Source: Microbacterium oleivorans (GTDB taxonomy: Bacteria > Actinomycetota > Actinomycetes > Actinomycetales > Microbacteriaceae). Taken from it: a stretch of DNA of 64,000 bases. The stretch covers positions 2,542,001-2,606,000 of the forward strand of contig NZ_CP058316.1 of assembly GCF_013389665.1 (NCBI RefSeq), in the 5' to 3' direction. Shown in pieces: positions 1 through 64,000 of this stretch. Made by a program: the position numbers and the translations under genes. The notes under the pieces are model-generated. The model ran no database searches, was not told the origin of the DNA, and saw nothing but the letters and a program-made list of their open reading frames with translations. Numbering within the stretch: position 1 is the first letter of the stretch; every line of letters begins with the position of its first letter.

Positions 1-63
1 GTGCCGGGCTGATCCGGGCGCCCCGGGGCCGGCGTCTCGGACATGTTGCCCCGACAACGACGA

Positions 64-106
64 CACCGCCGTCGTTCACCCCGGGCGGGGGCGAACGACG
101 GCGGTG
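64..106 (-). terminator. Hairpin downstream of DUF7882 gene
   Basis: A perfect 14-bp inverted repeat (64-77 and 93-106) with a 15-nt loop lies just past the stop of the minus-strand DUF7882 gene. There is no clear T-run, so intrinsic termination is inferred from position and stem strength. The remainder of 1-122 shows no convincing gene. Confidence 0.5.
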
Positions 107-122
107 CGACGGGGAGGTGGGG

Positions 123-479
123 TCAGGCGGGGACCTTCAGCCGCGGGACGCCCGCGGTGACCGGACGGAGCTCGCGCTGCGGCGCCGCAGGGATCTCCTG
201 GTCGAGGGCGACGACGAGCCCGGCGGACGAGGTCGCGGCATTGGCCATGTCGCGGATCGACTGGGGGTTGAGGACCTCCATGTCGGCGCTCTCGAAGACG
301 AACCGCAGCGGGATCGACGGCTGCAGCCAGATCGACGACCGGGTGTCGTCGGCGGTCCACGACATCATGAAGCTCTCGTTGCGGCGCAGCTTGGTCGCGA
401 TGACGACCTTGAGGTGCGCGAGCAGGCGGTCCGGGATCTCGATGCGCGTGTCGGAGTTTCCGTAGTGGAGCTGTCCCAT
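123..479 (-). CDS. DUF7882 family small protein (copy 1)
   Basis: A 118-aa protein beginning MGQLHYGNSDTRIEI, with the central LRRNESFMMSW segment that is also found (LRRNEPFMF) in the second copy at 5335-5634. This is a small actinobacterial family of unknown function. I chose the ATG at 479 because AGGAGGAC precedes it directly, and extending to 551 would run through the promoter. It diverges from a MarR regulator across a promoter region carrying two 13-bp palindromes, so regulation by that MarR protein is likely. No catalytic motif, signal peptide or membrane segment is visible. Confidence 0.8.
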   Translation of the reverse strand: MGQLHYGNSDTRIEIPDRLLAHLKVVIATKLRRNESFMMSWTADDTRSSIWLQPSIPLRFVFESADMEVLNPQSIRDMANAATSSAGLVVALDQEIPAAPQRELRPVTAGVPRLKVPA

Positions 480-531
480 GCTGTCCTCCTGAGATCGACG
501 GGGATGAGGAATCTGTGTGTCCCTCATTAAG

Positions 532-630
532 TATCTAGCCAGACAAGACACTTTCTGTCAATTCCTCGTTCTATGTATCTCGCCGCCTGTGAAAGACAGA
601 ATCTGTCATGCCCGGCTAGTGTTCTATGAT
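532..630. promoter_or_regulatory. Divergent promoters with two 13-bp palindromic operators
   Basis: On the minus strand a consensus -35 TTGACA (556-561) and TAGATA (532-537) are 18 nt apart, driving DUF7882. On the plus strand CTGTCA (603-608) and TATGAT (625-630) are 16 nt apart, driving marR. Palindromes GACACTTTCTGTC (547-559) and GACAGAATCTGTC (595-607) overlap the -35 region of each promoter. They share GACA-N3-TCTGTC. The natural reading is that the MarR protein represses both genes, which is inference. Confidence 0.65.
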
Positions 631-656
631 GTGGTTCGCGAGGAGGTGGCAACCCG

Positions 657-1169
657 ATGCCTCAAAATGTCGTCCGTCATGAAGGACTGCACCTGTACGC
701 CGACCAGCCGCGCGACGAGATCGGTCGCAAGCTGAGCGATGCCGTGCTGCGGCTGCGTCGCGCCGAGCAGGTTCAGGCCGGGCTCGCCGTGCGCGCCTCC
801 GAGCTGTCGGCCATCGACCTGACCGCACTGCGCTACCTCGTGCAGGGCCACCGGGACGGCCGCGACCTGGGACCGAAGGACCTCATCGTCATGCTCGCCA
901 CCTCGAGCGCCACGGTGACCAACGTCGTCGAGCGTCTGGCCTCGAAGGGCTACGTCGAGCGCGTGCAGCATCCCTCAGACCGCCGCGCGCACTATCTCGT
1001 CCCCACCCCCGAGGCCGTGACGCGCGTCGACGAGGCGTTCGCCGCGCATCATCGCGCGATCGTCACCGTCATCGACGAGCTCGACCCGGAGCGCGCCGCG
1101 GTCGCCGCCGACGTCATCGACCTCATCGCCCGCGCTCTCGACGACGTCGCCGCGCGATCCGGCGGCTGA
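657..1169 (+). CDS. MarR family transcriptional regulator
   Basis: A 170-aa protein with a winged helix-turn-helix at about residues 70-125 (LIVMLATSSATVTNVVERL, then the wing VQHPSDRRAHYLV), the usual MarR layout. AGGAGG at 641-646 fixes the ATG at 657. The N-terminal segment of about 50 residues is longer than in minimal MarR proteins, and no ligand can be predicted. It is divergent from the DUF7882 gene, and a palindrome overlaps its own -35, suggesting autoregulation. A similar MarR plus DUF7882 pairing recurs at 4885-5634. Confidence 0.9.
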   Translation: MPQNVVRHEGLHLYADQPRDEIGRKLSDAVLRLRRAEQVQAGLAVRASELSAIDLTALRYLVQGHRDGRDLGPKDLIVMLATSSATVTNVVERLASKGYVERVQHPSDRRAHYLVPTPEAVTRVDEAFAAHHRAIVTVIDELDPERAAVAADVIDLIARALDDVAARSGG

Positions 1170-1262
1170 CACCCGCCTCGACCCTCCGTACCTCACCCCG
1201 GGCTTCGGTGCCCGACCCGGCCGGTGGCGCGCCGGAGCGCACGCCGGCCGAGTGGGCGATCC

Positions 1263-1385
1263 TCAGCCGTCCTCGCCCTCGGCCTGCGAGGGGTGACCGG
1301 GCATCTCCTCGGGCGCCTGGCCGGTGTCGGGGTGTTCGGGATCTTCTCCCTCGGCCTGGCTGGGCTTGGCGTCGTCTCGCGACAT
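1263..1385 (-). CDS. Small acidic protein with repeated PSQAEGED motif
   Basis: A 40-aa ORF starting MSRDDAKPSQAEGEDPEH and ending PSQAEGEDG. The octapeptide PSQAEGED occurs at residues 8-15 and 32-39. The protein is strongly acidic and Pro-rich, has no hydrophobic stretch and is probably disordered. GAGAGGA lies about 7 nt before the ATG. It sits alone between marR and the rightward 1492 gene. I know no function. The clean start site and the exact internal repeat argue that it is expressed rather than random, but the small size limits certainty. Confidence 0.6.
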   Translation of the reverse strand: MSRDDAKPSQAEGEDPEHPDTGQAPEEMPGHPSQAEGEDG

Positions 1386-1479
1386 GTCGTCGTCCTCTCT
1401 CGGTGATGCGGTTTCCCGCCCTGGCTATCACGCATGCGCGGTCGTCGCCATCCCCTCGCCCTCGCGGGGCGAGCGTGCC

Positions 1480-1491
1480 TACGGTCGCCCT
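1480..1491 (+). promoter_or_regulatory. Leaderless -10 box for 1492 gene
   Basis: TACGGT at 1480-1485 is followed by exactly 6 nt and then the ATG at 1492. This spacing places the transcription start at or next to the start codon, as in several other genes of this window. Confidence 0.5.
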
Positions 1492-1707
1492 ATGTCCGAC
1501 TCATCCGAACTCCAGACCGACGAAGACAAGCGACGCGAGGAACTGCTGCGCGCCGGCGGCTCGACCGAGGCCGACGCCGCCCCTCGCATCGAGACCAGCG
1601 AGCACGACGGGATCACGCGCATCGACATCGCCGACACCGCGGCCGTGCGGCCCGGACCCGGGCCCGGCACCCCCGAGGCCGACGGCGACGCGGAGATGGC
1701 GCGGTGA
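1492..1707 (+). CDS. Hypothetical hydrophilic 71-aa protein
   Basis: Encodes a 71-residue charged protein (MSDSSELQTDEDKRREELL...) with a Pro/Gly-rich tail. The ATG is set by the leaderless -10 box 6 nt upstream; no Shine-Dalgarno is seen. Its stop overlaps the GTG of the alcohol dehydrogenase (GTGA), so the two are co-translated. No domain is recognised. Its role may be tied to the dehydrogenase, but only gene order supports this. Confidence 0.7.
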   Translation: MSDSSELQTDEDKRREELLRAGGSTEADAAPRIETSEHDGITRIDIADTAAVRPGPGPGTPEADGDAEMAR

Positions 1708-2879
1708 AGGCGCTCACCTGGCAGGGGCGGCGGAACGTCTCGGTGGACACCGTGCCCGATCCCGAGATCCTCGAACCGACCGATGCGATCGTCAAGATCA
1801 CCTCGACCGCCATCTGCGGGTCCGACCTGCATCTGTACGAGATCTTCGGGCCGTTCATCGACAGCGGCGACGTGCTCGGGCACGAGCCCATGGGCGTCGT
1901 CGTCGAGGTGGGGTCGGCCGTGACCGACCTGGCGGTCGGCGATCGCGTCGTCGTGCCGTTCAACATCTCATGCGGGCACTGCTTCATGTGCCGGCGCGGA
2001 CTGCAGTCGCAGTGCGAGACGACCCAGGTCACCGAGTACGGCAGCGGCGCCTCGCTGTTCGGCTACACCAAGCTGTACGGGCAGGTTCCGGGCGGTCAGG
2101 CCGAGTACCTGCGCGTGCCGCTGGCCGACTACAACCACATCCGGGTGGGCTCCGACCTCCCCGACGACCGATACCTGTTCCTCAGCGACATCCTCCCCAC
2201 CGCCTGGCAGGGGGTGGAGTACGCCGACGTCCCCGAAGGCGGCACCCTCGCCGTCATGGGGCTCGGCCCCGTGGGGCAGTTCGTCGCACGGGTCGGTGTC
2301 CACCGCGGCTATCGCGTCCTCGCCGTCGACCCGGTCCCGGAGCGTCGGGCGATGGCCGAGCGGCACGGGGCCGATGTGTTCGACCTCACCGACTCGGTCG
2401 TGGATGAACTGCGCGACCTGACGGATGGACGCGGAGCGGATGCCGTCGTCGACGCGGTCGGCATGGAGGCCCACGGCAACCCGGGCGTCTCTGCCGTGCA
2501 CAAGGCGATGGGGCTGCTGCCCGATGCGCTCGCCCAGAAGGTGATGGAGACCGCGGGGCTCGACCGGCTCGCCGCACTGCACGCATCGATCGACGTCGTC
2601 CGCCGTGGCGGCACCGTCTCGCTCAGCGGCGTGTACGCGGGCGAGGCCGACGCGCTCCCGATGAAGACGATGTTCGACAAGCAGGTGAGCCTGCGCATGG
2701 GACAGTGCAACGTCAAGCGCTGGATCGACGACCTGCTGCCCCTCGTCGAGGATCCCGCCGACCCGCTGGGCGTGATGGATCTCACCACCCATCGTGCGCC
2801 GCTGGCCGACGCGCCGGCGCTGTACGAGATGTTCCAGAAGAAGCAGGACGGCTGCATCAAGGTGGTGCTCCAGCCGTGA
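1704..2879 (+). CDS. Zinc-dependent alcohol dehydrogenase (FdhA/threonine dehydrogenase-like MDR)
   Basis: A 391-aa medium-chain dehydrogenase. The catalytic zinc site is seen as CGSDLH near residue 37 and GHEPMG near residue 61. The structural zinc site follows as CGHCFMCRRGLQSQC near residues 92-106. The Rossmann motif GLGPVG lies near residue 188. The long insertion after DAVGMEAHG is typical of the glutathione-independent formaldehyde dehydrogenase-like branch that uses NAD. The GTG start overlaps the upstream stop. The substrate cannot be told from sequence. The next gene, an SRPBCC protein, follows after 24 bp. Confidence 0.9.
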   Translation: MKALTWQGRRNVSVDTVPDPEILEPTDAIVKITSTAICGSDLHLYEIFGPFIDSGDVLGHEPMGVVVEVGSAVTDLAVGDRVVVPFNISCGHCFMCRRGLQSQCETTQVTEYGSGASLFGYTKLYGQVPGGQAEYLRVPLADYNHIRVGSDLPDDRYLFLSDILPTAWQGVEYADVPEGGTLAVMGLGPVGQFVARVGVHRGYRVLAVDPVPERRAMAERHGADVFDLTDSVVDELRDLTDGRGADAVVDAVGMEAHGNPGVSAVHKAMGLLPDALAQKVMETAGLDRLAALHASIDVVRRGGTVSLSGVYAGEADALPMKTMFDKQVSLRMGQCNVKRWIDDLLPLVEDPADPLGVMDLTTHRAPLADAPALYEMFQKKQDGCIKVVLQP

Positions 2880-2903
2880 ACGCCGTCGAGCGGAGCGGCG
2901 ACC

Positions 2904-3344
2904 ATGGCGCGTAACGTACGGGTCATGCGGTGCGCCCCCGAGGACGTCTTCGCCGTGGTCAACGACGGCTGGTTGTTCCCGGCGTGGGTCGTGGGGGCCT
3001 CACGGATGCGCGAGGTCGCGGCATCCTGGCCGACGGTGGGCTCACGGCTGCACCACTCCTTCGGCGTCTGGCCGTTCCTGATCGACGACAGCACCTCGGT
3101 GCTCGAGTTCGACCCGCCGCACCGCATGGTGATGCAGGCGCGCGGCTGGCCGATCGGAGAGGCCCGCATCACGCTCGACGTGAAGGCGCGTGAGGACGGA
3201 TGCGTCGTCCGCCTGCAGGAGTTCGCGGCGGAGGGTCCGGGGTCCTTCATCCCGCAGCCCCTGCTCGACGTGCCCCTGTCGTGGCGCAACGCCGAGACCC
3301 TGCGGCGTCTCGCCCATCTCGCCGAGGGCGGCGCCGGTCGGTGA
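2904..3344 (+). CDS. SRPBCC (START-like) family protein
   Basis: A 146-aa protein with the polyketide-cyclase/START-like pattern: an N-terminal strand (ARNVRVMRCAPEDVFAVV), a WF/LWP-type middle and a C-terminal helix. Such folds bind hydrophobic ligands in a helix-grip cavity. It overlaps the next gene by 4 bp (GTGA) and lies between an alcohol dehydrogenase and a phytoene-desaturase-like flavoprotein. This suggests a short lipid or isoprenoid redox operon, though no substrate can be assigned. Confidence 0.8.
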   Translation: MARNVRVMRCAPEDVFAVVNDGWLFPAWVVGASRMREVAASWPTVGSRLHHSFGVWPFLIDDSTSVLEFDPPHRMVMQARGWPIGEARITLDVKAREDGCVVRLQEFAAEGPGSFIPQPLLDVPLSWRNAETLRRLAHLAEGGAGR

Positions 3345-4795
3345 GAGACGACTACGACGCGGTCATCGTCGGCTCCGGCCCCAACGGGCTCGCCGCCGCC
3401 GTCACGCTCGCCCGTGCGGGACTGGCGGTGGCGGTGTTCGAGGCCGAGGACCATTTCGGCGGCGGAGCGGCGACGGGGGAGATCACCCGGCCCGGGTACC
3501 TCCATGATCTCTGCTCGGCGGTTCATCCGCTCGCGTTCGAGTCCGGATTCTTCCGCGAGTTCGGTCTGCGGCGACGGGTGGACTTCGTCGTACCCGATGT
3601 GTCGTACGCGCACCCCCTCGACGACGGGGCGGCCCTGGCCCATCGCGACCTCGATCGCACCGCCGAGGGACTGGGCCGCGACGGTCGCGCCTACGCCCGT
3701 CTCATGCGCCCCCTCGTCGACCGGGTACGCGGTGTCGCCGATTTCACCGGCGGCTCGCTGCTGAGGATGCCGGGGGACCCGGTCGCGGTGGGATGGTTCG
3801 GGGCGCGCACCCTCGAGCAGGGCACGCCGGCGTGGCGGCTGCGCTTCCGCGAGGAGGCGGCGCCCGCGCTCGTGACAGGCGTGGCCGCGCACACGATCCT
3901 CGGGCTCCCGAGTCTGGCCGCGGCCGGCGGCGGCCTGACGCTGGCCACCTATGGCCACGCACAGGGCTGGCCGATCCCGGTGGGCGGCAGCGGGGCGATC
4001 GTCGCGGCCATGGTCGACGACATCCGCGCTCACGGCGGTGAGCTGTTCTCGGGGCATCGCGTCCGCTCGCTCGACGAGCTGCCGTCCTCGCGGGCCGTCC
4101 TCCTCGACGTGACGCCCCGCGCGCTCATCCAGATGAGCGGGGAACGAATGCCGCTGCGGTACCGGCGCCGCCTCGAACGCTTCCGCTACGGCGGGGCGGT
4201 CGCCAAGGTCGACTTCGCCCTCTCGGCCCCGGTGCCCTGGCGCGATCCGGCCGTCGCCGCCAGTGGCACCGTACACGTGGGCGGCACCCGGGCGGAGATC
4301 GCCGTCTCCGAGAACGCGGTGAGGGCGGGGCGCCTTCCCGAGTCGCCGTATGCGCTGGTCGCGCAGCCCTCGCTGTTCGACGGCACCCGCGCCCCCGCCG
4401 GGCACCACACGCTGTGGGCGTACACGCACGTCCCCGCCGACAGCACGGCCGACCGCACCGAGGCCATCGTCCGCCAGATCGAACGGTTCGCCCCGGGCTT
4501 CCGCGACACGATCATCGCCACCCACACCGAGACGGCCCAGCAGGTCGCCGGCCGGAATCTCAACTATCCCGGCGGCGACATCTCGGCCGGGGTGCCCTCG
4601 CTCGATCAGCTGATCGCCCGTCCGGTGCTCGCCCGCGACCCCTGGCGGACGCCCATGCCAGGGGTCTACCTGTGCTCGGCTTCGACGAGCCCGGGACCGG
4701 GCGTCCACGGCCTCGGCGGTTGGTGGGCCGCGCTGAGCGCCCTGCGGCACGAGTTCGCCGTGCGCGCCCGACCCGACCTCTCACCCCGCCCCTAG
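3341..4795 (+). CDS. FAD-dependent oxidoreductase, phytoene desaturase-like
   Basis: A 484-aa flavoprotein. It starts with a dinucleotide-binding motif (VIVGSGPNGLAAAV) and ends with a second FAD-contact segment (GVYLCSASTSPGPGVHGLGG), the signature order of the NAD(P)/FAD-dependent amine oxidase/phytoene desaturase (PDSH/CrtI-like) superfamily. The GTG start overlaps the SRPBCC stop. No other carotenoid gene (crtB, crtE) is nearby, so a carotenoid role is not supported. It could act on another lipid, together with the co-transcribed dehydrogenase and START-like protein. Confidence 0.85.
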   Translation: MRDDYDAVIVGSGPNGLAAAVTLARAGLAVAVFEAEDHFGGGAATGEITRPGYLHDLCSAVHPLAFESGFFREFGLRRRVDFVVPDVSYAHPLDDGAALAHRDLDRTAEGLGRDGRAYARLMRPLVDRVRGVADFTGGSLLRMPGDPVAVGWFGARTLEQGTPAWRLRFREEAAPALVTGVAAHTILGLPSLAAAGGGLTLATYGHAQGWPIPVGGSGAIVAAMVDDIRAHGGELFSGHRVRSLDELPSSRAVLLDVTPRALIQMSGERMPLRYRRRLERFRYGGAVAKVDFALSAPVPWRDPAVAASGTVHVGGTRAEIAVSENAVRAGRLPESPYALVAQPSLFDGTRAPAGHHTLWAYTHVPADSTADRTEAIVRQIERFAPGFRDTIIATHTETAQQVAGRNLNYPGGDISAGVPSLDQLIARPVLARDPWRTPMPGVYLCSASTSPGPGVHGLGGWWAALSALRHEFAVRARPDLSPRP

Positions 4796-4884
4796 GGCGG
4801 GCGGGTAGCCGAGTCAAGTGCGCCGACGTGCGCGGGGCGGGCTTCTACAGTGGACGGATCATGCCGTCTACGGGAGGTTCCACC

Positions 4885-5331
4885 GTGTCCGATCCGTCCG
4901 AGCCCGAGTCCGTCGCTCGTGCCGTGGAGAGGCTGCGTCTCGCCGAGGCGAGTCTGGCCCGGCGCCGGCAGAGCGACTGCGGTCCGAGTGAGACGGCGCG
5001 GGCGGCCATGCGCATCGTGTACGACAGCGCGGATGCCGGGAAGCGCGTCACGCCGACCGACATCGCTGCCACCCTCGGCGTCTCGACGCCCACCGCCACC
5101 ACGATGCTCAAGCGACTCCACGACGGCGGGCTCGTCGCATTCGAGCGCAACCCCGACGACGGGCGCAGCAAGTACGTCGTCCCGACGGATCGGAACTCCG
5201 ACGTCGAGGGCGTCGATCCCCTCACGCGGCGCGTACGCGATATGGCGCGTGCGCTCGACGACGACACCTCGGCGAAGCTGACGGCCATGCTCGACGCGAT
5301 CGCCGACGCGGTCGACGAGGAGTGCCGCTGA
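4885..5331 (+). CDS. MarR family transcriptional regulator
   Basis: A 148-aa winged-helix regulator. The recognition region VTPTDIAATLGVSTPTATTM and the wing FERNPDDGRSKYVV lie at about residues 54-100. I set the start at GTG 4885 because GGGAGG (4872-4877) is 7 nt upstream; an in-frame ATG at 4861 lacks a good site. A TACAGT -10 box is at 4847-4852. It converges on the second DUF7882 gene with only 3 bp between stops. A 26-bp palindrome in front of that gene is a plausible operator for this regulator. Confidence 0.85.
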   Translation: MSDPSEPESVARAVERLRLAEASLARRRQSDCGPSETARAAMRIVYDSADAGKRVTPTDIAATLGVSTPTATTMLKRLHDGGLVAFERNPDDGRSKYVVPTDRNSDVEGVDPLTRRVRDMARALDDDTSAKLTAMLDAIADAVDEECR

Positions 5332-5334
5332 GGC

Positions 5335-5634
5335 TCAGCCCTCGGTCGAGGGCGGCTCCGGCACGACGCGCAGCCCGTTGGCTCCGCCGGCCTCGATCAT
5401 GAGCGCCTCGACCCAGTGGCGGTTGATGGTCGGGGGCCGACTGCCGCTGAAGAGGAACACGATGGGCACAGCCGGGTGCACCCACACGCTGAACAGTCCG
5501 TTGTCGATCGAGCGGTGGAACATGAAGGGCTCGTTGCGGCGCAGTTTGTTCATGAAGACGACGCGGAGATGCGCCAGCAGACGGTCTTCGACGTCGAACG
5601 TCCGTCCCTGGCTTCCGTAAACGAGTGAACCCAC
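5335..5634 (-). CDS. DUF7882 family small protein (copy 2)
   Basis: A 99-aa protein sharing the family pattern of copy 1 at 123-479: MGSLVYG, then DRLLAHLRVV, then LRRNEPFMF, then a hydrophobic VWVHPAVPIVFLF strand. By eye roughly 40 percent of positions match copy 1. Function unknown; the alternation of strands and the lack of catalytic residues suggest a small beta-rich binding protein. A 26-bp perfect palindrome begins 27 bp before its start. It converges with the MarR gene at 4885-5331. Confidence 0.8.
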   Translation of the reverse strand: MGSLVYGSQGRTFDVEDRLLAHLRVVFMNKLRRNEPFMFHRSIDNGLFSVWVHPAVPIVFLFSGSRPPTINRHWVEALMIEAGGANGLRVVPEPPSTEG

Positions 5635-5660
5635 GAACGAGAGGGTACGCGCGGGGTCGT

Positions 5661-5686
5661 GGCTAACTAATTCCGGTTAGTTAGCC
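5661..5686. promoter_or_regulatory. Palindromic operator with 10-bp arms
   Basis: GGCTAACTAA (5661-5670), a 6-nt spacer and TTAGTTAGCC (5677-5686) form a perfect inverted repeat between the divergent genes 5335-5634 and 5793-6101. A second weaker inverted repeat, TAGTCA (5691-5696) and TGACTA (5707-5712), carries related half-sites. A MarR-type repressor is the likely ligand, by inference from the neighbour at 4885. Confidence 0.7.
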
Positions 5687-5792
5687 GAACTAGTCAGCTG
5701 GAGCGGTGACTAACGGGGCCGAGCTCGCGTGTCAAGTGGCTCGGTGATCGGTCGGTCCGGGTCCACACTCGGATGACGAGAACGGAGTCGTC

Positions 5793-6101
5793 ATGGTCCT
5801 GGACATGTCACCGATCGCCCGCAAGCCGAGCGCCCTCCGGTTGGCCACCTCCGACGCTCTTCGCCAGCTCCCCACCCGGCGCCCGGAACCGGCGCGCACG
5901 GACGCGGCCGTGTGCTGGGAGCTCGTGGACGTCGACCGGTACGAGGTGCGCGAAGGTCAGGTCGTCCTCGGCTACATCGACGTGGTCGGCGCGGTGTACG
6001 TCGCGCTGGGAGGTCCGTGGTATTCGGCGAGCGTGGAGCTGCGACAGACGCTGCGCTTCGAGGACGCCGTGCAGACCCTGCGTTCGACGCGACGGCATTG
6101 A
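5793..6101 (+). CDS. Hypothetical protein, 102 aa
   Basis: An unrecognised 102-aa protein (MVLDMSPIARKPSALRLATSD...) with a C-terminal half rich in alternating hydrophobic residues (VVLGYIDVVGAVYVALGG). GGAG about 8 nt before the ATG supports the start; an internal Met at residue 5 is an alternative. It lies downstream of the 26-bp palindrome, so it may belong to the same regulon as the DUF7882 gene read the other way. No domain, signal peptide or clear membrane helix is present. Confidence 0.65.
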   Translation: MVLDMSPIARKPSALRLATSDALRQLPTRRPEPARTDAAVCWELVDVDRYEVREGQVVLGYIDVVGAVYVALGGPWYSASVELRQTLRFEDAVQTLRSTRRH

Positions 6102-6114
6102 CCCCGCGCCTCCG

Positions 6115-6126
6115 TAGGCTGGAGGC
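6115..6126 (+). promoter_or_regulatory. Leaderless -10 box for Gfo/Idh/MocA gene
   Basis: TAGGCT at 6115-6120 is followed by 6 nt (GGAGGC) and then the ATG at 6127. The 6 nt resemble a ribosome site but touch the start codon, so leaderless initiation is the better reading. Confidence 0.45.
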
Positions 6127-7104
6127 ATGATCCGCGTAGCGACCGTCGGCACGAGCGTCATCACCGACGCCTTCATCGGGGCGGTCTCGCGCACCCCCGG
6201 CATCGAGGTGGCGGCCGTGTCGTCGCGCGATGAGGCCAAGGCCCGCGCCTTCGCCGACCGGCTCGGAGTGGCCGGTGCCTACGGCGGCCTCGACGCGGTT
6301 CTCGCGGCGGGCGACATCGACGCCGTGTACATCGGATCACCCAACTCCGCCCACGGCGGTCAGGTCGCCGCGGCCATCGACGCCGGCAAGCACGTGCTCG
6401 TCGAGAAGCCCGCCGTCGGCACGGCGGAGGAGTGGGACGGCCTGGTCGTGCGCGCGCGGGCGGCCGGGGTGGTCGTCGTCGAGGCGATGCGGACGGCCTA
6501 CGACCCGGGCATGGCCGCGGTGAGCGAGGCCGTCGCCTCGCTCGGCCCGGTGCGGCGTGCCTCGTTCCACTACTCCAAGCGGTCGTCGCGCTACGACGCG
6601 GTGCTCGCCGGCGACGTCCCCAACATCTTCGATCCCGCCATGGGCGGAGGCGCGCTCGCCGATCTCGGCGTCTACGGCGTCCACGCCGCGATCCTGCTCT
6701 TCGGCGAGCCCACGCGCGTCGAGGCATCGTCGGTGCCGATCGTCACGGGCGTCGACGGGGCCGGCGTCGCGCTGCTGACCTACTCCGGGCTCGTGGTCGA
6801 TGTCGCCTACTCGAAGATCACCACCTCCACGCGGCCGAGTGAGATCCAAGGCGAGGCGGCGACGCTCGTCATCGACCACCTCGCCAGCCCGCGCCTGCTC
6901 ACCCGCATCGACGGGGCCGCGACGACCGAGACGGTCGTCCCGGGGCCGGTGGACACCCTCGACGGCGAGGTGGCGCGTTTCGTCGACCTCGTCGCGCTCG
7001 GGGGATCCGTCGCAGCGGATGCGGCAGCGGTGGATCAGGCGCGCACGGCGGCCACGCTGCGCACGCTCGAGCGGATCCGGGCGGCGGCCGTCACGACGCG
7101 CTGA
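6127..7104 (+). CDS. Gfo/Idh/MocA family NAD(P)-dependent oxidoreductase
   Basis: A 325-aa protein with an N-terminal Rossmann domain (IRVATVGTSVITDAFIGAV; VYIGSPNSAHG) and the family EKP motif (LVEKPAVGTAEEW) near residues 97-110. A C-terminal alpha/beta substrate domain contains GGGALADLGVYGVHAA. These enzymes oxidise or dehydrate sugars, inositols and similar polyols. The nearby genes give no pathway, so the substrate is open. The length is normal for the family. Confidence 0.88.
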   Translation: MIRVATVGTSVITDAFIGAVSRTPGIEVAAVSSRDEAKARAFADRLGVAGAYGGLDAVLAAGDIDAVYIGSPNSAHGGQVAAAIDAGKHVLVEKPAVGTAEEWDGLVVRARAAGVVVVEAMRTAYDPGMAAVSEAVASLGPVRRASFHYSKRSSRYDAVLAGDVPNIFDPAMGGGALADLGVYGVHAAILLFGEPTRVEASSVPIVTGVDGAGVALLTYSGLVVDVAYSKITTSTRPSEIQGEAATLVIDHLASPRLLTRIDGAATTETVVPGPVDTLDGEVARFVDLVALGGSVAADAAAVDQARTAATLRTLERIRAAAVTTR

Positions 7105-7185
7105 CTTCCGCGTGCGGCTGGAACACCCCGGTCTCCGCCTGTCAAGGCCCTGTGACTGCGGGGGAGCGGCCTGCATCGTCGAATC

Positions 7186-7479
7186 ATGCACCACACGGGA
7201 TTGCGTTGGGATGAGATCGCCGAGGATGCCTGGAGGGTCTGCGACCCTTCCCGTCCCGCCTCCGACGCCGACGCCGTGATCGCCTACGTGGAGCGCCGCA
7301 ATGACGGGGTGTTCGAGATCGTCTGGCTCTGCGGCACCGCGGGGACCGAGACGTTCGCGTCGCTCGAGGTCGCGGAACGGGCTGTCACGCAGCGGTACGC
7401 CGCAGCGCGGCAGGTGACGTCGCCGATGTCGACGAAGCCCGTGCCCATCGCGCACCGGCCGCCATTGTCGACGAGCTGA
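7186..7479 (+). CDS. Hypothetical protein, 97 aa
   Basis: A 97-aa protein (MHHTGLRWDEIAEDAWRVCDPS...) with codon use like its neighbours but no recognised domain. The central part has the strand pattern of a small alpha/beta protein (VIAYVERRNDGVFEIVWL). The ATG lacks a strong ribosome site. It is convergent with the damaged cinA gene. Confidence 0.6.
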   Translation: MHHTGLRWDEIAEDAWRVCDPSRPASDADAVIAYVERRNDGVFEIVWLCGTAGTETFASLEVAERAVTQRYAAARQVTSPMSTKPVPIAHRPPLSTS

Positions 7480-7514
7480 CGGGATGCCGCGCCGTCAGCG
7501 CCGCGGCATCCGAC

Positions 7515-7804
7515 TCAGCAGCAGGTCGTGACGGACATGGCGAGATCGGCCCGACGAGCTCCCGCACGCCGGCCGCCAGCTGCTCCGCGCACTCCGCCGA
7601 GCACGGGTCGACGCCCTCGCGAAGGCCGAGGACGCGGTGTTTCGTGGCGGTCCCATAAGCCACGACGCCCCCGGCGAACCACTCGCTGGCGCCCTCGGCG
7701 ACTCCGATCGCTACGGCGAGGTTGCCGGAGGTGAGTGATTCGGCGACGGCGACGACGGTCCCCGTGTCCTGTGCGCGGCGGGCGAGTTCTTCGATGTCGG
7801 TCAT
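7515..7804 (-). pseudogene. CinA family (nicotinamide-nucleotide amidase-like) fragment, frameshifted and truncated
   Basis: From ATG 7804 (AGGAGGAAGC before it) the frame reads MTDIEELARRAQDTG, AVAESLTSGNLA and WFAGGVVAYGTATKHRVLG, the CinA C-terminal amidase domain. At about 7546-7552 the frame changes: the original frame runs on with unrelated low-quality sequence to 7385, while the +1 frame supplies RADLAMSVTTCC and stops at 7515. The usual motif after the ALAV(S/T)VTG strand, GGPDP, is missing. I read this as a single-base indel plus loss of the C-terminal third, so the enzyme is probably inactive. Confidence 0.65.
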
Positions 7805-7961
7805 GCTTCCTCCTGCGGTGGACCCTACGGTCGGCCAACGAGCGCGACCAGCGGGATTGCCCTCGTGCGGCTGCGGTGATATCGACGGACCCGGTCTTCG
7901 CTGCAGTGGGGTAATCGGGACTTTCGTCCCGGTCAACCCCCGTCGATGTGCGAGATAGTTA

Positions 7962-7976
7962 TGTGGTCAGACCACA
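7962..7976. promoter_or_regulatory. GntR/FadR-type palindrome upstream of doxX gene
   Basis: TGTGGT-CAG-ACCACA is a perfect inverted repeat containing TGGTNNNACCA, the pattern known for FadR-subfamily GntR regulators. It lies 48 bp before the ATG of the DoxX gene. No GntR gene is adjacent; the nearest is at 48445. Confidence 0.45.
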
Positions 7977-8023
7977 CACGAGAAGCTCCCACCCGACGGG
8001 TGATGAGCGGCAAGGAGACAGAA

Positions 8024-8614
8024 ATGACCACGCACGCGGTCCACGCAGCCATCCCCCGCACGGAGGCTCGGACCCGCACCCAGGCGATCGCCCGGCAGGA
8101 AGACGTCGTGACCTCGGCGGTGGGGCGCCGCGCCCTCGCGGGCCTGCGCTACGCGACCGGCTTCATCTTCCTCTGGGCGTTCCTCGACAAGCTGCTCGGC
8201 CTCGGGTTCTCGACGCCGTTCGAGCGGGCGTGGATCAACGGCGGAATCCCGGCGCAGGGCTTCCTGAACAGCCCCGCCGTCACCGGCCCGCTGCAGCCGT
8301 GGTTCCAGTCGATGGCGAGCCCGATCGCCGACGTGCTGTTCATGGGCGGCATGCTCGCGATCGGTCTCGCGGTGATGTCGGGTGTCGGCCTGCGCGTCGC
8401 CGCCGTCGCAGGCAGCGTCGTCATGCTGCTGATGTACCTCGCCGAGTGGCCGTTCGCCTGGGGCGCGGCATCCACCAACCCCCTCGTCGACTACCACATC
8501 GTCTACGCGCTCGCGCTGATCGTGATCGCCGCGCTCCACGCCGGCGACACCTGGGGCCTCGGCGCCGCATGGAAGCACCTGCCTCTCGTGCAGCGCTTCC
8601 GGTGGCTCGTCTGA
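8024..8614 (+). CDS. DoxX family membrane protein
   Basis: A 196-aa protein with an N-terminal cytoplasmic segment of about 35 residues and four hydrophobic helices: ALAGLRYATGFIFLWAFLDK, ADVLFMGGMLAIGLAVMSG, VAAVAGSVVMLLMYLAEWP and YHIVYALALIVIAAL. The conserved DxLxG and WPF features fit the DoxX/SURF4-like family, whose members act in membrane redox or thiosulfate:quinone functions. AAGGAG precedes the ATG. A perfect GntR-like palindrome sits upstream and a bidirectional hairpin follows. Confidence 0.85.
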   Translation: MTTHAVHAAIPRTEARTRTQAIARQEDVVTSAVGRRALAGLRYATGFIFLWAFLDKLLGLGFSTPFERAWINGGIPAQGFLNSPAVTGPLQPWFQSMASPIADVLFMGGMLAIGLAVMSGVGLRVAAVAGSVVMLLMYLAEWPFAWGAASTNPLVDYHIVYALALIVIAALHAGDTWGLGAAWKHLPLVQRFRWLV

Positions 8615-8631
8615 CATCGAGCCGACCCCAC

Positions 8632-8663
8632 GAAGACGCGGATCCTCCGGGGTCCGCGTCTTC
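8632..8663. terminator. Bidirectional hairpin between convergent genes
   Basis: A perfect 11-bp inverted repeat, GAAGACGCGGA (8632-8642) and TCCGCGTCTTC (8653-8663), separates the DoxX gene from the convergent LuxR regulator. It can serve both strands. Confidence 0.7.
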
Positions 8664-8664
8664 G

Positions 8665-9294
8665 TCATGGGCGCCGATGGACGGGGGAGTGCCGGGCGAT
8701 CAGCGCGGCCTGTGTCCGTCGCTCGGCCCCGAGGGTGCGGAGGATCGCCGTCACGTGGTTCTTGACGGTCTTCTCGGCGAGGCCCAGACGCTCGGCGATC
8801 TCGCGATTCGACATCCCCTCGGCGAGGAGCTCGAGCACAGCGCGCTGGCGCCGGGTGAGCGTGGACGTCGGGTCCGGCTCGGATGTCGCGGACAGGGGGG
8901 AGTGAGGCCGCAGCGTCGCGCTGAGCGGATGGCCGGCGGCGACGTGGCGCACCGCATCGACCAACTCGTGCGCGCGGACGTGCTTGACGAGGAATCCGTC
9001 CGCACCCGCTGCGGCGCTCGCGGCGCGCGCCTCGTCCTCGTCGGTGTCGGCGAGGACGAGGCATCGCACACCGGGCCTGGTCGCCCGCAACGCCGCGCAC
9101 GCCGCAGCGCCGTCGCCGACGGCGAGGTGCGCGTCGATGATGGCGACGTCCGGGCCTGTCACCGCCGCGCGGGTGAGAGCCTGGCGCACCGTGGAAGCTT
9201 CGGCGACCACGCGCATGCCGACGGCGGCGTCGATCGTGTCGGCGATACCGCGGCGCATGAGATCGAAGCGTTCGATCACCAGGACGCCGAGCAT
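8665..9294 (-). CDS. LuxR family response regulator (orphan)
   Basis: A 209-aa NarL-type regulator. The receiver domain has the phospho-acceptor aspartate in VAIIDAHL and the lysine in GFLVKHV. The C-terminal LuxR helix-turn-helix (TRRQRAVLELLAEGMSNREIAERLGL...VKNHVTAI) occupies about residues 142-205. The usual acidic pair at the N terminus is replaced by VIERFD, so phosphorylation may be altered. No histidine kinase is adjacent. I prefer ATG 9294 over the GTG at 9303. Confidence 0.88.
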   Translation of the reverse strand: MLGVLVIERFDLMRRGIADTIDAAVGMRVVAEASTVRQALTRAAVTGPDVAIIDAHLAVGDGAAACAALRATRPGVRCLVLADTDEDEARAASAAAGADGFLVKHVRAHELVDAVRHVAAGHPLSATLRPHSPLSATSEPDPTSTLTRRQRAVLELLAEGMSNREIAERLGLAEKTVKNHVTAILRTLGAERRTQAALIARHSPVHRRP

Positions 9295-9320
9295 GGGCAC
9301 CACGGTACCGGGAGGCTGGC

Positions 9321-9332
9321 TACGGTAAAGGG
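9321..9332 (+). promoter_or_regulatory. Leaderless -10 box for TetR gene
   Basis: TACGGT at 9321-9326, then 6 nt, then ATG 9333. Confidence 0.5.
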
Positions 9333-9887
9333 ATGGACGAGCACCGCGCGGGGCCGCGGCGCAGCGAGCAGGCCCGACTGGCCGTACTCGGCGCCGCCGC
9401 CGAGCTCCTGGCCGAGCGCGGGTACGAGAACCTCACGATCGAGGCGATCGCGCGGCGCGCGGGTGTGGGCAAGCAGACGATCTACCGCTGGTGGTCCTCA
9501 CGGGCGGCCATCCTGTCGGAGGCTCTGCTGGAGGGCTTGATCTTCCGCCACCAGCTGTCGGTGCGCGACACCGGCGATCTCCGTCACGACCTGGCCGAGT
9601 GGATGCAGCGGGTGTCGGGCATCCTCGACGCTCCCGAGGGGCGCGTGCTTCTGCGCTCGCTGCTCGCCGCGGCGACCGAGGACCCCGCGATCGGGGCCCT
9701 GCTGCGCGATCAGCTGAGCGCCGACGGCGGGGTGCGGGCGCGGGTCGTGGCGCACGGCGACGCGGGGCTCCCGGCGGACGACGTCGGCGACGCGATCGCG
9801 GGCTGGATCGTGCTGCAGGCGCTGATGGGGTCGAGTCCGACACCGGACAGCATCCGCTCGCTCGTCCGCACCCTGGTGCCGGGTTAA
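9333..9887 (+). CDS. TetR family transcriptional regulator
   Basis: A 184-aa repressor with the N-terminal TetR helix-turn-helix (LTIEAIARRAGVGKQTIYRWWSS) at about residues 32-54 and a C-terminal ligand domain of the TetR_C type. It is directly upstream of an MMPL exporter on the same strand. A 27-bp palindrome begins 2 bp after its stop codon and lies in front of the exporter. The obvious model is repression of the exporter until a substrate is bound. Confidence 0.92.
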   Translation: MDEHRAGPRRSEQARLAVLGAAAELLAERGYENLTIEAIARRAGVGKQTIYRWWSSRAAILSEALLEGLIFRHQLSVRDTGDLRHDLAEWMQRVSGILDAPEGRVLLRSLLAAATEDPAIGALLRDQLSADGGVRARVVAHGDAGLPADDVGDAIAGWIVLQALMGSSPTPDSIRSLVRTLVPG

Positions 9888-9888
9888 A

Positions 9889-9915
9889 CTTGACGAGACG
9901 CCGCGTCTCGTCAAG
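9889..9915. promoter_or_regulatory. 27-bp palindromic operator between tetR and mmpL
   Basis: CTTGACGAGACG (9889-9900), a 3-nt spacer and CGTCTCGTCAAG (9904-9915) form a perfect inverted repeat starting right after the tetR stop. It contains a TTGACG that could be a -35. No T-run follows, so an operator is more likely than a terminator. Confidence 0.75.
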
Positions 9916-9944
9916 GCGCGCTCTCACCCCGAAGGAGAACGCCG

Positions 9945-12431
9945 TTGGCCGAGCTGCTGTACCGCCTGAGCAAGGGAGCGGCGCGACGCGCGTGGCTCGT
10001 CATCGTCGCGTGGGTGGCCGTCCTCGGCATCGCGGGGGGCGCGTTCGCCCTGGGCTTCGGCGGGCTGTCGTCGAGCTTCGACATCCCCGGGACGGCATCG
10101 TCGAAGGTCACCGATCAGCTGGCCGATGAGCTGCCCGACTTCGCCGGGGCGGCCGGCACGGTCGTCTTCCACGCCGAGGACGGTCCGCTCACCGACGACC
10201 AGCGTGCTGCGATCTCGGACCTCGTCGCGTCGGCCACCGACCTGCCCGACGTCGCGACGGTCACCGACCCGTTCGCCGCCGAGGCGCAGCGCCAGGCGCA
10301 GGCGCAGCAGCTCGCCGACGGCCGTGCCCAGCTCGACGACGCTCGCGCGCAGCTCGACGCCGGCCAGGCGCAGCTCGACGCGGGCACGGCTCAGCTCGAG
10401 TCCGGCCAGAGCCAGCTCGACGCCGCCCGCGCACAGGCCGAGGCAGCGGGAGCGCCGGTCGCGCAGCTCGCCCCGCTCGAGGCGCAGCAGACCGCCCTCG
10501 ACGCCGCCCGTGCGCAGCTGGCCGAGGAACAGCAGACCCTCGACGCCGGCCGCACCGAGCTCGAGGCCCGGGCCGAGACGGCTCAGCTCGGCGCACGGCT
10601 GCTGGAGCTCGCCGACGGCATCGCCCTCGTCTCGGCCGACGGCGCCACGGCGACCGTCAACGTCGGATTCACCGTCGCGCGCCTCGAGCTCGCGGAGGAA
10701 TCGAAGCAGGCGGTCGTCGCGCACTTCACCGAGAAGCCGATCGCGGGTGTCGAGGTGGGGTTCTCGACGGAGATCTCGCAGGGCGTGCCCAAGATCCTCG
10801 GCATCGGCGAGGCGGTCGGTGTCGCGGTCGCCGCGATCGTGCTGCTGGTGATGCTGGGCAGCGTCATCGCCGCGGCCCTGCCCCTGCTGACGGCCATGGT
10901 CGGCGTCGGCGCCGGTGTGCTGGGCGTCCTCTCGCTGTCGGGTGTCGTCCAGATGGCATCGGTGACGCCCGTGCTCGGGGTCATGCTCGGGCTCGCGGTC
11001 GGGATCGACTACGCCCTGTTCGTGCTCAACCGCCACCGCAAGCAGCTGCTGCGCGGCGTCGAGCTGCACGAGTCGATCGGGCTGGCCGGCGGCACCGCCG
11101 GCAACGCGGTCGTCTTCGCCGGGTCCACGGTCGTCGTCGCCCTGCTGGCCCTCAACATCACCGGCATCCCGTTCCTCGGGCTGATGGGCACGGCCGGCGC
11201 GGTGTGCGTCGCGATCGCCGTTCTCATCGCGATCACCCTTCTGCCGGCTCTGCTCGGCCTGCTCGGGACGCGCGTCCTCGGTCGCCGTGCCCGTGCCCGC
11301 ATCGGCGCGCCCGACGCGGTCGCGACGCCGACGCGGGCCATGCCGACCTGGCGTGCGATCACGACCGCGGTGGTCTCGGTGGGGCTCCTCCTGGTGCTGG
11401 CCGTGCCCGCGCTCTCGATGCGCGTCGGGCTGCCCGACGGCGCGTCCGAGCCCGAGGGCTCGTACGGTCAGCTGGCCTTCGAGCTCACCGACGACGCGTT
11501 CGGCGCCGGAGCCAACTCGCCGCTGCTCGTGACCGCGAGTCTGCCCGGCGGACTGGACGACACCGAGCAGCTCCGCGCCCAGGTGGCGGTGGCCGAGACG
11601 ATCGCGGGGCGCGATCACGTGGCCGCCGTCGCGCCGATCGCCGTATCCGACAGCGGTACCGTCGCGGCGTTCCAGATGATCCCCACCGCGGGGCCGAGCA
11701 GCGTCGAGACCGAGGACCTGGTGCGCGACCTGCGCACCCTGCCACCCGTGGAGGGCGAGTATGCGCTCGGAGTGGCGGGTCAGGCCGCGATCAACATCGA
11801 CATCTCCGAGGGTCTGGTGGGCATCCTGCCCGTCTACCTCGCGGTGGTCGTGGGGCTCTCGCTGCTCATCATGATCGTGGTGTTCCGCTCGCTCGTGGTG
11901 CCCCTCATCGCGACCGGTGGTTTCATCCTCTCGCTGTTCGCGACCTACGGCGCGGTCGTCGCGGTCTTCCAGTGGGGATGGGGCGCCGAGCTGATCGGCC
12001 TGCACACCACGGGCCCGATCCTCAACTTCCTGCCCGTCATCCTCGTCGGCATCCTCTTCGGGCTCGCGATGGACTACCAGCTCTTCCTCGCCTCGGGCAT
12101 GCGCGAGGCGTTCGTCCACGGGTCGGAGGCGCGGCTGGCGGTCATGCAGGGCTTCCGCGCGGGCCGGTCGGTCGTCATCGCCGCGGCGTTGATCATGGTG
12201 TCGGTGTTCGGCGGCTTCATCTTCGCCGAGGCGACGATCATCCGATCGATGGGCTTCGGCCTGGCCTTCGGCATCCTCGTCGATGCGCTCGTGGTGCGCA
12301 TGCTGCTCATGCCCGCGCTCATGCATATCATCGGCCGCGGCGCCTGGTGGCTGCCCCGCTGGCTCGACCGCATCCTGCCCGATGTCGACGTCGAGGGGGC
12401 GAAGCTCGAGCGCACCCACCCCCACGCCTGA
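9945..12431 (+). CDS. MMPL family transporter (RND-type exporter)
   Basis: An 828-aa membrane exporter with the two-fold MMPL layout. An N-terminal helix is followed by an extracytoplasmic loop and a membrane block starting at about residue 285 (AVGVAVAAIVLLVMLGSVIAA, with GLAVGIDYALFVLNRHR). A second loop and block follow (ILVGILFGLAMDYQLFLASGMREA). The two DY motifs fit the proton-relay positions. Residues about 110-215 form an unusual Ala/Gln/Leu coiled coil with repeats such as RAQLDAGQAQLDAG. TTG is the likely start, preceded by GAAGGAGAA. The TetR gene upstream and its operator probably regulate it. Confidence 0.92.
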   Translation: MAELLYRLSKGAARRAWLVIVAWVAVLGIAGGAFALGFGGLSSSFDIPGTASSKVTDQLADELPDFAGAAGTVVFHAEDGPLTDDQRAAISDLVASATDLPDVATVTDPFAAEAQRQAQAQQLADGRAQLDDARAQLDAGQAQLDAGTAQLESGQSQLDAARAQAEAAGAPVAQLAPLEAQQTALDAARAQLAEEQQTLDAGRTELEARAETAQLGARLLELADGIALVSADGATATVNVGFTVARLELAEESKQAVVAHFTEKPIAGVEVGFSTEISQGVPKILGIGEAVGVAVAAIVLLVMLGSVIAAALPLLTAMVGVGAGVLGVLSLSGVVQMASVTPVLGVMLGLAVGIDYALFVLNRHRKQLLRGVELHESIGLAGGTAGNAVVFAGSTVVVALLALNITGIPFLGLMGTAGAVCVAIAVLIAITLLPALLGLLGTRVLGRRARARIGAPDAVATPTRAMPTWRAITTAVVSVGLLLVLAVPALSMRVGLPDGASEPEGSYGQLAFELTDDAFGAGANSPLLVTASLPGGLDDTEQLRAQVAVAETIAGRDHVAAVAPIAVSDSGTVAAFQMIPTAGPSSVETEDLVRDLRTLPPVEGEYALGVAGQAAINIDISEGLVGILPVYLAVVVGLSLLIMIVVFRSLVVPLIATGGFILSLFATYGAVVAVFQWGWGAELIGLHTTGPILNFLPVILVGILFGLAMDYQLFLASGMREAFVHGSEARLAVMQGFRAGRSVVIAAALIMVSVFGGFIFAEATIIRSMGFGLAFGILVDALVVRMLLMPALMHIIGRGAWWLPRWLDRILPDVDVEGAKLERTHPHA

Positions 12432-12458
12432 CCCGCGGTCGGGGCCGGGGGTCCGGGG

Positions 12459-13784
12459 TCAGAAGGCGTCGAGGTCTGCGCGCAGGCCCTGGCCGGTGTG
12501 CTCGGTGCGGAGGATGCCGCGTCGGCGCAGCACCGGCACCAGCTCGTCGAGTGCGCGGTGCAGGGTGACCGGGTGCAGGTCGCCCGAGAAGATGAGGCCG
12601 TCGTTGTCGGCATCGTCGCCGAGGGCCTGGATGACGTCGGCGATCTCCTCGGCGGTGCCGACCGTGCCGCCGGCGCCGTCGGTCACGCGTCCCAGCCGCG
12701 ACTTGCCCGCGAGGATGTCGCGCAGCGGCGCCTCGGAGAAGTCGCCGAAGCGACCGAGCAATCCTCTGATCGTTCCCTTCGAGACGTGGTCGCCGAAGAT
12801 CGCGGGGTCGAGCGGGCGGTCGAGGTCGAGCGAGGTGAGGTCGGTCTCGAGGTCGCTCGACCAGGCCTCGGCGACCTCGCGCAGCGCAGCCTCGTCGGGG
12901 TGCCGCGAGGCCTCGACGATGCGGTCGGCCTCTTCGATCGAGGCGGTGACGATCGGCTTGAACACGAAGAAGGTCTTGATCGCGTCCGCGTCGCGGCCCG
13001 CGGCGAGGGCGGCCTCGCGCACTCGCGCACGGTAGGCGCGGATGCTCGCCGGATCGAGGTTCGACAGGGCGAGCTGGATCTCGGAGTTCGCACCGGCGAA
13101 GCCGATGCCCCGCGGCGAGCCGCCGGGGGATGCGACGATCGGGTCGCCCGCGGGGAGCGGCTCGGCGTTGAGCGGACCGTCGAACGAGAAGTACTCGCCG
13201 CGATGCCGGACGGCGTGGATCTTCGAGCCGTCGGCGTAGATCTGCGTATCGGGGTCGGCGATGAGAGCGTCGTCGTCCCAGCTGTGCCAGAGCAGACGCA
13301 GCGCGTCGAGCCATTCCTGCGCACGGTCGTACGCGGCGTCGTGGTCGAGGCGCTCGGTGCCGAAGTGATGCGCCGATCCCACGTCGGTGACGACGTTGAG
13401 TCCGAGGCGGCTTCCGCTCAGGTGCTGCAGTGAGGCGAACTGACGGGCCGCGAGGTAGGGAGGCCACGCCGCCGGGTTCACGGTGGGGATGACGCCGAGG
13501 TGCTGCGTGGCGGCGAAGAGGTAGGGAGCGAGCGCCCACGGATCGTGCTTGGGACCGCCGTACGCCTTGCGCACGCGCAGGTTCAGGGTCTCGGGGGTGA
13601 TCCCGATCGAGAGGGCGTCCTCGATCAGGACGAAGTCGAACCCCGCCTGTTCGAGCTCGCGAGCCGAATGCTGGTACAGGTCGGGCTTCTGCCAGGCCCA
13701 GTTCCAGCGCTGATAGGGGCGCGCCCACCCGTGCGGGCCGAATCCGCGCGAGAGGAACCAGCCGAAGTGCTGCGCGCGGCTCAT
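12459..13784 (-). CDS. LLM-class flavin-dependent monooxygenase (NtaA/SnaA/DszA family)
   Basis: A 441-aa FMN-dependent monooxygenase (FGWFLSRGFGPHGW at the start; ALAPYLFAATQHLGVIPTV and ASLQHLSGSRLGLNVVTDVG in the barrel). The family uses FMNH2 from a separate reductase to oxidise sulfones, sulfonates, nitrilotriacetate and similar compounds. Its start overlaps the stop of the upstream PLP enzyme gene (ATGA), so the two are one operon. A flavin reductase that could supply FMNH2 lies at 16147-16716. Its place among sulfur genes suggests organosulfur use, which is inference. Confidence 0.88.
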   Translation of the reverse strand: MSRAQHFGWFLSRGFGPHGWARPYQRWNWAWQKPDLYQHSARELEQAGFDFVLIEDALSIGITPETLNLRVRKAYGGPKHDPWALAPYLFAATQHLGVIPTVNPAAWPPYLAARQFASLQHLSGSRLGLNVVTDVGSAHHFGTERLDHDAAYDRAQEWLDALRLLWHSWDDDALIADPDTQIYADGSKIHAVRHRGEYFSFDGPLNAEPLPAGDPIVASPGGSPRGIGFAGANSEIQLALSNLDPASIRAYRARVREAALAAGRDADAIKTFFVFKPIVTASIEEADRIVEASRHPDEAALREVAEAWSSDLETDLTSLDLDRPLDPAIFGDHVSKGTIRGLLGRFGDFSEAPLRDILAGKSRLGRVTDGAGGTVGTAEEIADVIQALGDDADNDGLIFSGDLHPVTLHRALDELVPVLRRRGILRTEHTGQGLRADLDAF

Positions 13785-15121
13785 GCCGGCACCGCCTCGC
13801 GGACAGCGACGCCCGCGACCCGCCTCGCGGCGTGGAGACCCCGCTCGAGGTCGGCGACGAGGTCGGCGGCGTCCTCGAGGCCGACCGAGAGGCGCAGCAG
13901 GCCCGGACCCACCCCGATACGGCGGAGATCGTCGTCGGTGCGATGCGCGTGCGTCGTCGTGGCCGGATGCAGCACGAGCGAGCGGACGTCGCCCAGGTGG
14001 GTCATGGGGGTGAACAGCCGGACCGCGCGGGTGAAGGCTTCGGCGGCGGCGCGGCCGCCGGCGAGCGTGAAGGAGAACAGGGCTCCCTGGCCCCGCGGCA
14101 GCAGCCGCTCGGCCAGGTCGTGATCGGGATGGGAGGGCAGACCGCTGTAGTCGACGCCGGAGACCTCGGGACGGCTCTCCAGCCACGTCGCGAGCACTCC
14201 GGCCGTCTGGGACTGACGCTCGACGCGCAGGGAGAGGGTTTCGATGCCCTGCAGCAGCAGGAACGCGTTGAGGGGAGAGGGAGAGGGGCCGAAGCGCATG
14301 GCGACCCGCCGCGCGGCATCCAGGAACGCCCGCGGGCCGGAGCGTTCGACGAAGGTGAGCCCGTCGGGCCCGGTCTCGCCGGCGATCTGCCGGTAGCGGC
14401 CCGGCGCGGCGGCCCAGGCGAAGCGTCCGGCATCGACGATGACGCCGCCGAGGGCCGAACCGTGCCCCGAGAGGAACTTCGATGCGGAGTGCACGACGAT
14501 GTCGGCGCCGAGTTCGAGCGGCCGCAGCAGGTAGGGCGTCGCGAGGGTGGAGTCGATCACGAGCGGGATGCCGCGGCGGTGCGCGATGTCGGCCACCGCG
14601 GGGATGTCGAGCACGCCGCCGCGGGGGTTGGCGATCGACTCGGCGACGAGAGCCCGGGTGCGGGGTCCGATCGCGGCCTCCCACGCCGCCGGGTCGCGCG
14701 GGTCGTCGACGAAGTCCGTGGTGATGCCGAGCCGGCCGAGGTCGGAGCGCAGCAGCTCGCGCGTCCCCTCGTAGATCGCCGACGCGGCCACGACGTGGTC
14801 ACCGGCCTCGAGGATCGTCAGCAGCGCCGTCGAGGTGGCCGCCTGGCCGCTGCCGACCAGGAGCGCGCCGATCCCGCCCTCGAGATCGGCGATGCGCCGC
14901 TCGGCCGCGGCCGCGGTCGGGTTGCCCACGCGGGTGTAGCTGTACCCCGTGTCGGGGTCGGCGAAGCGCGACTCGCCGTCGCCGATGTCGTCGAACTCGA
15001 AGCCCGCGGTCAGGTAGATCGGTGTCGTGCGAGCGCCGTGGGCATCGAAGCCGCGGGCGCCGGCGTGCAGCTGACGCGTCGCGAACGCCAGGGGCGCGGC
15101 GGGGGTCTCGGGTGCGGACAT
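13781..15121 (-). CDS. O-acetylhomoserine sulfhydrylase-like PLP enzyme (Cys/Met metabolism)
   Basis: A 446-aa fold-type I PLP enzyme with the tetramer/active-site segment YSYTRVGNPTAAAAERR, GSGQAATSTAL and the PLP lysine in SASKFLSGHGSALGG. The insertions after the lysine fit the MetY (O-acetylhomoserine aminocarboxypropyltransferase) branch rather than gamma-synthase. TACAGT lies 7 nt before the ATG, so the transcript may be leaderless. It is co-transcribed with the flavin monooxygenase, suggesting that sulfur freed by that enzyme is fixed here. A second MetY-type gene is at 16798-18150. Confidence 0.9.
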   Translation of the reverse strand: MSAPETPAAPLAFATRQLHAGARGFDAHGARTTPIYLTAGFEFDDIGDGESRFADPDTGYSYTRVGNPTAAAAERRIADLEGGIGALLVGSGQAATSTALLTILEAGDHVVAASAIYEGTRELLRSDLGRLGITTDFVDDPRDPAAWEAAIGPRTRALVAESIANPRGGVLDIPAVADIAHRRGIPLVIDSTLATPYLLRPLELGADIVVHSASKFLSGHGSALGGVIVDAGRFAWAAAPGRYRQIAGETGPDGLTFVERSGPRAFLDAARRVAMRFGPSPSPLNAFLLLQGIETLSLRVERQSQTAGVLATWLESRPEVSGVDYSGLPSHPDHDLAERLLPRGQGALFSFTLAGGRAAAEAFTRAVRLFTPMTHLGDVRSLVLHPATTTHAHRTDDDLRRIGVGPGLLRLSVGLEDAADLVADLERGLHAARRVAGVAVREAVPA

Positions 15122-15194
15122 GGCCGAAACTGTACGGTGCGGCCCCGGCGGCAGACGAAGCGATCGTCACAGGGGGTCACGGGAGGTCGCGACT

Positions 15195-15290
15195 GTGTGT
15201 CGTCGTGTGTTCCCGCGTTTCGGTCTGTTTCGCGCCGACGCGACGATGCGCGCGCCGCTGAGGAGCATGAAGGCATGTCCCCCCTGGTGA
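15195..15290 (+). CDS. Possible upstream ORF (leader peptide) of the sulfurtransferase
   Basis: GGGAGG (15181-15186) lies 8 nt before a GTG that opens a 31-codon ORF. It reads MCRRVFPRFGLFRADATMR and ends KACPPW. Cysteine codons fall at positions 2 and 28. The stop at 15288-15290 is inside the sulfurtransferase gene in another frame, so translation could be coupled. A regulatory role in sensing cysteine supply is possible, but the evidence is only the ribosome site and position. Confidence 0.35.
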   Translation: MCRRVFPRFGLFRADATMRAPLRSMKACPPW

Positions 15291-16132
15291 GCGTCGACGA
15301 CCTCGCCGCCGAGATCTCGTCGGGCGCCCCGGTGCGTCTGCTCGACGTGCGGTGGCGGCTCGACCGCGCCGAAGGGCGTCCCGACTACCTCTCCGGACAC
15401 CTGCCCGGCGCCGTGTACGTCGACCTCGAGCGCGAGCTCGCCCAGCCCGGCCTGCCCGAGCTCGGGCGGCACCCGCTGCCGGATCGAGCCGGTCTCGAGG
15501 CCGCGGTCCGGCGTTGGGGGGTGCTCGCCGGTGACCGACTCGTCGCCTACGACGACAACGACGGAGTCGCCGCCGCCCGCGCGTGGTGGCTGCTGCGTCG
15601 CCACGGACTCGACGTGCGGGTGCTCGACGGCGGGTTCCGCGCCTGGGTGGCCTCGGGGCGGCGGCTCGAGCGAAGCGATCGGGCGGCGATCCCGGGGGAC
15701 ATCGGGCTTCCCGAGGGCGTCGGGGGACTGGCCGACGTCGACGACGCCGCCGTCGCGCCGCGGCGCGGCGTGCTTCTCGACGTGCGGGCGCCGCAGCACT
15801 ACCGCGGCCAGGTCGGCGGTATCGACCCGGTCGCCGGACACATTCCGGGCGCCGTCAACCTGCCCACGGTCACCCACATCGCCCCGGACGGCCTCCTGCG
15901 CAGCCCCGCCGAGATCCGTGCGGCGCTCGCCGCCGTCGGCGTGGACCGCGACACGGAGGTCGTCATCACCTGCAGCTCCGGGATAGCCTCGGCGCACACG
16001 GCGCTCGCGTTCGCCGTGGCGGGGTACCCGAACGCCCGGGTCTTCCCGGGATCGTGGAGCCAGTGGTCGCGCGACCGCGGGCGCCCGGTCGCGACCGGGG
16101 CCAGCCCGGCGGCCGCGATCGGCGTCGTCTGA
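15275..16132 (+). CDS. Sulfurtransferase (thiosulfate/3-mercaptopyruvate type, two rhodanese domains)
   Basis: A 285-aa protein with tandem rhodanese domains. The first (about residues 5-125, RLLDVRWRL ... GHLPGAVYVDLE) lacks a catalytic Cys. The second has the persulfide Cys in ITCSSGIAS at residue 233. The GHIPGAVNLP motif repeats in the second domain. It moves sulfane sulfur from thiosulfate or mercaptopyruvate to acceptors such as cyanide or thiols. AGGAG sits 9 nt before ATG 15275. It is divergent from the MetY-like operon. Confidence 0.92.
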   Translation: MSPLVSVDDLAAEISSGAPVRLLDVRWRLDRAEGRPDYLSGHLPGAVYVDLERELAQPGLPELGRHPLPDRAGLEAAVRRWGVLAGDRLVAYDDNDGVAAARAWWLLRRHGLDVRVLDGGFRAWVASGRRLERSDRAAIPGDIGLPEGVGGLADVDDAAVAPRRGVLLDVRAPQHYRGQVGGIDPVAGHIPGAVNLPTVTHIAPDGLLRSPAEIRAALAAVGVDRDTEVVITCSSGIASAHTALAFAVAGYPNARVFPGSWSQWSRDRGRPVATGASPAAAIGVV

Positions 16133-16146
16133 GCGGTCGGCCCGCG

Positions 16147-16716
16147 TCAGCCCTCGAGCGCGGAGCGCTCGCTGAGCCGGTGCCAGGTGCGGTTGTGGTA
16201 CACCAGCGCATCGCCGTGTCCGCCGGGCTCGACATCGCGCTCGACGTGCGACTGCAGGGCGTGCCCGGCGATGACGATCGATCCGCCGGCATCCATCCGT
16301 GAGACGACCGCGCACCGGACCCACGCCCGGACGCCGCGGTAGACGGGCTCTCCCGTCGTCAGCCGCGACCAGCTCGCGGTGTCGGCGAAGCGATCGACGC
16401 CGCTCGTGGCGCCGAGCTTGGCGAGGGGGAGATCCTCGGCGTCGAGCAGGTGCACGACGACGGTCTCCGCCGAGGCGAGCACCGCCGAGGCGGACGACTG
16501 GGCCGAGACCGAGAACACCAGCAGGGGCGGGTCGGCGCTCACCGACGACACCGAGGTCGCGGTGAGGGCCACCGGTCCGTCACCGGCGTCGGCGGTGATC
16601 ACGGCGACGCCGCCGGGGTGACCGCGGAACAGCGTCTTGAACGCGTCGGCGGACAGCGAGTCGCCCAGATGACGGGACGGGTGCTCGGCGGAGGGGTCGA
16701 GATTCGGCTGCGACAT
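16147..16716 (-). CDS. Flavin reductase family protein
   Basis: A 189-aa flavin reductase (FRP/HpaC-like split-barrel). It begins with FKTLFRGHPGGVAVITA, then ALTATSVSSVSADPPLLVFSV, the standard flavin-binding segment, and ends near GHALQSHVERD. It would reduce FMN with NAD(P)H for the LLM monooxygenase at 12459-13784. I chose ATG 16716; an ATG at 16752 in frame is possible. Upstream TACTAA sits about 10 nt before the start and no good ribosome site is seen. Confidence 0.88.
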   Translation of the reverse strand: MSQPNLDPSAEHPSRHLGDSLSADAFKTLFRGHPGGVAVITADAGDGPVALTATSVSSVSADPPLLVFSVSAQSSASAVLASAETVVVHLLDAEDLPLAKLGATSGVDRFADTASWSRLTTGEPVYRGVRAWVRCAVVSRMDAGGSIVIAGHALQSHVERDVEPGGHGDALVYHNRTWHRLSERSALEG

Positions 16717-16797
16717 GATCACGAGGTTAGTAACCGCGCGGGGCGTCGACATGTTCCGTGACCGCCCGAGACGGTCGATGACCGTGTGTGACGCCGC

Positions 16798-18150
16798 TCA
16801 GCGCTGGGTGCGGCGCGTCGCCGCATCCAGGCCCTGCGCCAGGTCGGCGATCAGGTCGCCGACGGTCTCGATGCCGATCGACAGGCGGATCAGGCCGTCG
16901 CCGATGCCGAGGCGTTCCCGCTCGGCCGCCGAGAACGACACGTGCGTGGTCGTCGCCGGATGCAGCGCCATCGATCGCACGTCGCCGATGTTGGTCATGC
17001 GGCTGAAGAGCTGCAGGGCGTCGAAGAACGCCTCGGCCCCCTCGCGGCCACCGCGGACGGTGAAGGCGAAGACCGAGCCGGCATGCCCGCCGAACCGGTC
17101 GCGGGAGATGTCGTGGAAGGGGTTGCCGGGCAGGCCCGCGAAGTCGACGCTCTCGACGGCGGGGTGGGTGTCGAGCCAGGAGGCGACCGCTGCCGCGTTC
17201 GCGAGGTGGCGCTCCATCCGCAGCGACAGCGTCTCGATACCCTGCTGGAGCAGGAAGGAGTTGACCGGCGACAGCGCCGCACCCAGATCGTTGACGATGC
17301 CGAAGCGCAGGTACGCCTCGAGGGCGCGGTCGCCGTAGGCCTCGACGAACGACGGCTTGCCCGGTGCGATCGGCGCGGTCAGGCCCGGGAACGGACGCGG
17401 CGAGCCCGCCCAGTCGAACCGCCCGCCGTCGACGATCGCACCCGACAGCGCCGCGCCGTGTCCGGAGAGGAACTTCGTCGACGAGTGGATGACGATGTCG
17501 GCGCCGAGCTCGAGCGGCCGGATGAGATACGGCGTCGCGACCGTGTTGTCGACCACGAGCGGGATGCCGTGACGCCGGGCGATCCGCGCGACGGCCGCGA
17601 CGTCGACGAGGTCGTTCTTGGGGTTGGGGATCGTCTCGACGAAGATCGCCCGGGTGTCGGGTCCGATCGTTCGTTCCCATTCCGCCTCGTCGCGGGAGTC
17701 GCGCACGTAGTCGCTGGCGACCCCCAGCCGCGCGAAGGTGCGGTCGAAGAGGATGCGGGTGCCGCTGTAGATGCTCGCCGTCGACACGATGCGCTCGCCC
17801 GCGCCGGCCAGCCCCAGCAGGACCGCGGTGATCGCCGCCTGACCCGAGCCCACCACGATGGCGCCGGAACCGCCCTCGAGCGAGGCGATGCGTCCCTCGG
17901 CGACCTGGTGGGTGGGGTTGAGGTTGCGCGAGTACAGGTGGCCCTCGTCGGCGCCGGTGAAGCGGGCCTCGGCCTGCGCGAACGAGTCGAACCGGTATCC
18001 CGCGGTCAGGTAGACCGGGGTGATGCGCGCGCCGTGGCCCGGCTCGTCGCGTTCCCCGGCGTGCACCTGACGGGTGTCGAACCCGAATCCGTCCCAGTCG
18101 TATCGGGGCGGCAGCGGCTCGGGTGCGTTTTCGGCGGGTCGCGGGGTCAC
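16798..18150 (-). CDS. O-acetylhomoserine aminocarboxypropyltransferase (MetY type)
   Basis: A protein of about 450 aa with GFDTRQVHAGE, YSRNLNPTHQVAEGRIA, GSGQAAITAVL and the PLP lysine in HSSTKFLSGHGAALSG. It makes homocysteine from O-acetylhomoserine and sulfide. On the minus strand TAGCCT (18162-18157) is 6 nt before GTG 18150, so I prefer this leaderless start to GTG 18156. It resembles the gene at 13781-15121 throughout, so the two are paralogs. The nitroreductase gene diverges from it. Confidence 0.9.
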   Translation of the reverse strand: MTPRPAENAPEPLPPRYDWDGFGFDTRQVHAGERDEPGHGARITPVYLTAGYRFDSFAQAEARFTGADEGHLYSRNLNPTHQVAEGRIASLEGGSGAIVVGSGQAAITAVLLGLAGAGERIVSTASIYSGTRILFDRTFARLGVASDYVRDSRDEAEWERTIGPDTRAIFVETIPNPKNDLVDVAAVARIARRHGIPLVVDNTVATPYLIRPLELGADIVIHSSTKFLSGHGAALSGAIVDGGRFDWAGSPRPFPGLTAPIAPGKPSFVEAYGDRALEAYLRFGIVNDLGAALSPVNSFLLQQGIETLSLRMERHLANAAAVASWLDTHPAVESVDFAGLPGNPFHDISRDRFGGHAGSVFAFTVRGGREGAEAFFDALQLFSRMTNIGDVRSMALHPATTTHVSFSAAERERLGIGDGLIRLSIGIETVGDLIADLAQGLDAATRRTQR

Positions 18151-18256
18151 GCTCACAGGCTAGGGGGCTGAGCCCGCCGCACGCCGTCGATGCGTCACAC
18201 GCCGACAGATTCGGGAGCTCGTGCCTACGATGGGCGTCGACCCGAGGAGGACCCGC

Positions 18257-19072
18257 GTGACGACGACGGATGATGACGGCTGGCTGCGCCGCTACGGTTC
18301 GGCGGCACCGGCACGACCGCTGCCGCGCAACGAGGTGCTGGAGCTGCTGTACCGCCACCGCTCGGTCCGGCGCTTCGGACCGGGGGAGGTGGACGACGCG
18401 ACGGTGACGGCCATCGTCGCCGCCGCGCAGTCGGCGTCGACGAGCTCGAACCTGCAGGCGTGGTCGGTCGTCGAGGTGCGCGACCCCGCGCGGCTCGACA
18501 CACTGGCGCACCTGGCCGGCGATCAGGACTTCATCCGTCGCGGCGCCGTCTTCCTGGTCTTCGTGGCCGATTGGGCGCGGGCGAGCGAACTCGCACGTCG
18601 GGTGGGCGAGCCGGCCGAGGCGGTGGACTACATCGAGAGCACGATCGTCGGTTTCGTCGACGCGGCGCTGGCCGCCCAGAACGCCGTCATCGCGGCGGAG
18701 TCGCTCGGTCTCGGAGCGGTGTACGTCGGCTCGGTCCGCAACAACCCGGAGCAGATCGCCGATGTGCTCGAGCTGCCCCCGGGCGCCTTTCCGGCCTTCG
18801 GCGTCGTGATCGGGCATCCCGACCCGGACGATCCGGCCGGCGTCAAGCCGCGGCTCCCGCAGACCGTCGTGCGGCACCGCGAGCGCTACCGGCTGCCGGA
18901 GGCCGACGAGATCGCGGTCTACGATGCCGCCGTCACCGCGTACTACGCCACGCAGGGCGAGCCGCGCGGGTGGCTCCGAGCGGCGATCGCGCGGGTACGG
19001 GATGCGGCGAGCCTGCACGGTCGTCACACGATGCGCGCCTCGCTCGAGCGCCGCGGGCTGCCGTCGCGCTGA
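18257..19072 (+). CDS. NfsA-like NADPH-dependent nitroreductase/flavin reductase
   Basis: A 271-aa nitroreductase-fold protein. The FMN phosphate site is seen in RHRSVRRFGPGEVD, followed by AAAQSASTSSNLQAWSVVEV and the central GLGAVYVGSVRNNP. The layout fits the NfsA/FRP group, which reduces FMN, nitro compounds or quinones with NADPH. GAGGAGG 6 nt before GTG 18257 decides the start. Its place beside sulfur genes makes a second source of reduced flavin for the monooxygenase possible, but this is only context. Confidence 0.88.
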   Translation: MTTTDDDGWLRRYGSAAPARPLPRNEVLELLYRHRSVRRFGPGEVDDATVTAIVAAAQSASTSSNLQAWSVVEVRDPARLDTLAHLAGDQDFIRRGAVFLVFVADWARASELARRVGEPAEAVDYIESTIVGFVDAALAAQNAVIAAESLGLGAVYVGSVRNNPEQIADVLELPPGAFPAFGVVIGHPDPDDPAGVKPRLPQTVVRHRERYRLPEADEIAVYDAAVTAYYATQGEPRGWLRAAIARVRDAASLHGRHTMRASLERRGLPSR

Positions 19073-19100
19073 CCGCACGGCGCCCGCCCGCCGGCGCCGC

Positions 19101-19135
19101 TCGACACCCGCGGGCGCGTCGCCTAAGGTGGACGC
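19101..19135 (+). promoter_or_regulatory. Promoter of the Cys-codon leader ORF
   Basis: TCGACA (19101-19106), a 17-nt spacer and TAAGGT (19124-19129) form a sigma-A-type promoter. Six nt separate the -10 from GTG 19136, so the transcript should begin at that codon and be leaderless. Confidence 0.7.
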
Positions 19136-19162
19136 GTGCAGACCTGTCGCTGTTGTCGCTGA
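19136..19162 (+). CDS. Leaderless Cys-rich leader peptide (attenuator ORF) of cbs-metB
   Basis: GTG 19136 opens an 8-codon ORF encoding MQTCRCCR with a stop at 19160-19162. Three of eight codons are cysteine (TGT), near the stop. It starts at the predicted transcription start. Short leaderless ORFs with clustered Cys codons are established in mycobacteria as cysteine-responsive attenuators of downstream sulfur genes. Here the downstream genes are a CBS-like PLP enzyme and cystathionine gamma-synthase, and a hairpin follows the stop directly. Ribosome stalling at the Cys codons when cysteinyl-tRNA is low would be the sensor. Confidence 0.65.
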   Translation: MQTCRCCR

Positions 19163-19176
19163 GTGCCCCTGGGCAC
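19163..19176 (+). promoter_or_regulatory. Hairpin directly after the leader ORF
   Basis: GTGCCC-CT-GGGCAC forms a perfect 6-bp stem immediately after the leader stop codon. A ribosome paused on the Cys codons would cover or disturb it. No T-run follows, so Rho-dependent or translational control is more likely than intrinsic termination. Confidence 0.5.
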
Positions 19177-19238
19177 CCCTTCGACGAACCCGACAGCACC
19201 CGCGTCTCTGAGCACGCGGACATTTTGAGGACACCCTC

Positions 19239-20245
<1,007 letters not shown>

Positions 20246-20249
<4 letters not shown>

Positions 20250-21400
20250 GCACCCACGATTCGGCACGCGGTCTCGCGAGCCTCGCCGTCCACGCCGGTC
20301 AGGAGTTCGATCCGACCACCGGAGCGGTGATCCCTCCGGTGCACTTCTCGACCACGTTCGCCCAGGACGGCATCGGCGGGCTGCGCGGCGGCTACGAGTA
20401 CGGCCGCTCGGGCAACCCGACCCGCACGGCACTGCAGACCCAGCTCGCCGCCCTCGAGGGTGGAGCCCACGGCTTCTCGTTCGCCTCCGGGCTCGCGGCC
20501 GAGGACGTGCTGCTGCGTGCCGCGCTCTCGCCGGGCGACGAGGTGCTGCTCGGCAACGACGTCTACGGCGGCACCCACCGTCTCATCGCGCGCGTGCTCG
20601 CACCGTGGGGCATCACCCTGCGCATCGTCGACATGAGCGACCTCGACGCGGTGCGCGCGGCCGTCGCCGAACGGGCTCCGCAGGTGCTGTGGGTCGAGAC
20701 GCCGTCGAACCCGCTGCTGCGCATCACCGACATCGCGGGCCTCGCGGCGATCGGGCACGAGGCGGGGGCGACCGTCGTCGTCGACAACACCTTCGCCACG
20801 CCCGCCCTGCAGCGTCCGCTCGGTCTCGGCGCGGACGTCGTCGTCCACTCGACGACGAAGTACCTCGGCGGGCACTCCGACGTGGTCGGCGGGGCGCTCG
20901 TGCTGGACGACGACGCGCTGGCCGAGAAGATCGGCTTCCTGCAGTTCGCGGCCGGGGCGGTGTCGGGACCGATGGACGCGTGGCTCACGACGCGCGGCAT
21001 CAAGACCCTCGACGTCCGGATGCAGCGGCACAGCGAGAACGCTGGCGCGATCGCGCAGTACCTCGCCGGGCACGAGCGGGTCGCGCGCGTTTTCTACCCG
21101 GGCCTGGCCTCCCACCCCGGGCACGAGCTCGCGGCCTCGCAGATGTCGCGTTTCGGCGGCATGCTGTCGCTGGCACTGGAATCGGGCGACGCGGCACGGC
21201 GCTTCGCCGAGTCGACGCGCCTGTTCCAGCTCGCCGAGTCGCTCGGTGGCGTGGAGTCGCTCGTGAACTACCCCGACGCCATGACCCACGCCTCGGTGCG
21301 TGGTACGGAGGCGGCGGTGCCGGTCGAGATCGTCCGGCTCTCGGTCGGGATCGAGTCGGTCGACGATCTGCTCGCCGACGTGGAGCAGGCGCTGCGCTGA
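20246..21400 (+). CDS. metB: Cystathionine gamma-synthase/lyase
   Basis: A 384-aa fold-type I PLP enzyme with PPVHFSTTFAQ, YEYGRSGNPTRTALQ, the PLP lysine in HSTTKYLGGHSDVVGG and ESLGGVESLVNYP. The length and motifs match actinobacterial MetB, whose members can act as gamma-synthase and as gamma-lyase. The ATG overlaps the stop of the CBS-like gene, so the two are translated together. With CBS it would form a reverse transsulfuration route; with an O-acyl-homoserine and cysteine it would run forward. The Cys leader ORF upstream should control both. Confidence 0.92.
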
Positions 21401-21418
21401 GCCGGGGGCTCCGGCGCT

Positions 21419-21952
21419 TCAGCGACCAAACAGCCGCCGACGCGGTCGCGTGGGCGGCGCCGGGGCGGGGGCGGGTGCGGCCGAGGCGCGCCGCTCGTGC
21501 CATGCGGCGACCTCGGCGTCGACGTCGCGTGTCGGTGTCACCACGGGCGGGCCGCCGAGGAGCTGGCGGCGGGCCTCGATCACGCGTCGGTTGAAGTCCT
21601 CGACGTACTCGCGCACCTCCTCCTCGCGGTGCAGCGCGTCGGCTCGCGCGGCGAACTGCGCGTGCTCGGTCCGGAGCATGAGGGCGGGAGGACCGAGTCC
21701 CGACAACTGCTCCGTCCGGATCTTGCGCCGGATCCACCAGTCGGGGTCGTGATGCTCGCCGAGGCCCTCGATCGGCTTGCCCGCACCGGGCAGGTTGTCG
21801 AAGTCGCCGCGCCGCATCGCCTGCTGGATCGCGGTCTCGACGTAGGCGGCGCGCTCGCGCTCGGTCGGCACGGGTGCATCGTCCGGCTCCGCCTCGTCGC
21901 CATCCTGCCGCGCTCGATAGCGGGCGGCCGCGATGCGCGGGTCGTCTTCCAT
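21419..21952 (-). CDS. DUF1992 (DnaJ-homologue subfamily C28-like) protein
   Basis: A 177-aa protein with the DUF1992 core AIQQAMRRGDFDNLPGAGKPI, followed by PDWWIRRKIRTEQL. The core runs from about residues 40 to 85. The tail is Pro/Ala/Arg-rich and low complexity. The family is found next to J-domains in some proteins, but this one has no J domain. Function unknown. It converges with metB and diverges from the PadR operon. Confidence 0.85.
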   Translation of the reverse strand: MEDDPRIAAARYRARQDGDEAEPDDAPVPTERERAAYVETAIQQAMRRGDFDNLPGAGKPIEGLGEHHDPDWWIRRKIRTEQLSGLGPPALMLRTEHAQFAARADALHREEEVREYVEDFNRRVIEARRQLLGGPPVVTPTRDVDAEVAAWHERRASAAPAPAPAPPTRPRRRLFGR

Positions 21953-22045
21953 CCCGTCACCTCTCCTGCGGGTCCGTCGAACCAGGCTACGACGGGCACG
22001 CGACCGGCGGCGCGATGACGAGGACTCGGGCCCGACGCCCGCAGC

Positions 22046-22096
22046 TTTTCAATGGATACCCGGTATGTATATACTCGCAAACTACATACCCGGTAT
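22046..22096 (+). promoter_or_regulatory. PadR operon promoter with two identical palindromes
   Basis: TTTTCA (22046-22051) and TATACT (22070-22075) are 18 nt apart. The 11-bp near-palindrome ATACCCGGTAT occurs at 22056-22066, between -35 and -10, and again at 22086-22096, between the -10 and the start codon. The two copies are 30 bp apart, about three helical turns. They should bind the PadR protein encoded just downstream. Confidence 0.7.
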
Positions 22097-22111
22097 GCCG
22101 AAGGGACATTC

Positions 22112-22711
22112 ATGTCGGTGAGACTCAGCCTGTTGGCGATCCTCGATCAGGGCCCGTGCTACGGCTACCAGTTACGGGCCGAGTTCGACCGGCGCACCGG
22201 ATCGACCTGGCCGCTGAACGTCGGGCAGATCTACAACACCCTCGACCGCCTCGAGCGCGACGGCCTCGTCGAGAAGGGCGACGTCGACGAGCAGGGACAC
22301 GTCTACTGGCAGATCACGGATGCCGGTGCCGCGGAGGTGGCATCATGGCTCGCCTCGCCGGTCGAGCGGTCCTCCGGCACGCGCGACGAGCTCGCGATCA
22401 AGCTCGCCGTCGCCGCGACCCTGCCCGGGGTGGATGTCGCCGAGGTCATCCAGGCGCAGCGGCGCGCGTCGGTCGCGCAACTGCAGAGTCTGAACCGCGC
22501 GAAGTACGCCGGCAACGGCCCCGACGGGCCGGAGGAGCTCGCGTGGTCCCTCGTCGTGGACTCGATGATCTTCGCGGCCGAAGCGGAGGTGCGCTGGCTC
22601 GACCACACCGAGCAGCGCCTCGCCCAGCACCCGCAGCACGCGATGACGCTCGCCCTGTCGACCGAGAAGCCCAAGCGTGGCCGGCCCGCGAAGACGGAGG
22701 CCTCGGCGTGA
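22112..22711 (+). CDS. PadR family transcriptional regulator
   Basis: A 199-aa PadR protein of the Vir_act_alpha_C type. The winged helix is at residues about 5-75 ([20 protein letters not shown] ... [17 protein letters not shown]) and a C-terminal helical dimer domain lies at about 100-175. The basic tail PKRGRPAK could add DNA contact. ATG 22112 follows AAGGGA. An in-frame ATG at 22052 would overlap the promoter and is rejected. Its stop overlaps the ABC gene start, so it heads the operon and probably represses itself and the transporter. Confidence 0.92.
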
Positions 22712-23427
22712 GCGACGACATCCTCCGGCTGGTGGGGGTCACCCAGCAGTACGGCGAAGGCGAGACCTCCGTCTCCGCCCTCAGCGGCGTGGACCTCTCG
22801 GTGGCGCGAGGCGAGCTGGTGGCCATCATGGGCGCCTCGGGCTCGGGCAAATCGACGCTCCTGTCGATCGCGGGGGGATTGCAGACGCCGACCTCTGGTG
22901 AGGTGATCGTCGAAGGGCGCTTCCTCTCGACCGCGTCGGCTCGCGATCTCGCGCAGCTGCGGCGCCGGTCGCTGGGCTTCGTGTTCCAGGACTTCAACCT
23001 CATCCCCACCCTCACGGCGCTCGAGAACGTGACGCTCCCGCTCGAACTCGACGGTTTCCGGTCACGCGCCGCGCGTCGGGCGGCGCAGGAGGCGCTCGCA
23101 TCGGTGGGGCTCGAGGCCAAGGACGATTCCTACCCCGACGATCTCTCGGGCGGTCAGCAGCAGCGCGTCGCGATCGCCCGCGCCGTCGTCGGCGGACGCC
23201 GGCTGATCCTCGCGGACGAACCGACCGGAGCCCTCGACTCGGTCACGGGCGAGGCGGTCATGAAGATGCTCCGCACCCGGATCGACCAGGGCGCGGGCGG
23301 CATCCTCGTCACCCATGAGGCGCGGCACGCGGCGTGGGCCGACCGCATCGTGTTCCTCCGCGACGGCCGGATCGTCGACGAATCCCGCCGGACCGGGGCG
23401 GACGAGCTGTTGAGCGGCACACGATGA
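22708..23427 (+). CDS. ABC transporter ATP-binding protein (MacB/LolD type)
   Basis: A 239-aa ATPase with Walker [13 protein letters not shown]-loop [17 protein letters not shown], signature [12 protein letters not shown] and Walker [14 protein letters not shown]. These are the marks of the MacB/LolD/FtsE group that powers FtsX-like permeases. GTG 22708 overlaps the PadR stop and its own stop overlaps the permease start, so all three are translated together. The pump probably exports a peptide, antibiotic or lipid, as with other PadR-linked pumps. Confidence 0.93.
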
Positions 23428-26348
23428 CCCGGGCGACCGAGACGGCCGAGGCGGACGGGCGTCGGCGCCGGCGCGACGCGGCGGCGGCGACGTCCACCCG
23501 GGGGCGTCGCCGCGGGGGCGGCCGCGGCACGGCTCCCGAGACCTCGCGCGCGGCACGGTGGCGGGTCACGCTGCGGTTGGCGCAGCGTCAGGTGCGTCGC
23601 GGGCGCGCGTCGAGCATCCTGATCGTCCTCCTCGTCGCGCTCCCGATCGCCGGGATGTCCGGCGTCGCCGTCTACGTCGACAGCCTCATCGCGACACCGG
23701 AGGAGCGGGTGAGCGCGGAGCTCGGCGGGATGCAGGCGTGGGTCGCGCCGGTCGGAGTCCCGGGCGCCGGACTGTGGCAGGATCCGACGTCGCCGTCGAA
23801 CAGCGAATACGTGGTCGACACGGGCGCGTCGTCCGCACCGGAGGGCGCGGTCCGCACCGACATCGACGGCGTGCTGCCCGCGGGGACCGAGGCCATACCG
23901 GTCACCGAGGGGCAGGCGCGGATCGAGACCGTCACGGGCGCCGCCGTCGTGCCCGCGTGGGGCGGCGAGATCTGGGACGACCGCTTCGCGGGCGCCTTCG
24001 CTCTGGTCGACGGGCGTGCGCCGCGCGGTGACGGCGAGGTGATCGTCACCGTTCCGACGCTCGAGCGCACCGGGGCGGCTGTGGGCGGGACGCTCACCGA
24101 GTCGCCCGACGGGCGGGCGTACGAGATCGTCGGCGTCTTCACGGCGTCGCGACTGTCGTCCCAGGCGAGCGCCGTCGCGTTCCCCGACGCGACGCGATTC
24201 GAGAGCGCCCGCTGGTACCTGCCCGACCTCCGGCTGAGCTGGCCGGACGTCCAGGAGCTCAACACGGCCGGCATCCTGGCCTTCTCGCGCGACGTCGTCC
24301 TCGATCCGCCGCCGGCGCGTGCGGACGGCAGTCCGATCGTCGACGAGCGGACCTCGAGCATGTGGCAGCTCGTGGTCGCCCTCGCGGCAGGCGGCGCCTT
24401 CGCCGCGTACCTGGTCATCATGCTGGCCGGTGCGGCGTTCGCCGTGAGCGCGCGGCGCCAGCAGCGCGCGCTGGCGATCGCCGCGAGCGTGGGGGCCGAC
24501 GCGCGCGACCTCCGGCGCACGATCCTGCTGCAGGGGTCGGTCCTCGGCGGGGCCGGCGGCCTCGTCGGCATCGGGGCGGGCATCGGCATCGCCGCCGCGG
24601 TCATCGCCGTGACCGACGACGGTTCGGCGACGGGGTTCTGGGGGTTCCATGTCCCCTGGCCCGTCCTGGCCGGCATCCTCGTCTTCGCCTTGGCCGTCGG
24701 CACGGTCTCCGCGCTCGTCCCGGCGCGGACGGTCGCGAAGTCCGACGTCATCGGCGCGCTCCGCGGCGCCCGGCGCCCGCAGGGGGTGCGCGCCTCGCGG
24801 CCGCTCTGGGGGTCGGCGATGATCATCGCGGGTGTCGGGCTCACGGTCGTCTCGGGTGTGGCGGCGGCGTCGGTCTCGGCGAGTCGGGACCTGACCTGGG
24901 ACTCGCCCCTGAGGTGGCTGCCCATCGTCGGGATCATCGCGGGGCCGGTGGTCGCGCAGCTCGGCGTCGTGCTGTCGGGGCGCTGGCTGCTGTGGCTGGC
25001 GTCGCTCGGGCTGTCGCGGCTGGGTGTGGCGGCGCGGATGGCCTCACGGGATGCCGTCGCCAACGGATCGCGCACGGTGCCGGCGTTCGCCGCGGTCGGT
25101 GCCACCGTGTTCATCGGCGTCTTCGCCGTCGCGCTCGGCAGCATGACGACAGCCCAGGCCGCGCGGAGCTACCCCTACGCATCGCCGGTGGGAACGGCCA
25201 CGGTGTCGATCTGGCCCGCCGGCACCAACCCGCTGCCGCTCAGCGACGACCGGATGGACGAGGCGGCGAGCGTCGCCGAGGGCCTTCTGCGCGAGGCGGG
25301 CGTCGAGCGCGTGGCGATGATCGGTCGACAGGCCGAGTTCTGGACCGAGAACCCCGACGACATCCCCGCCGATCTCGTGCGAGCCGTCGCGGTCACCCCC
25401 GAGCGCTCGCTGACGCCGCGTGCCCAGGGGTTCAGCGGAGGCGGCCGGTGGTCGCCGCAGAACAACATCGCCGTCGTCTCGCCGGACGACATCGAGGCGG
25501 GCACCGGTGCGGCGCTCAGCGCTGCCCAGCGGAGCGCGTACGAGGACGGTGCCGCACTCGTCCTCGTCGACGGCCTCGCGACCGACGGCGTGATCCAGGT
25601 CGCCGCGTGGTCGGAGCGGGTGTGGCAGTGGGGCGAGAGCGGGGATCCCGCCGAGGCCCCCGACAACATCTTCGAACCCGAGCCCGGGCAGCGGGTGGCC
25701 GATCCGCTGTGGTCCCGGGAGGTTCCCGCACTCGAGGTCGAGCGGCCGGCCCAAAGTCTGGCCGTGGCGATCGCCCCCGCCACCGCCGACGCCCTCGGCA
25801 TCGACGCGCGGCCCGAGACCGTCCTCGGCACGTTCGCAGACGCTCCCACCCAGGCCCAGCGCGACCGCGTCGTGCAGATCGGCTCGACCCCGCCCAGCGA
25901 CGACTACGCGCTGAGCGCCTCGGTCGAGATGGGGCCGCCGGATGCGTCGGCCTGGCTCGTCCCGCTGCTGGCCGCCATCGCGGTGCTCGTGCTCGGCGCG
26001 AGCTCGGTCGCGCTCGGACTCGCGCGCTTCGAGCGCAGACCGGACGACGCCACGCTGTCGGCCGTGGGCGGCAGTGCGCGGCTGCGTCGGAGCATCGGGT
26101 TCTGGCAGGGCCTCGTCATCGCCGGCTTCGGGACCCTCGCGGGTGCGGGCGCCGGCGTTCTGCCCGCCATCGGGTTCCAGATGCAGTCGACGGGCGCGAC
26201 CGGGGGAGCCTTGCCCCTGGAACTCGCGGACGTCCCCTGGTGGCTCGTGATCGCGCTGGCCGTCGTCCTGCCCCTGGCGATCGCCGTCGTGAACTGGCTG
26301 GTGCCGCCGCGGCATCCCGACCTCACCCGGCGCACCGCGATCGCCTGA
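23424..26348 (+). CDS. FtsX-like permease of ABC exporter
   Basis: A 974-aa permease with an Arg/Gly-rich cytoplasmic N terminus of about 45 residues. The first transmembrane helix (SSILIVLLVALPIAGMSGVAVY) is followed by a large extracytoplasmic domain and two FtsX blocks: one at about 310-450 (AAYLVIMLAGAAFAVSARRQQRA, with the ASVGADARDLRR coupling helix) and one at the C terminus (ALGLARFERRPDDATL, SAVGGSARLRRS). The duplicated FtsX layout is typical of Gram-positive BceB/MacB-like pumps. It is the last gene of the padR operon. Confidence 0.92.
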   Translation: MTRATETAEADGRRRRRDAAAATSTRGRRRGGGRGTAPETSRAARWRVTLRLAQRQVRRGRASSILIVLLVALPIAGMSGVAVYVDSLIATPEERVSAELGGMQAWVAPVGVPGAGLWQDPTSPSNSEYVVDTGASSAPEGAVRTDIDGVLPAGTEAIPVTEGQARIETVTGAAVVPAWGGEIWDDRFAGAFALVDGRAPRGDGEVIVTVPTLERTGAAVGGTLTESPDGRAYEIVGVFTASRLSSQASAVAFPDATRFESARWYLPDLRLSWPDVQELNTAGILAFSRDVVLDPPPARADGSPIVDERTSSMWQLVVALAAGGAFAAYLVIMLAGAAFAVSARRQQRALAIAASVGADARDLRRTILLQGSVLGGAGGLVGIGAGIGIAAAVIAVTDDGSATGFWGFHVPWPVLAGILVFALAVGTVSALVPARTVAKSDVIGALRGARRPQGVRASRPLWGSAMIIAGVGLTVVSGVAAASVSASRDLTWDSPLRWLPIVGIIAGPVVAQLGVVLSGRWLLWLASLGLSRLGVAARMASRDAVANGSRTVPAFAAVGATVFIGVFAVALGSMTTAQAARSYPYASPVGTATVSIWPAGTNPLPLSDDRMDEAASVAEGLLREAGVERVAMIGRQAEFWTENPDDIPADLVRAVAVTPERSLTPRAQGFSGGGRWSPQNNIAVVSPDDIEAGTGAALSAAQRSAYEDGAALVLVDGLATDGVIQVAAWSERVWQWGESGDPAEAPDNIFEPEPGQRVADPLWSREVPALEVERPAQSLAVAIAPATADALGIDARPETVLGTFADAPTQAQRDRVVQIGSTPPSDDYALSASVEMGPPDASAWLVPLLAAIAVLVLGASSVALGLARFERRPDDATLSAVGGSARLRRSIGFWQGLVIAGFGTLAGAGAGVLPAIGFQMQSTGATGGALPLELADVPWWLVIALAVVLPLAIAVVNWLVPPRHPDLTRRTAIA

Positions 26349-26372
26349 CGCCGGGCCGCGCCGCCCGCGGCG

Positions 26373-27389
26373 TCAGGCGCTGCGGGGCGGGGCGGACGAG
26401 TCCCGCGCCACCAGGTCGGCGAGGCGGACGGGCGGCGCCGGGGTCGGTGTGCCCTCGATGCGCGCGATGAGCTCTTCGACGGCGTATCGTCCGGTCGCGG
26501 CGAAATCGTTGCGCACCGTGGTCAGCGGGGGATCGAAGAACTCGGCCTCGGGGATGTCGTCCACGCCGACGACGCTGACATCGGTCGGCACGGCGAGCCC
26601 CTGGCGTTTGAGCGCCAGCATCGCGCCGAGGGCCATCTGGTCGTTCGCAGCCACGACGGCCGTGCTTCGCAGCGGAGCTCCCGTGATCGCGGCGTAGCCG
26701 GAGGCCGGTGACCAGTCGCCGTGACGCGTCGGCTCGGCTTCGAGGCCCAGCCCCGCCACGGCCTCGTGGAAGGAGCGCTCGCGGCTTCGCGCGGACGACC
26801 AGTTCGGGGGGCCGGAGATGAGCATCAGACGGCGGTGGCCGAGCCCGGCGAGGTGGGCGACGAGCGCCTGCATCCCCGACTCCGAGATGCCGTGCGCGTC
26901 GTCGCTCTCGCGCTCGATCACCACGGGCACGTCGAAGCGGGCCGCGGTGACGGCGTCGCGCATCTCGTCGGTCGATACGAGGGCGAGCACGCCGGCGAGG
27001 CTGTGACTGGTGAGCTGTCCGAGCGCGTCGTCGATGGCGTGCGGATTGTGCAGGTCGACCGAGATCAGATCGAGCACGTAGCCGGCGTCGCGGGCGGCCG
27101 CCGCCGCACCCTCGGCGATGCGGCTCGGACCGACCTGCGCCGTCTCGTGGGTGAGAGCGCCGATCCGGTGCGAACGCCCCGACTTCAGGCTGCGCGCCGA
27201 CATGTTCGGTCGGTACCCGAGTTCCACGAGAGCGCGCTCGACGCGTGCGCGGGTGGCGGGTCGGATGCCCTCGTACCCGGCGAGGAACCGGCTGACCGTC
27301 TGATGCGATACCCCGGCCGACGTCGCGACGTCGTAGATGGTCGCGGGCTTGCGGCCGCCGTGGTCGGTGGGATGCGTCGTCGAGGACAT
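26373..27389 (-). CDS. LacI family transcriptional regulator
   Basis: A 338-aa LacI protein. The helix-turn-helix (ATIYDVATSAGVSHQTVSRFLAG) is at residues about 17-40, followed by the hinge YRPNMSARSLKSGRSHRIG and a periplasmic-binding-like sugar domain ending with VSVVGVDDIPEAEFFDPPLTTV. It is divergent from the GH42 gene, and two copies of a TGTTA-CG-AACA operator lie between them. It most likely represses the GH42/ABC operon and itself. ATG 27389 follows GAGGGGGG. Confidence 0.92.
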   Translation of the reverse strand: MSSTTHPTDHGGRKPATIYDVATSAGVSHQTVSRFLAGYEGIRPATRARVERALVELGYRPNMSARSLKSGRSHRIGALTHETAQVGPSRIAEGAAAAARDAGYVLDLISVDLHNPHAIDDALGQLTSHSLAGVLALVSTDEMRDAVTAARFDVPVVIERESDDAHGISESGMQALVAHLAGLGHRRLMLISGPPNWSSARSRERSFHEAVAGLGLEAEPTRHGDWSPASGYAAITGAPLRSTAVVAANDQMALGAMLALKRQGLAVPTDVSVVGVDDIPEAEFFDPPLTTVRNDFAATGRYAVEELIARIEGTPTPAPPVRLADLVARDSSAPPRSA

Positions 27390-27435
27390 CGTCCCCCCTC
27401 TCGGCAAACGGGTCGGATACGGCTCTTGACATCCC

Positions 27436-27484
27436 ATGTTATCGGCAACATAGTAGTCCGCAACGGGGATTGTTATCGGAAACA
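27436..27484. promoter_or_regulatory. Two LacI-type operators upstream of GH42 gene
   Basis: ATGTTATCGGCAACAT (27436-27451) and TGTTATCGGAAACA (27471-27484) share TGTTATCGG-N-AACA with a central CG, the usual LacI-family half-site layout. They are about 34 bp apart. A perfect version, TGTTACCGGTAACA, is at 33939-33952 before the kinase-araA genes. Confidence 0.75.
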
Positions 27485-27519
27485 TCGGAGTTTTCGGTTC
27501 CCTGCGACGACGGAGTCAC

Positions 27520-29613
27520 ATGTTCTCGCGACCGAGCCATCGCCCGACCGGCATCCTCTTCGGAGCGGCGTACTACGCCGAGTACCACCGCGACGAGCGC
27601 ACCGAGACCGACCTCGACCTCATGGTCGACGCCGGCTTCACCGTGATCCGGGTCGGCGAGTCGGTGTGGTCCACGTGGGAGCCGCGCGACGGGGAGTTCG
27701 ACCTCGACTGGCTGCAGCCCGTGCTCGACGCCGCCCACGCCCGCGGCATCCGCGTCATCCTCGGCACGCCCACCTATGCCGTGCCGCCGTGGCTGCAGAG
27801 CGCGCACCCCGAGATCGCCGGCGAGACGCGTACCGGGCAGCCGGTGCCGTGGGGCGGAAGGCAGGAGGTCGACTTCACCCACCCGGCCTTCCGGTTCCAC
27901 GCCGAGCGCATCATCCGCGCCGTCGTGTCGCGCTACGCCGACCACCCCGCCGTGATCGGGTTCCAGGTCGACAACGAGCCCGGCCTGCTGCTGCTGCACA
28001 ACCGCGGCACGTTCCGGCGGTTCGTCCGCCGGCTCGAGGCTCGCTACGGGGACGTCGACACGCTCAACCGCGAGTGGGGCCTCACGTACTGGTCGCACCG
28101 CATCGCCGACTGGTCGGAGCTGTGGACCCCCGACGGCAACACCCTGCCCGAGTACGACCTGGCCTGGCGTCGCTACCAGGCCGACCTCACCACCGAGTTC
28201 ATCGCCTGGCAGGCCGACATCGTCCGCGAGTATGCGGTGCCCGAGCAGTTCGTCACGACATGCATCGCCTACCCGCGCCGTGCGGTGGCCGACGACGACC
28301 TCGTCCGCACCCTCGACATCACCGCCGGCAATCCCTACTACGCGATGCAGGACCACCTCGATGCCGCGCAGACGCTGCCTCCCGCCTCACCGTGGACCAC
28401 GAGCGGCGTGGCCGGGCTCTTCCGGCAGGCGGACCGGCTGTTCTCGTCGAAGCAGTCGCGGTTCCTCGTCACCGAGACCGACGCGCAGTCGATCGGCGGG
28501 CCCGACTTCAACCTCCCGCCCTACCCGGGCCAACTCGCCCAGTCGGCCTTCGCCCTGATCTCGCGCGGCGCCGCGATGATCGAGTACTGGCACTGGCACA
28601 CGCTGCCCTACGGCACCGAGACCTACTGGGGCGGTGTCCTCCCGCACAGTCTGGAGCCCGGTCGGATCTACGACGAGGTCGGCGAGCTCGGCGGTCGCCT
28701 CCGGGCGATCGGTGCGGCGTTGGACGGTTTCGAGCCGGATGCCGATGTGGCCATGCTCTGGTCGAACGACAGCCGGTTCGCCTTCGAGTTCTCACCTCCC
28801 CTGGTCACCTCCGACGGAGCGCCCGACAGCGGCGCGTACACGCGGATCTTCGACACGTTCCACGCCGGCGTGATCGCGGCGGGCGCGCAGGCGCGCATCC
28901 TCCACATCGGCCAGGCGCGCGAGATCGGGGCGCGCGCCCTCGCGGAGCGCTTCCCGGTCCTCATCGCTCCGGCGCTGTACATCGCCGCCGACGCCGACCT
29001 CGATTTCCTGCGCGACTACGCCGACGCGGGCGGGCGCCTCGTGCTGGGCATCCGCACCGGCTACGCGGACGAGGAGGGCCGGGCGCGCGTCGAAGCGGCG
29101 CCGCCGCGGCTGACGGAGGCAGCCGGGGTGGGCTACTCCGAGTTCTCGAACCTGCGTCATCCCCTCGGGCTCCGCTCGGACGTCTTCCCCGCGGACGCCG
29201 CCGCGACCCTGTGGGCGGACGGGCTGATCGCCCGCGACGCCGAGGTCCTCGCCGGCTACGACCACCCGTGGTTCGGCACGTTCGCCGCCGTCGCGGAACG
29301 CCCGCACGGCGCCGGCTCGATCACGACCGTCGGCACCGTCCCCTCGCCCGAGCTGGCCGCCGCGCTCGTGGCCCGGCTGGTGCCGCATCCGCTGGCCGAT
29401 GCCCTGGCGCCCGGGCGCGCCCTGCCCGTGACCGTCTCGTCGGGGCGCACCGAGACCGGCGCGCGGGCGTGGTTCGTCTTCAACTGGGGATGGGAGCCGC
29501 AGCGGGTCGAGATCGCTGCCGCCGTCGCCGATGCCGTGACCGGCGAATCGCTCGCCGCTGGAACCGAGCTCTCGCTGCCCGCGTGGTCTACCCGGACCCT
29601 GCTCGAGCAGTGA
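27520..29613 (+). CDS. GH42 beta-galactosidase
   Basis: A 697-aa glycoside hydrolase of family 42. FGAAYYAEYH opens the barrel, the acid/base Glu lies in FQVDNEPG near residue 155 and the nucleophile Glu in LVTETDAQSIGG near residue 320. The trimerisation domain (about 400-610) and a C-terminal beta domain follow. The size is normal. GH42 enzymes release galactose, and some release L-arabinopyranose, from oligosaccharides. Linked arabinose genes suggest arabinogalactan side chains as substrate. There is no signal peptide, so it works inside the cell on imported oligosaccharides. Confidence 0.92.
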   Translation: MFSRPSHRPTGILFGAAYYAEYHRDERTETDLDLMVDAGFTVIRVGESVWSTWEPRDGEFDLDWLQPVLDAAHARGIRVILGTPTYAVPPWLQSAHPEIAGETRTGQPVPWGGRQEVDFTHPAFRFHAERIIRAVVSRYADHPAVIGFQVDNEPGLLLLHNRGTFRRFVRRLEARYGDVDTLNREWGLTYWSHRIADWSELWTPDGNTLPEYDLAWRRYQADLTTEFIAWQADIVREYAVPEQFVTTCIAYPRRAVADDDLVRTLDITAGNPYYAMQDHLDAAQTLPPASPWTTSGVAGLFRQADRLFSSKQSRFLVTETDAQSIGGPDFNLPPYPGQLAQSAFALISRGAAMIEYWHWHTLPYGTETYWGGVLPHSLEPGRIYDEVGELGGRLRAIGAALDGFEPDADVAMLWSNDSRFAFEFSPPLVTSDGAPDSGAYTRIFDTFHAGVIAAGAQARILHIGQAREIGARALAERFPVLIAPALYIAADADLDFLRDYADAGGRLVLGIRTGYADEEGRARVEAAPPRLTEAAGVGYSEFSNLRHPLGLRSDVFPADAAATLWADGLIARDAEVLAGYDHPWFGTFAAVAERPHGAGSITTVGTVPSPELAAALVARLVPHPLADALAPGRALPVTVSSGRTETGARAWFVFNWGWEPQRVEIAAAVADAVTGESLAAGTELSLPAWSTRTLLEQ

Positions 29614-29657
29614 GCCACCAAGGGATCTTTCGATCCGCACAATCACAGGAGGAAACC

Positions 29658-31007
29658 ATGAGGAACACGCGGAGAGCAGCAGCGTCGGTGCTCGGAAGCG
29701 CCGCCGTTCTGGGGCTCGTGCTCACGGGGTGCAGCCCGAGCGCGTCGGATGCCCCCTCGGGCGAGGCGGTCACCCAGGACCAGATCGACGAGGCGATGAC
29801 CACGCCCACGGAACTGACGTTCTGGACGTGGGTGCCCGACATCGAGGACGAGGTGAAGCTGTTCGAGGAGAAGTACCCCGAGATCAGCGTCACCGTGGAG
29901 AACGTCGGACAGGGCCTGCCCCACTACCAGAAGCTGCGCAGTGCGATCGAGGCGGGCGAAGGCGCCCCGGACGTCGCGCAGATCGAGTACCAGTACATCC
30001 CCTCGTTCGTGCTGGGCGAGTCGCTGCTCGACCTCACGCCGTACGGCGCCGACGACCTCTCGGGCGACTACGTCGAGTGGGCGTGGAACCAGGTGTCCCC
30101 GGGCGAGCAGGTGTGGGCGATTCCGCAGGACGTCGGCCCGATGGGCAACCTGTACCGCGAGGACATCCTCGCCCAGGCGGGCATCACCGAGCCGCCCGCC
30201 ACATGGGAGGAGTACGCGCAGGCCGCCGAGGCGGTCAAGACATCGACCGGTTCGTACATCTCCAACCTCGGCGCCACGCAGGCGGGGCAGATGATCGGCT
30301 TCTTCTGGCAGGCCGGCGTCAAGCCGTTCGGCTACGACGGGGCCGAGACGGTGACGATCGACGTCAACAGCGACGGGGCCAAGGAGGTCGCCGACTACTG
30401 GACCGATCTCATCCAGCGCGACCTCATCTCGACCGACGTCGACTTCAACGACGCCTGGTACCAGGGGCTCGCCAGCGGCAAGTACGCCGGCTGGCTGACG
30501 GCCGCGTGGGGCCCGGTGTTCCTGCAGGGCACGGCCGAGGGGACCACGGGGCTGTGGCGCGCGGCGCCGCTGCCGCAGTGGGAGGCCGGGCAGAACGTCT
30601 CGGGAAACTGGGGCGGCTCGGCCGATGCGGTGCTCGCCAGCAGCGAGAACCCCATCGCCGCGGCGATGCTCGCGCAGTTCATCAACCACGACGAGGAGTC
30701 GGCCATGCAGCTCGCGACGCAGCAGTTCCTCTACCCGCCGCAGACGTCGGTGCTCGAGGACCCCGCGTTCGTCGACCAGGAGTCGGAGTTCTACGGCGGC
30801 CAGCAGGTCAACAAGCTGTTCGCGGAGATCTCCGACACCGTCGACACGGACTTCCAGTGGCTGCCGTTCATGGACTACGTCTACTCGAGCTACGAGGAGA
30901 CGCTGGGCACGGTGATCGCCGACCGCGGTGACATCTCCGCCGCCCTCGACACCTGGCAGGACCAGCTCGTGTCGTACGCCGAAGCCCAGGGCTTCACGGT
31001 CCAGTGA
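29658..31007 (+). CDS. ABC sugar transporter substrate-binding lipoprotein
   Basis: A 449-aa family 1 solute-binding protein. A signal peptide ends in the lipobox LTGC with Cys at residue 25, so it is anchored to the outer face of the membrane. The mature part starts ELTFWTWVPDIEDEV and has the SBP_bac_1 pattern (GKYAGWLTAAWGPVFLQG). GGAGGAAACC sets ATG 29658, 44 bp after the GH42 stop. With the two permeases it would import galacto- or arabino-oligosaccharides for the GH42 enzyme. Confidence 0.93.
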   Translation: MRNTRRAAASVLGSAAVLGLVLTGCSPSASDAPSGEAVTQDQIDEAMTTPTELTFWTWVPDIEDEVKLFEEKYPEISVTVENVGQGLPHYQKLRSAIEAGEGAPDVAQIEYQYIPSFVLGESLLDLTPYGADDLSGDYVEWAWNQVSPGEQVWAIPQDVGPMGNLYREDILAQAGITEPPATWEEYAQAAEAVKTSTGSYISNLGATQAGQMIGFFWQAGVKPFGYDGAETVTIDVNSDGAKEVADYWTDLIQRDLISTDVDFNDAWYQGLASGKYAGWLTAAWGPVFLQGTAEGTTGLWRAAPLPQWEAGQNVSGNWGGSADAVLASSENPIAAAMLAQFINHDEESAMQLATQQFLYPPQTSVLEDPAFVDQESEFYGGQQVNKLFAEISDTVDTDFQWLPFMDYVYSSYEETLGTVIADRGDISAALDTWQDQLVSYAEAQGFTVQ

Positions 31008-31058
31008 GCACGTGGGGGCCCGGCTCCGGCCGGGTCCCCACTCTTCCCCAGGAGCAAC

Positions 31059-31997
31059 ATGTCCACCACGCAGACCCGAGCCGGCGCCACGCGTCGGCCC
31101 TCGACCGCGACGCGGAGGCAGCATCGTGCGGCCTACCTCTTCGTCCTTCCGTTCTTCGTCGTCTTCGTGGCGATGCTCGTCGTGCCGCTGGTCTACTCCG
31201 GCTACCTCAGCCTCTTCGAGAGACGGCTGATCGGAGGGGAGAGCTTCGTCGGCCTCGCCAACTACCTGCGCGCATTCGGCGACCCGAACTTCTGGGGCGG
31301 TCTGGGTCGGGTCGCGACGTTCCTCGTCGTGCAGGTGCCGATCATGCTCGGCCTGGCGCTGTTCTTCGCGCTCGCGCTCGACAGCGGTCGTGCCCGGGGC
31401 TCGCGCAGCGCCCGGCTCCTCATCTTCATGCCGTACGCCGTCCCGGCCGTGATCGCCACCCTCATGTGGGGCTACCTCTACGGTCCCGACTTCGGTCCGC
31501 TCGCGCAGATCGCGCGGGCCGTCGGATTCGGCACCCCCGACTTCCTGTCGCCGCAGAGCATCCTCGGCTCGATGATGAACATCGTCACGTGGGAGTTCGT
31601 CGGCTACAACATGATCATCATGTACGCGGCGCTGCGGGCGATCCCGGCCGAGCTGTACGAGGCCGCCGAGATCGACGGGGCCGGGCAGTTCCGCACCGCG
31701 TGGAGCATCAAGATCCCCGCGATCCGGCCAGCGATCATCCTCACGGTGATCTTCTCCGTCATCGGATCGTTCCAGCTCTTCAACGAACCGAGCCTTCTGA
31801 ACGCCGTCGCACCCGACGCGATCTCGAACTCGTTCACCCCGAACTACTACGCCTACAATCTCGCGTTCATCAATCAGGAGCTGAACTACGCCTCGGCCAT
31901 CGCATTCCTCCTCGGGCTCGTCATCGCCGTCGTGTCCTACGTGGTGCAGCTGGGCGAGCAGCGCCGGGAACGCCGCGAGCGAAAGGGAACGGCATGA
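31059..31997 (+). CDS. ABC sugar transporter permease (MalF-like)
   Basis: A 312-aa inner-membrane permease with six predicted helices. The first is YLFVLPFFVVFVAMLVVPLVY. The cytoplasmic EAA loop, where the ATPase docks, reads AAEIDGAGQFRTAWSIKIP. Its stop overlaps the next permease start by 4 bp. GGAGCAAC precedes the ATG. Confidence 0.93.
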   Translation: MSTTQTRAGATRRPSTATRRQHRAAYLFVLPFFVVFVAMLVVPLVYSGYLSLFERRLIGGESFVGLANYLRAFGDPNFWGGLGRVATFLVVQVPIMLGLALFFALALDSGRARGSRSARLLIFMPYAVPAVIATLMWGYLYGPDFGPLAQIARAVGFGTPDFLSPQSILGSMMNIVTWEFVGYNMIIMYAALRAIPAELYEAAEIDGAGQFRTAWSIKIPAIRPAIILTVIFSVIGSFQLFNEPSLLNAVAPDAISNSFTPNYYAYNLAFINQELNYASAIAFLLGLVIAVVSYVVQLGEQRRERRERKGTA

Positions 31998-32917
31998 CCT
32001 CCCTCGAGACCCGAGCCATCGTCACCGGTCGCACGCCCCGCGGTCGTCGCCGGCCGCGGCCGTACACGCCGCAGCGGCGCCGGAGCTGGCTGCTCACCAT
32101 CGTCCTGTGGGCCTGCGTCGCCTACTTCCTGCTCCCGCTGTGGTGGCTCACGGTGGCCTCCACGAAGGACACGTCCGCGCTGTTCTCCTCGTTCGGGCTG
32201 TGGTTCGCGCCGGAGTTCTCGTTCTTCGACAACCTCGCCGACCTGTTCACGACGCGCGGCGGGCTGTTCAGCCGCTGGATGCTGAACACCGTGCTCTATG
32301 CGGGCGTATCGGCGATCGGTGCGACGCTGCTCGCCGCGATGGCGGGCTACGCCTTCGCCAAGTACCGCTTCCCGGGCAGCTCCGCACTGTTCAGCATCAC
32401 GCTCGGTGCGATCATGATCCCGCTGACGGCGTTGGCGTTGCCGACCTACCTGCTCTTCTCCCGGGCGGGGCTGACCGATACGCCCTGGTCGATCATCATC
32501 CCCTCCCTCGTGTCGCCGTTCGGGGTGTACCTGATGCGGGTGTACGCGGCCGACGCGATCCCCGACAGCCTCATCGAGGCGGCGCGGATGGACGGGGCAG
32601 GGGAGTTCCGCATCTTCTGGCAGGTTGGCCTGCGGCTCATGGGACCGGGCCTCGTGACGGTGTTCCTGTTCTCGCTCGTGGGGACCTGGAACAACTACTT
32701 CCTCCCGCTGATCATGCTCAACTCCTCGGAGCTCTACCCGATCACCGTCGGACTCGCGCAACTGCAGGCTGCGGCGTCGGCGGGTGGCGGGTCGCAGGCG
32801 GTGTTCTCCACCGTGATCACCGGTTCGTTCGTCTCGATCCTGCCTCTCGTCATCGCCTTCCTGTTCCTTCAGCGCTACTGGCAGTCGGGTCTCGGCACCG
32901 GCGGGGTCAAGGGATGA
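31994..32917 (+). CDS. ABC sugar transporter permease (MalG-like)
   Basis: A 307-aa permease with an Arg-rich cytoplasmic N terminus of about 30 residues and six helices. The EAA loop reads EAARMDGAGEFRIFWQVGL and is followed by GPGLVTVFLFSLVGTWNNYFLPL. It pairs with the MalF-like protein. No ATPase gene is present in this operon; in actinobacteria such importers often share a common MsiK-type ATPase encoded elsewhere. Confidence 0.93.
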   Translation: MTSLETRAIVTGRTPRGRRRPRPYTPQRRRSWLLTIVLWACVAYFLLPLWWLTVASTKDTSALFSSFGLWFAPEFSFFDNLADLFTTRGGLFSRWMLNTVLYAGVSAIGATLLAAMAGYAFAKYRFPGSSALFSITLGAIMIPLTALALPTYLLFSRAGLTDTPWSIIIPSLVSPFGVYLMRVYAADAIPDSLIEAARMDGAGEFRIFWQVGLRLMGPGLVTVFLFSLVGTWNNYFLPLIMLNSSELYPITVGLAQLQAAASAGGGSQAVFSTVITGSFVSILPLVIAFLFLQRYWQSGLGTGGVKG

Positions 32918-32924
32918 CGCCCGC

Positions 32925-32936
32925 TAGCCTGGCGAG
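32925..32936 (+). promoter_or_regulatory. Leaderless -10 box for second LacI gene
   Basis: TAGCCT at 32925-32930, 6 nt, then ATG 32937. This gives the regulator its own promoter just after the permease stop. Confidence 0.5.
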
Positions 32937-33950
32937 ATGAGCGAAGCGGCGCCCGGGCGGGCACGGGCGGGCGTGCGGGACGTCGCAGCCGCGGCGGGTG
33001 TGTCGACGCAGACCGTGTCGCGCGTCATCAACGACCACCCCCACATCCGCCCCGAGACCCGCGACCGCGTGATCGCGGCGATGTCCGAGCTCGGCTACCG
33101 CGTCAACAACGCGGCCCGGGCGCTCGGCACGGCCACGACGCGGACGATCGGGGTGCTGGCGACCGACACGCACCTGTTCGGCCCGGCCGCCGGCATCGCC
33201 GCCCTGGAACGCGCCGCGCGTTCGGCCGGCCGGTGGATCGCGACGGCGTACGCCGACGGGACGGATGCCGCGAGCGTGACCGCCGCAGCCGACCACCTCC
33301 TCGTGCAGGGCGTCGACGGCATCGTGGTGGTCGCACCGCACACCGCCGCGCTCGCCGCGCTCGCCTCCGCGCGCATCGGGGTTCCCGTCGTTCCCCTCCA
33401 CGGCGAGGCGGGCGAGCCCGGGGCCGGGGGAGCGGCGCGCCAGGCGCAGGGTGCCGCCCTCGCGGTGGACCACCTCGCCGACGCCGGTCATCGTCGGATC
33501 GCCCAGGTGTCGGGCCCCGCCGAGTGGCTCGAGGCCGTGGCCCGCGACTCCGGCGTCGAGGCGGCCCTGGCGCGGCGCGGGCTGACCGCGGCCGGGCGGT
33601 GGCGCGGCGACTGGTCGGCCGGTTCCGGCGCCGCCCTCGCCGCCGAGATCGCGCCGGTGCTGCGCACGGCGGAGGCTCCGACGGCATTCGTCGTGGCCAA
33701 CGACCAGATGGCGCTCGGGCTGGTGTCGGGGCTCGCCGCGCTCGGCGTCGACGTACCCGGCGAGGTGAGCGTGGTGGGCTTCGACGATCATCCCGACGCC
33801 GCCTTCTACCGTCCGCCGCTGACCACGGTTCGACTCGACATCGCGGGTGAGGCCCGACGGTGCGTCCAGGTGCTGCTCGGCGACGACAACTCCGCGGGTC
33901 CGCAGCGACCGGAGCTCGTCGTACGTGCGTCCACCGCGTGTTACCGGTAA
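32937..33950 (+). CDS. LacI family transcriptional regulator
   Basis: A 337-aa LacI protein with helix-turn-helix VRDVAAAAGVSTQTVSRVIND at about residues 12-32, hinge YRVNNAARALGTATTRTIG and the sugar-binding core (VANDQMALGLVSGL, VSVVGFDDHPDAAFY). It differs clearly from the LacI at 26373. It has its own leaderless promoter and is followed by the kinase and araA. The last codons, TGT TAC CGG TAA, fall in a perfect TGTTACCGGTAACA operator, so the coding end doubles as a control site. It is a good candidate arabinose-operon repressor. Confidence 0.92.
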   Translation: MSEAAPGRARAGVRDVAAAAGVSTQTVSRVINDHPHIRPETRDRVIAAMSELGYRVNNAARALGTATTRTIGVLATDTHLFGPAAGIAALERAARSAGRWIATAYADGTDAASVTAAADHLLVQGVDGIVVVAPHTAALAALASARIGVPVVPLHGEAGEPGAGGAARQAQGAALAVDHLADAGHRRIAQVSGPAEWLEAVARDSGVEAALARRGLTAAGRWRGDWSAGSGAALAAEIAPVLRTAEAPTAFVVANDQMALGLVSGLAALGVDVPGEVSVVGFDDHPDAAFYRPPLTTVRLDIAGEARRCVQVLLGDDNSAGPQRPELVVRASTACYR

Positions 33951-33952
33951 CA
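33939..33952. promoter_or_regulatory. Perfect LacI-type operator at end of lacI gene
   Basis: TGTTACCGGTAACA is a perfect 14-bp palindrome. It covers the last three codons and stop of the LacI gene and lies 35 bp before the kinase start. It matches the two sites before the GH42 gene. Confidence 0.75.
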
Positions 33953-33986
33953 TGATGGAACCGCTGCACGACCAATGGAGGTATCC

Positions 33987-35582
33987 GTGAGCACCAGCGT
34001 CATCCGCGACCACATCGTCGCCGGCCGTACGAGCCTGGGTATCGAGTTCGGCTCGACCCGCATCAAGGCGTGCCTGATCGGTCCGGACCCCACCGATGTC
34101 ATCGCTACCGGGTCGCACGCGTGGGAGAACCGGTTCGAGGATCGGCGCTGGACGTACGCGCTGGAGGATGTGTGGGCGGGTCTGCAGGCCGCCTACGCGG
34201 ACCTCGTCGCGCAGGTGCGGGAGCGCTTCGACGTCACCCCCGAGACGTTCGGCGCCATCGGCGTCTCGGCCATGATGCACGGCTATCTCGCGTTCGACGC
34301 CGACGACCGCCTCCTCGTGCCCTTCCGCACGTGGCGCAACACCAGCACGGGGCCGGCCGCCGCCGAGCTGAGCGACCTGCTGGACATCAACATCCCGCTG
34401 CGCTGGTCCATCGCCCACCTCCATCAGGCCGTGATCGACGAGGAGCCGCACGTCGCCGACATCCGGCACGTCACGACACTGGCCGGCTACGTGCACGGCC
34501 GCCTGACCGGAGAGAAGGTCCTGGGGGTCGGCGACGCCTCGGGCATGTTCCCCATCGACCCCGAGACCCGCGACTACGACCAGAGCCGGATCGACCGGTA
34601 CGACGCCCGCGCCGCCGTACGCCTGCCCGGCGGGCTGCGCTCGCTCCTGCCGGTCGTGCGCGTCGCGGGGCAGCGGGCCGGCGTGCTCACCGAGGCGGGC
34701 GCGGCGCTGCTCGACCCCGCGTCGAACCTGCGGGCCGGCGTCGTGTTCTGCCCGCCCGAGGGCGATGCCGGCACGGGCATGGTGGCCACCGCCGCCGTCG
34801 CTCCGCGCACCGGCAATGTCAGCGCCGGTACGAGCATCTTCGCGATGGTCGTGCTCGAGCGCCCGCTGCAGAGCAGGCACCACGAGATCGACGTCGTCAC
34901 CACGCCCGCGGGAGACCTGGTCGCGATGGTCCACTGCAACAACGGCGCGAGCGAGTTGGCGGGCTGGGCGGGGATGTTCGAGCGCTTCGCGGCGGCATCC
35001 GGTTCGCCCCTCCCGGCCGACGCGGTCTACGACGTGCTGTTCCGCGAGGCGCTCGCGGCCGAGCCCGACGCGGGCGGACTGCTCGCGTACAACCACCTCG
35101 CCGGCGAGCCGATCGTGGGAACCGACGAGGGGCGTCCGCTGTTCGTCCGCACCCCGGACAGCCGGTTCACGCTGGGCAACGCCGTGCGTGCGCAGCTGTA
35201 CGGGGTGTTCGGTACGCTCGCGCTGGGTATGCGGGTGCTCGCGGGCGAGCAGGTCGCCATCGATCGCATGTTCGCCCACGGGGGCATGTTCCGCACTGCC
35301 GGTGTCGCGCAGCGCTTCCTCGCCGCCGCCCTCGGCGCGCCGGTGGCTGTCGGTGAGACGGCATCCGAGGGCGGTGCCTGGGGGATCGCCGTGCTCGCCG
35401 ACTACCTGTCGCACAGCGCCGACGTCGATCTCGACGGCTACCTGCGTCAGCGTGTCTTCGCCGCCGCCCCCGTCGCGGTCGCCGCCCCGGATGCCGCGGA
35501 CGCCGTGGGCTTCGCCGCCTACCTCGAACGCTACGACGCCGGACTCGCCATCGAGCGCGCCGCCGTCGCCGCCCTCTCCTGA
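33987..35582 (+). CDS. FGGY-family carbohydrate kinase, probable L-ribulokinase role
   Basis: A 531-aa sugar kinase of the FGGY family. The N-terminal ATP/sugar domain begins SLGIEFGSTRIKACLIG, has VSAMMHGYLAF, and the second domain shows GNVSAGTSIFAMVV and GGMFRTAGVAQRFLAAAL. Paired with araA directly downstream, it should phosphorylate L-ribulose, but the sequence is also close to the xylulokinase branch, so I give no symbol. GGAGG (33977-33981) 5 nt before GTG 33987 favours that start; an ATG at 33975 is the alternative. Confidence 0.88.
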   Translation: MSTSVIRDHIVAGRTSLGIEFGSTRIKACLIGPDPTDVIATGSHAWENRFEDRRWTYALEDVWAGLQAAYADLVAQVRERFDVTPETFGAIGVSAMMHGYLAFDADDRLLVPFRTWRNTSTGPAAAELSDLLDINIPLRWSIAHLHQAVIDEEPHVADIRHVTTLAGYVHGRLTGEKVLGVGDASGMFPIDPETRDYDQSRIDRYDARAAVRLPGGLRSLLPVVRVAGQRAGVLTEAGAALLDPASNLRAGVVFCPPEGDAGTGMVATAAVAPRTGNVSAGTSIFAMVVLERPLQSRHHEIDVVTTPAGDLVAMVHCNNGASELAGWAGMFERFAAASGSPLPADAVYDVLFREALAAEPDAGGLLAYNHLAGEPIVGTDEGRPLFVRTPDSRFTLGNAVRAQLYGVFGTLALGMRVLAGEQVAIDRMFAHGGMFRTAGVAQRFLAAALGAPVAVGETASEGGAWGIAVLADYLSHSADVDLDGYLRQRVFAAAPVAVAAPDAADAVGFAAYLERYDAGLAIERAAVAALS

Positions 35583-35600
35583 GAACCGAAAGAAGAAATC

Positions 35601-37103
35601 ATGCCCCTCTCCACCTCGCTCGAGCAGTACACCGTCTGGTTCGTCACCGGCAGCCAGAACCTCTACGGCGACGAGACCCTGCGTCAGGTCGCCGAGCAGT
35701 CGCAGCAGGTCGTCGCAGGCCTCGCAGGCCTTCCCGTCCGGGTCGAGTGGAAGCCGGTCCTGAAGGACTCCGACTCCATCCGCCGGCTGGCCCTGGACGC
35801 GAACGCCGACGACTCGGTGGTGGGCGTCATCGCGTGGATGCACACCTTCAGCCCCGCGAAGATGTGGATCACGGGTCTCGACGCGCTGCGCAAGCCCCTC
35901 CTGCACCTGCACACCCAGGCGAACGTCGAACTGCCCTGGGCCGACATCGACTTCGACTTCATGAACCTCAACCAGGCCGCCCACGGCGACCGGGAGTTCG
36001 GATACATCCAGACGCGACTCGGGGTGCCGCGCAAGACCGTCGTCGGTCACGTGTCGAACCCGGCCGTGACGCAGCAGGTCGAGGACTGGCAGCGTGCCGC
36101 CGCCGGCTGGCAGGCCGCCCGCACCCTCAAGCTCGCGCGCTTCGGCGACAACATGCGCTACGTCGCGGTCACCGAGGGAGACAAGACGGAGGCCGAGCTG
36201 CAGTTCGGCGTGCAGGTCAACACCTGGGGCGTGAACGAGCTGGCGGATGCGGTCGCCGCGGCCACCGACGAGCAGATCGACGACCTCGTCGCCGAATACA
36301 CCGCGTCGTACGACGTCGCCGACGAACTGCTCCCCGGCGCCGAGCGGCACCAGTCGCTGCGCGACGGCGCGGCCATCGAGGTCGGCCTGCGCTCGTTCCT
36401 CGAGGCTGGCGGCTTCGGCGCTTTCACGACGTCGTTCGAGGACCTCGGCGCGCTGAAGCAGCTGCCCGGCCTCGCGGTGCAGCGCCTCATGGCCGAAGGT
36501 TACGGCTTCGGCGCCGAGGGCGACTGGAAGACCGCGATCCTCGTCCGCGTCGCGAACGTCATGGGCGCCGGTCTTCCCGGTGGCGCGAGCCTCATGGAGG
36601 ACTACACCTATGACCTCGTCCCCGGCTCGGAGCGCATCCTCGGCGCCCACATGCTCGAGGTCTCGCCGTCGCTGACCACCGCGAAGCCGCGACTGGAGAT
36701 CCACCCGCTGGGCATCGGCGGGAAGGACGACCCCGTGCGTCTGGTCTTCACCGCCGACCCGGGTCCCGCGCTCGTTGTCGCACTGAGCGACATGCGCGAC
36801 CGGTTCCGGCTCACGGCGAACGTCGTCGAGAACGTCGAGGCCCCCGACCTCCCGAAGCTGCCCGTGGGCCGCGCGATCTGGAAGCCGGCGCCCGACTTCG
36901 CCACCTCGGCCGCATGCTGGCTCGCCGCCGGCGCCGCCCACCACACGGTCATGACGACCGCGGTGGGGCTCGAGGTCTTCCGAGACTTCGCCGAGATCGC
37001 GGGCACCGAGCTCGTGGTCATCGACGATGACACGACGGTGCGAGGATTCCAGAAGGAGCTCCGCTGGAACCAGGCCTACTACCGCCTGGCCCGCGGACTG
37101 TGA
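35601..37103 (+). CDS. araA: L-arabinose isomerase
   Basis: A 500-aa enzyme of full length converting L-arabinose to L-ribulose with Mn2+. It opens with [18 protein letters not shown], shows [27 protein letters not shown] (metal/substrate Glu) and [12 protein letters not shown] near the C terminus with the conserved His. The ATG follows GAAAGAAG, 18 bp after the kinase stop, so it is in one operon. L-ribulose-5-phosphate 4-epimerase (araD), the next step, is not in this window. Confidence 0.97.
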
Positions 37104-37135
37104 GCTCCGGACACCAGAACCGAGAGGGGACGCCC

Positions 37136-38071
37136 GTGGCGGCATCCGGAACGTCGTACGTCCTGCGCGCCGGGGAGGCCGAGGCGATCGTCGCGAGCGT
37201 GGGGGCGTCGTTGCGCTCGTACCGTGTGGGCGGTCGTGACCTCGTGGTGCCCTACGGCGAGGACGAGGTGCGCCCGGGGTACCGGGGGGCGACGCTGGCG
37301 CCGTGGCCCAACCGCGTCGTCGACGGCGAGTACGAGGTGCGTGGCAGGCGATACCGTCTGGCGCTGACCGAGCCCGAGCGCCGTCACGCCCTCCACGGGC
37401 TGGTCGCCTGGCTCGACTTCGAGGCGGTGGTCATCGCGGCCGACCACGTCACGCTCGCGGCCACGGTGGTGGCGCAGACCGCGTACCCGTGGACGCTGCG
37501 CGTCGAGACGACGTACCGGCTCGGCGCCGACGGCCTGACGCAGACGGTGCGGGCGACCAACGAGAGTGCGGATGCCGCACCCTTCGGCACCGGCCCGCAT
37601 CCCTACCTCGTCGCGGGGCCTGCGCCGCTGGACGAGTGGACCCTCGAGCTTCCTGCCGACCGGGTGCTCGAGGTGACCCCCGACCGGCTCGCGCCGATCG
37701 CGGTGAAGGATGTCGACGGTGTCGCCGGGTTCGATTTCCGGGAGGCGCGCGTGCTCGGAGCCGTCGAGATCGATCACGCGTTCACCGACGTCGTCCGGGA
37801 TGCCGCCGGCCGAGCCGCCGTGCGCGTCGTCGATCCGTCGGGATCGGGGGTCGAGATCAGCTGGGACGAGTCATGTCCGTGGGTGCAGGTGCACACCGCC
37901 GACCTGCCGGGCGGGCCGGCGCAGCCGGGCCATCGCGCGGGTCTTGCGGTGGAGCCGATGACCTGCGCACCTGACGCTTTCAACGACGCTCGGTACGACT
38001 ACGACACCGGCCTGCGCTTCATCGCCCCCGGGGGCTCGGACGAGGCTTCGTGGCGGATCCGTCCGCTCTGA
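37136..38071 (+). CDS. Aldose 1-epimerase family protein
   Basis: A 311-aa galactose mutarotase-like protein. ATLAPWPNRVVDGEY, RRHALHGLVAW (active-site His) and TGPHPYLVAG (second His) are visible, with EPMTCAPDAFN near the end. It interconverts sugar anomers, so it would feed galactose or arabinose released by the GH42 enzyme. GAGAGGGGA about 7 nt before GTG 37136 supports this start over the earlier GTG 37100. It is the last gene of the arabinose block. Confidence 0.9.
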   Translation: MAASGTSYVLRAGEAEAIVASVGASLRSYRVGGRDLVVPYGEDEVRPGYRGATLAPWPNRVVDGEYEVRGRRYRLALTEPERRHALHGLVAWLDFEAVVIAADHVTLAATVVAQTAYPWTLRVETTYRLGADGLTQTVRATNESADAAPFGTGPHPYLVAGPAPLDEWTLELPADRVLEVTPDRLAPIAVKDVDGVAGFDFREARVLGAVEIDHAFTDVVRDAAGRAAVRVVDPSGSGVEISWDESCPWVQVHTADLPGGPAQPGHRAGLAVEPMTCAPDAFNDARYDYDTGLRFIAPGGSDEASWRIRPL

Positions 38072-38092
38072 GATCCCGGTGAGCCGGCGTCG

Positions 38093-38641
38093 TCAGTGCC
38101 CGTGGCCGGGCACGACGATCGGGTTGCCGCTGTCGTCGACGTAGCTTCCGGCCTCGGCGGCGCTGAGAGCGGGCGTCACCAGGATGGCTACGGCGAGCGC
38201 GCCGACCACGATGCCGAGGACGCCGGCCGCGGGTGCGGGGCCGGCCTGACGAGTCGCGTCGGCGACGGCGCCCGACGAGCGGGAGCGACGGCGCAGCAGG
38301 ACGGCTGCGGCGACCCCGAGCGCGAGCCACAGCACCACCGCGACGGCGACGGCGTGGACGCTCACTCGAACGGGGTCGACGAAGAGAGCCACCCCGGCGA
38401 ACAGTGTGCCGAGGAGTGCAATCGCCATGGCGAGCCGCGGTGCCACCAGGCGGCCGCGAGCGAGGGCGACGATCCCCCAGACGAGGGCGACCGCCCCCAC
38501 GGCGGCCAGCACGAGGCCGACGCCGCGTGAAGCGACGTCGACCCCGCGGGTGACCATGCCGCCGCTGAGCCCGAGCAGGACGAGCCCGGCGCCCCAGGCG
38601 GCGAGCGACGGCCAGGAACGGGTCAGGGCGGCGAGGCTCAT
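38093..38641 (-). CDS. Hypothetical membrane protein
   Basis: A 182-aa protein with about four hydrophobic helices (LAAWGAGLVLLGLSGG; GVGLVLAAVGAVALVWGIVAL; LAMAIALLGTLFAGVALFVD; AVAVAVVLWLALGVAAAVLL) and a fifth near the C terminus (GVLGIVVGALAVAILV), ending in VDDSGNPIVVPGHGH. Its ATG overlaps the stop of the DUF4383 gene by one base, so the two are translated in tandem. No known family is recognised. Confidence 0.75.
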   Translation of the reverse strand: MSLAALTRSWPSLAAWGAGLVLLGLSGGMVTRGVDVASRGVGLVLAAVGAVALVWGIVALARGRLVAPRLAMAIALLGTLFAGVALFVDPVRVSVHAVAVAVVLWLALGVAAAVLLRRRSRSSGAVADATRQAGPAPAAGVLGIVVGALAVAILVTPALSAAEAGSYVDDSGNPIVVPGHGH

Positions 38642-39051
38642 CAGACGGCCGAGCGGGGCGCGACGGCGCGGTCGGTGCCGAAGCCGACGCCGAGCAGGAT
38701 CAGCGCGCTGCCGAGGTGGAGGATGTGGTCGGCCGTGTTCAGGGCGAGGATGTTGAGCGAGCCGCCCTCGATGAAGAAGCCGACGATGCCGAGCAGCAGG
38801 TACGCGAGGCCGACGACGATGTTGACGCCCTTCGCGGCGCGGACGCCCGACAGGCCGCCGATCAGCAGCGCTGCGCCGATCAGGAGGTGAGCGATGTTGT
38901 GCAGCGGGTTCACCTCGAAGATGCCCAACAGCAGGCCACCGTCGGTGGCGATGAAGTCCACGCCCGCCGTGACGGTGAAGCCGAGAAGGCCGACCAGGAT
39001 GTAGACGGCGCCGAAGATGATCGCGACGAGGCGATTCGGTGATGTACGCAT
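38641..39051 (-). CDS. DUF4383 membrane protein
   Basis: A 136-aa protein with four transmembrane helices. The family pattern is NRLVAIIFGAVYILVGLLGF at the start and NPLHNIAHLLIGAALLIGG in the middle, with a second similar DHILHLGSALILLGVG stretch, which fits DUF4383 of actinobacteria. The role is unknown. GGAGGGAACC is upstream of the ATG. It leads a two-gene operon with the next membrane protein. An odd minus-strand hairpin with a T-run lies 116 bp before its start. Confidence 0.85.
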   Translation of the reverse strand: MRTSPNRLVAIIFGAVYILVGLLGFTVTAGVDFIATDGGLLLGIFEVNPLHNIAHLLIGAALLIGGLSGVRAAKGVNIVVGLAYLLLGIVGFFIEGGSLNILALNTADHILHLGSALILLGVGFGTDRAVAPRSAV

Positions 39052-39166
39052 GAGGGTTCCCTCCCATAGAGCGACGGATGTCGCGGTGCTTCGTTTGTTC
39101 GGTGGAGATGTCAGATCGGTTTGCCCTGAGGGTGCCCGGTCTTCGTTTCGTCTCGGGTGCGGATGG

Positions 39167-39195
39167 AAAAAGCCCCGGCGTTCGAGGTCCGGGGC
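39167..39195 (-). terminator. Intrinsic terminator in front of the DUF4383 operon
   Basis: Read on the minus strand, GCCCCGG (39195-39189), a 10-nt loop, CCGGGGC (39178-39172) and TTTTT (39171-39167) form a textbook intrinsic terminator. No minus-strand gene ends before it; it lies in the 246-bp gap 39052-39297. It may be an attenuator for the DUF4383 operon leader or end a small RNA. The rest of that gap shows nothing else I can support. Confidence 0.7.
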
Positions 39196-39297
39196 CCGGT
39201 GACGACGACTGACGTCGGCCTTAACGCGAGGCTAGAGTCAGCGAGTTCACGGCTCACAGGGCTTGCGTCGGACATGGCTGGGTGGTAGGTCGCAAGC

Positions 39298-39726
39298 GTG
39301 CGCTACGAGACGACACTGTCGCAGTTCGGCAACAACACGGGAATCGAGGTGCCCGTCGCGGTGCTGGAGGCGCTCGGGGGCGGACGGCGTCCGCCGGTCT
39401 CCCTCGTCGTGAACGGGTACGCGTTCGACAGCACCGTGGGGGCGATGGCCGGAATGGCGCTCGTGCCTTTCTCCGCGCAGCGGCGTCGGGAGAGCGGGCT
39501 CTCCGGTGGCGACGCCATCACCGTCGACATCCGCCTCGACGACCAGCCGCGTGAGGTGGTCGTGCCCGCTGATCTGGCGGCTGCCCTGGATGTCGCGGCC
39601 CGGCGCGGCGCGTTCGACGCGCTCGCTCCCAGCGCGCGCGCGGCGCGCGTGGCGAGGATCGAGTCCGCGAAGGCACCCGACACCCGCGCGCGCCGTGTCG
39701 CGGCGATCGTCGCCGACCTCGCCTGA
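39298..39726 (+). CDS. DUF1905/YdeI (OmdA)-like protein
   Basis: A 142-aa protein. The N-terminal 95 residues have the DUF1905 beta-barrel pattern (GIEVPVAVLEALGGGRRPPVSLVVNGY and DAITVDIRLDD). The C-terminal part (FDALAPSARAARVARIESAKAPDTRARRV) matches the bacteriocin-protection YdeI/OmdA tail. Function is not well understood; YdeI-like proteins are linked to stress and peptide resistance. Start GTG 39298. Confidence 0.85.
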   Translation: MRYETTLSQFGNNTGIEVPVAVLEALGGGRRPPVSLVVNGYAFDSTVGAMAGMALVPFSAQRRRESGLSGGDAITVDIRLDDQPREVVVPADLAAALDVAARRGAFDALAPSARAARVARIESAKAPDTRARRVAAIVADLA

Positions 39727-39771
39727 GGGAGCCCGCCCCGTAGGATTGGAGCGAGGTGAGGAGGGGCAACG

Positions 39772-40389
39772 GTGGCCACCCGTCAAGCGCGCATCAAGAG
39801 CTCGGAGATCGTCGCCGAAGGGCTCTACATCGCCTCCGCGGCGACGCGCCTCGCCCTGAAGAATGCGATCCTCGTCGACATCCTCGCGGCCGGCCGCGAC
39901 TTCGACGCCGACAACTTCCTCGATGACGCCCGGCAGGCGCTCACCTCCCTCGCCGAGGAGGCCGAGGCCGACGCGGAGCGTACGCGTCGCGAGCGGAAGG
40001 CCGCGAGCGGCCGCTACAGCGATTCGGGCGGCACGCACGACTATCGGAGCCGCGATGTCGCCAACCTGCGGCGGCGGCGGCGGCAGTCGCTGCGCATCGC
40101 CAAGGAGCTTCGCGAGCGCGCCGCCGACGAGACCGAGCTGCGCAAGCTCATCGCCGACGCCCGCGAGGCCGCGTGGTCCGAGGTCGCCGGCAACATCGAC
40201 CGCACGCTCCGCATCGAGGCGGCGCGGCCCGATCTGGAGCCCGACTACGACCGCATGAGGACGGCTCGCATGCAGGCGCTGCGGATGGTCGATCTGCCGA
40301 GGCTCCGGTCGCAGCGGCGCAGTGCGCAGCAGCAGGTCGAGGAGCGTGACCGCGCCATCGCATCTGACGTCTCGGAGATCATCGATTAG
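39772..40389 (+). CDS. Conserved hypothetical helical protein
   Basis: A 205-aa protein, mostly alpha-helical and highly charged (AEEAEADAERTRRERK; RRRRRQSLRIAKELRERA; ADAREAAWSEV), likely a coiled coil and possibly nucleic-acid or cytoskeleton associated. It appears conserved in the Microbacteriaceae by my recollection, without a solid function. GAGGAGG precedes GTG 39772, and a TAGGAT -10 is 25 bp upstream. It ends 76 bp before the tRNA gene. Confidence 0.75.
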   Translation: MATRQARIKSSEIVAEGLYIASAATRLALKNAILVDILAAGRDFDADNFLDDARQALTSLAEEAEADAERTRRERKAASGRYSDSGGTHDYRSRDVANLRRRRRQSLRIAKELRERAADETELRKLIADAREAAWSEVAGNIDRTLRIEAARPDLEPDYDRMRTARMQALRMVDLPRLRSQRRSAQQQVEERDRAIASDVSEIID

Positions 40390-40465
40390 CCGCATCGGCC
40401 TCGATTCGCTCTTCCCGGAGGAGTGGGCTATTCTTGACGACGGCCCACGAGAGATCGCAGGCCAG

Positions 40466-40538
40466 GCGCCCGTAGCTCAATGGATAGAGCATCTGACTAC
40501 GGATCAGAAGGTTAGGGGTTCGAGTCCCTTCGGGCGCA
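40466..40538 (+). tRNA. tRNA-Arg (anticodon ACG)
   Basis: A 73-nt cloverleaf: acceptor GCGCCCG pairs with CGGGCGC, the anticodon stem TCTGA/TCAGA closes the loop CTACGGA with anticodon ACG, and the T-loop reads GTTCGAGTC. The discriminator is A; CCA is not encoded. Its 3' half is repeated at 49295-49353, marking it as an integration site. Confidence 0.96.
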
Positions 40539-40555
40539 CACTGTGTTGAGACAGT
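40497..40555 (+). repeat. attL-like direct repeat (tRNA-Arg 3' half plus flank)
   Basis: Starts in the anticodon loop (CTACGG) and runs 17 nt past the tRNA. It matches 49295-49353 at 57 of 59 positions. This copy completes the working tRNA. Confidence 0.85.
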
Positions 40556-40562
40556 CCTTCAA

Positions 40563-40592
40563 CGAAAACCCGCGGATATCCGCGGGTTTTCG
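40563..40592. terminator. Perfect hairpin after tRNA-Arg
   Basis: A perfect 30-bp palindrome (arms 40563-40577 and 40578-40592) with an A-run on one side and a TTTT on the other works as an intrinsic terminator in both directions. It lies 25 bp after the tRNA and just beyond the repeat, so it belongs to the island. Confidence 0.85.
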
Positions 40593-40718
40593 TGGTTTCT
40601 GGGGGAGTGGGGACCGTCTGATTCGGCTGATCAGCTTCTGATTTCGGGAGCGCGAACTGGGCGCGCGAGCGACTGATAGGGGCGCACGGCGAACGACCCA
40701 TGATCGAGTGCCGGTGAT

Positions 40719-40886
40719 TCAGTAGTGGTCTCGCGCTTGCAGGATGACGATGTGGTCGTCAGCCACGTAGTACACCAGTCGGTTCTTCTCATCGATTCGA
40801 CGAGACCACGCGCCGGAAAGGACGTGCCGGAGCGGTTCGGGTTTGCCGATGCCGTTGAACGGATCGCGGGTGACGACCGCGATCGG
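40719..40886 (-). pseudogene. Txe/YoeB-type toxin, C-terminal remnant
   Basis: Minus-strand codons read [20 protein letters not shown], then [16 protein letters not shown] and end ILQARDHY. This is the C-terminal half of YoeB-family mRNA interferases, including the GKPEPL, WSRRI and terminal HY features. The N-terminal half and start codon are absent: in the same frame the preceding codon block ends with the stop of the response regulator (40887-40889). No antitoxin (YefM) gene is nearby. It is a broken gene at the island edge. Confidence 0.75.
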
Positions 40887-41546
40887 TCACTCGACCGTGA
40901 TGATGCCGGTTCGGATGCCCCAGAGCACAGCCTGAAGCCGGTCGCGCGATCCCGTCTTCTGGAGGAGTCCCGCGAGGTGGTATTTCACCGTCGTGGGTTC
41001 GATGAAGAGGCTGGTCGCGATCTCCGCGTTGGACGATCCCTGCGCCAAGAGGTGGAGGACGTCGCGCTCTCGATCGGTGAGGGCCGCCGCGGCGGAGGGG
41101 CGACGCGTGGCGGCGGCGCGCCTGCGTTCCCCGAATTCTTTGAGGATGCGACGGGTGAGTCTCTGGTCGAGGGTTCCGTCCCCGGCGGCTACCGAGCGGA
41201 CCGCCTGTCGCAGCGTGTGCTCGTCGGCCCCTTTGAGGAGGAATCCCGCGGCGCCCGCCTCGAGGGCCGCGAAGATGTCGGCGTCGACGTCGAAGGTCGT
41301 GAGGATGAGGACGTCGGAACTGATGCTTAGATCAGCGACGATGGCCCGGGTGGCTGCGATACCGTCCGTTCCGGGCATGCGGATGTCCATGCAGACTACG
41401 TCGGGACGCAGTTCCCTCGTGAGGCGCACCGCCTCGTCGCCGTCAGCTGCTTCACCGACGACGTCGATGTCGTCGGCGGTGCTGAGAACGACGGACAGGC
41501 CGGCGCGGACGATCAGCTGGTCGTCGGCGACGACGACACGGATCAT
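40887..41546 (-). CDS. LuxR/NarL family response regulator
   Basis: A 219-aa regulator with a receiver domain (MIRVVVADDQLIVRAGL, phospho-acceptor Asp in VVCMDIRMPG, Lys in GFLLKGAD) and a C-terminal LuxR helix-turn-helix (TDRERDVLHLLAQGSSNAEIA, VKYHLAGLLQK). ATG 41546 overlaps the kinase stop, so kinase and regulator form a pair. The linked ABC exporter upstream in the same direction is the probable target. It ends next to the YoeB remnant at the island's left end. Confidence 0.93.
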   Translation of the reverse strand: MIRVVVADDQLIVRAGLSVVLSTADDIDVVGEAADGDEAVRLTRELRPDVVCMDIRMPGTDGIAATRAIVADLSISSDVLILTTFDVDADIFAALEAGAAGFLLKGADEHTLRQAVRSVAAGDGTLDQRLTRRILKEFGERRRAAATRRPSAAAALTDRERDVLHLLAQGSSNAEIATSLFIEPTTVKYHLAGLLQKTGSRDRLQAVLWGIRTGIITVE

Positions 41547-42775
41547 GAGGCATCCGCCAGGGCAGTAGGGATGAACATCCGATTGGTCCAGCCGCCGTCT
41601 GCGGCGGGGCCGGTCTCCACCGTGGCGCCGACGAGATCGGCTCTCTCGGTCATCCCGGCGAGGCCGTATCCCTCCGGCTCTCGGGGGGAGAGAGTGGTGT
41701 CCGGAACGTCGCCGGGTTCGTTGCGGACGGTGACACTCACACCTTCGCTCGTCCAGTTCACCGACACATGGCACGGTGCGCTCGGCGCGTGGCGCGCCGC
41801 GTTGGCGAGGGATTCCTGCACCATCCGGTACGCGGCGGTCTCGGCCAGCGGGCCGAGTGTACGGGGCTCTCCGACTGTCTCCAGGTCGACACCCTGTCCG
41901 CGTTCTCGGGCGGCTGCCACGAGAGCCGTGATGCCGGTCACGGTGGCGGTCGGGTTCACGCGCGCAGGGGAGGAGGGTTCGTCATCGTCGCGGAGAAGCC
42001 CTACCGTGCGGCGGAGGTCGACGAGGGTCGTGCGGGCGTCGTCCTGCACGGTGTGCAGCATCCCTCGAGCGCGCTCCGGATCGGTGGTGAGCAGCGCGCT
42101 CGCCGCCTGCGCGCCGACGATGATGCCGGACAGATGGTGGCCCGCGATGTCGTGAAGCTCCCGCGCAAGAGCCGCACGTTCGGCGCGCACCTGGCGTTCG
42201 GCGGCAGCTCGCCGCTCCGCCTCGACCATGCGGGCCTGCGTGTGGAGTGCAGTGCTCAGACGTTCCCGTCCCCGCGCGTACTCGGCCGCGGCCGCGGGGA
42301 GTACATAAAGCAGTCCTATGCGCGCCACCGCGGTGGCCACCAGCACGACGAGCGTCGCGCCCGAGCCGGCAGCCATGGATGCCGCGCCCACGACGGCTGT
42401 CGCAGTTGCCCCGCAGGCCAGGGCCGTCACTCTTGTCGCGTTCCGACCCTCTCGGGCAACGGCGTACGAGGCGAGCATGACGCCCAGCGCTCCGATGCCG
42501 AGCTCGCCGTCGGTCGTGGCGAGGATCGCGAGGTCGGCGGCCACCACGACCGCGAACGACGACAGCGGAGATCGGCGACGCCAGAGCAATGCGACTGCTT
42601 GGACGAGGACGAGGCCGCCGTGGACGAGCGGCGAGACGTCGCCGAACACCGACGTCGGCAGCGCTTCTCCCCAGAGCGCCAGACCGAGGTAGCCGACGGC
42701 GACCGCTGCGACGAGGATCGGCGGAAGCGTTGCCCGCAGGCGTGTGGGGGGCGCCGCGCGGCCGGGCGAAGACAT
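41543..42775 (-). CDS. Sensor histidine kinase (NarX/DesK type)
   Basis: A 410-aa kinase with about five N-terminal transmembrane helices in residues 10-140. The HisKA_3 dimerisation segment carries the phospho-acceptor His in ARELHDIAGHHLSGII, and the HATPase domain has the N-box ESLANAARHA and a G-box GYGLAGMTERA. No extracytoplasmic sensor domain is present, so it may sense in the membrane, as antibiotic-responsive kinases next to ABC pumps do. I take ATG 42775; upstream starts fall in a hairpin. Confidence 0.9.
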   Translation of the reverse strand: MSSPGRAAPPTRLRATLPPILVAAVAVGYLGLALWGEALPTSVFGDVSPLVHGGLVLVQAVALLWRRRSPLSSFAVVVAADLAILATTDGELGIGALGVMLASYAVAREGRNATRVTALACGATATAVVGAASMAAGSGATLVVLVATAVARIGLLYVLPAAAAEYARGRERLSTALHTQARMVEAERRAAAERQVRAERAALARELHDIAGHHLSGIIVGAQAASALLTTDPERARGMLHTVQDDARTTLVDLRRTVGLLRDDDEPSSPARVNPTATVTGITALVAAARERGQGVDLETVGEPRTLGPLAETAAYRMVQESLANAARHAPSAPCHVSVNWTSEGVSVTVRNEPGDVPDTTLSPREPEGYGLAGMTERADLVGATVETGPAADGGWTNRMFIPTALADAS

Positions 42776-42790
42776 GGAATGAGTCAACCA

Positions 42791-42828
42791 TGACGGATGC
42801 CGGCCCCGCGGGGGACCGGCATCCGTCA
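42791..42828 (-). terminator. Hairpin between small membrane peptide gene and kinase gene
   Basis: TGACGGATGCCGG (42791-42803) and CCGGCATCCGTCA (42816-42828) form a perfect 13-bp inverted repeat between the end of the ABC/peptide operon and the kinase start. It may terminate or reduce read-through into the two-component genes. Confidence 0.65.
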
Positions 42829-42866
42829 GGCTCGTGTGCGTCATAATCACGGGCCGGGGTTCAGCG

Positions 42867-43001
42867 TCACGGCCACGTCATGTTCTCGACGACACTGATC
42901 CATGCCGGCTCGCCCGTGGGGCCCGACAGGCCCTGCCAGATGCCCGACACGACAGCCCCGACGATCAGGATTATCGACGACACCACGACGATGGTCCTCA
43001 T
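42867..43001 (-). CDS. 44-aa single-span membrane peptide in ABC/two-component operon
   Basis: An ORF of 44 codons: MRTIVVVSSIILIVGAVVSG, then IWQGLSGPTGEP and a short tail ending VVENMTWP. One strong hydrophobic helix (residues 3-21) would span the membrane with the 20-residue tail outside. GGGGAGA is 8-10 nt before the ATG, and the start lies 19 bp after the permease stop on the same strand. No family is recognised. By position it could be an accessory subunit of the pump, a regulator of the kinase, or a secreted peptide. Confidence 0.6.
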   Translation of the reverse strand: MRTIVVVSSIILIVGAVVSGIWQGLSGPTGEPAWISVVENMTWP

Positions 43002-43020
43002 CCTGGTCTTCTCCCCGCGC

Positions 43021-43845
43021 TCAGACATCGCGACGAGAAAGCGAGAACGATGCCGCGGCGAGGACGGCGGCCGTCACTGCGAGCAACGCGCCGATCGCGA
43101 CGGCGCCATTCACCGTGATCGAGCCGCCGTGGATCACGTTTTGAGCGAGGGCGAGGGGAAGGAACTGCGTCCACACGACCTGCGCACCGCCGCCGACGAG
43201 GTGGGCCACGGCCGTCAGGATCGGTTCGGCGATCAGGATGCCGATCATCACGAGCACGCCGGTCAGCTGCGAGCGGCACACGATTCCGACGCCGAGCCCG
43301 ACGATGGCGAGAGACGCCACTACGAGGACGCCGCGCGCCGAGGTACCGGCAAGTTCGCCCAGCGCCGGTGCGAACGAGATCCCCGTGATCGCGAGCGAGC
43401 CCGCGAGGGTCAGCAGACTGACGAGCGCGAGGATGACGCCGACGACTCCGCCGACGATGCCGACGGCCGCGGCTTTGCCCATCACGACGCGAGGACGTCG
43501 CGGGCTTGCGAGCACGGCGCCGACCATGCCGCCGTAGCGATCGTCGCTCGTTCCCGCGAGCACGCCCAGCAGGACGATCGCGATCAGCGCCAGGCCGACC
43601 GATCCGCCGCCCATCGTCGTGCCCAGCGGCGACAGGGCGTCGAGCTGCGCGGCGCGATCGGCGAGGTCGACGGAGGGGAGGTCGTCGCCGAGCGCCGCGG
43701 CGCCGGGTCCGAGGTCGCCCCTGGTGAGAGCGGGGATGAGCGTCACGAAAACGAGCTGGGTCATGATGAGGCCGAGCATCGCGACGGCCACGGCGACCTT
43801 GGTCGCGGTGGTGGTGACGATTCCGAGGAGTTCCGCGCGCACCAT
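43021..43845 (-). CDS. ABC exporter permease (ABC-2 type)
   Basis: A 274-aa membrane protein with six helices. The first (VAVAVAMLGLIMTQLVFVTLIPAL) is followed by a 60-residue outside loop, then five closely spaced helices. The layout fits ABC-2/NatB-like permeases. Its ATG overlaps the ATPase stop, so the two are partners. A two-component system downstream suggests induction by a membrane stress or antibiotic. Confidence 0.88.
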   Translation of the reverse strand: MVRAELLGIVTTTATKVAVAVAMLGLIMTQLVFVTLIPALTRGDLGPGAAALGDDLPSVDLADRAAQLDALSPLGTTMGGGSVGLALIAIVLLGVLAGTSDDRYGGMVGAVLASPRRPRVVMGKAAAVGIVGGVVGVILALVSLLTLAGSLAITGISFAPALGELAGTSARGVLVVASLAIVGLGVGIVCRSQLTGVLVMIGILIAEPILTAVAHLVGGGAQVVWTQFLPLALAQNVIHGGSITVNGAVAIGALLAVTAAVLAAASFSLSRRDV

Positions 43846-44576
43846 CAGCGCACCCCCTGCGTGCCGGTGACGTCGAGATAGAAGTTCTCGAGGCTGCCCG
43901 CCGAGTCGGCGAGAACGTCGGTCATGGCTGCCTCCGCGACCACGCGGCCCTCGGCGATGACGATCACGTCGTCGGCGATCTCTGCGATGTCGGACAGCAG
44001 ATGCGACGAGAGGAGCACCGTGCCTCCCGCCGCGGCGAAACCCCGGAGCCTCTGACGGAGCCAGTGCATCCCGGCAGGGTCGAGTCCGTTCGACGGCTCG
44101 TCCAGGATCAGCAGACGGGGGTTGGCGAGCAGGGCTGCCGCGATCGCGATGCGCTGGCGCATACCCAGCGAGTAGCCGCTCGCCCGGCGGTCGGCGTCTG
44201 CAGTCATGCCCACCTCCTCGAGCACCGCATCCACGCGATCGGTCGGAACTCCCGCGCGGCCCGCGGCGATCAACAGGTGCTGACGGCCGGTACGGGCCGG
44301 ATGCAATCCGCCCGCGTCGAGCACCGCACCGACCTGCCGTGCGGGGTGATCGAGCTCGCGGTACGGAACGCCGAACACGAGCGCCTCGCCGCTGTCGCAG
44401 GACGCGAGGTCCAGCAGGAGGCGGATGGTGGTCGTCTTGCCGGCGCCGTTGGGCCCCAGCAGGCCCACGACCTTTCCGGGCCGGACCGTGAAGGAGACGT
44501 CGTCGACGCGCGGGCGACCCCGGAAGCTCTTCCGGAGACCACGCACCTCGAGGGGAAGCGGCGGGGTGATGTTCAT
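43845..44576 (-). CDS. ABC transporter ATP-binding protein (CcmA/NatA type)
   Basis: A 243-aa ATPase with Walker A GPNGAGKTTTIR, Q-loop region VGAVLDAGGLHPARTG, signature YSLGMRQRIAIA, Walker B LLILDEPSNGLDP and the switch His in LLSSHLLSDIAEIA. This is the multidrug/lantibiotic exporter ATPase group. It starts the operon (ATG 44576, with no promoter box I can fix) and precedes the permease, the 44-aa peptide and the two-component genes. Confidence 0.93.
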   Translation of the reverse strand: MNITPPLPLEVRGLRKSFRGRPRVDDVSFTVRPGKVVGLLGPNGAGKTTTIRLLLDLASCDSGEALVFGVPYRELDHPARQVGAVLDAGGLHPARTGRQHLLIAAGRAGVPTDRVDAVLEEVGMTADADRRASGYSLGMRQRIAIAAALLANPRLLILDEPSNGLDPAGMHWLRQRLRGFAAAGGTVLLSSHLLSDIAEIADDVIVIAEGRVVAEAAMTDVLADSAGSLENFYLDVTGTQGVR

Positions 44577-44626
44577 GGCTCAAGCCTCGCGAAACGCTCG
44601 CCACCGCACCCCCGCCCGGCGCACAG

Positions 44627-44654
44627 TGAGCCCTGTTCTTTCGGCCAGGGCTCA
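44627..44654 (-). terminator. Hairpin downstream of MFS gene
   Basis: TGAGCCCTG (44627-44635) and CAGGGCTCA (44646-44654) form a 9-bp stem 19 bp after the minus-strand MFS stop. No T-run, so moderate confidence. Confidence 0.55.
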
Positions 44655-44673
44655 GCACGGGTCCGTCGGCGCC

Positions 44674-46110
44674 TCACCGTTCGACGGGCTGACTGACGAT
44701 GCGGTTCGCCCTGCGGGGCGCGATCGCTGACGTCGCGAACGCGGTCGCGACAAGGATCGCGGCAGCGACGAGCATGGCTGTGTCGAAGCCGGCGACGGTG
44801 GCAATTGCTGTCGCGGAGGCGCCGGCCGGTGCGCTTGCGAGAGCTGCCGCCGCCACCGCGGCAGCGATGGTGTTGAGCAGGGCGGTGCCGAGAGCGCCCC
44901 CGAGCTGGGTGACCGTGTTGACAGCTGCTGATGCCACGCCAGACTCGGCGGGGGTGACGTTCTCCGTCGCTCGGGGGATCGCCACGCTCAGAGAGCACCC
45001 CAGTCCGATGCCGACGAGCAGCTGCGACGGAAGGAACCGAACGAGGAAGGGGTCAGCGCCGGCGGGGTCGATGCCGACGAGAAGTAGCATGCCCGCGGCC
45101 ATGGAGATCAGCGAACCGGAAAGGAGCACCCAGGAGCCGAAACGCGGCGACAGCGACGCGGTGAGCGTGGTCGAGCCGAGCACGATTGCGACGGCGAGAG
45201 GGAGAAAAGCTGCACCGGCGAGCAGCGGCGGATATCCGAGAACGTTCTGGAGCCAGTAGGTGAGGACGAGGTAGAACCCGAAGAGTGCCATCTGCGGCAA
45301 TCCGATCGCGAGGAACGCAGCGCCGCGGGCACGGTCCAGGACGATGCGAAACGGCAGGAGAGGCGCGCTGCTCAGGTGGTGAGCGAGAATGAAGCCGCCC
45401 ATGGCGAGGCCGGCGACGATGAACGATCCGATGACGACCGGGCTCGTCCACCCGAAGGTGGAACCTTCGGAGAGCGCGAACACGAGGGCCGTCATCGCGG
45501 CGACACTCGTCACCGCCCCGACCAGATCGAAACGCACCCTCCGCGTCGTGCTCGCCGGGATGTGGACGGCCGTGAGGATCAACGCGACGAGCACGATGGG
45601 CAGGTTGATCAACAGGCACCAGCGCCAGCTCACATACTCGGTGAGCAGTCCTCCGAGAAGCAGTCCGATCGCCGCGCCGGCACCGTTGAGGGCACCGAAA
45701 ACACCGAACGCGGTTCTGCGCGCCGCGCCCTCGGAGTACGTCGTGCTGATGATCGACAGAGCCGCCGGCGCAAGCAGAGCCGCTGAGACGCCCTGCGCCG
45801 CGCGACCGGCGAAAAGCAGCTCAGCCGTCGGAGCGGCTCCCGCGCACAAGGAGGCGATCGCGAAGCCCACCAGGCCCACGGTGAATGCCCTGCGCAACCC
45901 GAGACGCTCTGTGAGTCGGCCGCCGATGAGGAGGAGCCCGCCGAACGCGAGCGCGTAGGCGGTGATCACCCATCCGCGGCTCCCGTCGCCGATCCCCAGT
46001 TCCTGCTGCATGACAGGCAGCGCGATGGTCACCACCGTCGAATCGAGCACGATCATCAATTGGGCGAGACCCACCGTCGCGAGGGGCCACCAGCTGAACC
46101 GAGCCACCAT
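44674..46110 (-). CDS. MFS transporter, DHA2 (EmrB/QacA) family
   Basis: A 478-aa major facilitator with the 14-helix DHA2 pattern. The D1 motif is in LDSTVVTIALP, motif A in GGRLTERLGLRRAF, and the antiporter motif C in GALNGAGAAIGLLLGG. Such pumps exchange protons for hydrophobic drugs, dyes or antibiotics. It diverges from a TetR gene across a 75-bp region with an inverted repeat, so it is almost certainly controlled by that repressor. Confidence 0.93.
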   Translation of the reverse strand: MVARFSWWPLATVGLAQLMIVLDSTVVTIALPVMQQELGIGDGSRGWVITAYALAFGGLLLIGGRLTERLGLRRAFTVGLVGFAIASLCAGAAPTAELLFAGRAAQGVSAALLAPAALSIISTTYSEGAARRTAFGVFGALNGAGAAIGLLLGGLLTEYVSWRWCLLINLPIVLVALILTAVHIPASTTRRVRFDLVGAVTSVAAMTALVFALSEGSTFGWTSPVVIGSFIVAGLAMGGFILAHHLSSAPLLPFRIVLDRARGAAFLAIGLPQMALFGFYLVLTYWLQNVLGYPPLLAGAAFLPLAVAIVLGSTTLTASLSPRFGSWVLLSGSLISMAAGMLLLVGIDPAGADPFLVRFLPSQLLVGIGLGCSLSVAIPRATENVTPAESGVASAAVNTVTQLGGALGTALLNTIAAAVAAAALASAPAGASATAIATVAGFDTAMLVAAAILVATAFATSAIAPRRANRIVSQPVER

Positions 46111-46126
46111 CTGAACATCTCCTAAA

Positions 46127-46150
46127 CATCGATAAATTAATCTAGCGATG
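46127..46150. promoter_or_regulatory. Operator between MFS and TetR genes
   Basis: CATCGATA (46127-46134) and TAGCGATG (46143-46150) are inverted with one mismatch and an 8-nt AT-rich spacer. This is AT-richer than the surrounding sequence and lies before both start codons. A -10 box TAGGAT (46175-46180) is 6 nt before the TetR ATG at 46187, giving a leaderless start. Confidence 0.6.
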
Positions 46151-46186
46151 ATCAGGATACGCGAAGCTTCGACCTAGGATGGGCAC

Positions 46187-46930
46187 ATGGAAATCGACGA
46201 CGCGTCCAAGAATGCGCATCCGATCGATTCCGCGTGGGCCTCGTCCGGCGATGCGGCTGTCCCGCGTCATCGTTCGCTGACGCGGGCGCAGATCGTCGAG
46301 ACCGCAGTCGACATCCTCGACAGTGAAGGTTCCGCCGAGCTACTGACCATGCGAGTGCTCGGTGCGAGGCTCGGGGTCACATCCGCCGCCCTGTACTGGC
46401 ACATCAAGACCAGGAATGAGCTCCTCGATCGTGCGCTCGACGAAGTCTTCGCCGAGGTCGAGCTCCCTCCCATCGGTGATCGATGGGAGGACGACGTGCG
46501 TCGGCTGCTGCTGAGCTGGCGCCGAACGATGCTCGCCCACCCGTGGTCTCCGCCGCTCGCAGGTCGACCCCTCCTGGGCCCGCACGTCATGCTGAGGATC
46601 GAGTACCTGCAACACGGACTGGTGAGGGCAGGGTTGACCGGCTTCACGCTCGCCGCGGCGACACGCATGCTCGCCGACTACGTCGTCGGGTCGGCTCTCA
46701 CAGAATCCGCCGCCCAGCAGTCGGATCAGGACGCACTTCGAGCGCATGCACGGCTGCGCATCGCCGAGCATCCCGAGACCTACCCGACGCTCGCCTCGTC
46801 GGGCCACCTCGATTCCGTTCCGCCCGACGGTGAAACGATGTTCCTCGCCGTGCTCGACGAGATGCTCAGGGTGGTCACCGCGCCGGAAGCGTTCGACCGA
46901 AACTCGAATCACACTCCTGCGAAGCAGTGA
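46187..46930 (+). CDS. TetR family regulator (tetracycline-repressor C-terminal type)
   Basis: A 247-aa repressor. The helix-turn-helix (LTMRVLGARLGVTSAALYWHIKT) is at about residues 50-72. The C-terminal part has the TetR_C (tetracycline repressor class) pattern RRTMLAHPWSPPLAGRPLLG. It is divergent from the MFS drug pump and probably releases the operator when bound by the pump's substrate. The ATG is set by a leaderless -10. Confidence 0.92.
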   Translation: MEIDDASKNAHPIDSAWASSGDAAVPRHRSLTRAQIVETAVDILDSEGSAELLTMRVLGARLGVTSAALYWHIKTRNELLDRALDEVFAEVELPPIGDRWEDDVRRLLLSWRRTMLAHPWSPPLAGRPLLGPHVMLRIEYLQHGLVRAGLTGFTLAAATRMLADYVVGSALTESAAQQSDQDALRAHARLRIAEHPETYPTLASSGHLDSVPPDGETMFLAVLDEMLRVVTAPEAFDRNSNHTPAKQ

Positions 46931-46969
46931 GCGATCGCTGCGTCGCCACGATTGTCGCTGCTGCCCGCC

Positions 46970-47587
46970 TCACGGCGCGGCATGCTTCACGTGACCGGTG
47001 AGATGACCGAAGCCGGCAGTGGCGATCGTGATCACCGCGGCAACAGCGAGCCCCAACCCGAGGCCGACCTGGAGGGCGAGGGCGCCGACGGCGGCGCCGG
47101 CGCCGATGAGGACGATGGCGGCGAGTCGGCGGAACCACGGTTGCCCGGACCGGTTCCCGATCCACGAGTCCGCGGCGAAGCCGGTGATCGTCGATGTGAC
47201 GACGACCGTCGTCACGGCCAGGGCGAGCGGCTCCGACGGTGTCACGGCGGTCACGACGCCAGCGATCGCGGCCATCGTCGATCCGACGACCGCGATGAGC
47301 GCCGTCGTCCGGTGCGTCCACCCGACCTTCACCGGCTTGAGCACTCGGCCCGCTGTTGCCGCACCGAGCATGAACCCTGCGAGGGCGACGACCGGTCCGA
47401 GGACGGGAAGATCATCGGCTCCGGTGAGTGCCATACCCAGAATGACGACGTTTCCGGTCATGTTGCCGGTGAAGACGCGGTCGAGGCCGAGGTACCCGAC
47501 GGCGTCGATGATCCCGGTCGAGAACGTCAACAAGAGCATGAGCCCGAGATGAACGCTGGGCTGCTGCGAGCGAAGTGTGTTGAGCAT
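46970..47587 (-). CDS. YoaK/DUF1275 family membrane protein
   Basis: A 205-aa protein of six helices. LGLMLLLTFSTGIIDAVGYLGL and VFTGNMTGNVVILGMALTG near the N terminus are the family signature (DUF1275). The family's substrate is unknown. It converges on the TetR gene and sits between it and a broken DHDPS-family gene inside the island. Confidence 0.9.
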   Translation of the reverse strand: MLNTLRSQQPSVHLGLMLLLTFSTGIIDAVGYLGLDRVFTGNMTGNVVILGMALTGADDLPVLGPVVALAGFMLGAATAGRVLKPVKVGWTHRTTALIAVVGSTMAAIAGVVTAVTPSEPLALAVTTVVVTSTITGFAADSWIGNRSGQPWFRRLAAIVLIGAGAAVGALALQVGLGLGLAVAAVITIATAGFGHLTGHVKHAAP

Positions 47588-47644
47588 GAGACCTGTATCC
47601 CTCGAGAAGAAGTCCGACGTCGTGAGCGGGTGAGCGGTCGAAAT

Positions 47645-48405
47645 CTACGAGTCCGTGAGCCACGGCGCGAGAAGCGATGACGTCCGCGTTTCGAGATCGG
47701 TCGACCATCCGGCACCTGCTCTGCGGACCACAGCGTTCGGGATGATCCCCTGACGCCGCCAGTGCTCTTTGCGGATGCCGACGCTCTGCGAGGTGCTCGT
47801 CTCGAAAGCGATGAGTTCGAGCGCGGGAGCGATCGCGTCCGCAGCTGAGGCGCCCCGCTCCCACGCGTCGAGTGCGGCCGCGAGAACCTGGGGAACCGAG
47901 ATCCCTGCGGCGAGTCCGCAGGCGCCCGCGGCGAGGTCGTGTTCGGCTCGGGCCCCGCCGAGTCCGCCGATCGTCGGGATGCCGGCATCCGACAGTCGTC
48001 TGATCCTCTCCGTGTGCTCGGGCGCTTCCTCCTTCACGGCGTCGACGACGTCGATGCTCGTGAGCGCCGCACAGAGGACCTCGACATCCACGTGCACGCC
48101 GGTCGGCCGCGGATAGTCCTGCAGCGTGATCCGGTACCCCGACGACTCCGCGACCGCGGCGACGTGATCTTGCACCGAGCGCAGCTCCACTGCGGTGACG
48201 GGGAGCATGAGATGGCTCAGCTTGCTTCCGAACGCGCGCCGGTACTCGATCGCCTCCGCGACCGCGGTGGGTCGATCCGTGGACATGATCGTCGGCATCA
48301 CCACGGCATCGACGGCGTCGAGGGCATGGTTCACGACGGCGACCTTCTCGTCGATGAGCGCGGCTGACGGGAGACATGGCGAGTCGACCTGAAGGCGAGC
48401 CGACC
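47645..48405 (-). pseudogene. Dihydrodipicolinate synthase/N-acetylneuraminate lyase family, 5'-truncated
   Basis: The readable frame carries the family barrel from about strand 3 onward: VVMPTIMSTDRPTAVAEAI, then SVQDHVAAVAES, ITLQDYPRP (Tyr position), VDAVKEEAPEH (Schiff-base Lys) and TIGGLGGARAEHDLAAGACG. About 55-60 N-terminal residues with the GTGE/Thr-Thr loop are missing, and no start codon with a ribosome site is found (an internal GTG at 48334 is the only option). The 5' part is cut where the GntR control region begins, so it is probably inactive. Confidence 0.65.
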
Positions 48406-48413
48406 ACCGCTTG

Positions 48414-48425
48414 ATAGGATCCAAT
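48414..48425. promoter_or_regulatory. GntR-type palindrome before gntR gene
   Basis: ATAGGATCCAAT is a near-perfect palindrome around GGATCC, 19 bp before the ATG of the GntR gene. FCD-type GntR regulators often bind such AT-GGATCC-AT sites. It probably controls both this gene and the truncated DHDPS-family gene. Confidence 0.5.
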
Positions 48426-48444
48426 CTACGGGTGAAGGAGAACG

Positions 48445-49170
48445 ATGACGGTTGTCGAACGGGGCGCACGGCCCGCTGTCGAAGCATCGCCTGTCGGCGC
48501 GACGGTCGACCGCATCGTCGACGCGTTGCAGGACCGCATCAGTGAGGGGGACCTCACGCTCGGGACGTGGATCCGGCAGGAGCGGATCGCAGCCGAGTTC
48601 GGCGTGAGTCGGATGCCGGTGCGGGAGGCGCTGCGGCGGCTCGAAGCTCTCGGAATCGTCGAGCTCGTGCCCAACCGCGGGGCGCGAGTGACGATGCCCA
48701 GCGTGACGGACATCCTCGACGCCTTCGAAGTCCGGAGCGTGCTCGAGGGCCACGCGGCCTTCCGTGCGGCACGGGACGCGACCCGGGAGATGATCGATCG
48801 GCTCCGCTCCACGGAGCCGATCTTCGAAGAAGCGGCGGCTCGTGCGGGGGAGGGTGACGTCGAGGCGTCACGACAGCTCTGGTATCGGGCGAACGCCCTG
48901 TTCCACGCGACGGTCATCGAAGCGGCGGGCAGCAGCCAGCTCGCGGAATCGGTGGACGCCCTCCACCACCGGATCCCGCGCGGGCTCACGTGGTCGGCGT
49001 TGCAAGGCGACCCTCGGCTCCTGATGCAGAACGCGGAGACCCACCGCAGGATCACGGAGGCGATCGATGCGGGCGACGGCGAGGAGGCGAGGCGGCGAGT
49101 CGCCGAGCACGGCACTCGCGCCTCCGAACTCGTCGTGCGCTACTCGGCGGAGTTCCGCGCGCTGGCGTGA
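48445..49170 (+). CDS. GntR family regulator (FadR/FCD subfamily)
   Basis: A 241-aa regulator with N-terminal winged helix (LGTWIRQERIAAEFGVSRMPVREALRRLEALGIVE) at residues about 38-75 and a C-terminal FCD ligand domain with the metal-binding His pattern (RANALFHATVIEAAG, then DALHHRI, then NAETHRRITEAI). GAAGGAG precedes the ATG. Such regulators sense organic acids or sugar acids, consistent with the adjacent DHDPS/KDG-aldolase-type gene. It is the last gene of the island before the right repeat. Confidence 0.93.
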   Translation: MTVVERGARPAVEASPVGATVDRIVDALQDRISEGDLTLGTWIRQERIAAEFGVSRMPVREALRRLEALGIVELVPNRGARVTMPSVTDILDAFEVRSVLEGHAAFRAARDATREMIDRLRSTEPIFEEAAARAGEGDVEASRQLWYRANALFHATVIEAAGSSQLAESVDALHHRIPRGLTWSALQGDPRLLMQNAETHRRITEAIDAGDGEEARRRVAEHGTRASELVVRYSAEFRALA

Positions 49171-49294
49171 TCACGGGTGTCGTAACGACCTTCGGTCGAG
49201 CCGGACTGGTGCACGACGTCGATGTGTGCACGAATGTGTGCACCGGCCTCCATCGCCCGCGTGATCACGCGGATCTCGCTGGCTACCGCTTGGT

Positions 49295-49353
49295 CTACGG
49301 ATCAGAAGGTTAGTGGTGCGAGTCCCTTCGGGCGCACACTGTGTTGAGACAGT
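49295..49353 (+). repeat. attR-like direct repeat
   Basis: A second copy of the tRNA-Arg 3' half plus flank, 57/59 identical to 40497-40555. The two changes alter the T-loop (GGGTTCGA to TGGTGCGA), so this copy cannot be part of a working tRNA. Just left of it, ATGTGTGCAC occurs twice at 49222-49231 and 49234-49243. The rest of 49171-49294 is without a gene. Confidence 0.85.
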
Positions 49354-49359
49354 GAACGA

Positions 49360-49394
49360 GAAGCCTCCGCTCTGCGGGGGCTTCTTTGTTTGTT
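49360..49394 (+). terminator. Intrinsic terminator right of attR
   Basis: GAAGCCTCCGC (49360-49370), TCT and GCGGGGGCTTC (49374-49384, one G-U pair) are followed by a T-rich tail TTTGTTTGTTG. It probably was the original terminator of tRNA-Arg before the island inserted. Confidence 0.85.
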
Positions 49395-49403
49395 GTCGAC
49401 CTG

Positions 49404-49437
49404 TTCTTTCTGGCGCGCCGTCGCGTAGCGTGACGTC
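49404..49437 (+). promoter_or_regulatory. Promoter of alditol oxidase gene
   Basis: TTCTTT (49404-49409), a 16-nt spacer, TAGCGT (49426-49431), 6 nt, then GTG 49438. This gives a leaderless transcript. Confidence 0.5.
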
Positions 49438-50691
49438 GTGACCGAACGCAACTGGGCCGGAACCCACACCTTCGCCGCCGCAGAGATCCTCGTTCCGACG
49501 AGCGTCGCCGAGGCGCAGGAGCTGGTGGCATCCCGCCCCCGCATCCGATCGCTCGGCACGCGGCATTCGTTCAACGACCTGGCCGACACCGACGGTGCGT
49601 TGTTGGCGCTGACCGCGATCGATCCGGCCATCGCGATCGATGAGGCGTCGCGGACGGTGACGGTGGGCGCCGGCACGCGCTATGCCGTCGTGGCCCGCCA
49701 TCTCACCGACCGCGGGTGGGCGCTGCACAACATGGGGTCGCTGCCCCACATCTCGGTCGGCGGAGCGACGGCCACCTCGACGCACGGCTCGGGAGACCGC
49801 AACGGTTCGCTCGCGACCGCGGTGCGGACTCTGGAGTTCATCGGACCCGACGGGGGCCTTCGCCGTGTCGCCGCGGACGACGCGGAGTTCGCCGGCCAGG
49901 TCGTGAACCTCGGAGCGCTCGGGCCGGTCACGCGGGTGACGCTCGCGATCGAGCCGACCTACCGGGTGCGACAGGACACCTACGTCGGCCTCTCGTGGGA
50001 CGACCTGTTCGAGCGGTTCGACGAGGTGACGGCATCCGGTTACAGCGTCAGCGTCTTCACGCGGTGGAACACCCCCGACGTGGGCGAGCTGTGGCTCAAG
50101 GAGCGGCTGGCCGACGACTCCGCCGCCGACATGCCCGGTCAGATCCTGAGTGCGCGGCGGGTGAGCGACAAGGCGGATTCGCCCGCCGCGGACGGCGTCG
50201 ACAACACGACCGAACAGGGCGGCGTGCCGGGCGACTGGTGCGACCGTCTGCCGCACTTCCGCATCGACGCCACCCCGTCCAACGGCGATGAGATCCAGAC
50301 CGAGTACTGGGTCGACCGAGCCTCAGCGGTCGCAGCCATAGCAGCGGTGCGCTCGATCGCCGACCGCGTGGAGCCCGCACTGCTCGTGACCGAGCTGCGC
50401 ACGGTCGCCGCCGACGGGCTGTGGCTCTCGCCCGGCTTCGGTCGTGACAGCGTGTGCATCCATTTCACGTGGAAGAACCGCCCGGATGCCGTGGCCACCG
50501 CGATCGGACACGTGGAGCGCGCGCTCGCGCCTTACGACCCTCGGCCCCACTGGGGCAAGGTGTTCTCGATGCCGGTGGACGCGTCGTTGCCCCACCTTGA
50601 CGACTTCCGCGAGCTCGTCGCTCGCGTCGATCCCGAAGGGAAGTTCTCGGGCCCGTATCTCGAACGGGTGCTCGGCATCGCCGCACGGTGA
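49438..50691 (+). CDS. FAD-linked alditol/xylitol oxidase-like (D-arabinono-1,4-lactone oxidase family)
   Basis: A 417-aa FAD-binding oxidoreductase of the PCMH (FAD_binding_4) type. The motif RSLGTRHSFNDLADT near residues 36-50 matches the alditol oxidase (AldO) site where FAD is bound covalently through His. GGATATSTHGSGDRNG is the pyrophosphate loop, and the ALO domain with GRDSVCIHFTWK and a C-terminal DPEGKFSGPYLERVL follow. AldO oxidises alditols to aldoses, giving H2O2. It lies just outside the island, and has no linked sugar gene. Confidence 0.88.
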   Translation: MTERNWAGTHTFAAAEILVPTSVAEAQELVASRPRIRSLGTRHSFNDLADTDGALLALTAIDPAIAIDEASRTVTVGAGTRYAVVARHLTDRGWALHNMGSLPHISVGGATATSTHGSGDRNGSLATAVRTLEFIGPDGGLRRVAADDAEFAGQVVNLGALGPVTRVTLAIEPTYRVRQDTYVGLSWDDLFERFDEVTASGYSVSVFTRWNTPDVGELWLKERLADDSAADMPGQILSARRVSDKADSPAADGVDNTTEQGGVPGDWCDRLPHFRIDATPSNGDEIQTEYWVDRASAVAAIAAVRSIADRVEPALLVTELRTVAADGLWLSPGFGRDSVCIHFTWKNRPDAVATAIGHVERALAPYDPRPHWGKVFSMPVDASLPHLDDFRELVARVDPEGKFSGPYLERVLGIAAR

Positions 50692-50921
50692 TCCGCGGGC
50701 GGACGCATGGCCGCTGGTGTGCGCTCGCCGTCCGAGCCGCGCGGCAACCCCGTGGTCCCGTCTGCTCCCCAGCAGAACGAGAACGGCTCCCCCCAGCGTC
50801 ATCGGAGTGACCCGGGTCGGCTGTGCGCACACCAGCGGCACGGGGGGTTGTTCGGGGCCCCGGTGTCAGCGGATTGCGCGGCGAGCTGTGAGATCGCTGA
50901 GCGGGAGGACGCACCGGCGGG
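50692..50921. other. Intergenic segment with 15-bp inverted repeat
   Basis: No gene is supported in this 230-bp gap. It holds a perfect 15-bp inverted repeat, 50710-50724 and 50825-50839, with 100 nt between the arms. A minus-strand reading frame across it shows no family features. Confidence 0.55.
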
Positions 50922-51992
50922 TCACGTGAGGGGGCGCGATGCCGTGATGATGCGCTCGAGGTCGACCGCGGTGCGGGTCCAGGGCGAGATGCGTCCGTCG
51001 TGGCGGGCCGGAACGGCCTCGACCACCCGCGCAAGGGCCCGTTCGGCGGCGTCGACGGCGGCGGGGGCCTCCGGATCGCCGAGAGGGTGGGCGACGGCTC
51101 GAGCGGTGGCGCGGACGGCTTCGGCCAGCTGCGCGCGCAGCAGGGCTGCGTCACGACTGAGCGGCAGTGCGACGACACCCTCGGCCAGTTCGAGCGTCTG
51201 ACGCACCGTCTCTTCGAGGGCGCGCATGCGCCCGTCGTTCTCGGCGTCGATACCGCGCCTGCGTCGCGCGAGCGGATGGGCCTTGCGGCTGCGCGCTGCT
51301 TCGCGCACGTCGGTCGAGACCGCATCGAGGATCTCGCTCAGATAGTGCTGCCCGGCGGGGTCGGGTGCCGACCCGGAGCCGACCGAGACCGCGATCATGT
51401 CGAGCCGGTCGGCGACTGCATCGCGGAGCTGCGAGAGTCGTGAGGACGCGCGGCGCAGGTACAGGGGCGGGACGATCAGGAGGTTGACGACCACGCCGAC
51501 GATGACCCCGAACGCCATGGTGACGAGGTACGACACCGAGAACCCCCCGGCGTCGTTCGCGCCCAGCAGCAGCACGAACAGGGCGGCGATCGCGATCCAG
51601 TCCCGGCCCGTGCCGAGGGCGCGGATGCCGCCGATCGCCACCCCCGCCCCCACGACGATCGCGACGCCGAGGATGCGGGGGCTCGGTCCCGAGACGATCA
51701 CCAGGCCCACCAGCCCGATCGCGATGCCGATCGCGAGGCCCGCCACGGCCTGGAGGCCCGCCTTCGCGGAGTCGGCGATGGTCGGATACATGCTCACCAG
51801 CACGCCGAGGGGCGCGTAGTAGGAGTACCCGTCGTGTGCGAAGGGGACCAGCGGGGCCAGGTACCACGCGATCGCCGCGGCCAGTGCGGCCTTGCCGGCC
51901 AGCAGCAGGCGCGACACGGCGAACGCCTCGCCCCCGGCGGTTCGGGCCGCGGCGGCGAGCGAGGCGACGCGGGGGTGGGGAGCGGTGTTCAT
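50922..51992 (-). CDS. FUSC family membrane protein (aromatic acid exporter-like)
   Basis: A 356-aa protein. Six hydrophobic helices in residues about 25-185 (LLAGKAALAAAIAWYLAPL; GLQAVAGLAIGIAIGLVGLV; VAIVVGAGVAIGGIRAL; IAIAALFVLLLGA; SYLVTMAFGVIVGVVVNLLIV) are followed by a 170-residue cytoplasmic helical domain. This is the layout of FUSC/ArAE proteins that export aromatic acids or other small anions. It converges with the alditol oxidase and diverges from sdaA. Confidence 0.85.
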   Translation of the reverse strand: MNTAPHPRVASLAAAARTAGGEAFAVSRLLLAGKAALAAAIAWYLAPLVPFAHDGYSYYAPLGVLVSMYPTIADSAKAGLQAVAGLAIGIAIGLVGLVIVSGPSPRILGVAIVVGAGVAIGGIRALGTGRDWIAIAALFVLLLGANDAGGFSVSYLVTMAFGVIVGVVVNLLIVPPLYLRRASSRLSQLRDAVADRLDMIAVSVGSGSAPDPAGQHYLSEILDAVSTDVREAARSRKAHPLARRRRGIDAENDGRMRALEETVRQTLELAEGVVALPLSRDAALLRAQLAEAVRATARAVAHPLGDPEAPAAVDAAERALARVVEAVPARHDGRISPWTRTAVDLERIITASRPLT

Positions 51993-52069
51993 CGTGGGCG
52001 AATGTATGCGTGCGTGCCCGCCGACCACAGGCCCTTGACGCGGCAGGCCCGGTGCGGCAGGTGCTGACG

Positions 52070-52081
52070 TAGCCTGAGACC
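52070..52081 (+). promoter_or_regulatory. Leaderless -10 box for L-serine dehydratase gene
   Basis: TAGCCT at 52070-52075, 6 nt, then GTG 52082. Confidence 0.5.
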
Positions 52082-53473
52082 GTGAGCGCATACGTTTCGG
52101 CGTTCGAGCTGTTCTCCGTCGGCGTAGGACCCTCGAGCTCCCACACGGTCGGACCGCTTCGCGCGGCCCGGGTTTTCGTCGAGCGGCTGCGGGAGGCGCG
52201 GGTGCTGCCGTCGGTGGCGCGGGTCGGCTGCGTGCTGTACGGCTCTCTCGGGGCGACCGGCATCGGTCATGGCACCCCTGACGCCGTCGTCGCGGGATGG
52301 CAGGGGTACGCACCCGAGACGGTGCCCCCCGGCAACGTGCGCGGAGCGTGGTCGGGGTGGCTCGACGGTGCGGCGCTGTTGCTGGACGGGACGCACCCCG
52401 TCGCCTTCTCTCGCGGTGACGTGGTGTTCGAACCTCGCACGCGGCTGCCGCAGCATCCGAACGCGATGAGGATGACGGCGTGGGATGCCGCGGGCGCCGT
52501 CGTCTCGGCCGAGACCTTCTACTCGGTGGGCGGCGGCTTCATCCGCCGCGACGGAGACGATGAGGGCGGCCGTGAGCCGACGCGATGGCCCTACCGCTTC
52601 ACCAGCGCGGCGGAGCTCCTGGAGCTGTGCGACCGTGATGGGCTCTCGATCGCGGGCCTGGCCCGGCGCAACGAGGAGGCGTTGCGTCCCGAGGGGGAGG
52701 TCGCGGCGGGGCTCGATGCGATCTGGGCGGCGATGACCGAGTGCGTCGAGGCGGGGCTCCGAGCCGACGGGACGCTTCCCGGGATGCTTCGGGTGCGGCG
52801 TCGCGCGGGCGCCATGCGTGCGCAGCTCGAGGCCGCCGAGTCGGCGGGCGGGCGCGAGCTGCCGGGGGAGTGGCTCGGTGCCTTCGCGCTCGCCGTCAAC
52901 GAGGAGAACGCCTCCGGCGGCCGGGTCGTGACGGCGCCGACGAACGGGGCGGCGGGGATCCTGCCGGCGGTCGCGATGTACTGGTGGCGGTTCGCCGCTG
53001 AGTCGCTGCTCGCGCCGGAGGATCTCGACAGGCGACGTGGCATTCGGCGGTTCCTCCTCACGGCGACCGCGCTCGGCTCGCTCTTCAAGGCCAACGCCTC
53101 GATCTCGGGCGCCGAGGGCGGTTGTCAGGCCGAGGTGGGGTCGGCTTGTGCGATGGCGGCCGGCGGCCTCACCGCGGTGATGGGCGGCGACAACGCGCAG
53201 ATCGAGAACGCGGCCGAGATCGCGATGGAGCATCATCTCGGCCTGACCTGCGACCCGGTGGGCGGGTTGGTGCAGATCCCGTGCATCGAACGGAACGCGA
53301 TCGCAGCGTCGACCGCGGTGACCGCGGCACGGTTGGCTCTGCGCGGTGACGGCACGCATTACGTCTCGCTGGACGCCGTCGTCGAGACGATGCGTCAGAC
53401 CGGCATCGACATGTCGCACAAGTACAAGGAGACGAGCGAGGGCGGTCTCGCCGTCAACGTCGTGGAGTGCTGA
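52082..53473 (+). CDS. sdaA: L-serine ammonia-lyase (iron-sulfur dependent)
   Basis: A 463-aa single-chain enzyme deaminating L-serine to pyruvate. The beta domain starts AFELFSVGVGPSSSHTVGPLRAA. The alpha domain holds GGRVVTAPTNGAAGILPAV and the cluster Cys residues in GGCQAEVGSACAMAAGG and LTCDPVGGLVQIPCIERN. It is full length and the family match is clear. The start is set by a leaderless -10. Serine removal near sulfur genes may be linked to cysteine supply, though the distance is 30 kb. Confidence 0.96.
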   Translation: MSAYVSAFELFSVGVGPSSSHTVGPLRAARVFVERLREARVLPSVARVGCVLYGSLGATGIGHGTPDAVVAGWQGYAPETVPPGNVRGAWSGWLDGAALLLDGTHPVAFSRGDVVFEPRTRLPQHPNAMRMTAWDAAGAVVSAETFYSVGGGFIRRDGDDEGGREPTRWPYRFTSAAELLELCDRDGLSIAGLARRNEEALRPEGEVAAGLDAIWAAMTECVEAGLRADGTLPGMLRVRRRAGAMRAQLEAAESAGGRELPGEWLGAFALAVNEENASGGRVVTAPTNGAAGILPAVAMYWWRFAAESLLAPEDLDRRRGIRRFLLTATALGSLFKANASISGAEGGCQAEVGSACAMAAGGLTAVMGGDNAQIENAAEIAMEHHLGLTCDPVGGLVQIPCIERNAIAASTAVTAARLALRGDGTHYVSLDAVVETMRQTGIDMSHKYKETSEGGLAVNVVEC

Positions 53474-53502
53474 TCGGGCGTCCGTTCGCCCTGCGAGAAC
53501 CA

Positions 53503-53529
53503 TTGGCACTCGCAGGGGCAGAGTGCTAA
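53503..53529. promoter_or_regulatory. CIRCE-like element (HrcA site)
   Basis: TTGGCACTC (53503-53511), 9 nt, GAGTGCTAA (53521-53529). This is the CIRCE layout TTAGCACTC-N9-GAGTGCTAA with one mismatch. It lies upstream of the hsp20 gene and would bind HrcA. Confidence 0.8.
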
Positions 53530-53539
53530 TCTGGACGCA

Positions 53540-53560
53540 GTTGAGCCGACACGACTCAAC
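53540..53560. promoter_or_regulatory. HAIR-like element (HspR site)
   Basis: GTTGAGC-N7-ACTCAAC matches the HspR box CTTGAGT-N7-ACTCAAG at 11 of 14 arm positions with exact 7-7-7 spacing. It starts 10 bp after the CIRCE-like element. Confidence 0.65.
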
Positions 53561-53603
53561 TTCGGAAGATCTCAACACAGACACTCAGAGAAGGGAAAGA
53601 TCG

Positions 53604-54029
53604 ATGGCCACCTATGACCCGTTCCGCGACCTCGACCGCATTGCCTCGAGCCTTTTCGACACGCGCCGCGGCCCGCGCCGGATGCCCATGGACCTCTACC
53701 GCGACGGCGACCACTACGTGATGACCGCCGACCTCCCGGGCATCGACCCGGGGTCGGTCGACATCGACGTGGACGGTCAGCTGCTGACGGTCCGCGCCGA
53801 GCGCACGCTCGCCAGCGGAGAGGGCGTCACCTGGATCACTCGCGAACGCGAGGCGGCCAGCTTCCTGCGGCAGCTCAACCTCGGCCAGGGCGTCGACACC
53901 GATGGCATCGCCGCCACGTACAACAACGGCGTGCTGACCGTGACCATCCCGGTCAGCGAGAAGGCGAAGCCGCGGAAGGTGCAGGTCTCGACCGACGCGC
54001 CCGCTCCGGTCGTTCCGATCGAGAACTGA
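53604..54029 (+). CDS. Hsp20/alpha-crystallin family small heat shock protein
   Basis: A 141-aa chaperone. The alpha-crystallin domain is at residues about 33-130 (LYRDGDHYVMTADLPGIDPGSVDIDVDG; LRQLNLGQGVDTDGIAATYNNGVLTVTIP) and the short C-terminal tail has a VVPIE-type IXI-like motif. It holds unfolded proteins until refolded by Hsp70. GAAGGGAAAG precedes ATG 53604. Both a CIRCE-like and a HAIR-like site are in front, so heat induction by HrcA and HspR release is expected. Confidence 0.96.
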   Translation: MATYDPFRDLDRIASSLFDTRRGPRRMPMDLYRDGDHYVMTADLPGIDPGSVDIDVDGQLLTVRAERTLASGEGVTWITREREAASFLRQLNLGQGVDTDGIAATYNNGVLTVTIPVSEKAKPRKVQVSTDAPAPVVPIEN

Positions 54030-54065
54030 CCTCGGCCCGACCGCCTCGGCCCCGCGCCGATATCC

Positions 54066-54101
54066 GATGGCCGCAGTCCCCGCACGGGGGCTGCGGCCAT
54101 C
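54066..54101. terminator. Hairpin after hsp20
   Basis: GATGGCCGCAG (54066-54076) and CTGCGGCCATC (54091-54101) form a perfect 11-bp stem extended by CCCC/GGGG. It lies between hsp20 and the convergent HNH gene. Confidence 0.75.
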
Positions 54102-54167
54102 GTCGTTCTGGGTCGTCTCGCGCCGGAGGGACATGAGCGGGTGCCGCGTCAGAAGGGCGGCGGCGTG

Positions 54168-55640
54168 TCAGAAGGGTGGCGGCGGGTCGGGTGGCGCGCC
54201 GGTGCCCCGGACGGGCGGCCCGGGTGGGCCGGGTGGTGCGGGTGGTGGTGTGGCGAGTTCTGGTGTGAAGCAGACGGCGGGGATGGGGATGTCTTCTCGG
54301 TAGACCCTGCCGTGGGGTGAGGTCCACACGAGCACTCCGCCGCCGGCCTGTTCCACCCGCCAGCTGGTGAATTGCTTCATGGAGTGGTGTCGTTGGCAGA
54401 GGTGGGCGAGGTTGTAGATGTGGGTGTGGCCGCCGGTGGCGTGGTCGATGGTGTGGTCGATTTCGCAGCGGATCGCGGCTCTGCGGCAGCCGGGGAACCG
54501 GCAGTGCTGGTCGCGGGTCTGCAGCAGCCGCCGCATCGCGGGGAGGGGCCGGTAGGAGTCGGTTTCGACCGGTGTGCGGGTGATCGGGTCGATGAACATC
54601 CGGTCCCACGTCGCCGTCTGTGAGGCGAGTTCCCGGACCGTGTCGGCGTCGATGAGTCCGGTGCCGGTCGCTTCGGCGGGGTGTTCGTCGTTTCCGGTGA
54701 GGGTGTCTGAGGTGATCACGACCTGCACTTTCGCGCGGATCGCCCCGAGGGCACCACGCCCGTCCACGCCCACCGTCGGGTCGATGACGGGTGCACCGCC
54801 GAGGACGAGGTCCGAGAGAACATCCGCGCGAAGCTGATCCATCGTCCGGGCATCAGGGGTAGGGGCAGCGGCACCGGCATCTCGTTCGGCATCTACTCCG
54901 AAAGCGGCGCCGGCGCCGTCCACCGCGCCCGCGCCATCCACCGCGACCGCGCCAGCGCCCGCGGCATCCACCGCCACAGCATCCGCCCGGGCGTCCTTCA
55001 CGGACTGCGCCATCTGCGTCAACCGGTCGTAGATCCCCGCCGCGATCACCATCGGCACCGTCGCCGAAAGGTCGGCCATCCCATCCACCCCCGGCGACAA
55101 CCGCACGCACCGCCCGGCCGCGGCCTCCCGGTGACGCTCGCTGAACGACCGCGGGTGCATCCGCTCCGCCAGGTTCTGCAACGCCCCGGCCACCCGCGTC
55201 GCGATATCGCGTTGACACACGGCCACTGCGGCGGCGTCGAACTCCGGCCGCACCTCCTCCGGCACCACCCGCCCGACCTTCACGACAACGTCCACGTGTT
55301 CCCGGGTGACGAGGCGCTGCTCCCAGGCCGCGAACATCGCGGGGTAGTCGTCGACCACCGTCATCGCGTGGTCGATGTCGGCCTGCACCCGCCGGTCACC
55401 GCGCCGCGCGATTCCTGCCGCCTCAGCCGCGACCGACCGCAACTCCATATCCGACGCCATCCCGCGCACCCCACCGCGGTGCGCCTCACGCAACGCCGAC
55501 CGCCCGAGGTCTGCCAAGGCCCGCACCGCGGCGATCTCACCGGCGTGCACGAGCGCGAGGGCATCCACGAAGCCGGCGATCGCGACGGCATGCGGCGAGC
55601 CGACGGCGACCTCGCCGCTGTCGCCGTCGTTCGTCTGCAT
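54168..55640 (-). CDS. HNH endonuclease/DUF222 family protein
   Basis: A 490-aa protein with an N-terminal DUF222 helical domain (about 15-360) and a C-terminal HNH nuclease motif (CRFPGCRRAAIRCEIDHTIDHATGG ... NLAHLCQRHHSMKQ), as in the mycobacterial 13E12 repeat family. Residues about 215-255 are an Ala/Gly/Asp/Val low-complexity tract (AVDGAGAVDGAGAAFG). The tail is Pro-rich. The 19 bp around the stop codon are duplicated just outside the gene. The family is multi-copy in actinobacteria, and its role is not settled. ATG 55640 is chosen; no strong ribosome site. Confidence 0.88.
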   Translation of the reverse strand: MQTNDGDSGEVAVGSPHAVAIAGFVDALALVHAGEIAAVRALADLGRSALREAHRGGVRGMASDMELRSVAAEAAGIARRGDRRVQADIDHAMTVVDDYPAMFAAWEQRLVTREHVDVVVKVGRVVPEEVRPEFDAAAVAVCQRDIATRVAGALQNLAERMHPRSFSERHREAAAGRCVRLSPGVDGMADLSATVPMVIAAGIYDRLTQMAQSVKDARADAVAVDAAGAGAVAVDGAGAVDGAGAAFGVDAERDAGAAAPTPDARTMDQLRADVLSDLVLGGAPVIDPTVGVDGRGALGAIRAKVQVVITSDTLTGNDEHPAEATGTGLIDADTVRELASQTATWDRMFIDPITRTPVETDSYRPLPAMRRLLQTRDQHCRFPGCRRAAIRCEIDHTIDHATGGHTHIYNLAHLCQRHHSMKQFTSWRVEQAGGGVLVWTSPHGRVYREDIPIPAVCFTPELATPPPAPPGPPGPPVRGTGAPPDPPPPF

Positions 55641-55869
55641 GTTCCTATTCTGACGCTGGGGTACGACATAGATATAGAACAAAATAGCCACCGAGAACAA
55701 CTCGACGGGACGGCTGACAGAGGAGGAAGGAATGCCCTACCTCGTCGACGCCGTTCCGGAGGCGAGCGCTGCACCGGGATGGTCGATCGTGTAACGAGTT
55801 TGTAAACATCGCTAGCAAACCTGTCGACCCGTCTTGCTGCGGGCGGGTTCGTAAGGTCTACTAACAAAC
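55641..55869 (+). promoter_or_regulatory. Control region of ROK-regulator gene
   Basis: TTGCTG (55834-55839) and TACTAA (55859-55864) are 19 nt apart, with the ATG 5 nt after. Half-sites GTTTGT (55799 region) and CAAAC (about 55816-55820), plus ACAAAC next to the start, may bind the ROK repressor. The far left of the segment (55641-55790) holds nothing I can identify. Confidence 0.4.
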
Positions 55870-57018
55870 ATGACGAGAACCGAGGCGGACGCACCGCGAC
55901 GCACCACGCGCACGCGGCGACCGGGGGCCAAGATCCTCCCCGAGCACGCCCGTGCGCACAACCGCGCGCTCGTGCTGCAGAGCCTCTTCCACGGGGGAGC
56001 GATGAGTCGTGCCGACCTCGCTCGGCAGACGGCGCTCACCCGCGTGACGATCTCCGACCTGGTGTCCGAGCTGATCGCCGACGGGTTCGTCGCCGAACGT
56101 GGCGTCCGCGAGGCTGCGGGTCCGGGCAAGCCGGCCATCCTCATCGACCTCGCCCGTGACGGCCACCGCATCGTCGGCCTCGATCTGTCGGGGAGTGCGA
56201 CCTTCACCGGGGCCGTACTGACTCTCGACGGAGAGATCGTCGCCCGTCACGACGTCGCGGTGCCGGCGGACCGTCGCGACATCCTCGCGGCTGTCGTCGG
56301 ACTCGCCCGGACGCTCGTCGCCGACGCGCACGCGCCGGTCCTGGGCATCGGGGTGGGCACGCCCGGCGTGGTCGACGATGCGGGTGTGGTCCTGGCGGCG
56401 CCGGGCCTCGGCTGGGACCACCTCGATCTCGGCACCGTCCTGGGGGAGGCCATCGGCGTGCCGGTTCTGGTCGCCAACGACGCCAACGCCGCCGTGCTCG
56501 CCGAGCACACGTTCGGCGGCGCGGGCGACGACATCATCCTGGTCAAGGTCGGCCGTGGTGTCGGTGCAGGGCTGCTCACCGGCGGCGAGCCGTTGCGCGG
56601 GGCCCGGTCGGCCGCGGGCGAGATCGGTCACGTGACGGTCGGAACCGACGGCGGGCCGGCCTGCGCGTGCGGGAAGATCGGATGCCTCGAGGCCTGGCTC
56701 TCGATCCCGTCGCTGTCGTCGCGTCTCGACGCAGCCGACGCCACCGAGCGCGAGGGCCTGCTGCGCGACGCCGGGGAGCGCCTCGGCATCGCCCTCGCGC
56801 CGATCGTCGGCGCACTCGATCTGTCGGAGATCATCCTCTCCGGCCCCTCGGAACTTCTCGACGGCACGCTCGCCAGCGCCGCCGCCGAGACGGTGCGCAC
56901 CCGCACGCTCGCGACGTTCCACGACGAGCTGCAGGTGCGGATGACGGAGCAAGGCCAGGACATCGTCCTGCGCGGGGCTGCCGTCATGGTCCTGTCGGGA
57001 CGCCTCGGCGTCTCCTGA
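55870..57018 (+). CDS. ROK family transcriptional regulator (NagC/XylR-like)
   Basis: A 382-aa regulator with an N-terminal winged helix (LFHGGAMSRADLARQTALTRVTISDLVSEL) at residues about 38-70 and a ROK sugar-binding domain. The zinc motif is present as CACGKIGCLEAW, and the ATP loop is weaker, as usual for ROK repressors. The basic Arg-rich start (RRTTRTRRPG) is a normal leader. It precedes an ABC importer and a ROK kinase on the same strand and probably controls them in response to the imported sugar. The 3' flank carries five copies of an 8-bp repeat. Confidence 0.93.
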   Translation: MTRTEADAPRRTTRTRRPGAKILPEHARAHNRALVLQSLFHGGAMSRADLARQTALTRVTISDLVSELIADGFVAERGVREAAGPGKPAILIDLARDGHRIVGLDLSGSATFTGAVLTLDGEIVARHDVAVPADRRDILAAVVGLARTLVADAHAPVLGIGVGTPGVVDDAGVVLAAPGLGWDHLDLGTVLGEAIGVPVLVANDANAAVLAEHTFGGAGDDIILVKVGRGVGAGLLTGGEPLRGARSAAGEIGHVTVGTDGGPACACGKIGCLEAWLSIPSLSSRLDAADATEREGLLRDAGERLGIALAPIVGALDLSEIILSGPSELLDGTLASAAAETVRTRTLATFHDELQVRMTEQGQDIVLRGAAVMVLSGRLGVS

Positions 57019-57021
57019 CGA

Positions 57022-57061
57022 AGCTCCACAGCTCCACAGCTCCACAGCTCCACAGCTCCAC
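57022..57061 (+). repeat. Five tandem copies of AGCTCCAC
   Basis: An exact 8-bp unit is repeated five times (40 bp) between the ROK regulator stop and the binding-protein gene, ending 59 bp before ATG 57120. Slippage here would change spacing in 8-bp steps. Confidence 0.9.
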
Positions 57062-57119
57062 CGCCCCATCTCGGACGAGCCATCCGACTCGTCGACACCC
57101 AGAGAAGAAGGAACCCACC

Positions 57120-58379
57120 ATGAAGAAGAGCCTCGGAGCACTGTCGCTCCTCGGTGTCTCCGCCATCCTGCTCGCCGGCTGCGCCAGCGACGGAGCCGGA
57201 CAGGCCGAGGAGACCGGCGACCTGACCGTCTGGCTGGTCGGCACCGACACCCCGCAGGACGCCCGCGACTACCTCAAAGAGACGTTCGAAGCCGAGAACG
57301 ACGGCTGGACACTCACGATCGAGGAGAAGACATGGGCCGACACCGCCGACAACTACGTCGCCGCCCTGTCGTCGAACGATGCTCCCGACCTCGTCGAGGT
57401 GGGCAACACCCAGTCACCCGGGTTCATCGCCCAGGGACTGTTCGCCGACCTCTCGGATCTCGAGGCCGACCTCGGCGGCGATGAGCTGCTGCAGAGCTTC
57501 GTCGAGCTCGGCTCCGAGGACGGCACGCTGTACGCGGCGCCCTACTACGCCGGGTCGCGCATCGTCTTCTACTCGCCGTCGTCGTACGCCGGCGCCGTGC
57601 CCGCGACGCTCGAGGAGTACGTCGCGGCGGGGATCGCGTCGACGACTCCGACGAAGTCGGGCATCTACGCGCCCGGCAAGGACTGGTACAACGCACTGCC
57701 CTACGTCTGGGCGAACGGCGGCGAGATCGCCACCCAGGACGGCGATACGTGGACGGGCGGGTTCTCGAGCGCCGGCGGCATCGCAGGGCTCGAGATGCTG
57801 CAGGACGTCTACGAGAGCGCCACGATCGCCCCGGCCGACGCGGACGAGACCGACCCGCAGGTGCCGTTCTGCGCCGGGGAGGTCGGGTTCCTCTCGGCAC
57901 CGGCGTGGGTGAAGTGGTCGATCCTCGCGCCGTCCGACGCCGACACGGCTCCCGGATGCCCCGAGACCGCCGGCGCGGATCTCCGCGCGTTCGCCCTGCC
58001 CGGGATGACCGCGGGCGAGGTCGCGCCCGTGTTCGCGGGAGGCTCGAACATCGCCGTCGCCGCCAAGTCGAACGCACCCGACAAAGCAGAGGCCGCCCTG
58101 CAGATCATCCTCTCGGAGGGCTACCAGAAGATCCTGGCCGAGAACGGGCTCATCCCCGCGCTCACCTCGTTCGCGCAGTACCTGCCCCACGACGAGATCA
58201 CGGCCGAGGCCGCCAAGGCGGTCGCGTCGTCCAAGGCCGTGCCCGCGAGCCCGAACTGGTCCGAGGTCGAGTCCTCCGGTGTCATCAAGGACGCGCTCGT
58301 GAAGATCGCCCAGGGCGGCGACGTCACGGCGATCGCGACCGAGCTCGACAGCCAGATCGAATCGATCCTCAACAAGTAG
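57120..58379 (+). CDS. ABC sugar transporter substrate-binding lipoprotein
   Basis: A 419-aa solute-binding protein with a signal peptide ending in LAGC (Cys at residue 21). The mature part (DLTVWLVGTDTPQDARDYL; DAPDLVEVGNTQSPGF) has the SBP_bac_1 fold. GAAGAAGGAA is upstream of the ATG. With the two permeases downstream it forms a CUT1-type importer. Its closeness to a ROK repressor, ROK kinase and nagA suggests amino sugars or chito-oligosaccharides, which is inference. Confidence 0.93.
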   Translation: MKKSLGALSLLGVSAILLAGCASDGAGQAEETGDLTVWLVGTDTPQDARDYLKETFEAENDGWTLTIEEKTWADTADNYVAALSSNDAPDLVEVGNTQSPGFIAQGLFADLSDLEADLGGDELLQSFVELGSEDGTLYAAPYYAGSRIVFYSPSSYAGAVPATLEEYVAAGIASTTPTKSGIYAPGKDWYNALPYVWANGGEIATQDGDTWTGGFSSAGGIAGLEMLQDVYESATIAPADADETDPQVPFCAGEVGFLSAPAWVKWSILAPSDADTAPGCPETAGADLRAFALPGMTAGEVAPVFAGGSNIAVAAKSNAPDKAEAALQIILSEGYQKILAENGLIPALTSFAQYLPHDEITAEAAKAVASSKAVPASPNWSEVESSGVIKDALVKIAQGGDVTAIATELDSQIESILNK

Positions 58380-58444
58380 CGGATCGTGCGGGGCGCGGGG
58401 TCATCACCCCGCGCCCCGCACGTCGACGCAGAGAGGGCAGGACG

Positions 58445-59416
58445 ATGACAGACGTCCTCACACGGGGCCCGCGGCAGGAGCGCCCCGTCGACCAGCACGC
58501 GCGGAGTGCTCGGGAGAGATCACGGCGGCGCCGTGACAACGGCGGGGCCCTGACGCTGCTCGGCCCCTCGCTGATCATCCTCGGGGTGATGGTGGGGTAC
58601 CCCGCGGTGCTGATGCTCGTGCAGTCCTTCACCGACTACTCCATCCGCAACAAGGTGCAGGGCACCCTTCCCGACCTCGTCGGGTTCGAGAACTACATCG
58701 AGGTCTTCACGCAGTCCGACTTCCCCGCCGTGCTCGTGCGCAGTCTCGGGCTGATGCTGACGATGACCGTGCTCATCGTCGGCCTCGGTGCGCTCGTCGC
58801 CGTCCTGATGACCCGGCTGCGTCGGGGCTGGCGGATCCTCGTCTCGCTCGGGCTGCTGCTGGCCTGGGCGATGCCGCCGCTGGCGGCCACCACGGTCTGG
58901 GGATGGATCTTCGACTCGCAGTACGGCGTGGTCAACTGGGCGCTCAACACCGTCACCGGCGGTTCCGCCTGGACGAATCACTCCTGGCTGGCCAATCCCT
59001 GGTCGTTCTTCCTGGTGCTCACCATCATCGTCGTCTGGCAGGGCGTGCCGTTCGCGGCCTTCACGCTCTACGCGGCTCTCGGGCAGGTTCCCGGCGAGGT
59101 GCTCGAAGCGGCATCCCTCGACGGCGCCGTCGGCTGGCAGCGGTTCCGGCTCGTGGTGTTCCCCTACCTCCGCAACGTGGTCACCGTCGTGGTGGTGCTG
59201 CAGGTCATCTGGAACCTCCGCATCTTCACGCAGGTCTACGCCCTGCAGCAGCGGGGCGGGCTCGTCTCCGAGACGAACGTGCTCGGCACCTACATCTTCC
59301 GGCAGGGTCCCGGCGAGTTCGGCGTCACCAGCGCGATCGGCGTGCTCATGGTGATCCTTCTGCTGACGCTCTCGTGGGGCTACATCCGCACCACTCTCAA
59401 GGAGGAGGAGCTGTGA
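58445..59416 (+). CDS. ABC sugar transporter permease (MalF-like)
   Basis: A 323-aa permease with an Arg-rich N terminus of about 35 residues and six helices (ALTLLGPSLIILGVMVGYPAVL first). The EAA loop reads EAASLDGAVGWQRFRLVVFP. It overlaps the second permease by 4 bp. No ATPase gene is nearby. Confidence 0.93.
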   Translation: MTDVLTRGPRQERPVDQHARSARERSRRRRDNGGALTLLGPSLIILGVMVGYPAVLMLVQSFTDYSIRNKVQGTLPDLVGFENYIEVFTQSDFPAVLVRSLGLMLTMTVLIVGLGALVAVLMTRLRRGWRILVSLGLLLAWAMPPLAATTVWGWIFDSQYGVVNWALNTVTGGSAWTNHSWLANPWSFFLVLTIIVVWQGVPFAAFTLYAALGQVPGEVLEAASLDGAVGWQRFRLVVFPYLRNVVTVVVVLQVIWNLRIFTQVYALQQRGGLVSETNVLGTYIFRQGPGEFGVTSAIGVLMVILLLTLSWGYIRTTLKEEEL

Positions 59417-60378
59417 GCGCTCAGGTCACCCCCGCCACCCAGCTCGGCACGGTCGGCGTCGACGAGGTCGTCGGAGAGGTGGGGCGCGCGAAGCGCCCAC
59501 GACCGGGCTCCCTCGCGGCGCGCCGACCGCCGCGTCGTCGGCTGGTCTCCCGCGCGTCGCTGAACCTCGCTGCGCTCGTGGTCTTCGTCTGCTCGGTGTT
59601 CCCGGTCTACTGGATGCTGAACATGTCGTTCACGCGAGGCGAGAGCATCATCAGCCGCACGCCCAGCTTCCTGCCCTTCGACTTCACCCTCGGCAACTAC
59701 GCCACAGCCTGGACGCGGGAGGCGGCACCCGGACAGACCGACTTCCTGCACGGACTCCTCTCATCGTCCCTCGTGACGGTGGGCGTCCTGGTCGTCACGC
59801 TCGTGCTCGCCTTCCTCGCGTCGATCGCCGTGGCCCGCATCCGGTTCCGGGGTCGCCGGACGTTCATCGTCGCGGTGCTCATCGTGCAGATGATCCCCGG
59901 CGAAGCGATGATGTTCACCATCTACGGCATGATCGACGACTGGCGCCTCATGAACACCCTCATCGGCCTCGGCATCGTCTACGTCGCCGCTGTCATCCCG
60001 TTCACGATCTGGACGCTGCGCGGCTTCGTGGCGGGCGTCCCCGTCGACCTCGAGGAGGCGGCCATGATCGACGGCTGCACGCGCACCCAGGCGTTCTGGA
60101 AGGTCACCTTCCCCCTGCTCGCGCCGGGACTCGTCGCGACCGGCATCTTCGCCTTCATCCAGTCCTGGAACGAGTTCACCATGGCCCTGCTGCTCATGCG
60201 CGGCTACAACCTCACCCTGCCGCCGTGGCTGCTGTCGTTCCAGTCCGCGACCGCCGCGACCAACTGGGGCGCGGTCATGGCGGCATCCACGCTCATCTCG
60301 ATCCCGGTGGTCGTCTTCTTCCTCATCGTGCAGGGGCGGATGTCGGGCGGGCTCGTCTCGGGAGCCGTGAAGGGGTGA
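59413..60378 (+). CDS. ABC sugar transporter permease (MalG-like)
   Basis: A 321-aa permease. The N terminus is longer than usual, with about 50 cytoplasmic residues, followed by ASLNLAALVVFVCSVFPVYWM as first helix. The EAA loop is EEAAMIDGCTRTQAFWKVTF. GTG start overlaps the MalF-like stop and its own stop overlaps the ROK kinase start, so all are in one operon. The ATPase is probably shared from elsewhere. Confidence 0.93.
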   Translation: MSAQVTPATQLGTVGVDEVVGEVGRAKRPRPGSLAARRPPRRRLVSRASLNLAALVVFVCSVFPVYWMLNMSFTRGESIISRTPSFLPFDFTLGNYATAWTREAAPGQTDFLHGLLSSSLVTVGVLVVTLVLAFLASIAVARIRFRGRRTFIVAVLIVQMIPGEAMMFTIYGMIDDWRLMNTLIGLGIVYVAAVIPFTIWTLRGFVAGVPVDLEEAAMIDGCTRTQAFWKVTFPLLAPGLVATGIFAFIQSWNEFTMALLLMRGYNLTLPPWLLSFQSATAATNWGAVMAASTLISIPVVVFFLIVQGRMSGGLVSGAVKG

Positions 60379-61292
60379 CCCGCCGTATCGGGATAGATGT
60401 CGGGGGCACCAAAATCCTCGGCATCGCCGTCGACGAGGACGGCCACCAGATCGCGCGCGTGCGTCGCGCGACCGGCTGGGGTGAGGATGCCGTCGCGGAC
60501 GGCATCGCGGCCGTCATCGATGAGCTCGTCGGTCCCGGTGCCGGCGCTGCCGTGGGCATCGGAGTGCCCGGCCAGATCGCGCCGGGAAGCGGGGTGGTCG
60601 AGCACGCGCTGAACCTCGGCATCGGTCGCGCCGACCTCGCGGCCGCGATCGTCGAGCGCACCGGCATCCGCCCGGTCGTCGACAACGACGTCCGGATGGC
60701 CGCCGTCGGTGCCCGGGCGCTGCTGCCCACCGGGGACTCGCTCGCCTACCTGAACCTCGGCACCGGGATCGGGGCGGGCATCGTCGACGCGCGCGGCCCG
60801 TGGCGCGGATCGCGGGGTGCGGCCGGCGAGATCGGCCACGTTCCGATCGACCCCGCCGGCCCGCTCTGCCGGTGCGGCCAGCGGGGCTGCATCGAGGCGC
60901 TCGCGGGGGGTGGCGCGCTGGCCGAGCGGTGGGGTCGAGACGATGCCCTGCCCGTACTCGCCGTCATGGATGCCGCGGATGCCGGCGATCCCCGCGCCCT
61001 GCTTCTGCGTGACGACCTCGTGCGGGGGGTGGCCGCCGCCGTCCGGCTGCTCGTACTGGCCACCGACGTCGACCTGGTCGCGCTCGGCGGTGGCGTGGCA
61101 TCTCTCGGGGTCCGACTGCTCGATCCGGTGCGAACGACCCTCGCCGCGGCGTCCGCCTCATCGCCGTTCCTCGGCTCGCTGCGTCTGGACGAGCGCGTCG
61201 TGCTCGTCCCGCCGGGGACCGCCGTCGGCGCGCTCGGCGCGGCGCTGTCGGCATCGCGGCATCCCGCGGCCCGAACGGTCAGCCCCAGGTGA
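60375..61292 (+). CDS. ROK family sugar kinase
   Basis: A 305-aa kinase. The ATP loop GIDVGGTKILGIAVD opens the protein, VVDNDVRMAAVGA holds the catalytic Asp, LGTGIGAGIV contacts substrate, and the zinc motif is CRCGQRGCIEA. The family phosphorylates glucose, N-acetylglucosamine or N-acetylmannosamine. GTG start overlaps the permease stop. With the amino-sugar-like context (nagA at the window end), a GlcNAc or ManNAc kinase is plausible. The gene overlaps the convergent NUDIX gene by 14 bp. Confidence 0.9.
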   Translation: MTRRIGIDVGGTKILGIAVDEDGHQIARVRRATGWGEDAVADGIAAVIDELVGPGAGAAVGIGVPGQIAPGSGVVEHALNLGIGRADLAAAIVERTGIRPVVDNDVRMAAVGARALLPTGDSLAYLNLGTGIGAGIVDARGPWRGSRGAAGEIGHVPIDPAGPLCRCGQRGCIEALAGGGALAERWGRDDALPVLAVMDAADAGDPRALLLRDDLVRGVAAAVRLLVLATDVDLVALGGGVASLGVRLLDPVRTTLAAASASSPFLGSLRLDERVVLVPPGTAVGALGAALSASRHPAARTVSPR

Positions 61293-61704
61293 GGGGGAGC
61301 AGGTGCTCGGTGCTGAGCGGGGCCAGCGGCAGCGCGGCGGCCTCGTCGGGGGTCAGCCACCGGGCCTCGGCGATCTCGGCCGCAGCGCTCACCGAGCGCG
61401 GATCGAGCGTGAGGGCGAAGGCCTCGGCGAGGACGCGGAACCCGGGCTCGTTCGCGGCATCCGACTCGAACCGGCCGAGGTAGGCCAGATCCGCGGGTGA
61501 GACGACCACCCCGAGCTCCTCGTGCAGCTCTCGGGCGAGAGCTTGCGCGGCCGACTCTCCCGGCTCCGGCTTGCCCCCGGGGGCCATGAACCGCTCGGTG
61601 CCGCGCTTGCGGACGAGGAGCGTGCGCCCCGCGCCATCGGTCACGACCGCCGCGCTGACGTGCACGACCCGGTCGGTCGGGGACTCCGGCGTCGCGGGTG
61701 TCAC
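61279..61704 (-). CDS. NUDIX hydrolase
   Basis: A 141-aa NUDIX protein with the full Nudix box GGKPEPGESAAQALARELHEELGV (G-x5-E-x7-REUXEELGU) at about residues 42-65. It hydrolyses nucleoside diphosphate-X substrates, often as housecleaning. GTG 61704 overlaps the stop of the FAD-linked oxidase gene, so it is translated with that operon. Confidence 0.93.
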   Translation of the reverse strand: MTPATPESPTDRVVHVSAAVVTDGAGRTLLVRKRGTERFMAPGGKPEPGESAAQALARELHEELGVVVSPADLAYLGRFESDAANEPGFRVLAEAFALTLDPRSVSAAAEIAEARWLTPDEAAALPLAPLSTEHLLPLTWG

Positions 61705-63065
61705 GGTGCGAACACCTTGCCCGGGTTGAGGATGCCCGCCGGGTCGAACACCCGCGCGATGCGACGCTGCAGCTCCCACTGATCCTCGCCCAGCTCGGCG
61801 GCGAGCCATCGCCGCTTGAGGATGCCCACGCCATGCTCGCCGGTGAGGGTTCCGCCCAGACACAGCGCCGACTGGAACAGGTCCTCCGCCGCCTCCCACA
61901 CCACCTCGGGGACCTCGGGACCGGGGAAGACGAAGTTCGGATGCAGATTGCCGTCGCCGGCGTGGCAGACGGTGGGGATGGTCAGCCCGAAGCGTTCCTC
62001 GATGCGGGCGATCTCGTCGAACATCGCAGGCAGCGCGCTGCGGGGAACCGAGACGTCCTCGATGAGCGTCGTGCCCAGGCTCTCCATCGCCGGGTGCATC
62101 GAGCGGCGCACGGTCCACAGCTGCTGCGCCTCGGCGTCGTCGACGGCCAGGCGAGCGGTCCCGCCCGCCTCGGCCAGCACGTCGAGGATCGCCTCGGCCT
62201 CGGCGGTGGCTGCCGCGCCGTCGGTCTGGACCGTCAGCTGCGCGGCACCCGGCGTCGGGTCGGGCAGCCCGAGCAGGCGGTGGGATGCCGCGAGCGATGT
62301 CGCGTCCATCAGCTCCATGATCGCCGGCTGGATGCCCGCGGCGGTCACCGCCGAGGCGGCCGTCGCCGCCGCACGCACGTCCCCGAACGTGGCGGCGATC
62401 GTCCGCGCCTCGCCCGGCACCAGCCGCCGGAGCTTGAGCGTCGCCGCGACGACGACGCCGAGGATCCCCTCCGAGCCGATCACGAGAGAGGTGAGGTCGA
62501 GGCCGGTCACGCCCTTCACCGTGCGGTGTCCGAGCCGCATCAGCCGACCGTCGGCCAGAACGAGGTCGAGGCCGAGGACGGCGTCGCGGACGACCCCGTA
62601 CTTGGCGCACAGCAGGCCGCCGGCGCCGGTGGCGATGTTGCCGCCGACGGTCGAGATGTCGCGGCTGGCGGGATCGGGAGCCCACCACAGGCCGTGCGGT
62701 GCGAGGGCGGCGTTCAGGTCGGCGTTGAGGATGCCGGGCTCGACGACGGCGATGAGATCGTCGGGACGCACCTCGACGATGCGATCCATCGCGCGCAGCG
62801 ACAGCCCGATCTCACCGGCACCCGTGTTGGCGCCGCCGGCGAGCCCGGTGCCGGCGCCGCGCGGCACGACGGGCGTGCCCGTCTCGGAGGCGATGCGCAT
62901 CGTCGCCTGCACGTCCTCGACCGACCGTGCCGTGACGACCGCGAGCGGCCGGCCGGATGCCGCGTGGCCCGACTTGTCGGCGCGCGCTGCGGCGAGCACG
63001 GTCTCCGACTCGTCGACGCGATCACCGAGCTCGGCCCGCAGGCGCGCGACGACGTCGGCCGTCAT
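61701..63065 (-). CDS. FAD-linked oxidase (GlcD/D-lactate dehydrogenase-like)
   Basis: A 454-aa oxidoreductase of the glycolate oxidase GlcD type. The PCMH FAD domain shows PVVPRGAGTGLAGGAN and DPASRDISTVGGNIATGAGG. The C-terminal FAD-oxidase domain includes HAGDGNLHPNFVFP (substrate His/Asp/Asn) and ends GEHGVGILKRRWL ... NPGKVF. It would oxidise glycolate, D-lactate or a related 2-hydroxy acid. It overlaps both neighbours by 4 bp in a three-gene minus-strand operon. Confidence 0.94.
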   Translation of the reverse strand: MTADVVARLRAELGDRVDESETVLAAARADKSGHAASGRPLAVVTARSVEDVQATMRIASETGTPVVPRGAGTGLAGGANTGAGEIGLSLRAMDRIVEVRPDDLIAVVEPGILNADLNAALAPHGLWWAPDPASRDISTVGGNIATGAGGLLCAKYGVVRDAVLGLDLVLADGRLMRLGHRTVKGVTGLDLTSLVIGSEGILGVVVAATLKLRRLVPGEARTIAATFGDVRAAATAASAVTAAGIQPAIMELMDATSLAASHRLLGLPDPTPGAAQLTVQTDGAAATAEAEAILDVLAEAGGTARLAVDDAEAQQLWTVRRSMHPAMESLGTTLIEDVSVPRSALPAMFDEIARIEERFGLTIPTVCHAGDGNLHPNFVFPGPEVPEVVWEAAEDLFQSALCLGGTLTGEHGVGILKRRWLAAELGEDQWELQRRIARVFDPAGILNPGKVFAP

Positions 63066-63460
63066 GCCAGGCGCCGCCGCCCCGAGAGCACGCCGAACGT
63101 CACGGCGACCGCGCCGAAGACGAGTCCGATCCAGGCGTGGCCCATGCTCCACCAGGCGATCGTCGCCGAGGCGTAGACGAGAAGCTCGACGAGCGCGCGG
63201 ACGAAGGGATGCACGATCAGCACCGCTCGCGGCGACACGAACAGCGCCCACAGCAGGATCGCGACGATGGGAGCGCCGATGCCCGCGACGACGTTGAGCG
63301 GGAAGTCCCAGGCGGCGAAGCCCCAGATCGCGAAGGTCGCGAAAGCGAAGAGCTGACAGGCGAAGGCGAGCAGGTCGATCGCCGACAGAGCCGGCCGCGT
63401 TCCGGGCGCCTGCTGCGGCGCTTCGGGCTGGGCTGGGCGCACGTGCGGCAGATCGGACAT
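63062..63460 (-). CDS. DUF2568 (YrdB-like) membrane protein
   Basis: A 132-aa protein with four helices: IDLLAFACQLFAFATFAIWGF, VVAGIGAPIVAILLWALF, VRALVELLVYASATIAWWS and GLVFGAVAVTFGVLSG. This is the DUF2568/YrdB pattern, whose role is unknown. I start at ATG 63460, with GGAGG directly before; the longer version extends into non-conserved sequence. It heads the operon with the FAD-linked oxidase and NUDIX genes. Confidence 0.82.
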   Translation of the reverse strand: MSDLPHVRPAQPEAPQQAPGTRPALSAIDLLAFACQLFAFATFAIWGFAAWDFPLNVVAGIGAPIVAILLWALFVSPRAVLIVHPFVRALVELLVYASATIAWWSMGHAWIGLVFGAVAVTFGVLSGRRRLA

Positions 63461-63543
63461 GCCTCCGATTCTAAGCGTCCACCCGTGGCGCAGCGCCCGG
63501 GAGAGGGCCCGCTGCGCGTTCCGCCGCGGCCCGTCGACCGGTG

Positions 63544-64000
63544 TCAGACCCGCCCGGTCCACACCCGATGCACGCGCAGCTCGCGGTCGAGCAGGACCGC
63601 GTCGGCGGGAGAGCCCACCGCGAGCGTGCCGAGGTCGTGACGACCGATCGCGCGCGCGGGCGTGGTCGTGAGCGCGACGACCGCGTCGGTCAGAGCGATG
63701 CCCGACGCGACCGCGGTGCGCAGCGCGGCATCCTGGGTCAGGGTCGATCCGGCGATCGTCCCGTCCGCCAGACGCGCGACGCCGTCGTCGACGCGGACCT
63801 CGAGCGCGCCGAGCAGGTAGGCGCCGTCGGCGGAGCCCGCCGCGGCCATCGCGTCGGTCACGAGGGCGATGCGCCCCGGTGCCGCGGCGAAGGCGATGCG
63901 CACGATCTCGGGATCCAGGTGCACGCCGTCGGCGATCACCTCGAGGGTCACCCGCTCATCGCCGGTGGCCGCGCCGATGGGGCCGGGCGCGCGGTGGTGG
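63544..64000 (-). CDS. nagA: N-acetylglucosamine-6-phosphate deacetylase, C-terminal part (cut by window edge)
   Basis: About 152 codons are visible, and the frame runs off the right edge at 64000. The readable part has VIADGVHLDPEIVRIAF, LVTDAMAAAGSADGAY (metal-site Asp region), GSTLTQDAALRTAV and the C-terminal beta part DLGTLAVGSPADAVLLD. This is the amidohydrolase core of NagA, which deacetylates GlcNAc-6-P. It fits with the ROK kinase and importer upstream for amino-sugar use. The 5' end cannot be judged. Confidence 0.9.
   Translation of the reverse strand, partial: HHRAPGPIGAATGDERVTLEVIADGVHLDPEIVRIAFAAAPGRIALVTDAMAAAGSADGAYLLGALEVRVDDGVARLADGTIAGSTLTQDAALRTAVASGIALTDAVVALTTTPARAIGRHDLGTLAVGSPADAVLLDRELRVHRVWTGRV

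Follow-up and report, generated by a model that had tools for sequence, protein, structure and literature searches.

A conserved cysteine-codon leader, predicted to be leaderless, upstream of cbs-metB in Microbacterium

In the 64-kb stretch of Microbacterium DNA that was analysed (hereafter, the window), cbs and a metB-like gene follow a short ORF of eight codons, GTG-CAG-ACC-TGT-CGC-TGT-TGT-CGC-TGA. Its Cys codons (19145-19147, 19151-19153 and 19154-19156) are TGT in every case, and its stop codon occupies 19160-19162. As read from the sequence, TCGACA is followed by 17 nt, TAAGGT, 6 nt and the GTG at 19136. An earlier interpretation made from the letters of the window (the sequence-only reading) had described these promoter-like boxes, the 6-nt gap and the GTG ORF for MQTCRCCR with its three TGT codons, and all of them are in place, base for base. 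It had also announced cbs and then metB downstream, which is correct, at a distance of 77 nt, which is not: 76 nt separate the leader stop from the cbs GTG at 19239, and the SD lies within them. A hairpin directly after the stop, with arms GTGCCC (19163-19168) and GGGCAC (19171-19176), was part of the same reading. The hairpin (P3) exists, but it folds with 5 bp and a 4-nt loop instead of all six pairs, since six pairs would leave a loop of 2 nt. Coordinates are collected in Table 1.

Table 1. Features of the leader region and the genes behind it.
Feature	Position	Strand	Basis or remark
Possible -35, TCGACA	19101..19106	+	Sequence reading; weakly conserved in relatives
-10 element, TAAGGT	19124..19129	+	Sequence reading and spacing in relatives
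Leader ORF, MQTCRCCR-stop	19136..19162	+	Predicted transcription start is the first base
Hairpin P3 (GTGCC..GGCAC), directly 3' of leader stop	19163..19176	+	Fold; many relatives have a hairpin here, its sequence varying
Anti-Cys block, 3' strand of P2	19182..19195	+	Folds, alignment pair counting, shuffled-UTR test
Hairpin P4 (CCGCGT..ACGCGG), upstream of cbs SD	19200..19219	+	Folds and alignment pair counting
cbs SD region, GAGGA 19227-19231	19227..19238	+	Local pairing possible with CCTC 19235-19238
cbs, catalytic PALP domain only, without C-terminal CBS-domain module; no Cys residue	19239..20249	+	NCBIfam, Pfam
metB-like cystathionine gamma-synthase/lyase, 4-nt overlap with cbs; no Cys residue	20246..21400	+	NCBIfam

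A strict sigma-70 scan of 18900-19400 gave no promoter; the spacing of the -10 element predicts a transcription start at or next to 19136. Nothing relevant was found by an Rfam scan of 18000-20500, where the one sub-threshold match was to a microRNA model (E 4.9) on the opposite strand, inside metB. ORFs of eight codons are missed by the usual gene finders, and the leader would escape them because of this size. When both strands of the 64 kb were searched for TAnnnT, 5-8 nt, and an ATG or GTG opening a frame of 4-12 aa that contains at least two Cys, the leader was the one match; 60 Markov-simulated windows (7.7 Mb, both strands) had none. Five neighbouring genes, cbs and metB included, contain no Cys codon in 2,459 codons, and over a set of seven genes the count is one.

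The cbs product scores 490 bits against the NCBIfam cystathionine beta-synthase model, below its cut-off of 510, and covers model positions 3-323 of 457. The metB product reaches 627 bits with the cystathionine gamma-synthase model, above the cut-off of 513. According to Pfam, the CBS proteins of two relatives (454 and 458 aa) have the CBS domain besides PALP. An O-acetylhomoserine/serine sulfhydrylase-like gene (16798-18156, minus strand) adjoins, and three PLP-type sulfur enzymes are encoded within 5 kb.

Conservation was examined in 60 cbs upstream regions of the genus, made up of the best 40 by score and 20 lower-scoring ones, part of those listed. The protein search behind this sample matched 149 of 149 genus genomes, partly via the paralogue cysK. 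The leader was detected in 49 of the 60 regions, 48 by script and one (L084) by eye; the latter encodes MFPTCHCCL and has an odd -10. Eleven loci have no leader (L072-L078, L080, L082, L083 and L088). In these, TACCCT or TACGCT lies 6 nt before the cbs ATG, cbs itself looks leaderless, and CBS is longer (456-464 aa). Fuller stretches were taken for 20 long-CBS loci; one (L335) ends at its contig and was dropped. Of the remaining 19, with CBS of 455-484 aa, 18 lack a leader, and MQTCRCCR is present in one (L337). The exception, in a genome of the same genus (G084), has a cbs of 460 aa, CBS-domain-sized, and carries the same peptide as the window about 99 nt upstream. Its sequence suggests gain or exchange of the leader within a long-CBS lineage.

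Named genomes were sampled through 80 loci, the best among 173 that had been confirmed. A leader was found by script in 67 loci, and a looser look added two: L131, with MSLTCRCCR and an odd -10, and L184 (Pseudoscardovia), with MMFNSSCCCR 256 nt before cbs. The 11 loci without leader are those of Kocuria, Brevibacterium and nine long CBS genes (seven from Arthrobacter, one from a Chloroflexi MAG and one from a record labelled Vibrio cholerae). This last record (L179, WNZI01000024.1) has an actinobacterial-looking cbs locus, and so does one labelled Planococcus (L164, JASDDH010000003.1), with an MLTCRCCR leader; both labels possibly reflect contamination or mislabelling. In three loci of named Microbacterium (L163, L166 and L168) a Cys leader is followed, from 3001, by a cbs frame as long as 742-771 aa. 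Pfam finds PALP plus Cys_Met_Meta_PP in L163 and L166, a natural cbs-metB fusion; L168 is placed with them by length only.

Both sets were pooled into 92 unique leader-plus-UTR sequences. In 91 of them a TAnnnT box ends 6 nt (69 leaders) or 7 nt (22 leaders) ahead of the start codon, a count that is partly built in because most leaders were chosen by a script requiring the box. The start is GTG in 89 and the stop TGA in 90 of the 92, and the UTR measures 67-100 nt (median 76). The -35 is poorly conserved: 41 of 91 leaders agree with TTGACA at four or more of the six positions. Leader length varies by whole codons, some additional in-frame codons adding Cys (RPCC forms), and start codon, frame and stop are kept; conservation of the frame rests partly on scripts that required an open frame and partly on the alignment read by eye. 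TGT accounts for 268 of the 290 leader Cys codons; over 65 named loci, cbs together with metB (where the latter was located) has 10 Cys codons in all, and 2 of these are TGT. As in the mycobacterial type, a cluster of Cys codons lies in a short ORF before sulfur genes. The sequence-only reading held that loss of the Cys codons in close relatives keeping the operon would refute it. That outcome was not observed: Microbacterium leaders detected before short CBS genes have two to five in-frame Cys codons. Searches for the CRCCR motif in DNA were of little use. In the genome to which the window belongs there are 13 matches, compared with 15 for a reversed control. With the stop included and one mismatch allowed, matches occur in 232 of 299 family genomes, more than for the reversed control, and the pattern is too unspecific to read.

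In other genera of the Microbacteriaceae we examined 49 loci (29 best by score and 20 with low score or short frame, from 122 genomes with a match). Looser versions of a Cys leader are present in 14 and absent in 35. The 14 peptides, MFLSCCRH, MSQLCCRR, MSSSFTCCRCR and MITRLCCCCR among them, differ from those of the genus and end in a Cys run, nearly always followed by Arg or Leu; their -10 is less clear in several cases. On recount, a -10 lies directly before cbs in 0 of the 14 loci with leader versus 19 of the 35 without. A Fisher test using 18 of 35 gives p = 0.0006, which is only indicative because the rows are related. Farther away, 40 loci were taken from the other families of the class, each family represented by one or a few (204 genomes had a match), and no Cys leader was detected in them; one locus (L307) has a Cys-containing ORF with no promoter box. 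TAnnnT lies 4-9 nt before cbs in 25 of these 40 loci (L279-L318), where cbs itself looks leaderless.

In a quick tree built from 102 CBS rows, leader presence needs at least 10 changes and the CBS-domain module one, and independent leader contrasts on well-supported branches number four. Family loci have the leader in 6 of 9 cases with short CBS versus 7 of 39 with long CBS (p = 0.007; L254, which is broken, was left out). A rule by which the leader is gained when the module is lost was rejected: eight long CBS genes have a leader, and the single change of the module on the tree makes the link untestable as correlated evolution. On this evidence the leader appears to be labile in lineages other than the short-CBS clade. 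A tentative scenario, which we consider possible and no more, is that the leader took over the leaderless start of cbs in several Microbacteriaceae lineages and that cbs moved behind it with an SD. Sensing of supply by the ribosome would then replace, or join, allosteric control by the C-terminal CBS-domain module. Such capture may have occurred more than once.

The hairpin after the leader stop, to which the sequence-only reading drew attention, proved to be a common accompaniment of the leader; pairing between the Cys codons and CGACGA..CGACA (19182-19195) tells more. In the window, CGACGA (19182-19187) can pair with UUGUCG (19153-19158), and CGACA (19191-19195) with UGUCG (19145-19149). A recurrent plan appears in single folds: the Cys-codon strand UGUCG..UUGUCG pairs with CGACGA..CGACA in helix P2, which encloses P3, and P4 follows before the SD. 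In some clades a further helix, P1, joins leader codons 2-4 (CUGAC) with GUCAGGA at the SD. P1 was rejected for the window, where the pairing is absent. On average over 50 sequences, P1, P2 and P4 are present in the free RNA. When the codons are masked, P1 and P2 vanish by construction, and no clear conserved alternative pairing was seen in their place in these 50 sequences.

The best evidence on structure is that pairing between Cys codons and UTR recurs where the sequences differ. In an alignment-free comparison within the genus, Cys codons scored 0.79 with their own UTR and 0.62 with shuffled UTRs, and the own UTR exceeded the shuffled mean in 80 of 92 sequences. In other genera the values were 0.80 and 0.67 (12 of 14, p = 0.017). 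A four-helix model on a MAFFT alignment has 81.8% of cells paired, compared with 77.7% after shuffling and 33-40% when slid; both sides have changed in 13 of 23 pairs, and none of 500 shuffles reaches any of five measures, though relatedness of the sequences can inflate such pair counts. For P4 alone, 84.4% of cells are paired and both sides have changed in 4 of 6 pairs. RNAalifold, on the same alignment, gave no consensus at the helices; its three pairs, all at the cbs start, amount to -0.41 kcal/mol. The arms of P2 are nearly invariant, and pairing within the own species is no better than after swapping (12936 of 20000 permutations as good). For P1, own pairs have a weak advantage over random swaps in 50 sequences (495 of 20000 as good) and a clearer one in 92 (26 of 20000), where own pairs are better than other-class swaps in 56.

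Altogether, we interpret the leader as a ribosome-read, cysteine-responsive attenuator of the leaderless poly-Cys type, with a probability of about 0.8. The leader is real and conserved, and the sequence-only proposal of a leaderless Cys-codon leader of the mycobacterial kind acting on cbs-metB is strongly supported by that conservation. The leader is very probably a functional cysteine leader. Its anatomy, its conservation and the pairing potential of its Cys codons are observations; its translation, the stalling of ribosomes, the direction of the response, the coupling to Cys-tRNA charging and the control of cbs, last step included, are what we infer from them. RNA polymerase would start at or next to GTG 19136, and a ribosome would load directly on the 5' end. 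With charged Cys-tRNA available, the ribosome would pass TGT-CGC-TGT-TGT-CGC and leave at TGA; the freed Cys-codon strand would pair with the anti-Cys block (P2), yielding a compact P2/P3/P4 leader and low cbs-metB expression. If charged Cys-tRNA became scarce, the ribosome would stall on the Cys codons, P2 would not form and cbs-metB would be made, so that cysteine could be supplied by transsulfuration.

The physiology of the organism is consistent with such a circuit. Its genome (G000, 3.35 Mb in one contig) has no match to sulfite reductase (PF01077), found in 11 of 14 control genomes, nor to PAPS reductase (PF01507), found in 14 of 14. Judged by gene content, it probably does not assimilate sulfate. 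Because both matches are absent, cysteine is probably imported, or obtained from reduced sulfur or from methionine by transsulfuration, and given these likely sources a sensor of Cys charging on cbs-metB is sensible. Since they have almost no Cys codons, cbs and metB can be made during cysteine shortage. No Cys leader was found at cysK in the 14 loci looked at.

How the signal would reach cbs admits more than one explanation. Masking the Cys codons raises mean SD accessibility from 0.31 to 0.37 (p = 0.005), with increases above 0.2 in 9 of 50 sequences and decreases above 0.2 in 3. With the leader ORF shuffled, the SD is hidden to the same degree as with the real ORF (0.313). Over 92 leaders there is no consistent shift in the energy needed to open the cbs start region (p = 0.26): in the stalled state the start is easier by more than 0.5 in 37 and harder by more than 0.5 in 30. 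In the window the energy is 8.46 in the free and 9.54 in the stalled state, the wrong direction for unmasking, and the SD pairs locally with CCTC in both. Shuffled ORFs giving the same free value, opening energies without consistent change and a window SD paired in either state mean that folding does not demonstrate RBS unmasking, and no consistent RBS switch of the mycobacterial kind was found by folding. By analogy with mycobacteria, the last step would most likely be ribosome access to the cbs start. A translational output is placed first on two grounds: it is the one described for mycobacterial cases in PMC13236596, and P1 recurs across part of the genus.

The alternative that survives best keeps the same sensor with a transcriptional output, and we regard it as possible but rather unlikely. 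In the absence of cbs translation, Rho would load on the C-rich leader and terminate before or within cbs. In the UTR between leader stop and cbs, C exceeds G in all 50 sequences, with means of 0.48 for C and 0.24 for G, compared with 21 of 50 in a control stretch upstream of the promoter; this control is not another 5' UTR, however, and the bias may merely reflect an SD-bearing UTR. No terminator-like site, with U-tract or otherwise intrinsic, was found in 18900-19400, the element that a classical transcription attenuator would have there. Its absence is compatible with Rho, and so is the failure of folding to reveal a thermodynamic switch of the cbs start. Rho was proposed for such Cys leaders by Seliverstov et al. 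2005 (PMC1262725), who called the prediction weak. On the other side, a ribosome stalled at the extreme 5' end by itself leaves the UTR uncovered, and the mycobacterial cases, as noted, are described as translational.

Other readings do without a ribosome-read sensor. The conserved CTGTCGCTGTTGTCGC might be a helix strand of a structured RNA element, its reading frame incidental, as the Cys-codon block is conserved in nucleotides and pairs with the UTR. This is improbable: start, frame and stop are kept and length changes in whole codons (with the contribution of scripts and visual alignment mentioned above), and in other genera the sequences differ but continue to code for Cys runs directly ahead of the stop. 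Still less credible is an action of the peptide as such, perhaps as a Cys-rich micropeptide that binds metal or thiols; its three Cys among eight residues and a widely kept CRCC would suit this, but eight residues are few, the number and spacing of Cys vary, and TGT is chosen far above TGC. Chance is refuted by the conservation of the leader in the genus, in keeping with the lack of matches in simulated sequence.

If the attenuator reading is right, ribosome-read cysteine control extends from mycobacteria to Microbacterium and onto the route from methionine to cysteine, in an organism where the search for sulfate-reducing enzymes found none. With about a hundred leader variants from nature and relatives lacking the leader, direct tests of how such sensors work and how they arose become possible.

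Canestrari et al. reportedly described the leaderless polycysteine short ORFs of mycobacteria in 2020, with a translational action. PMC13236596, which cites that work, describes the mycobacterial cases as translational, and RBS unmasking is the output described for mycobacteria; a forerunner is the work of Shell et al. 2015 (PMC4633059). Seliverstov et al. 2005 (PMC1262725) predicted leader peptides with Cys codons in front of cbs in Bifidobacterium longum and of cys operons in Mycobacterium and Propionibacterium acnes. As a target of Cys leaders, cbs was thus already foreseen in Bifidobacterium in 2005. The idea of the sequence-only reading is in this respect only partly new; Microbacteriaceae are absent from that prediction as excerpted. 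None of the papers among the literature matches listed deals with such a leader in Microbacteriaceae. As far as the searched literature shows, the novelty lies in the wide presence in Microbacterium, the recurrence in other Microbacteriaceae, the anti-Cys block and the place at a gene that is often leaderless itself. Elsewhere, the Streptomyces lividans 'metL' leader before metNIQ contains CMCRRMC (PMC8079986, Table 4); going by that table, it may sense cysteine rather than methionine.

The trp and leu leaders are classical attenuators. With this class, exemplified by ilvB1 of M. tuberculosis in PMC13236596, the leader described here shares codons for the pathway product in the leader ORF and a codon strand that can pair downstream; it differs in its eight-codon, predicted leaderless ORF and in that no U-tract terminator was found. 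With the leaders in the accessible part of Seliverstov et al. 2005 (PMC1262725) it has in common a short ORF with Cys codons near the stop, located before cbs, with no terminator; the occurrence in Microbacteriaceae, the predicted leaderless start and the anti-Cys helix are, relative to that part, features found here only. The mycobacterial polycysteine ORFs belong to another family; here the target is cbs-metB, the UTR carries an anti-Cys block, and the peptide is a very short conserved (x)TCRCCR with Arg between Cys codons. Common to both are a predicted leaderless start, Cys codons near the stop and a position as first cistron before sulfur genes.
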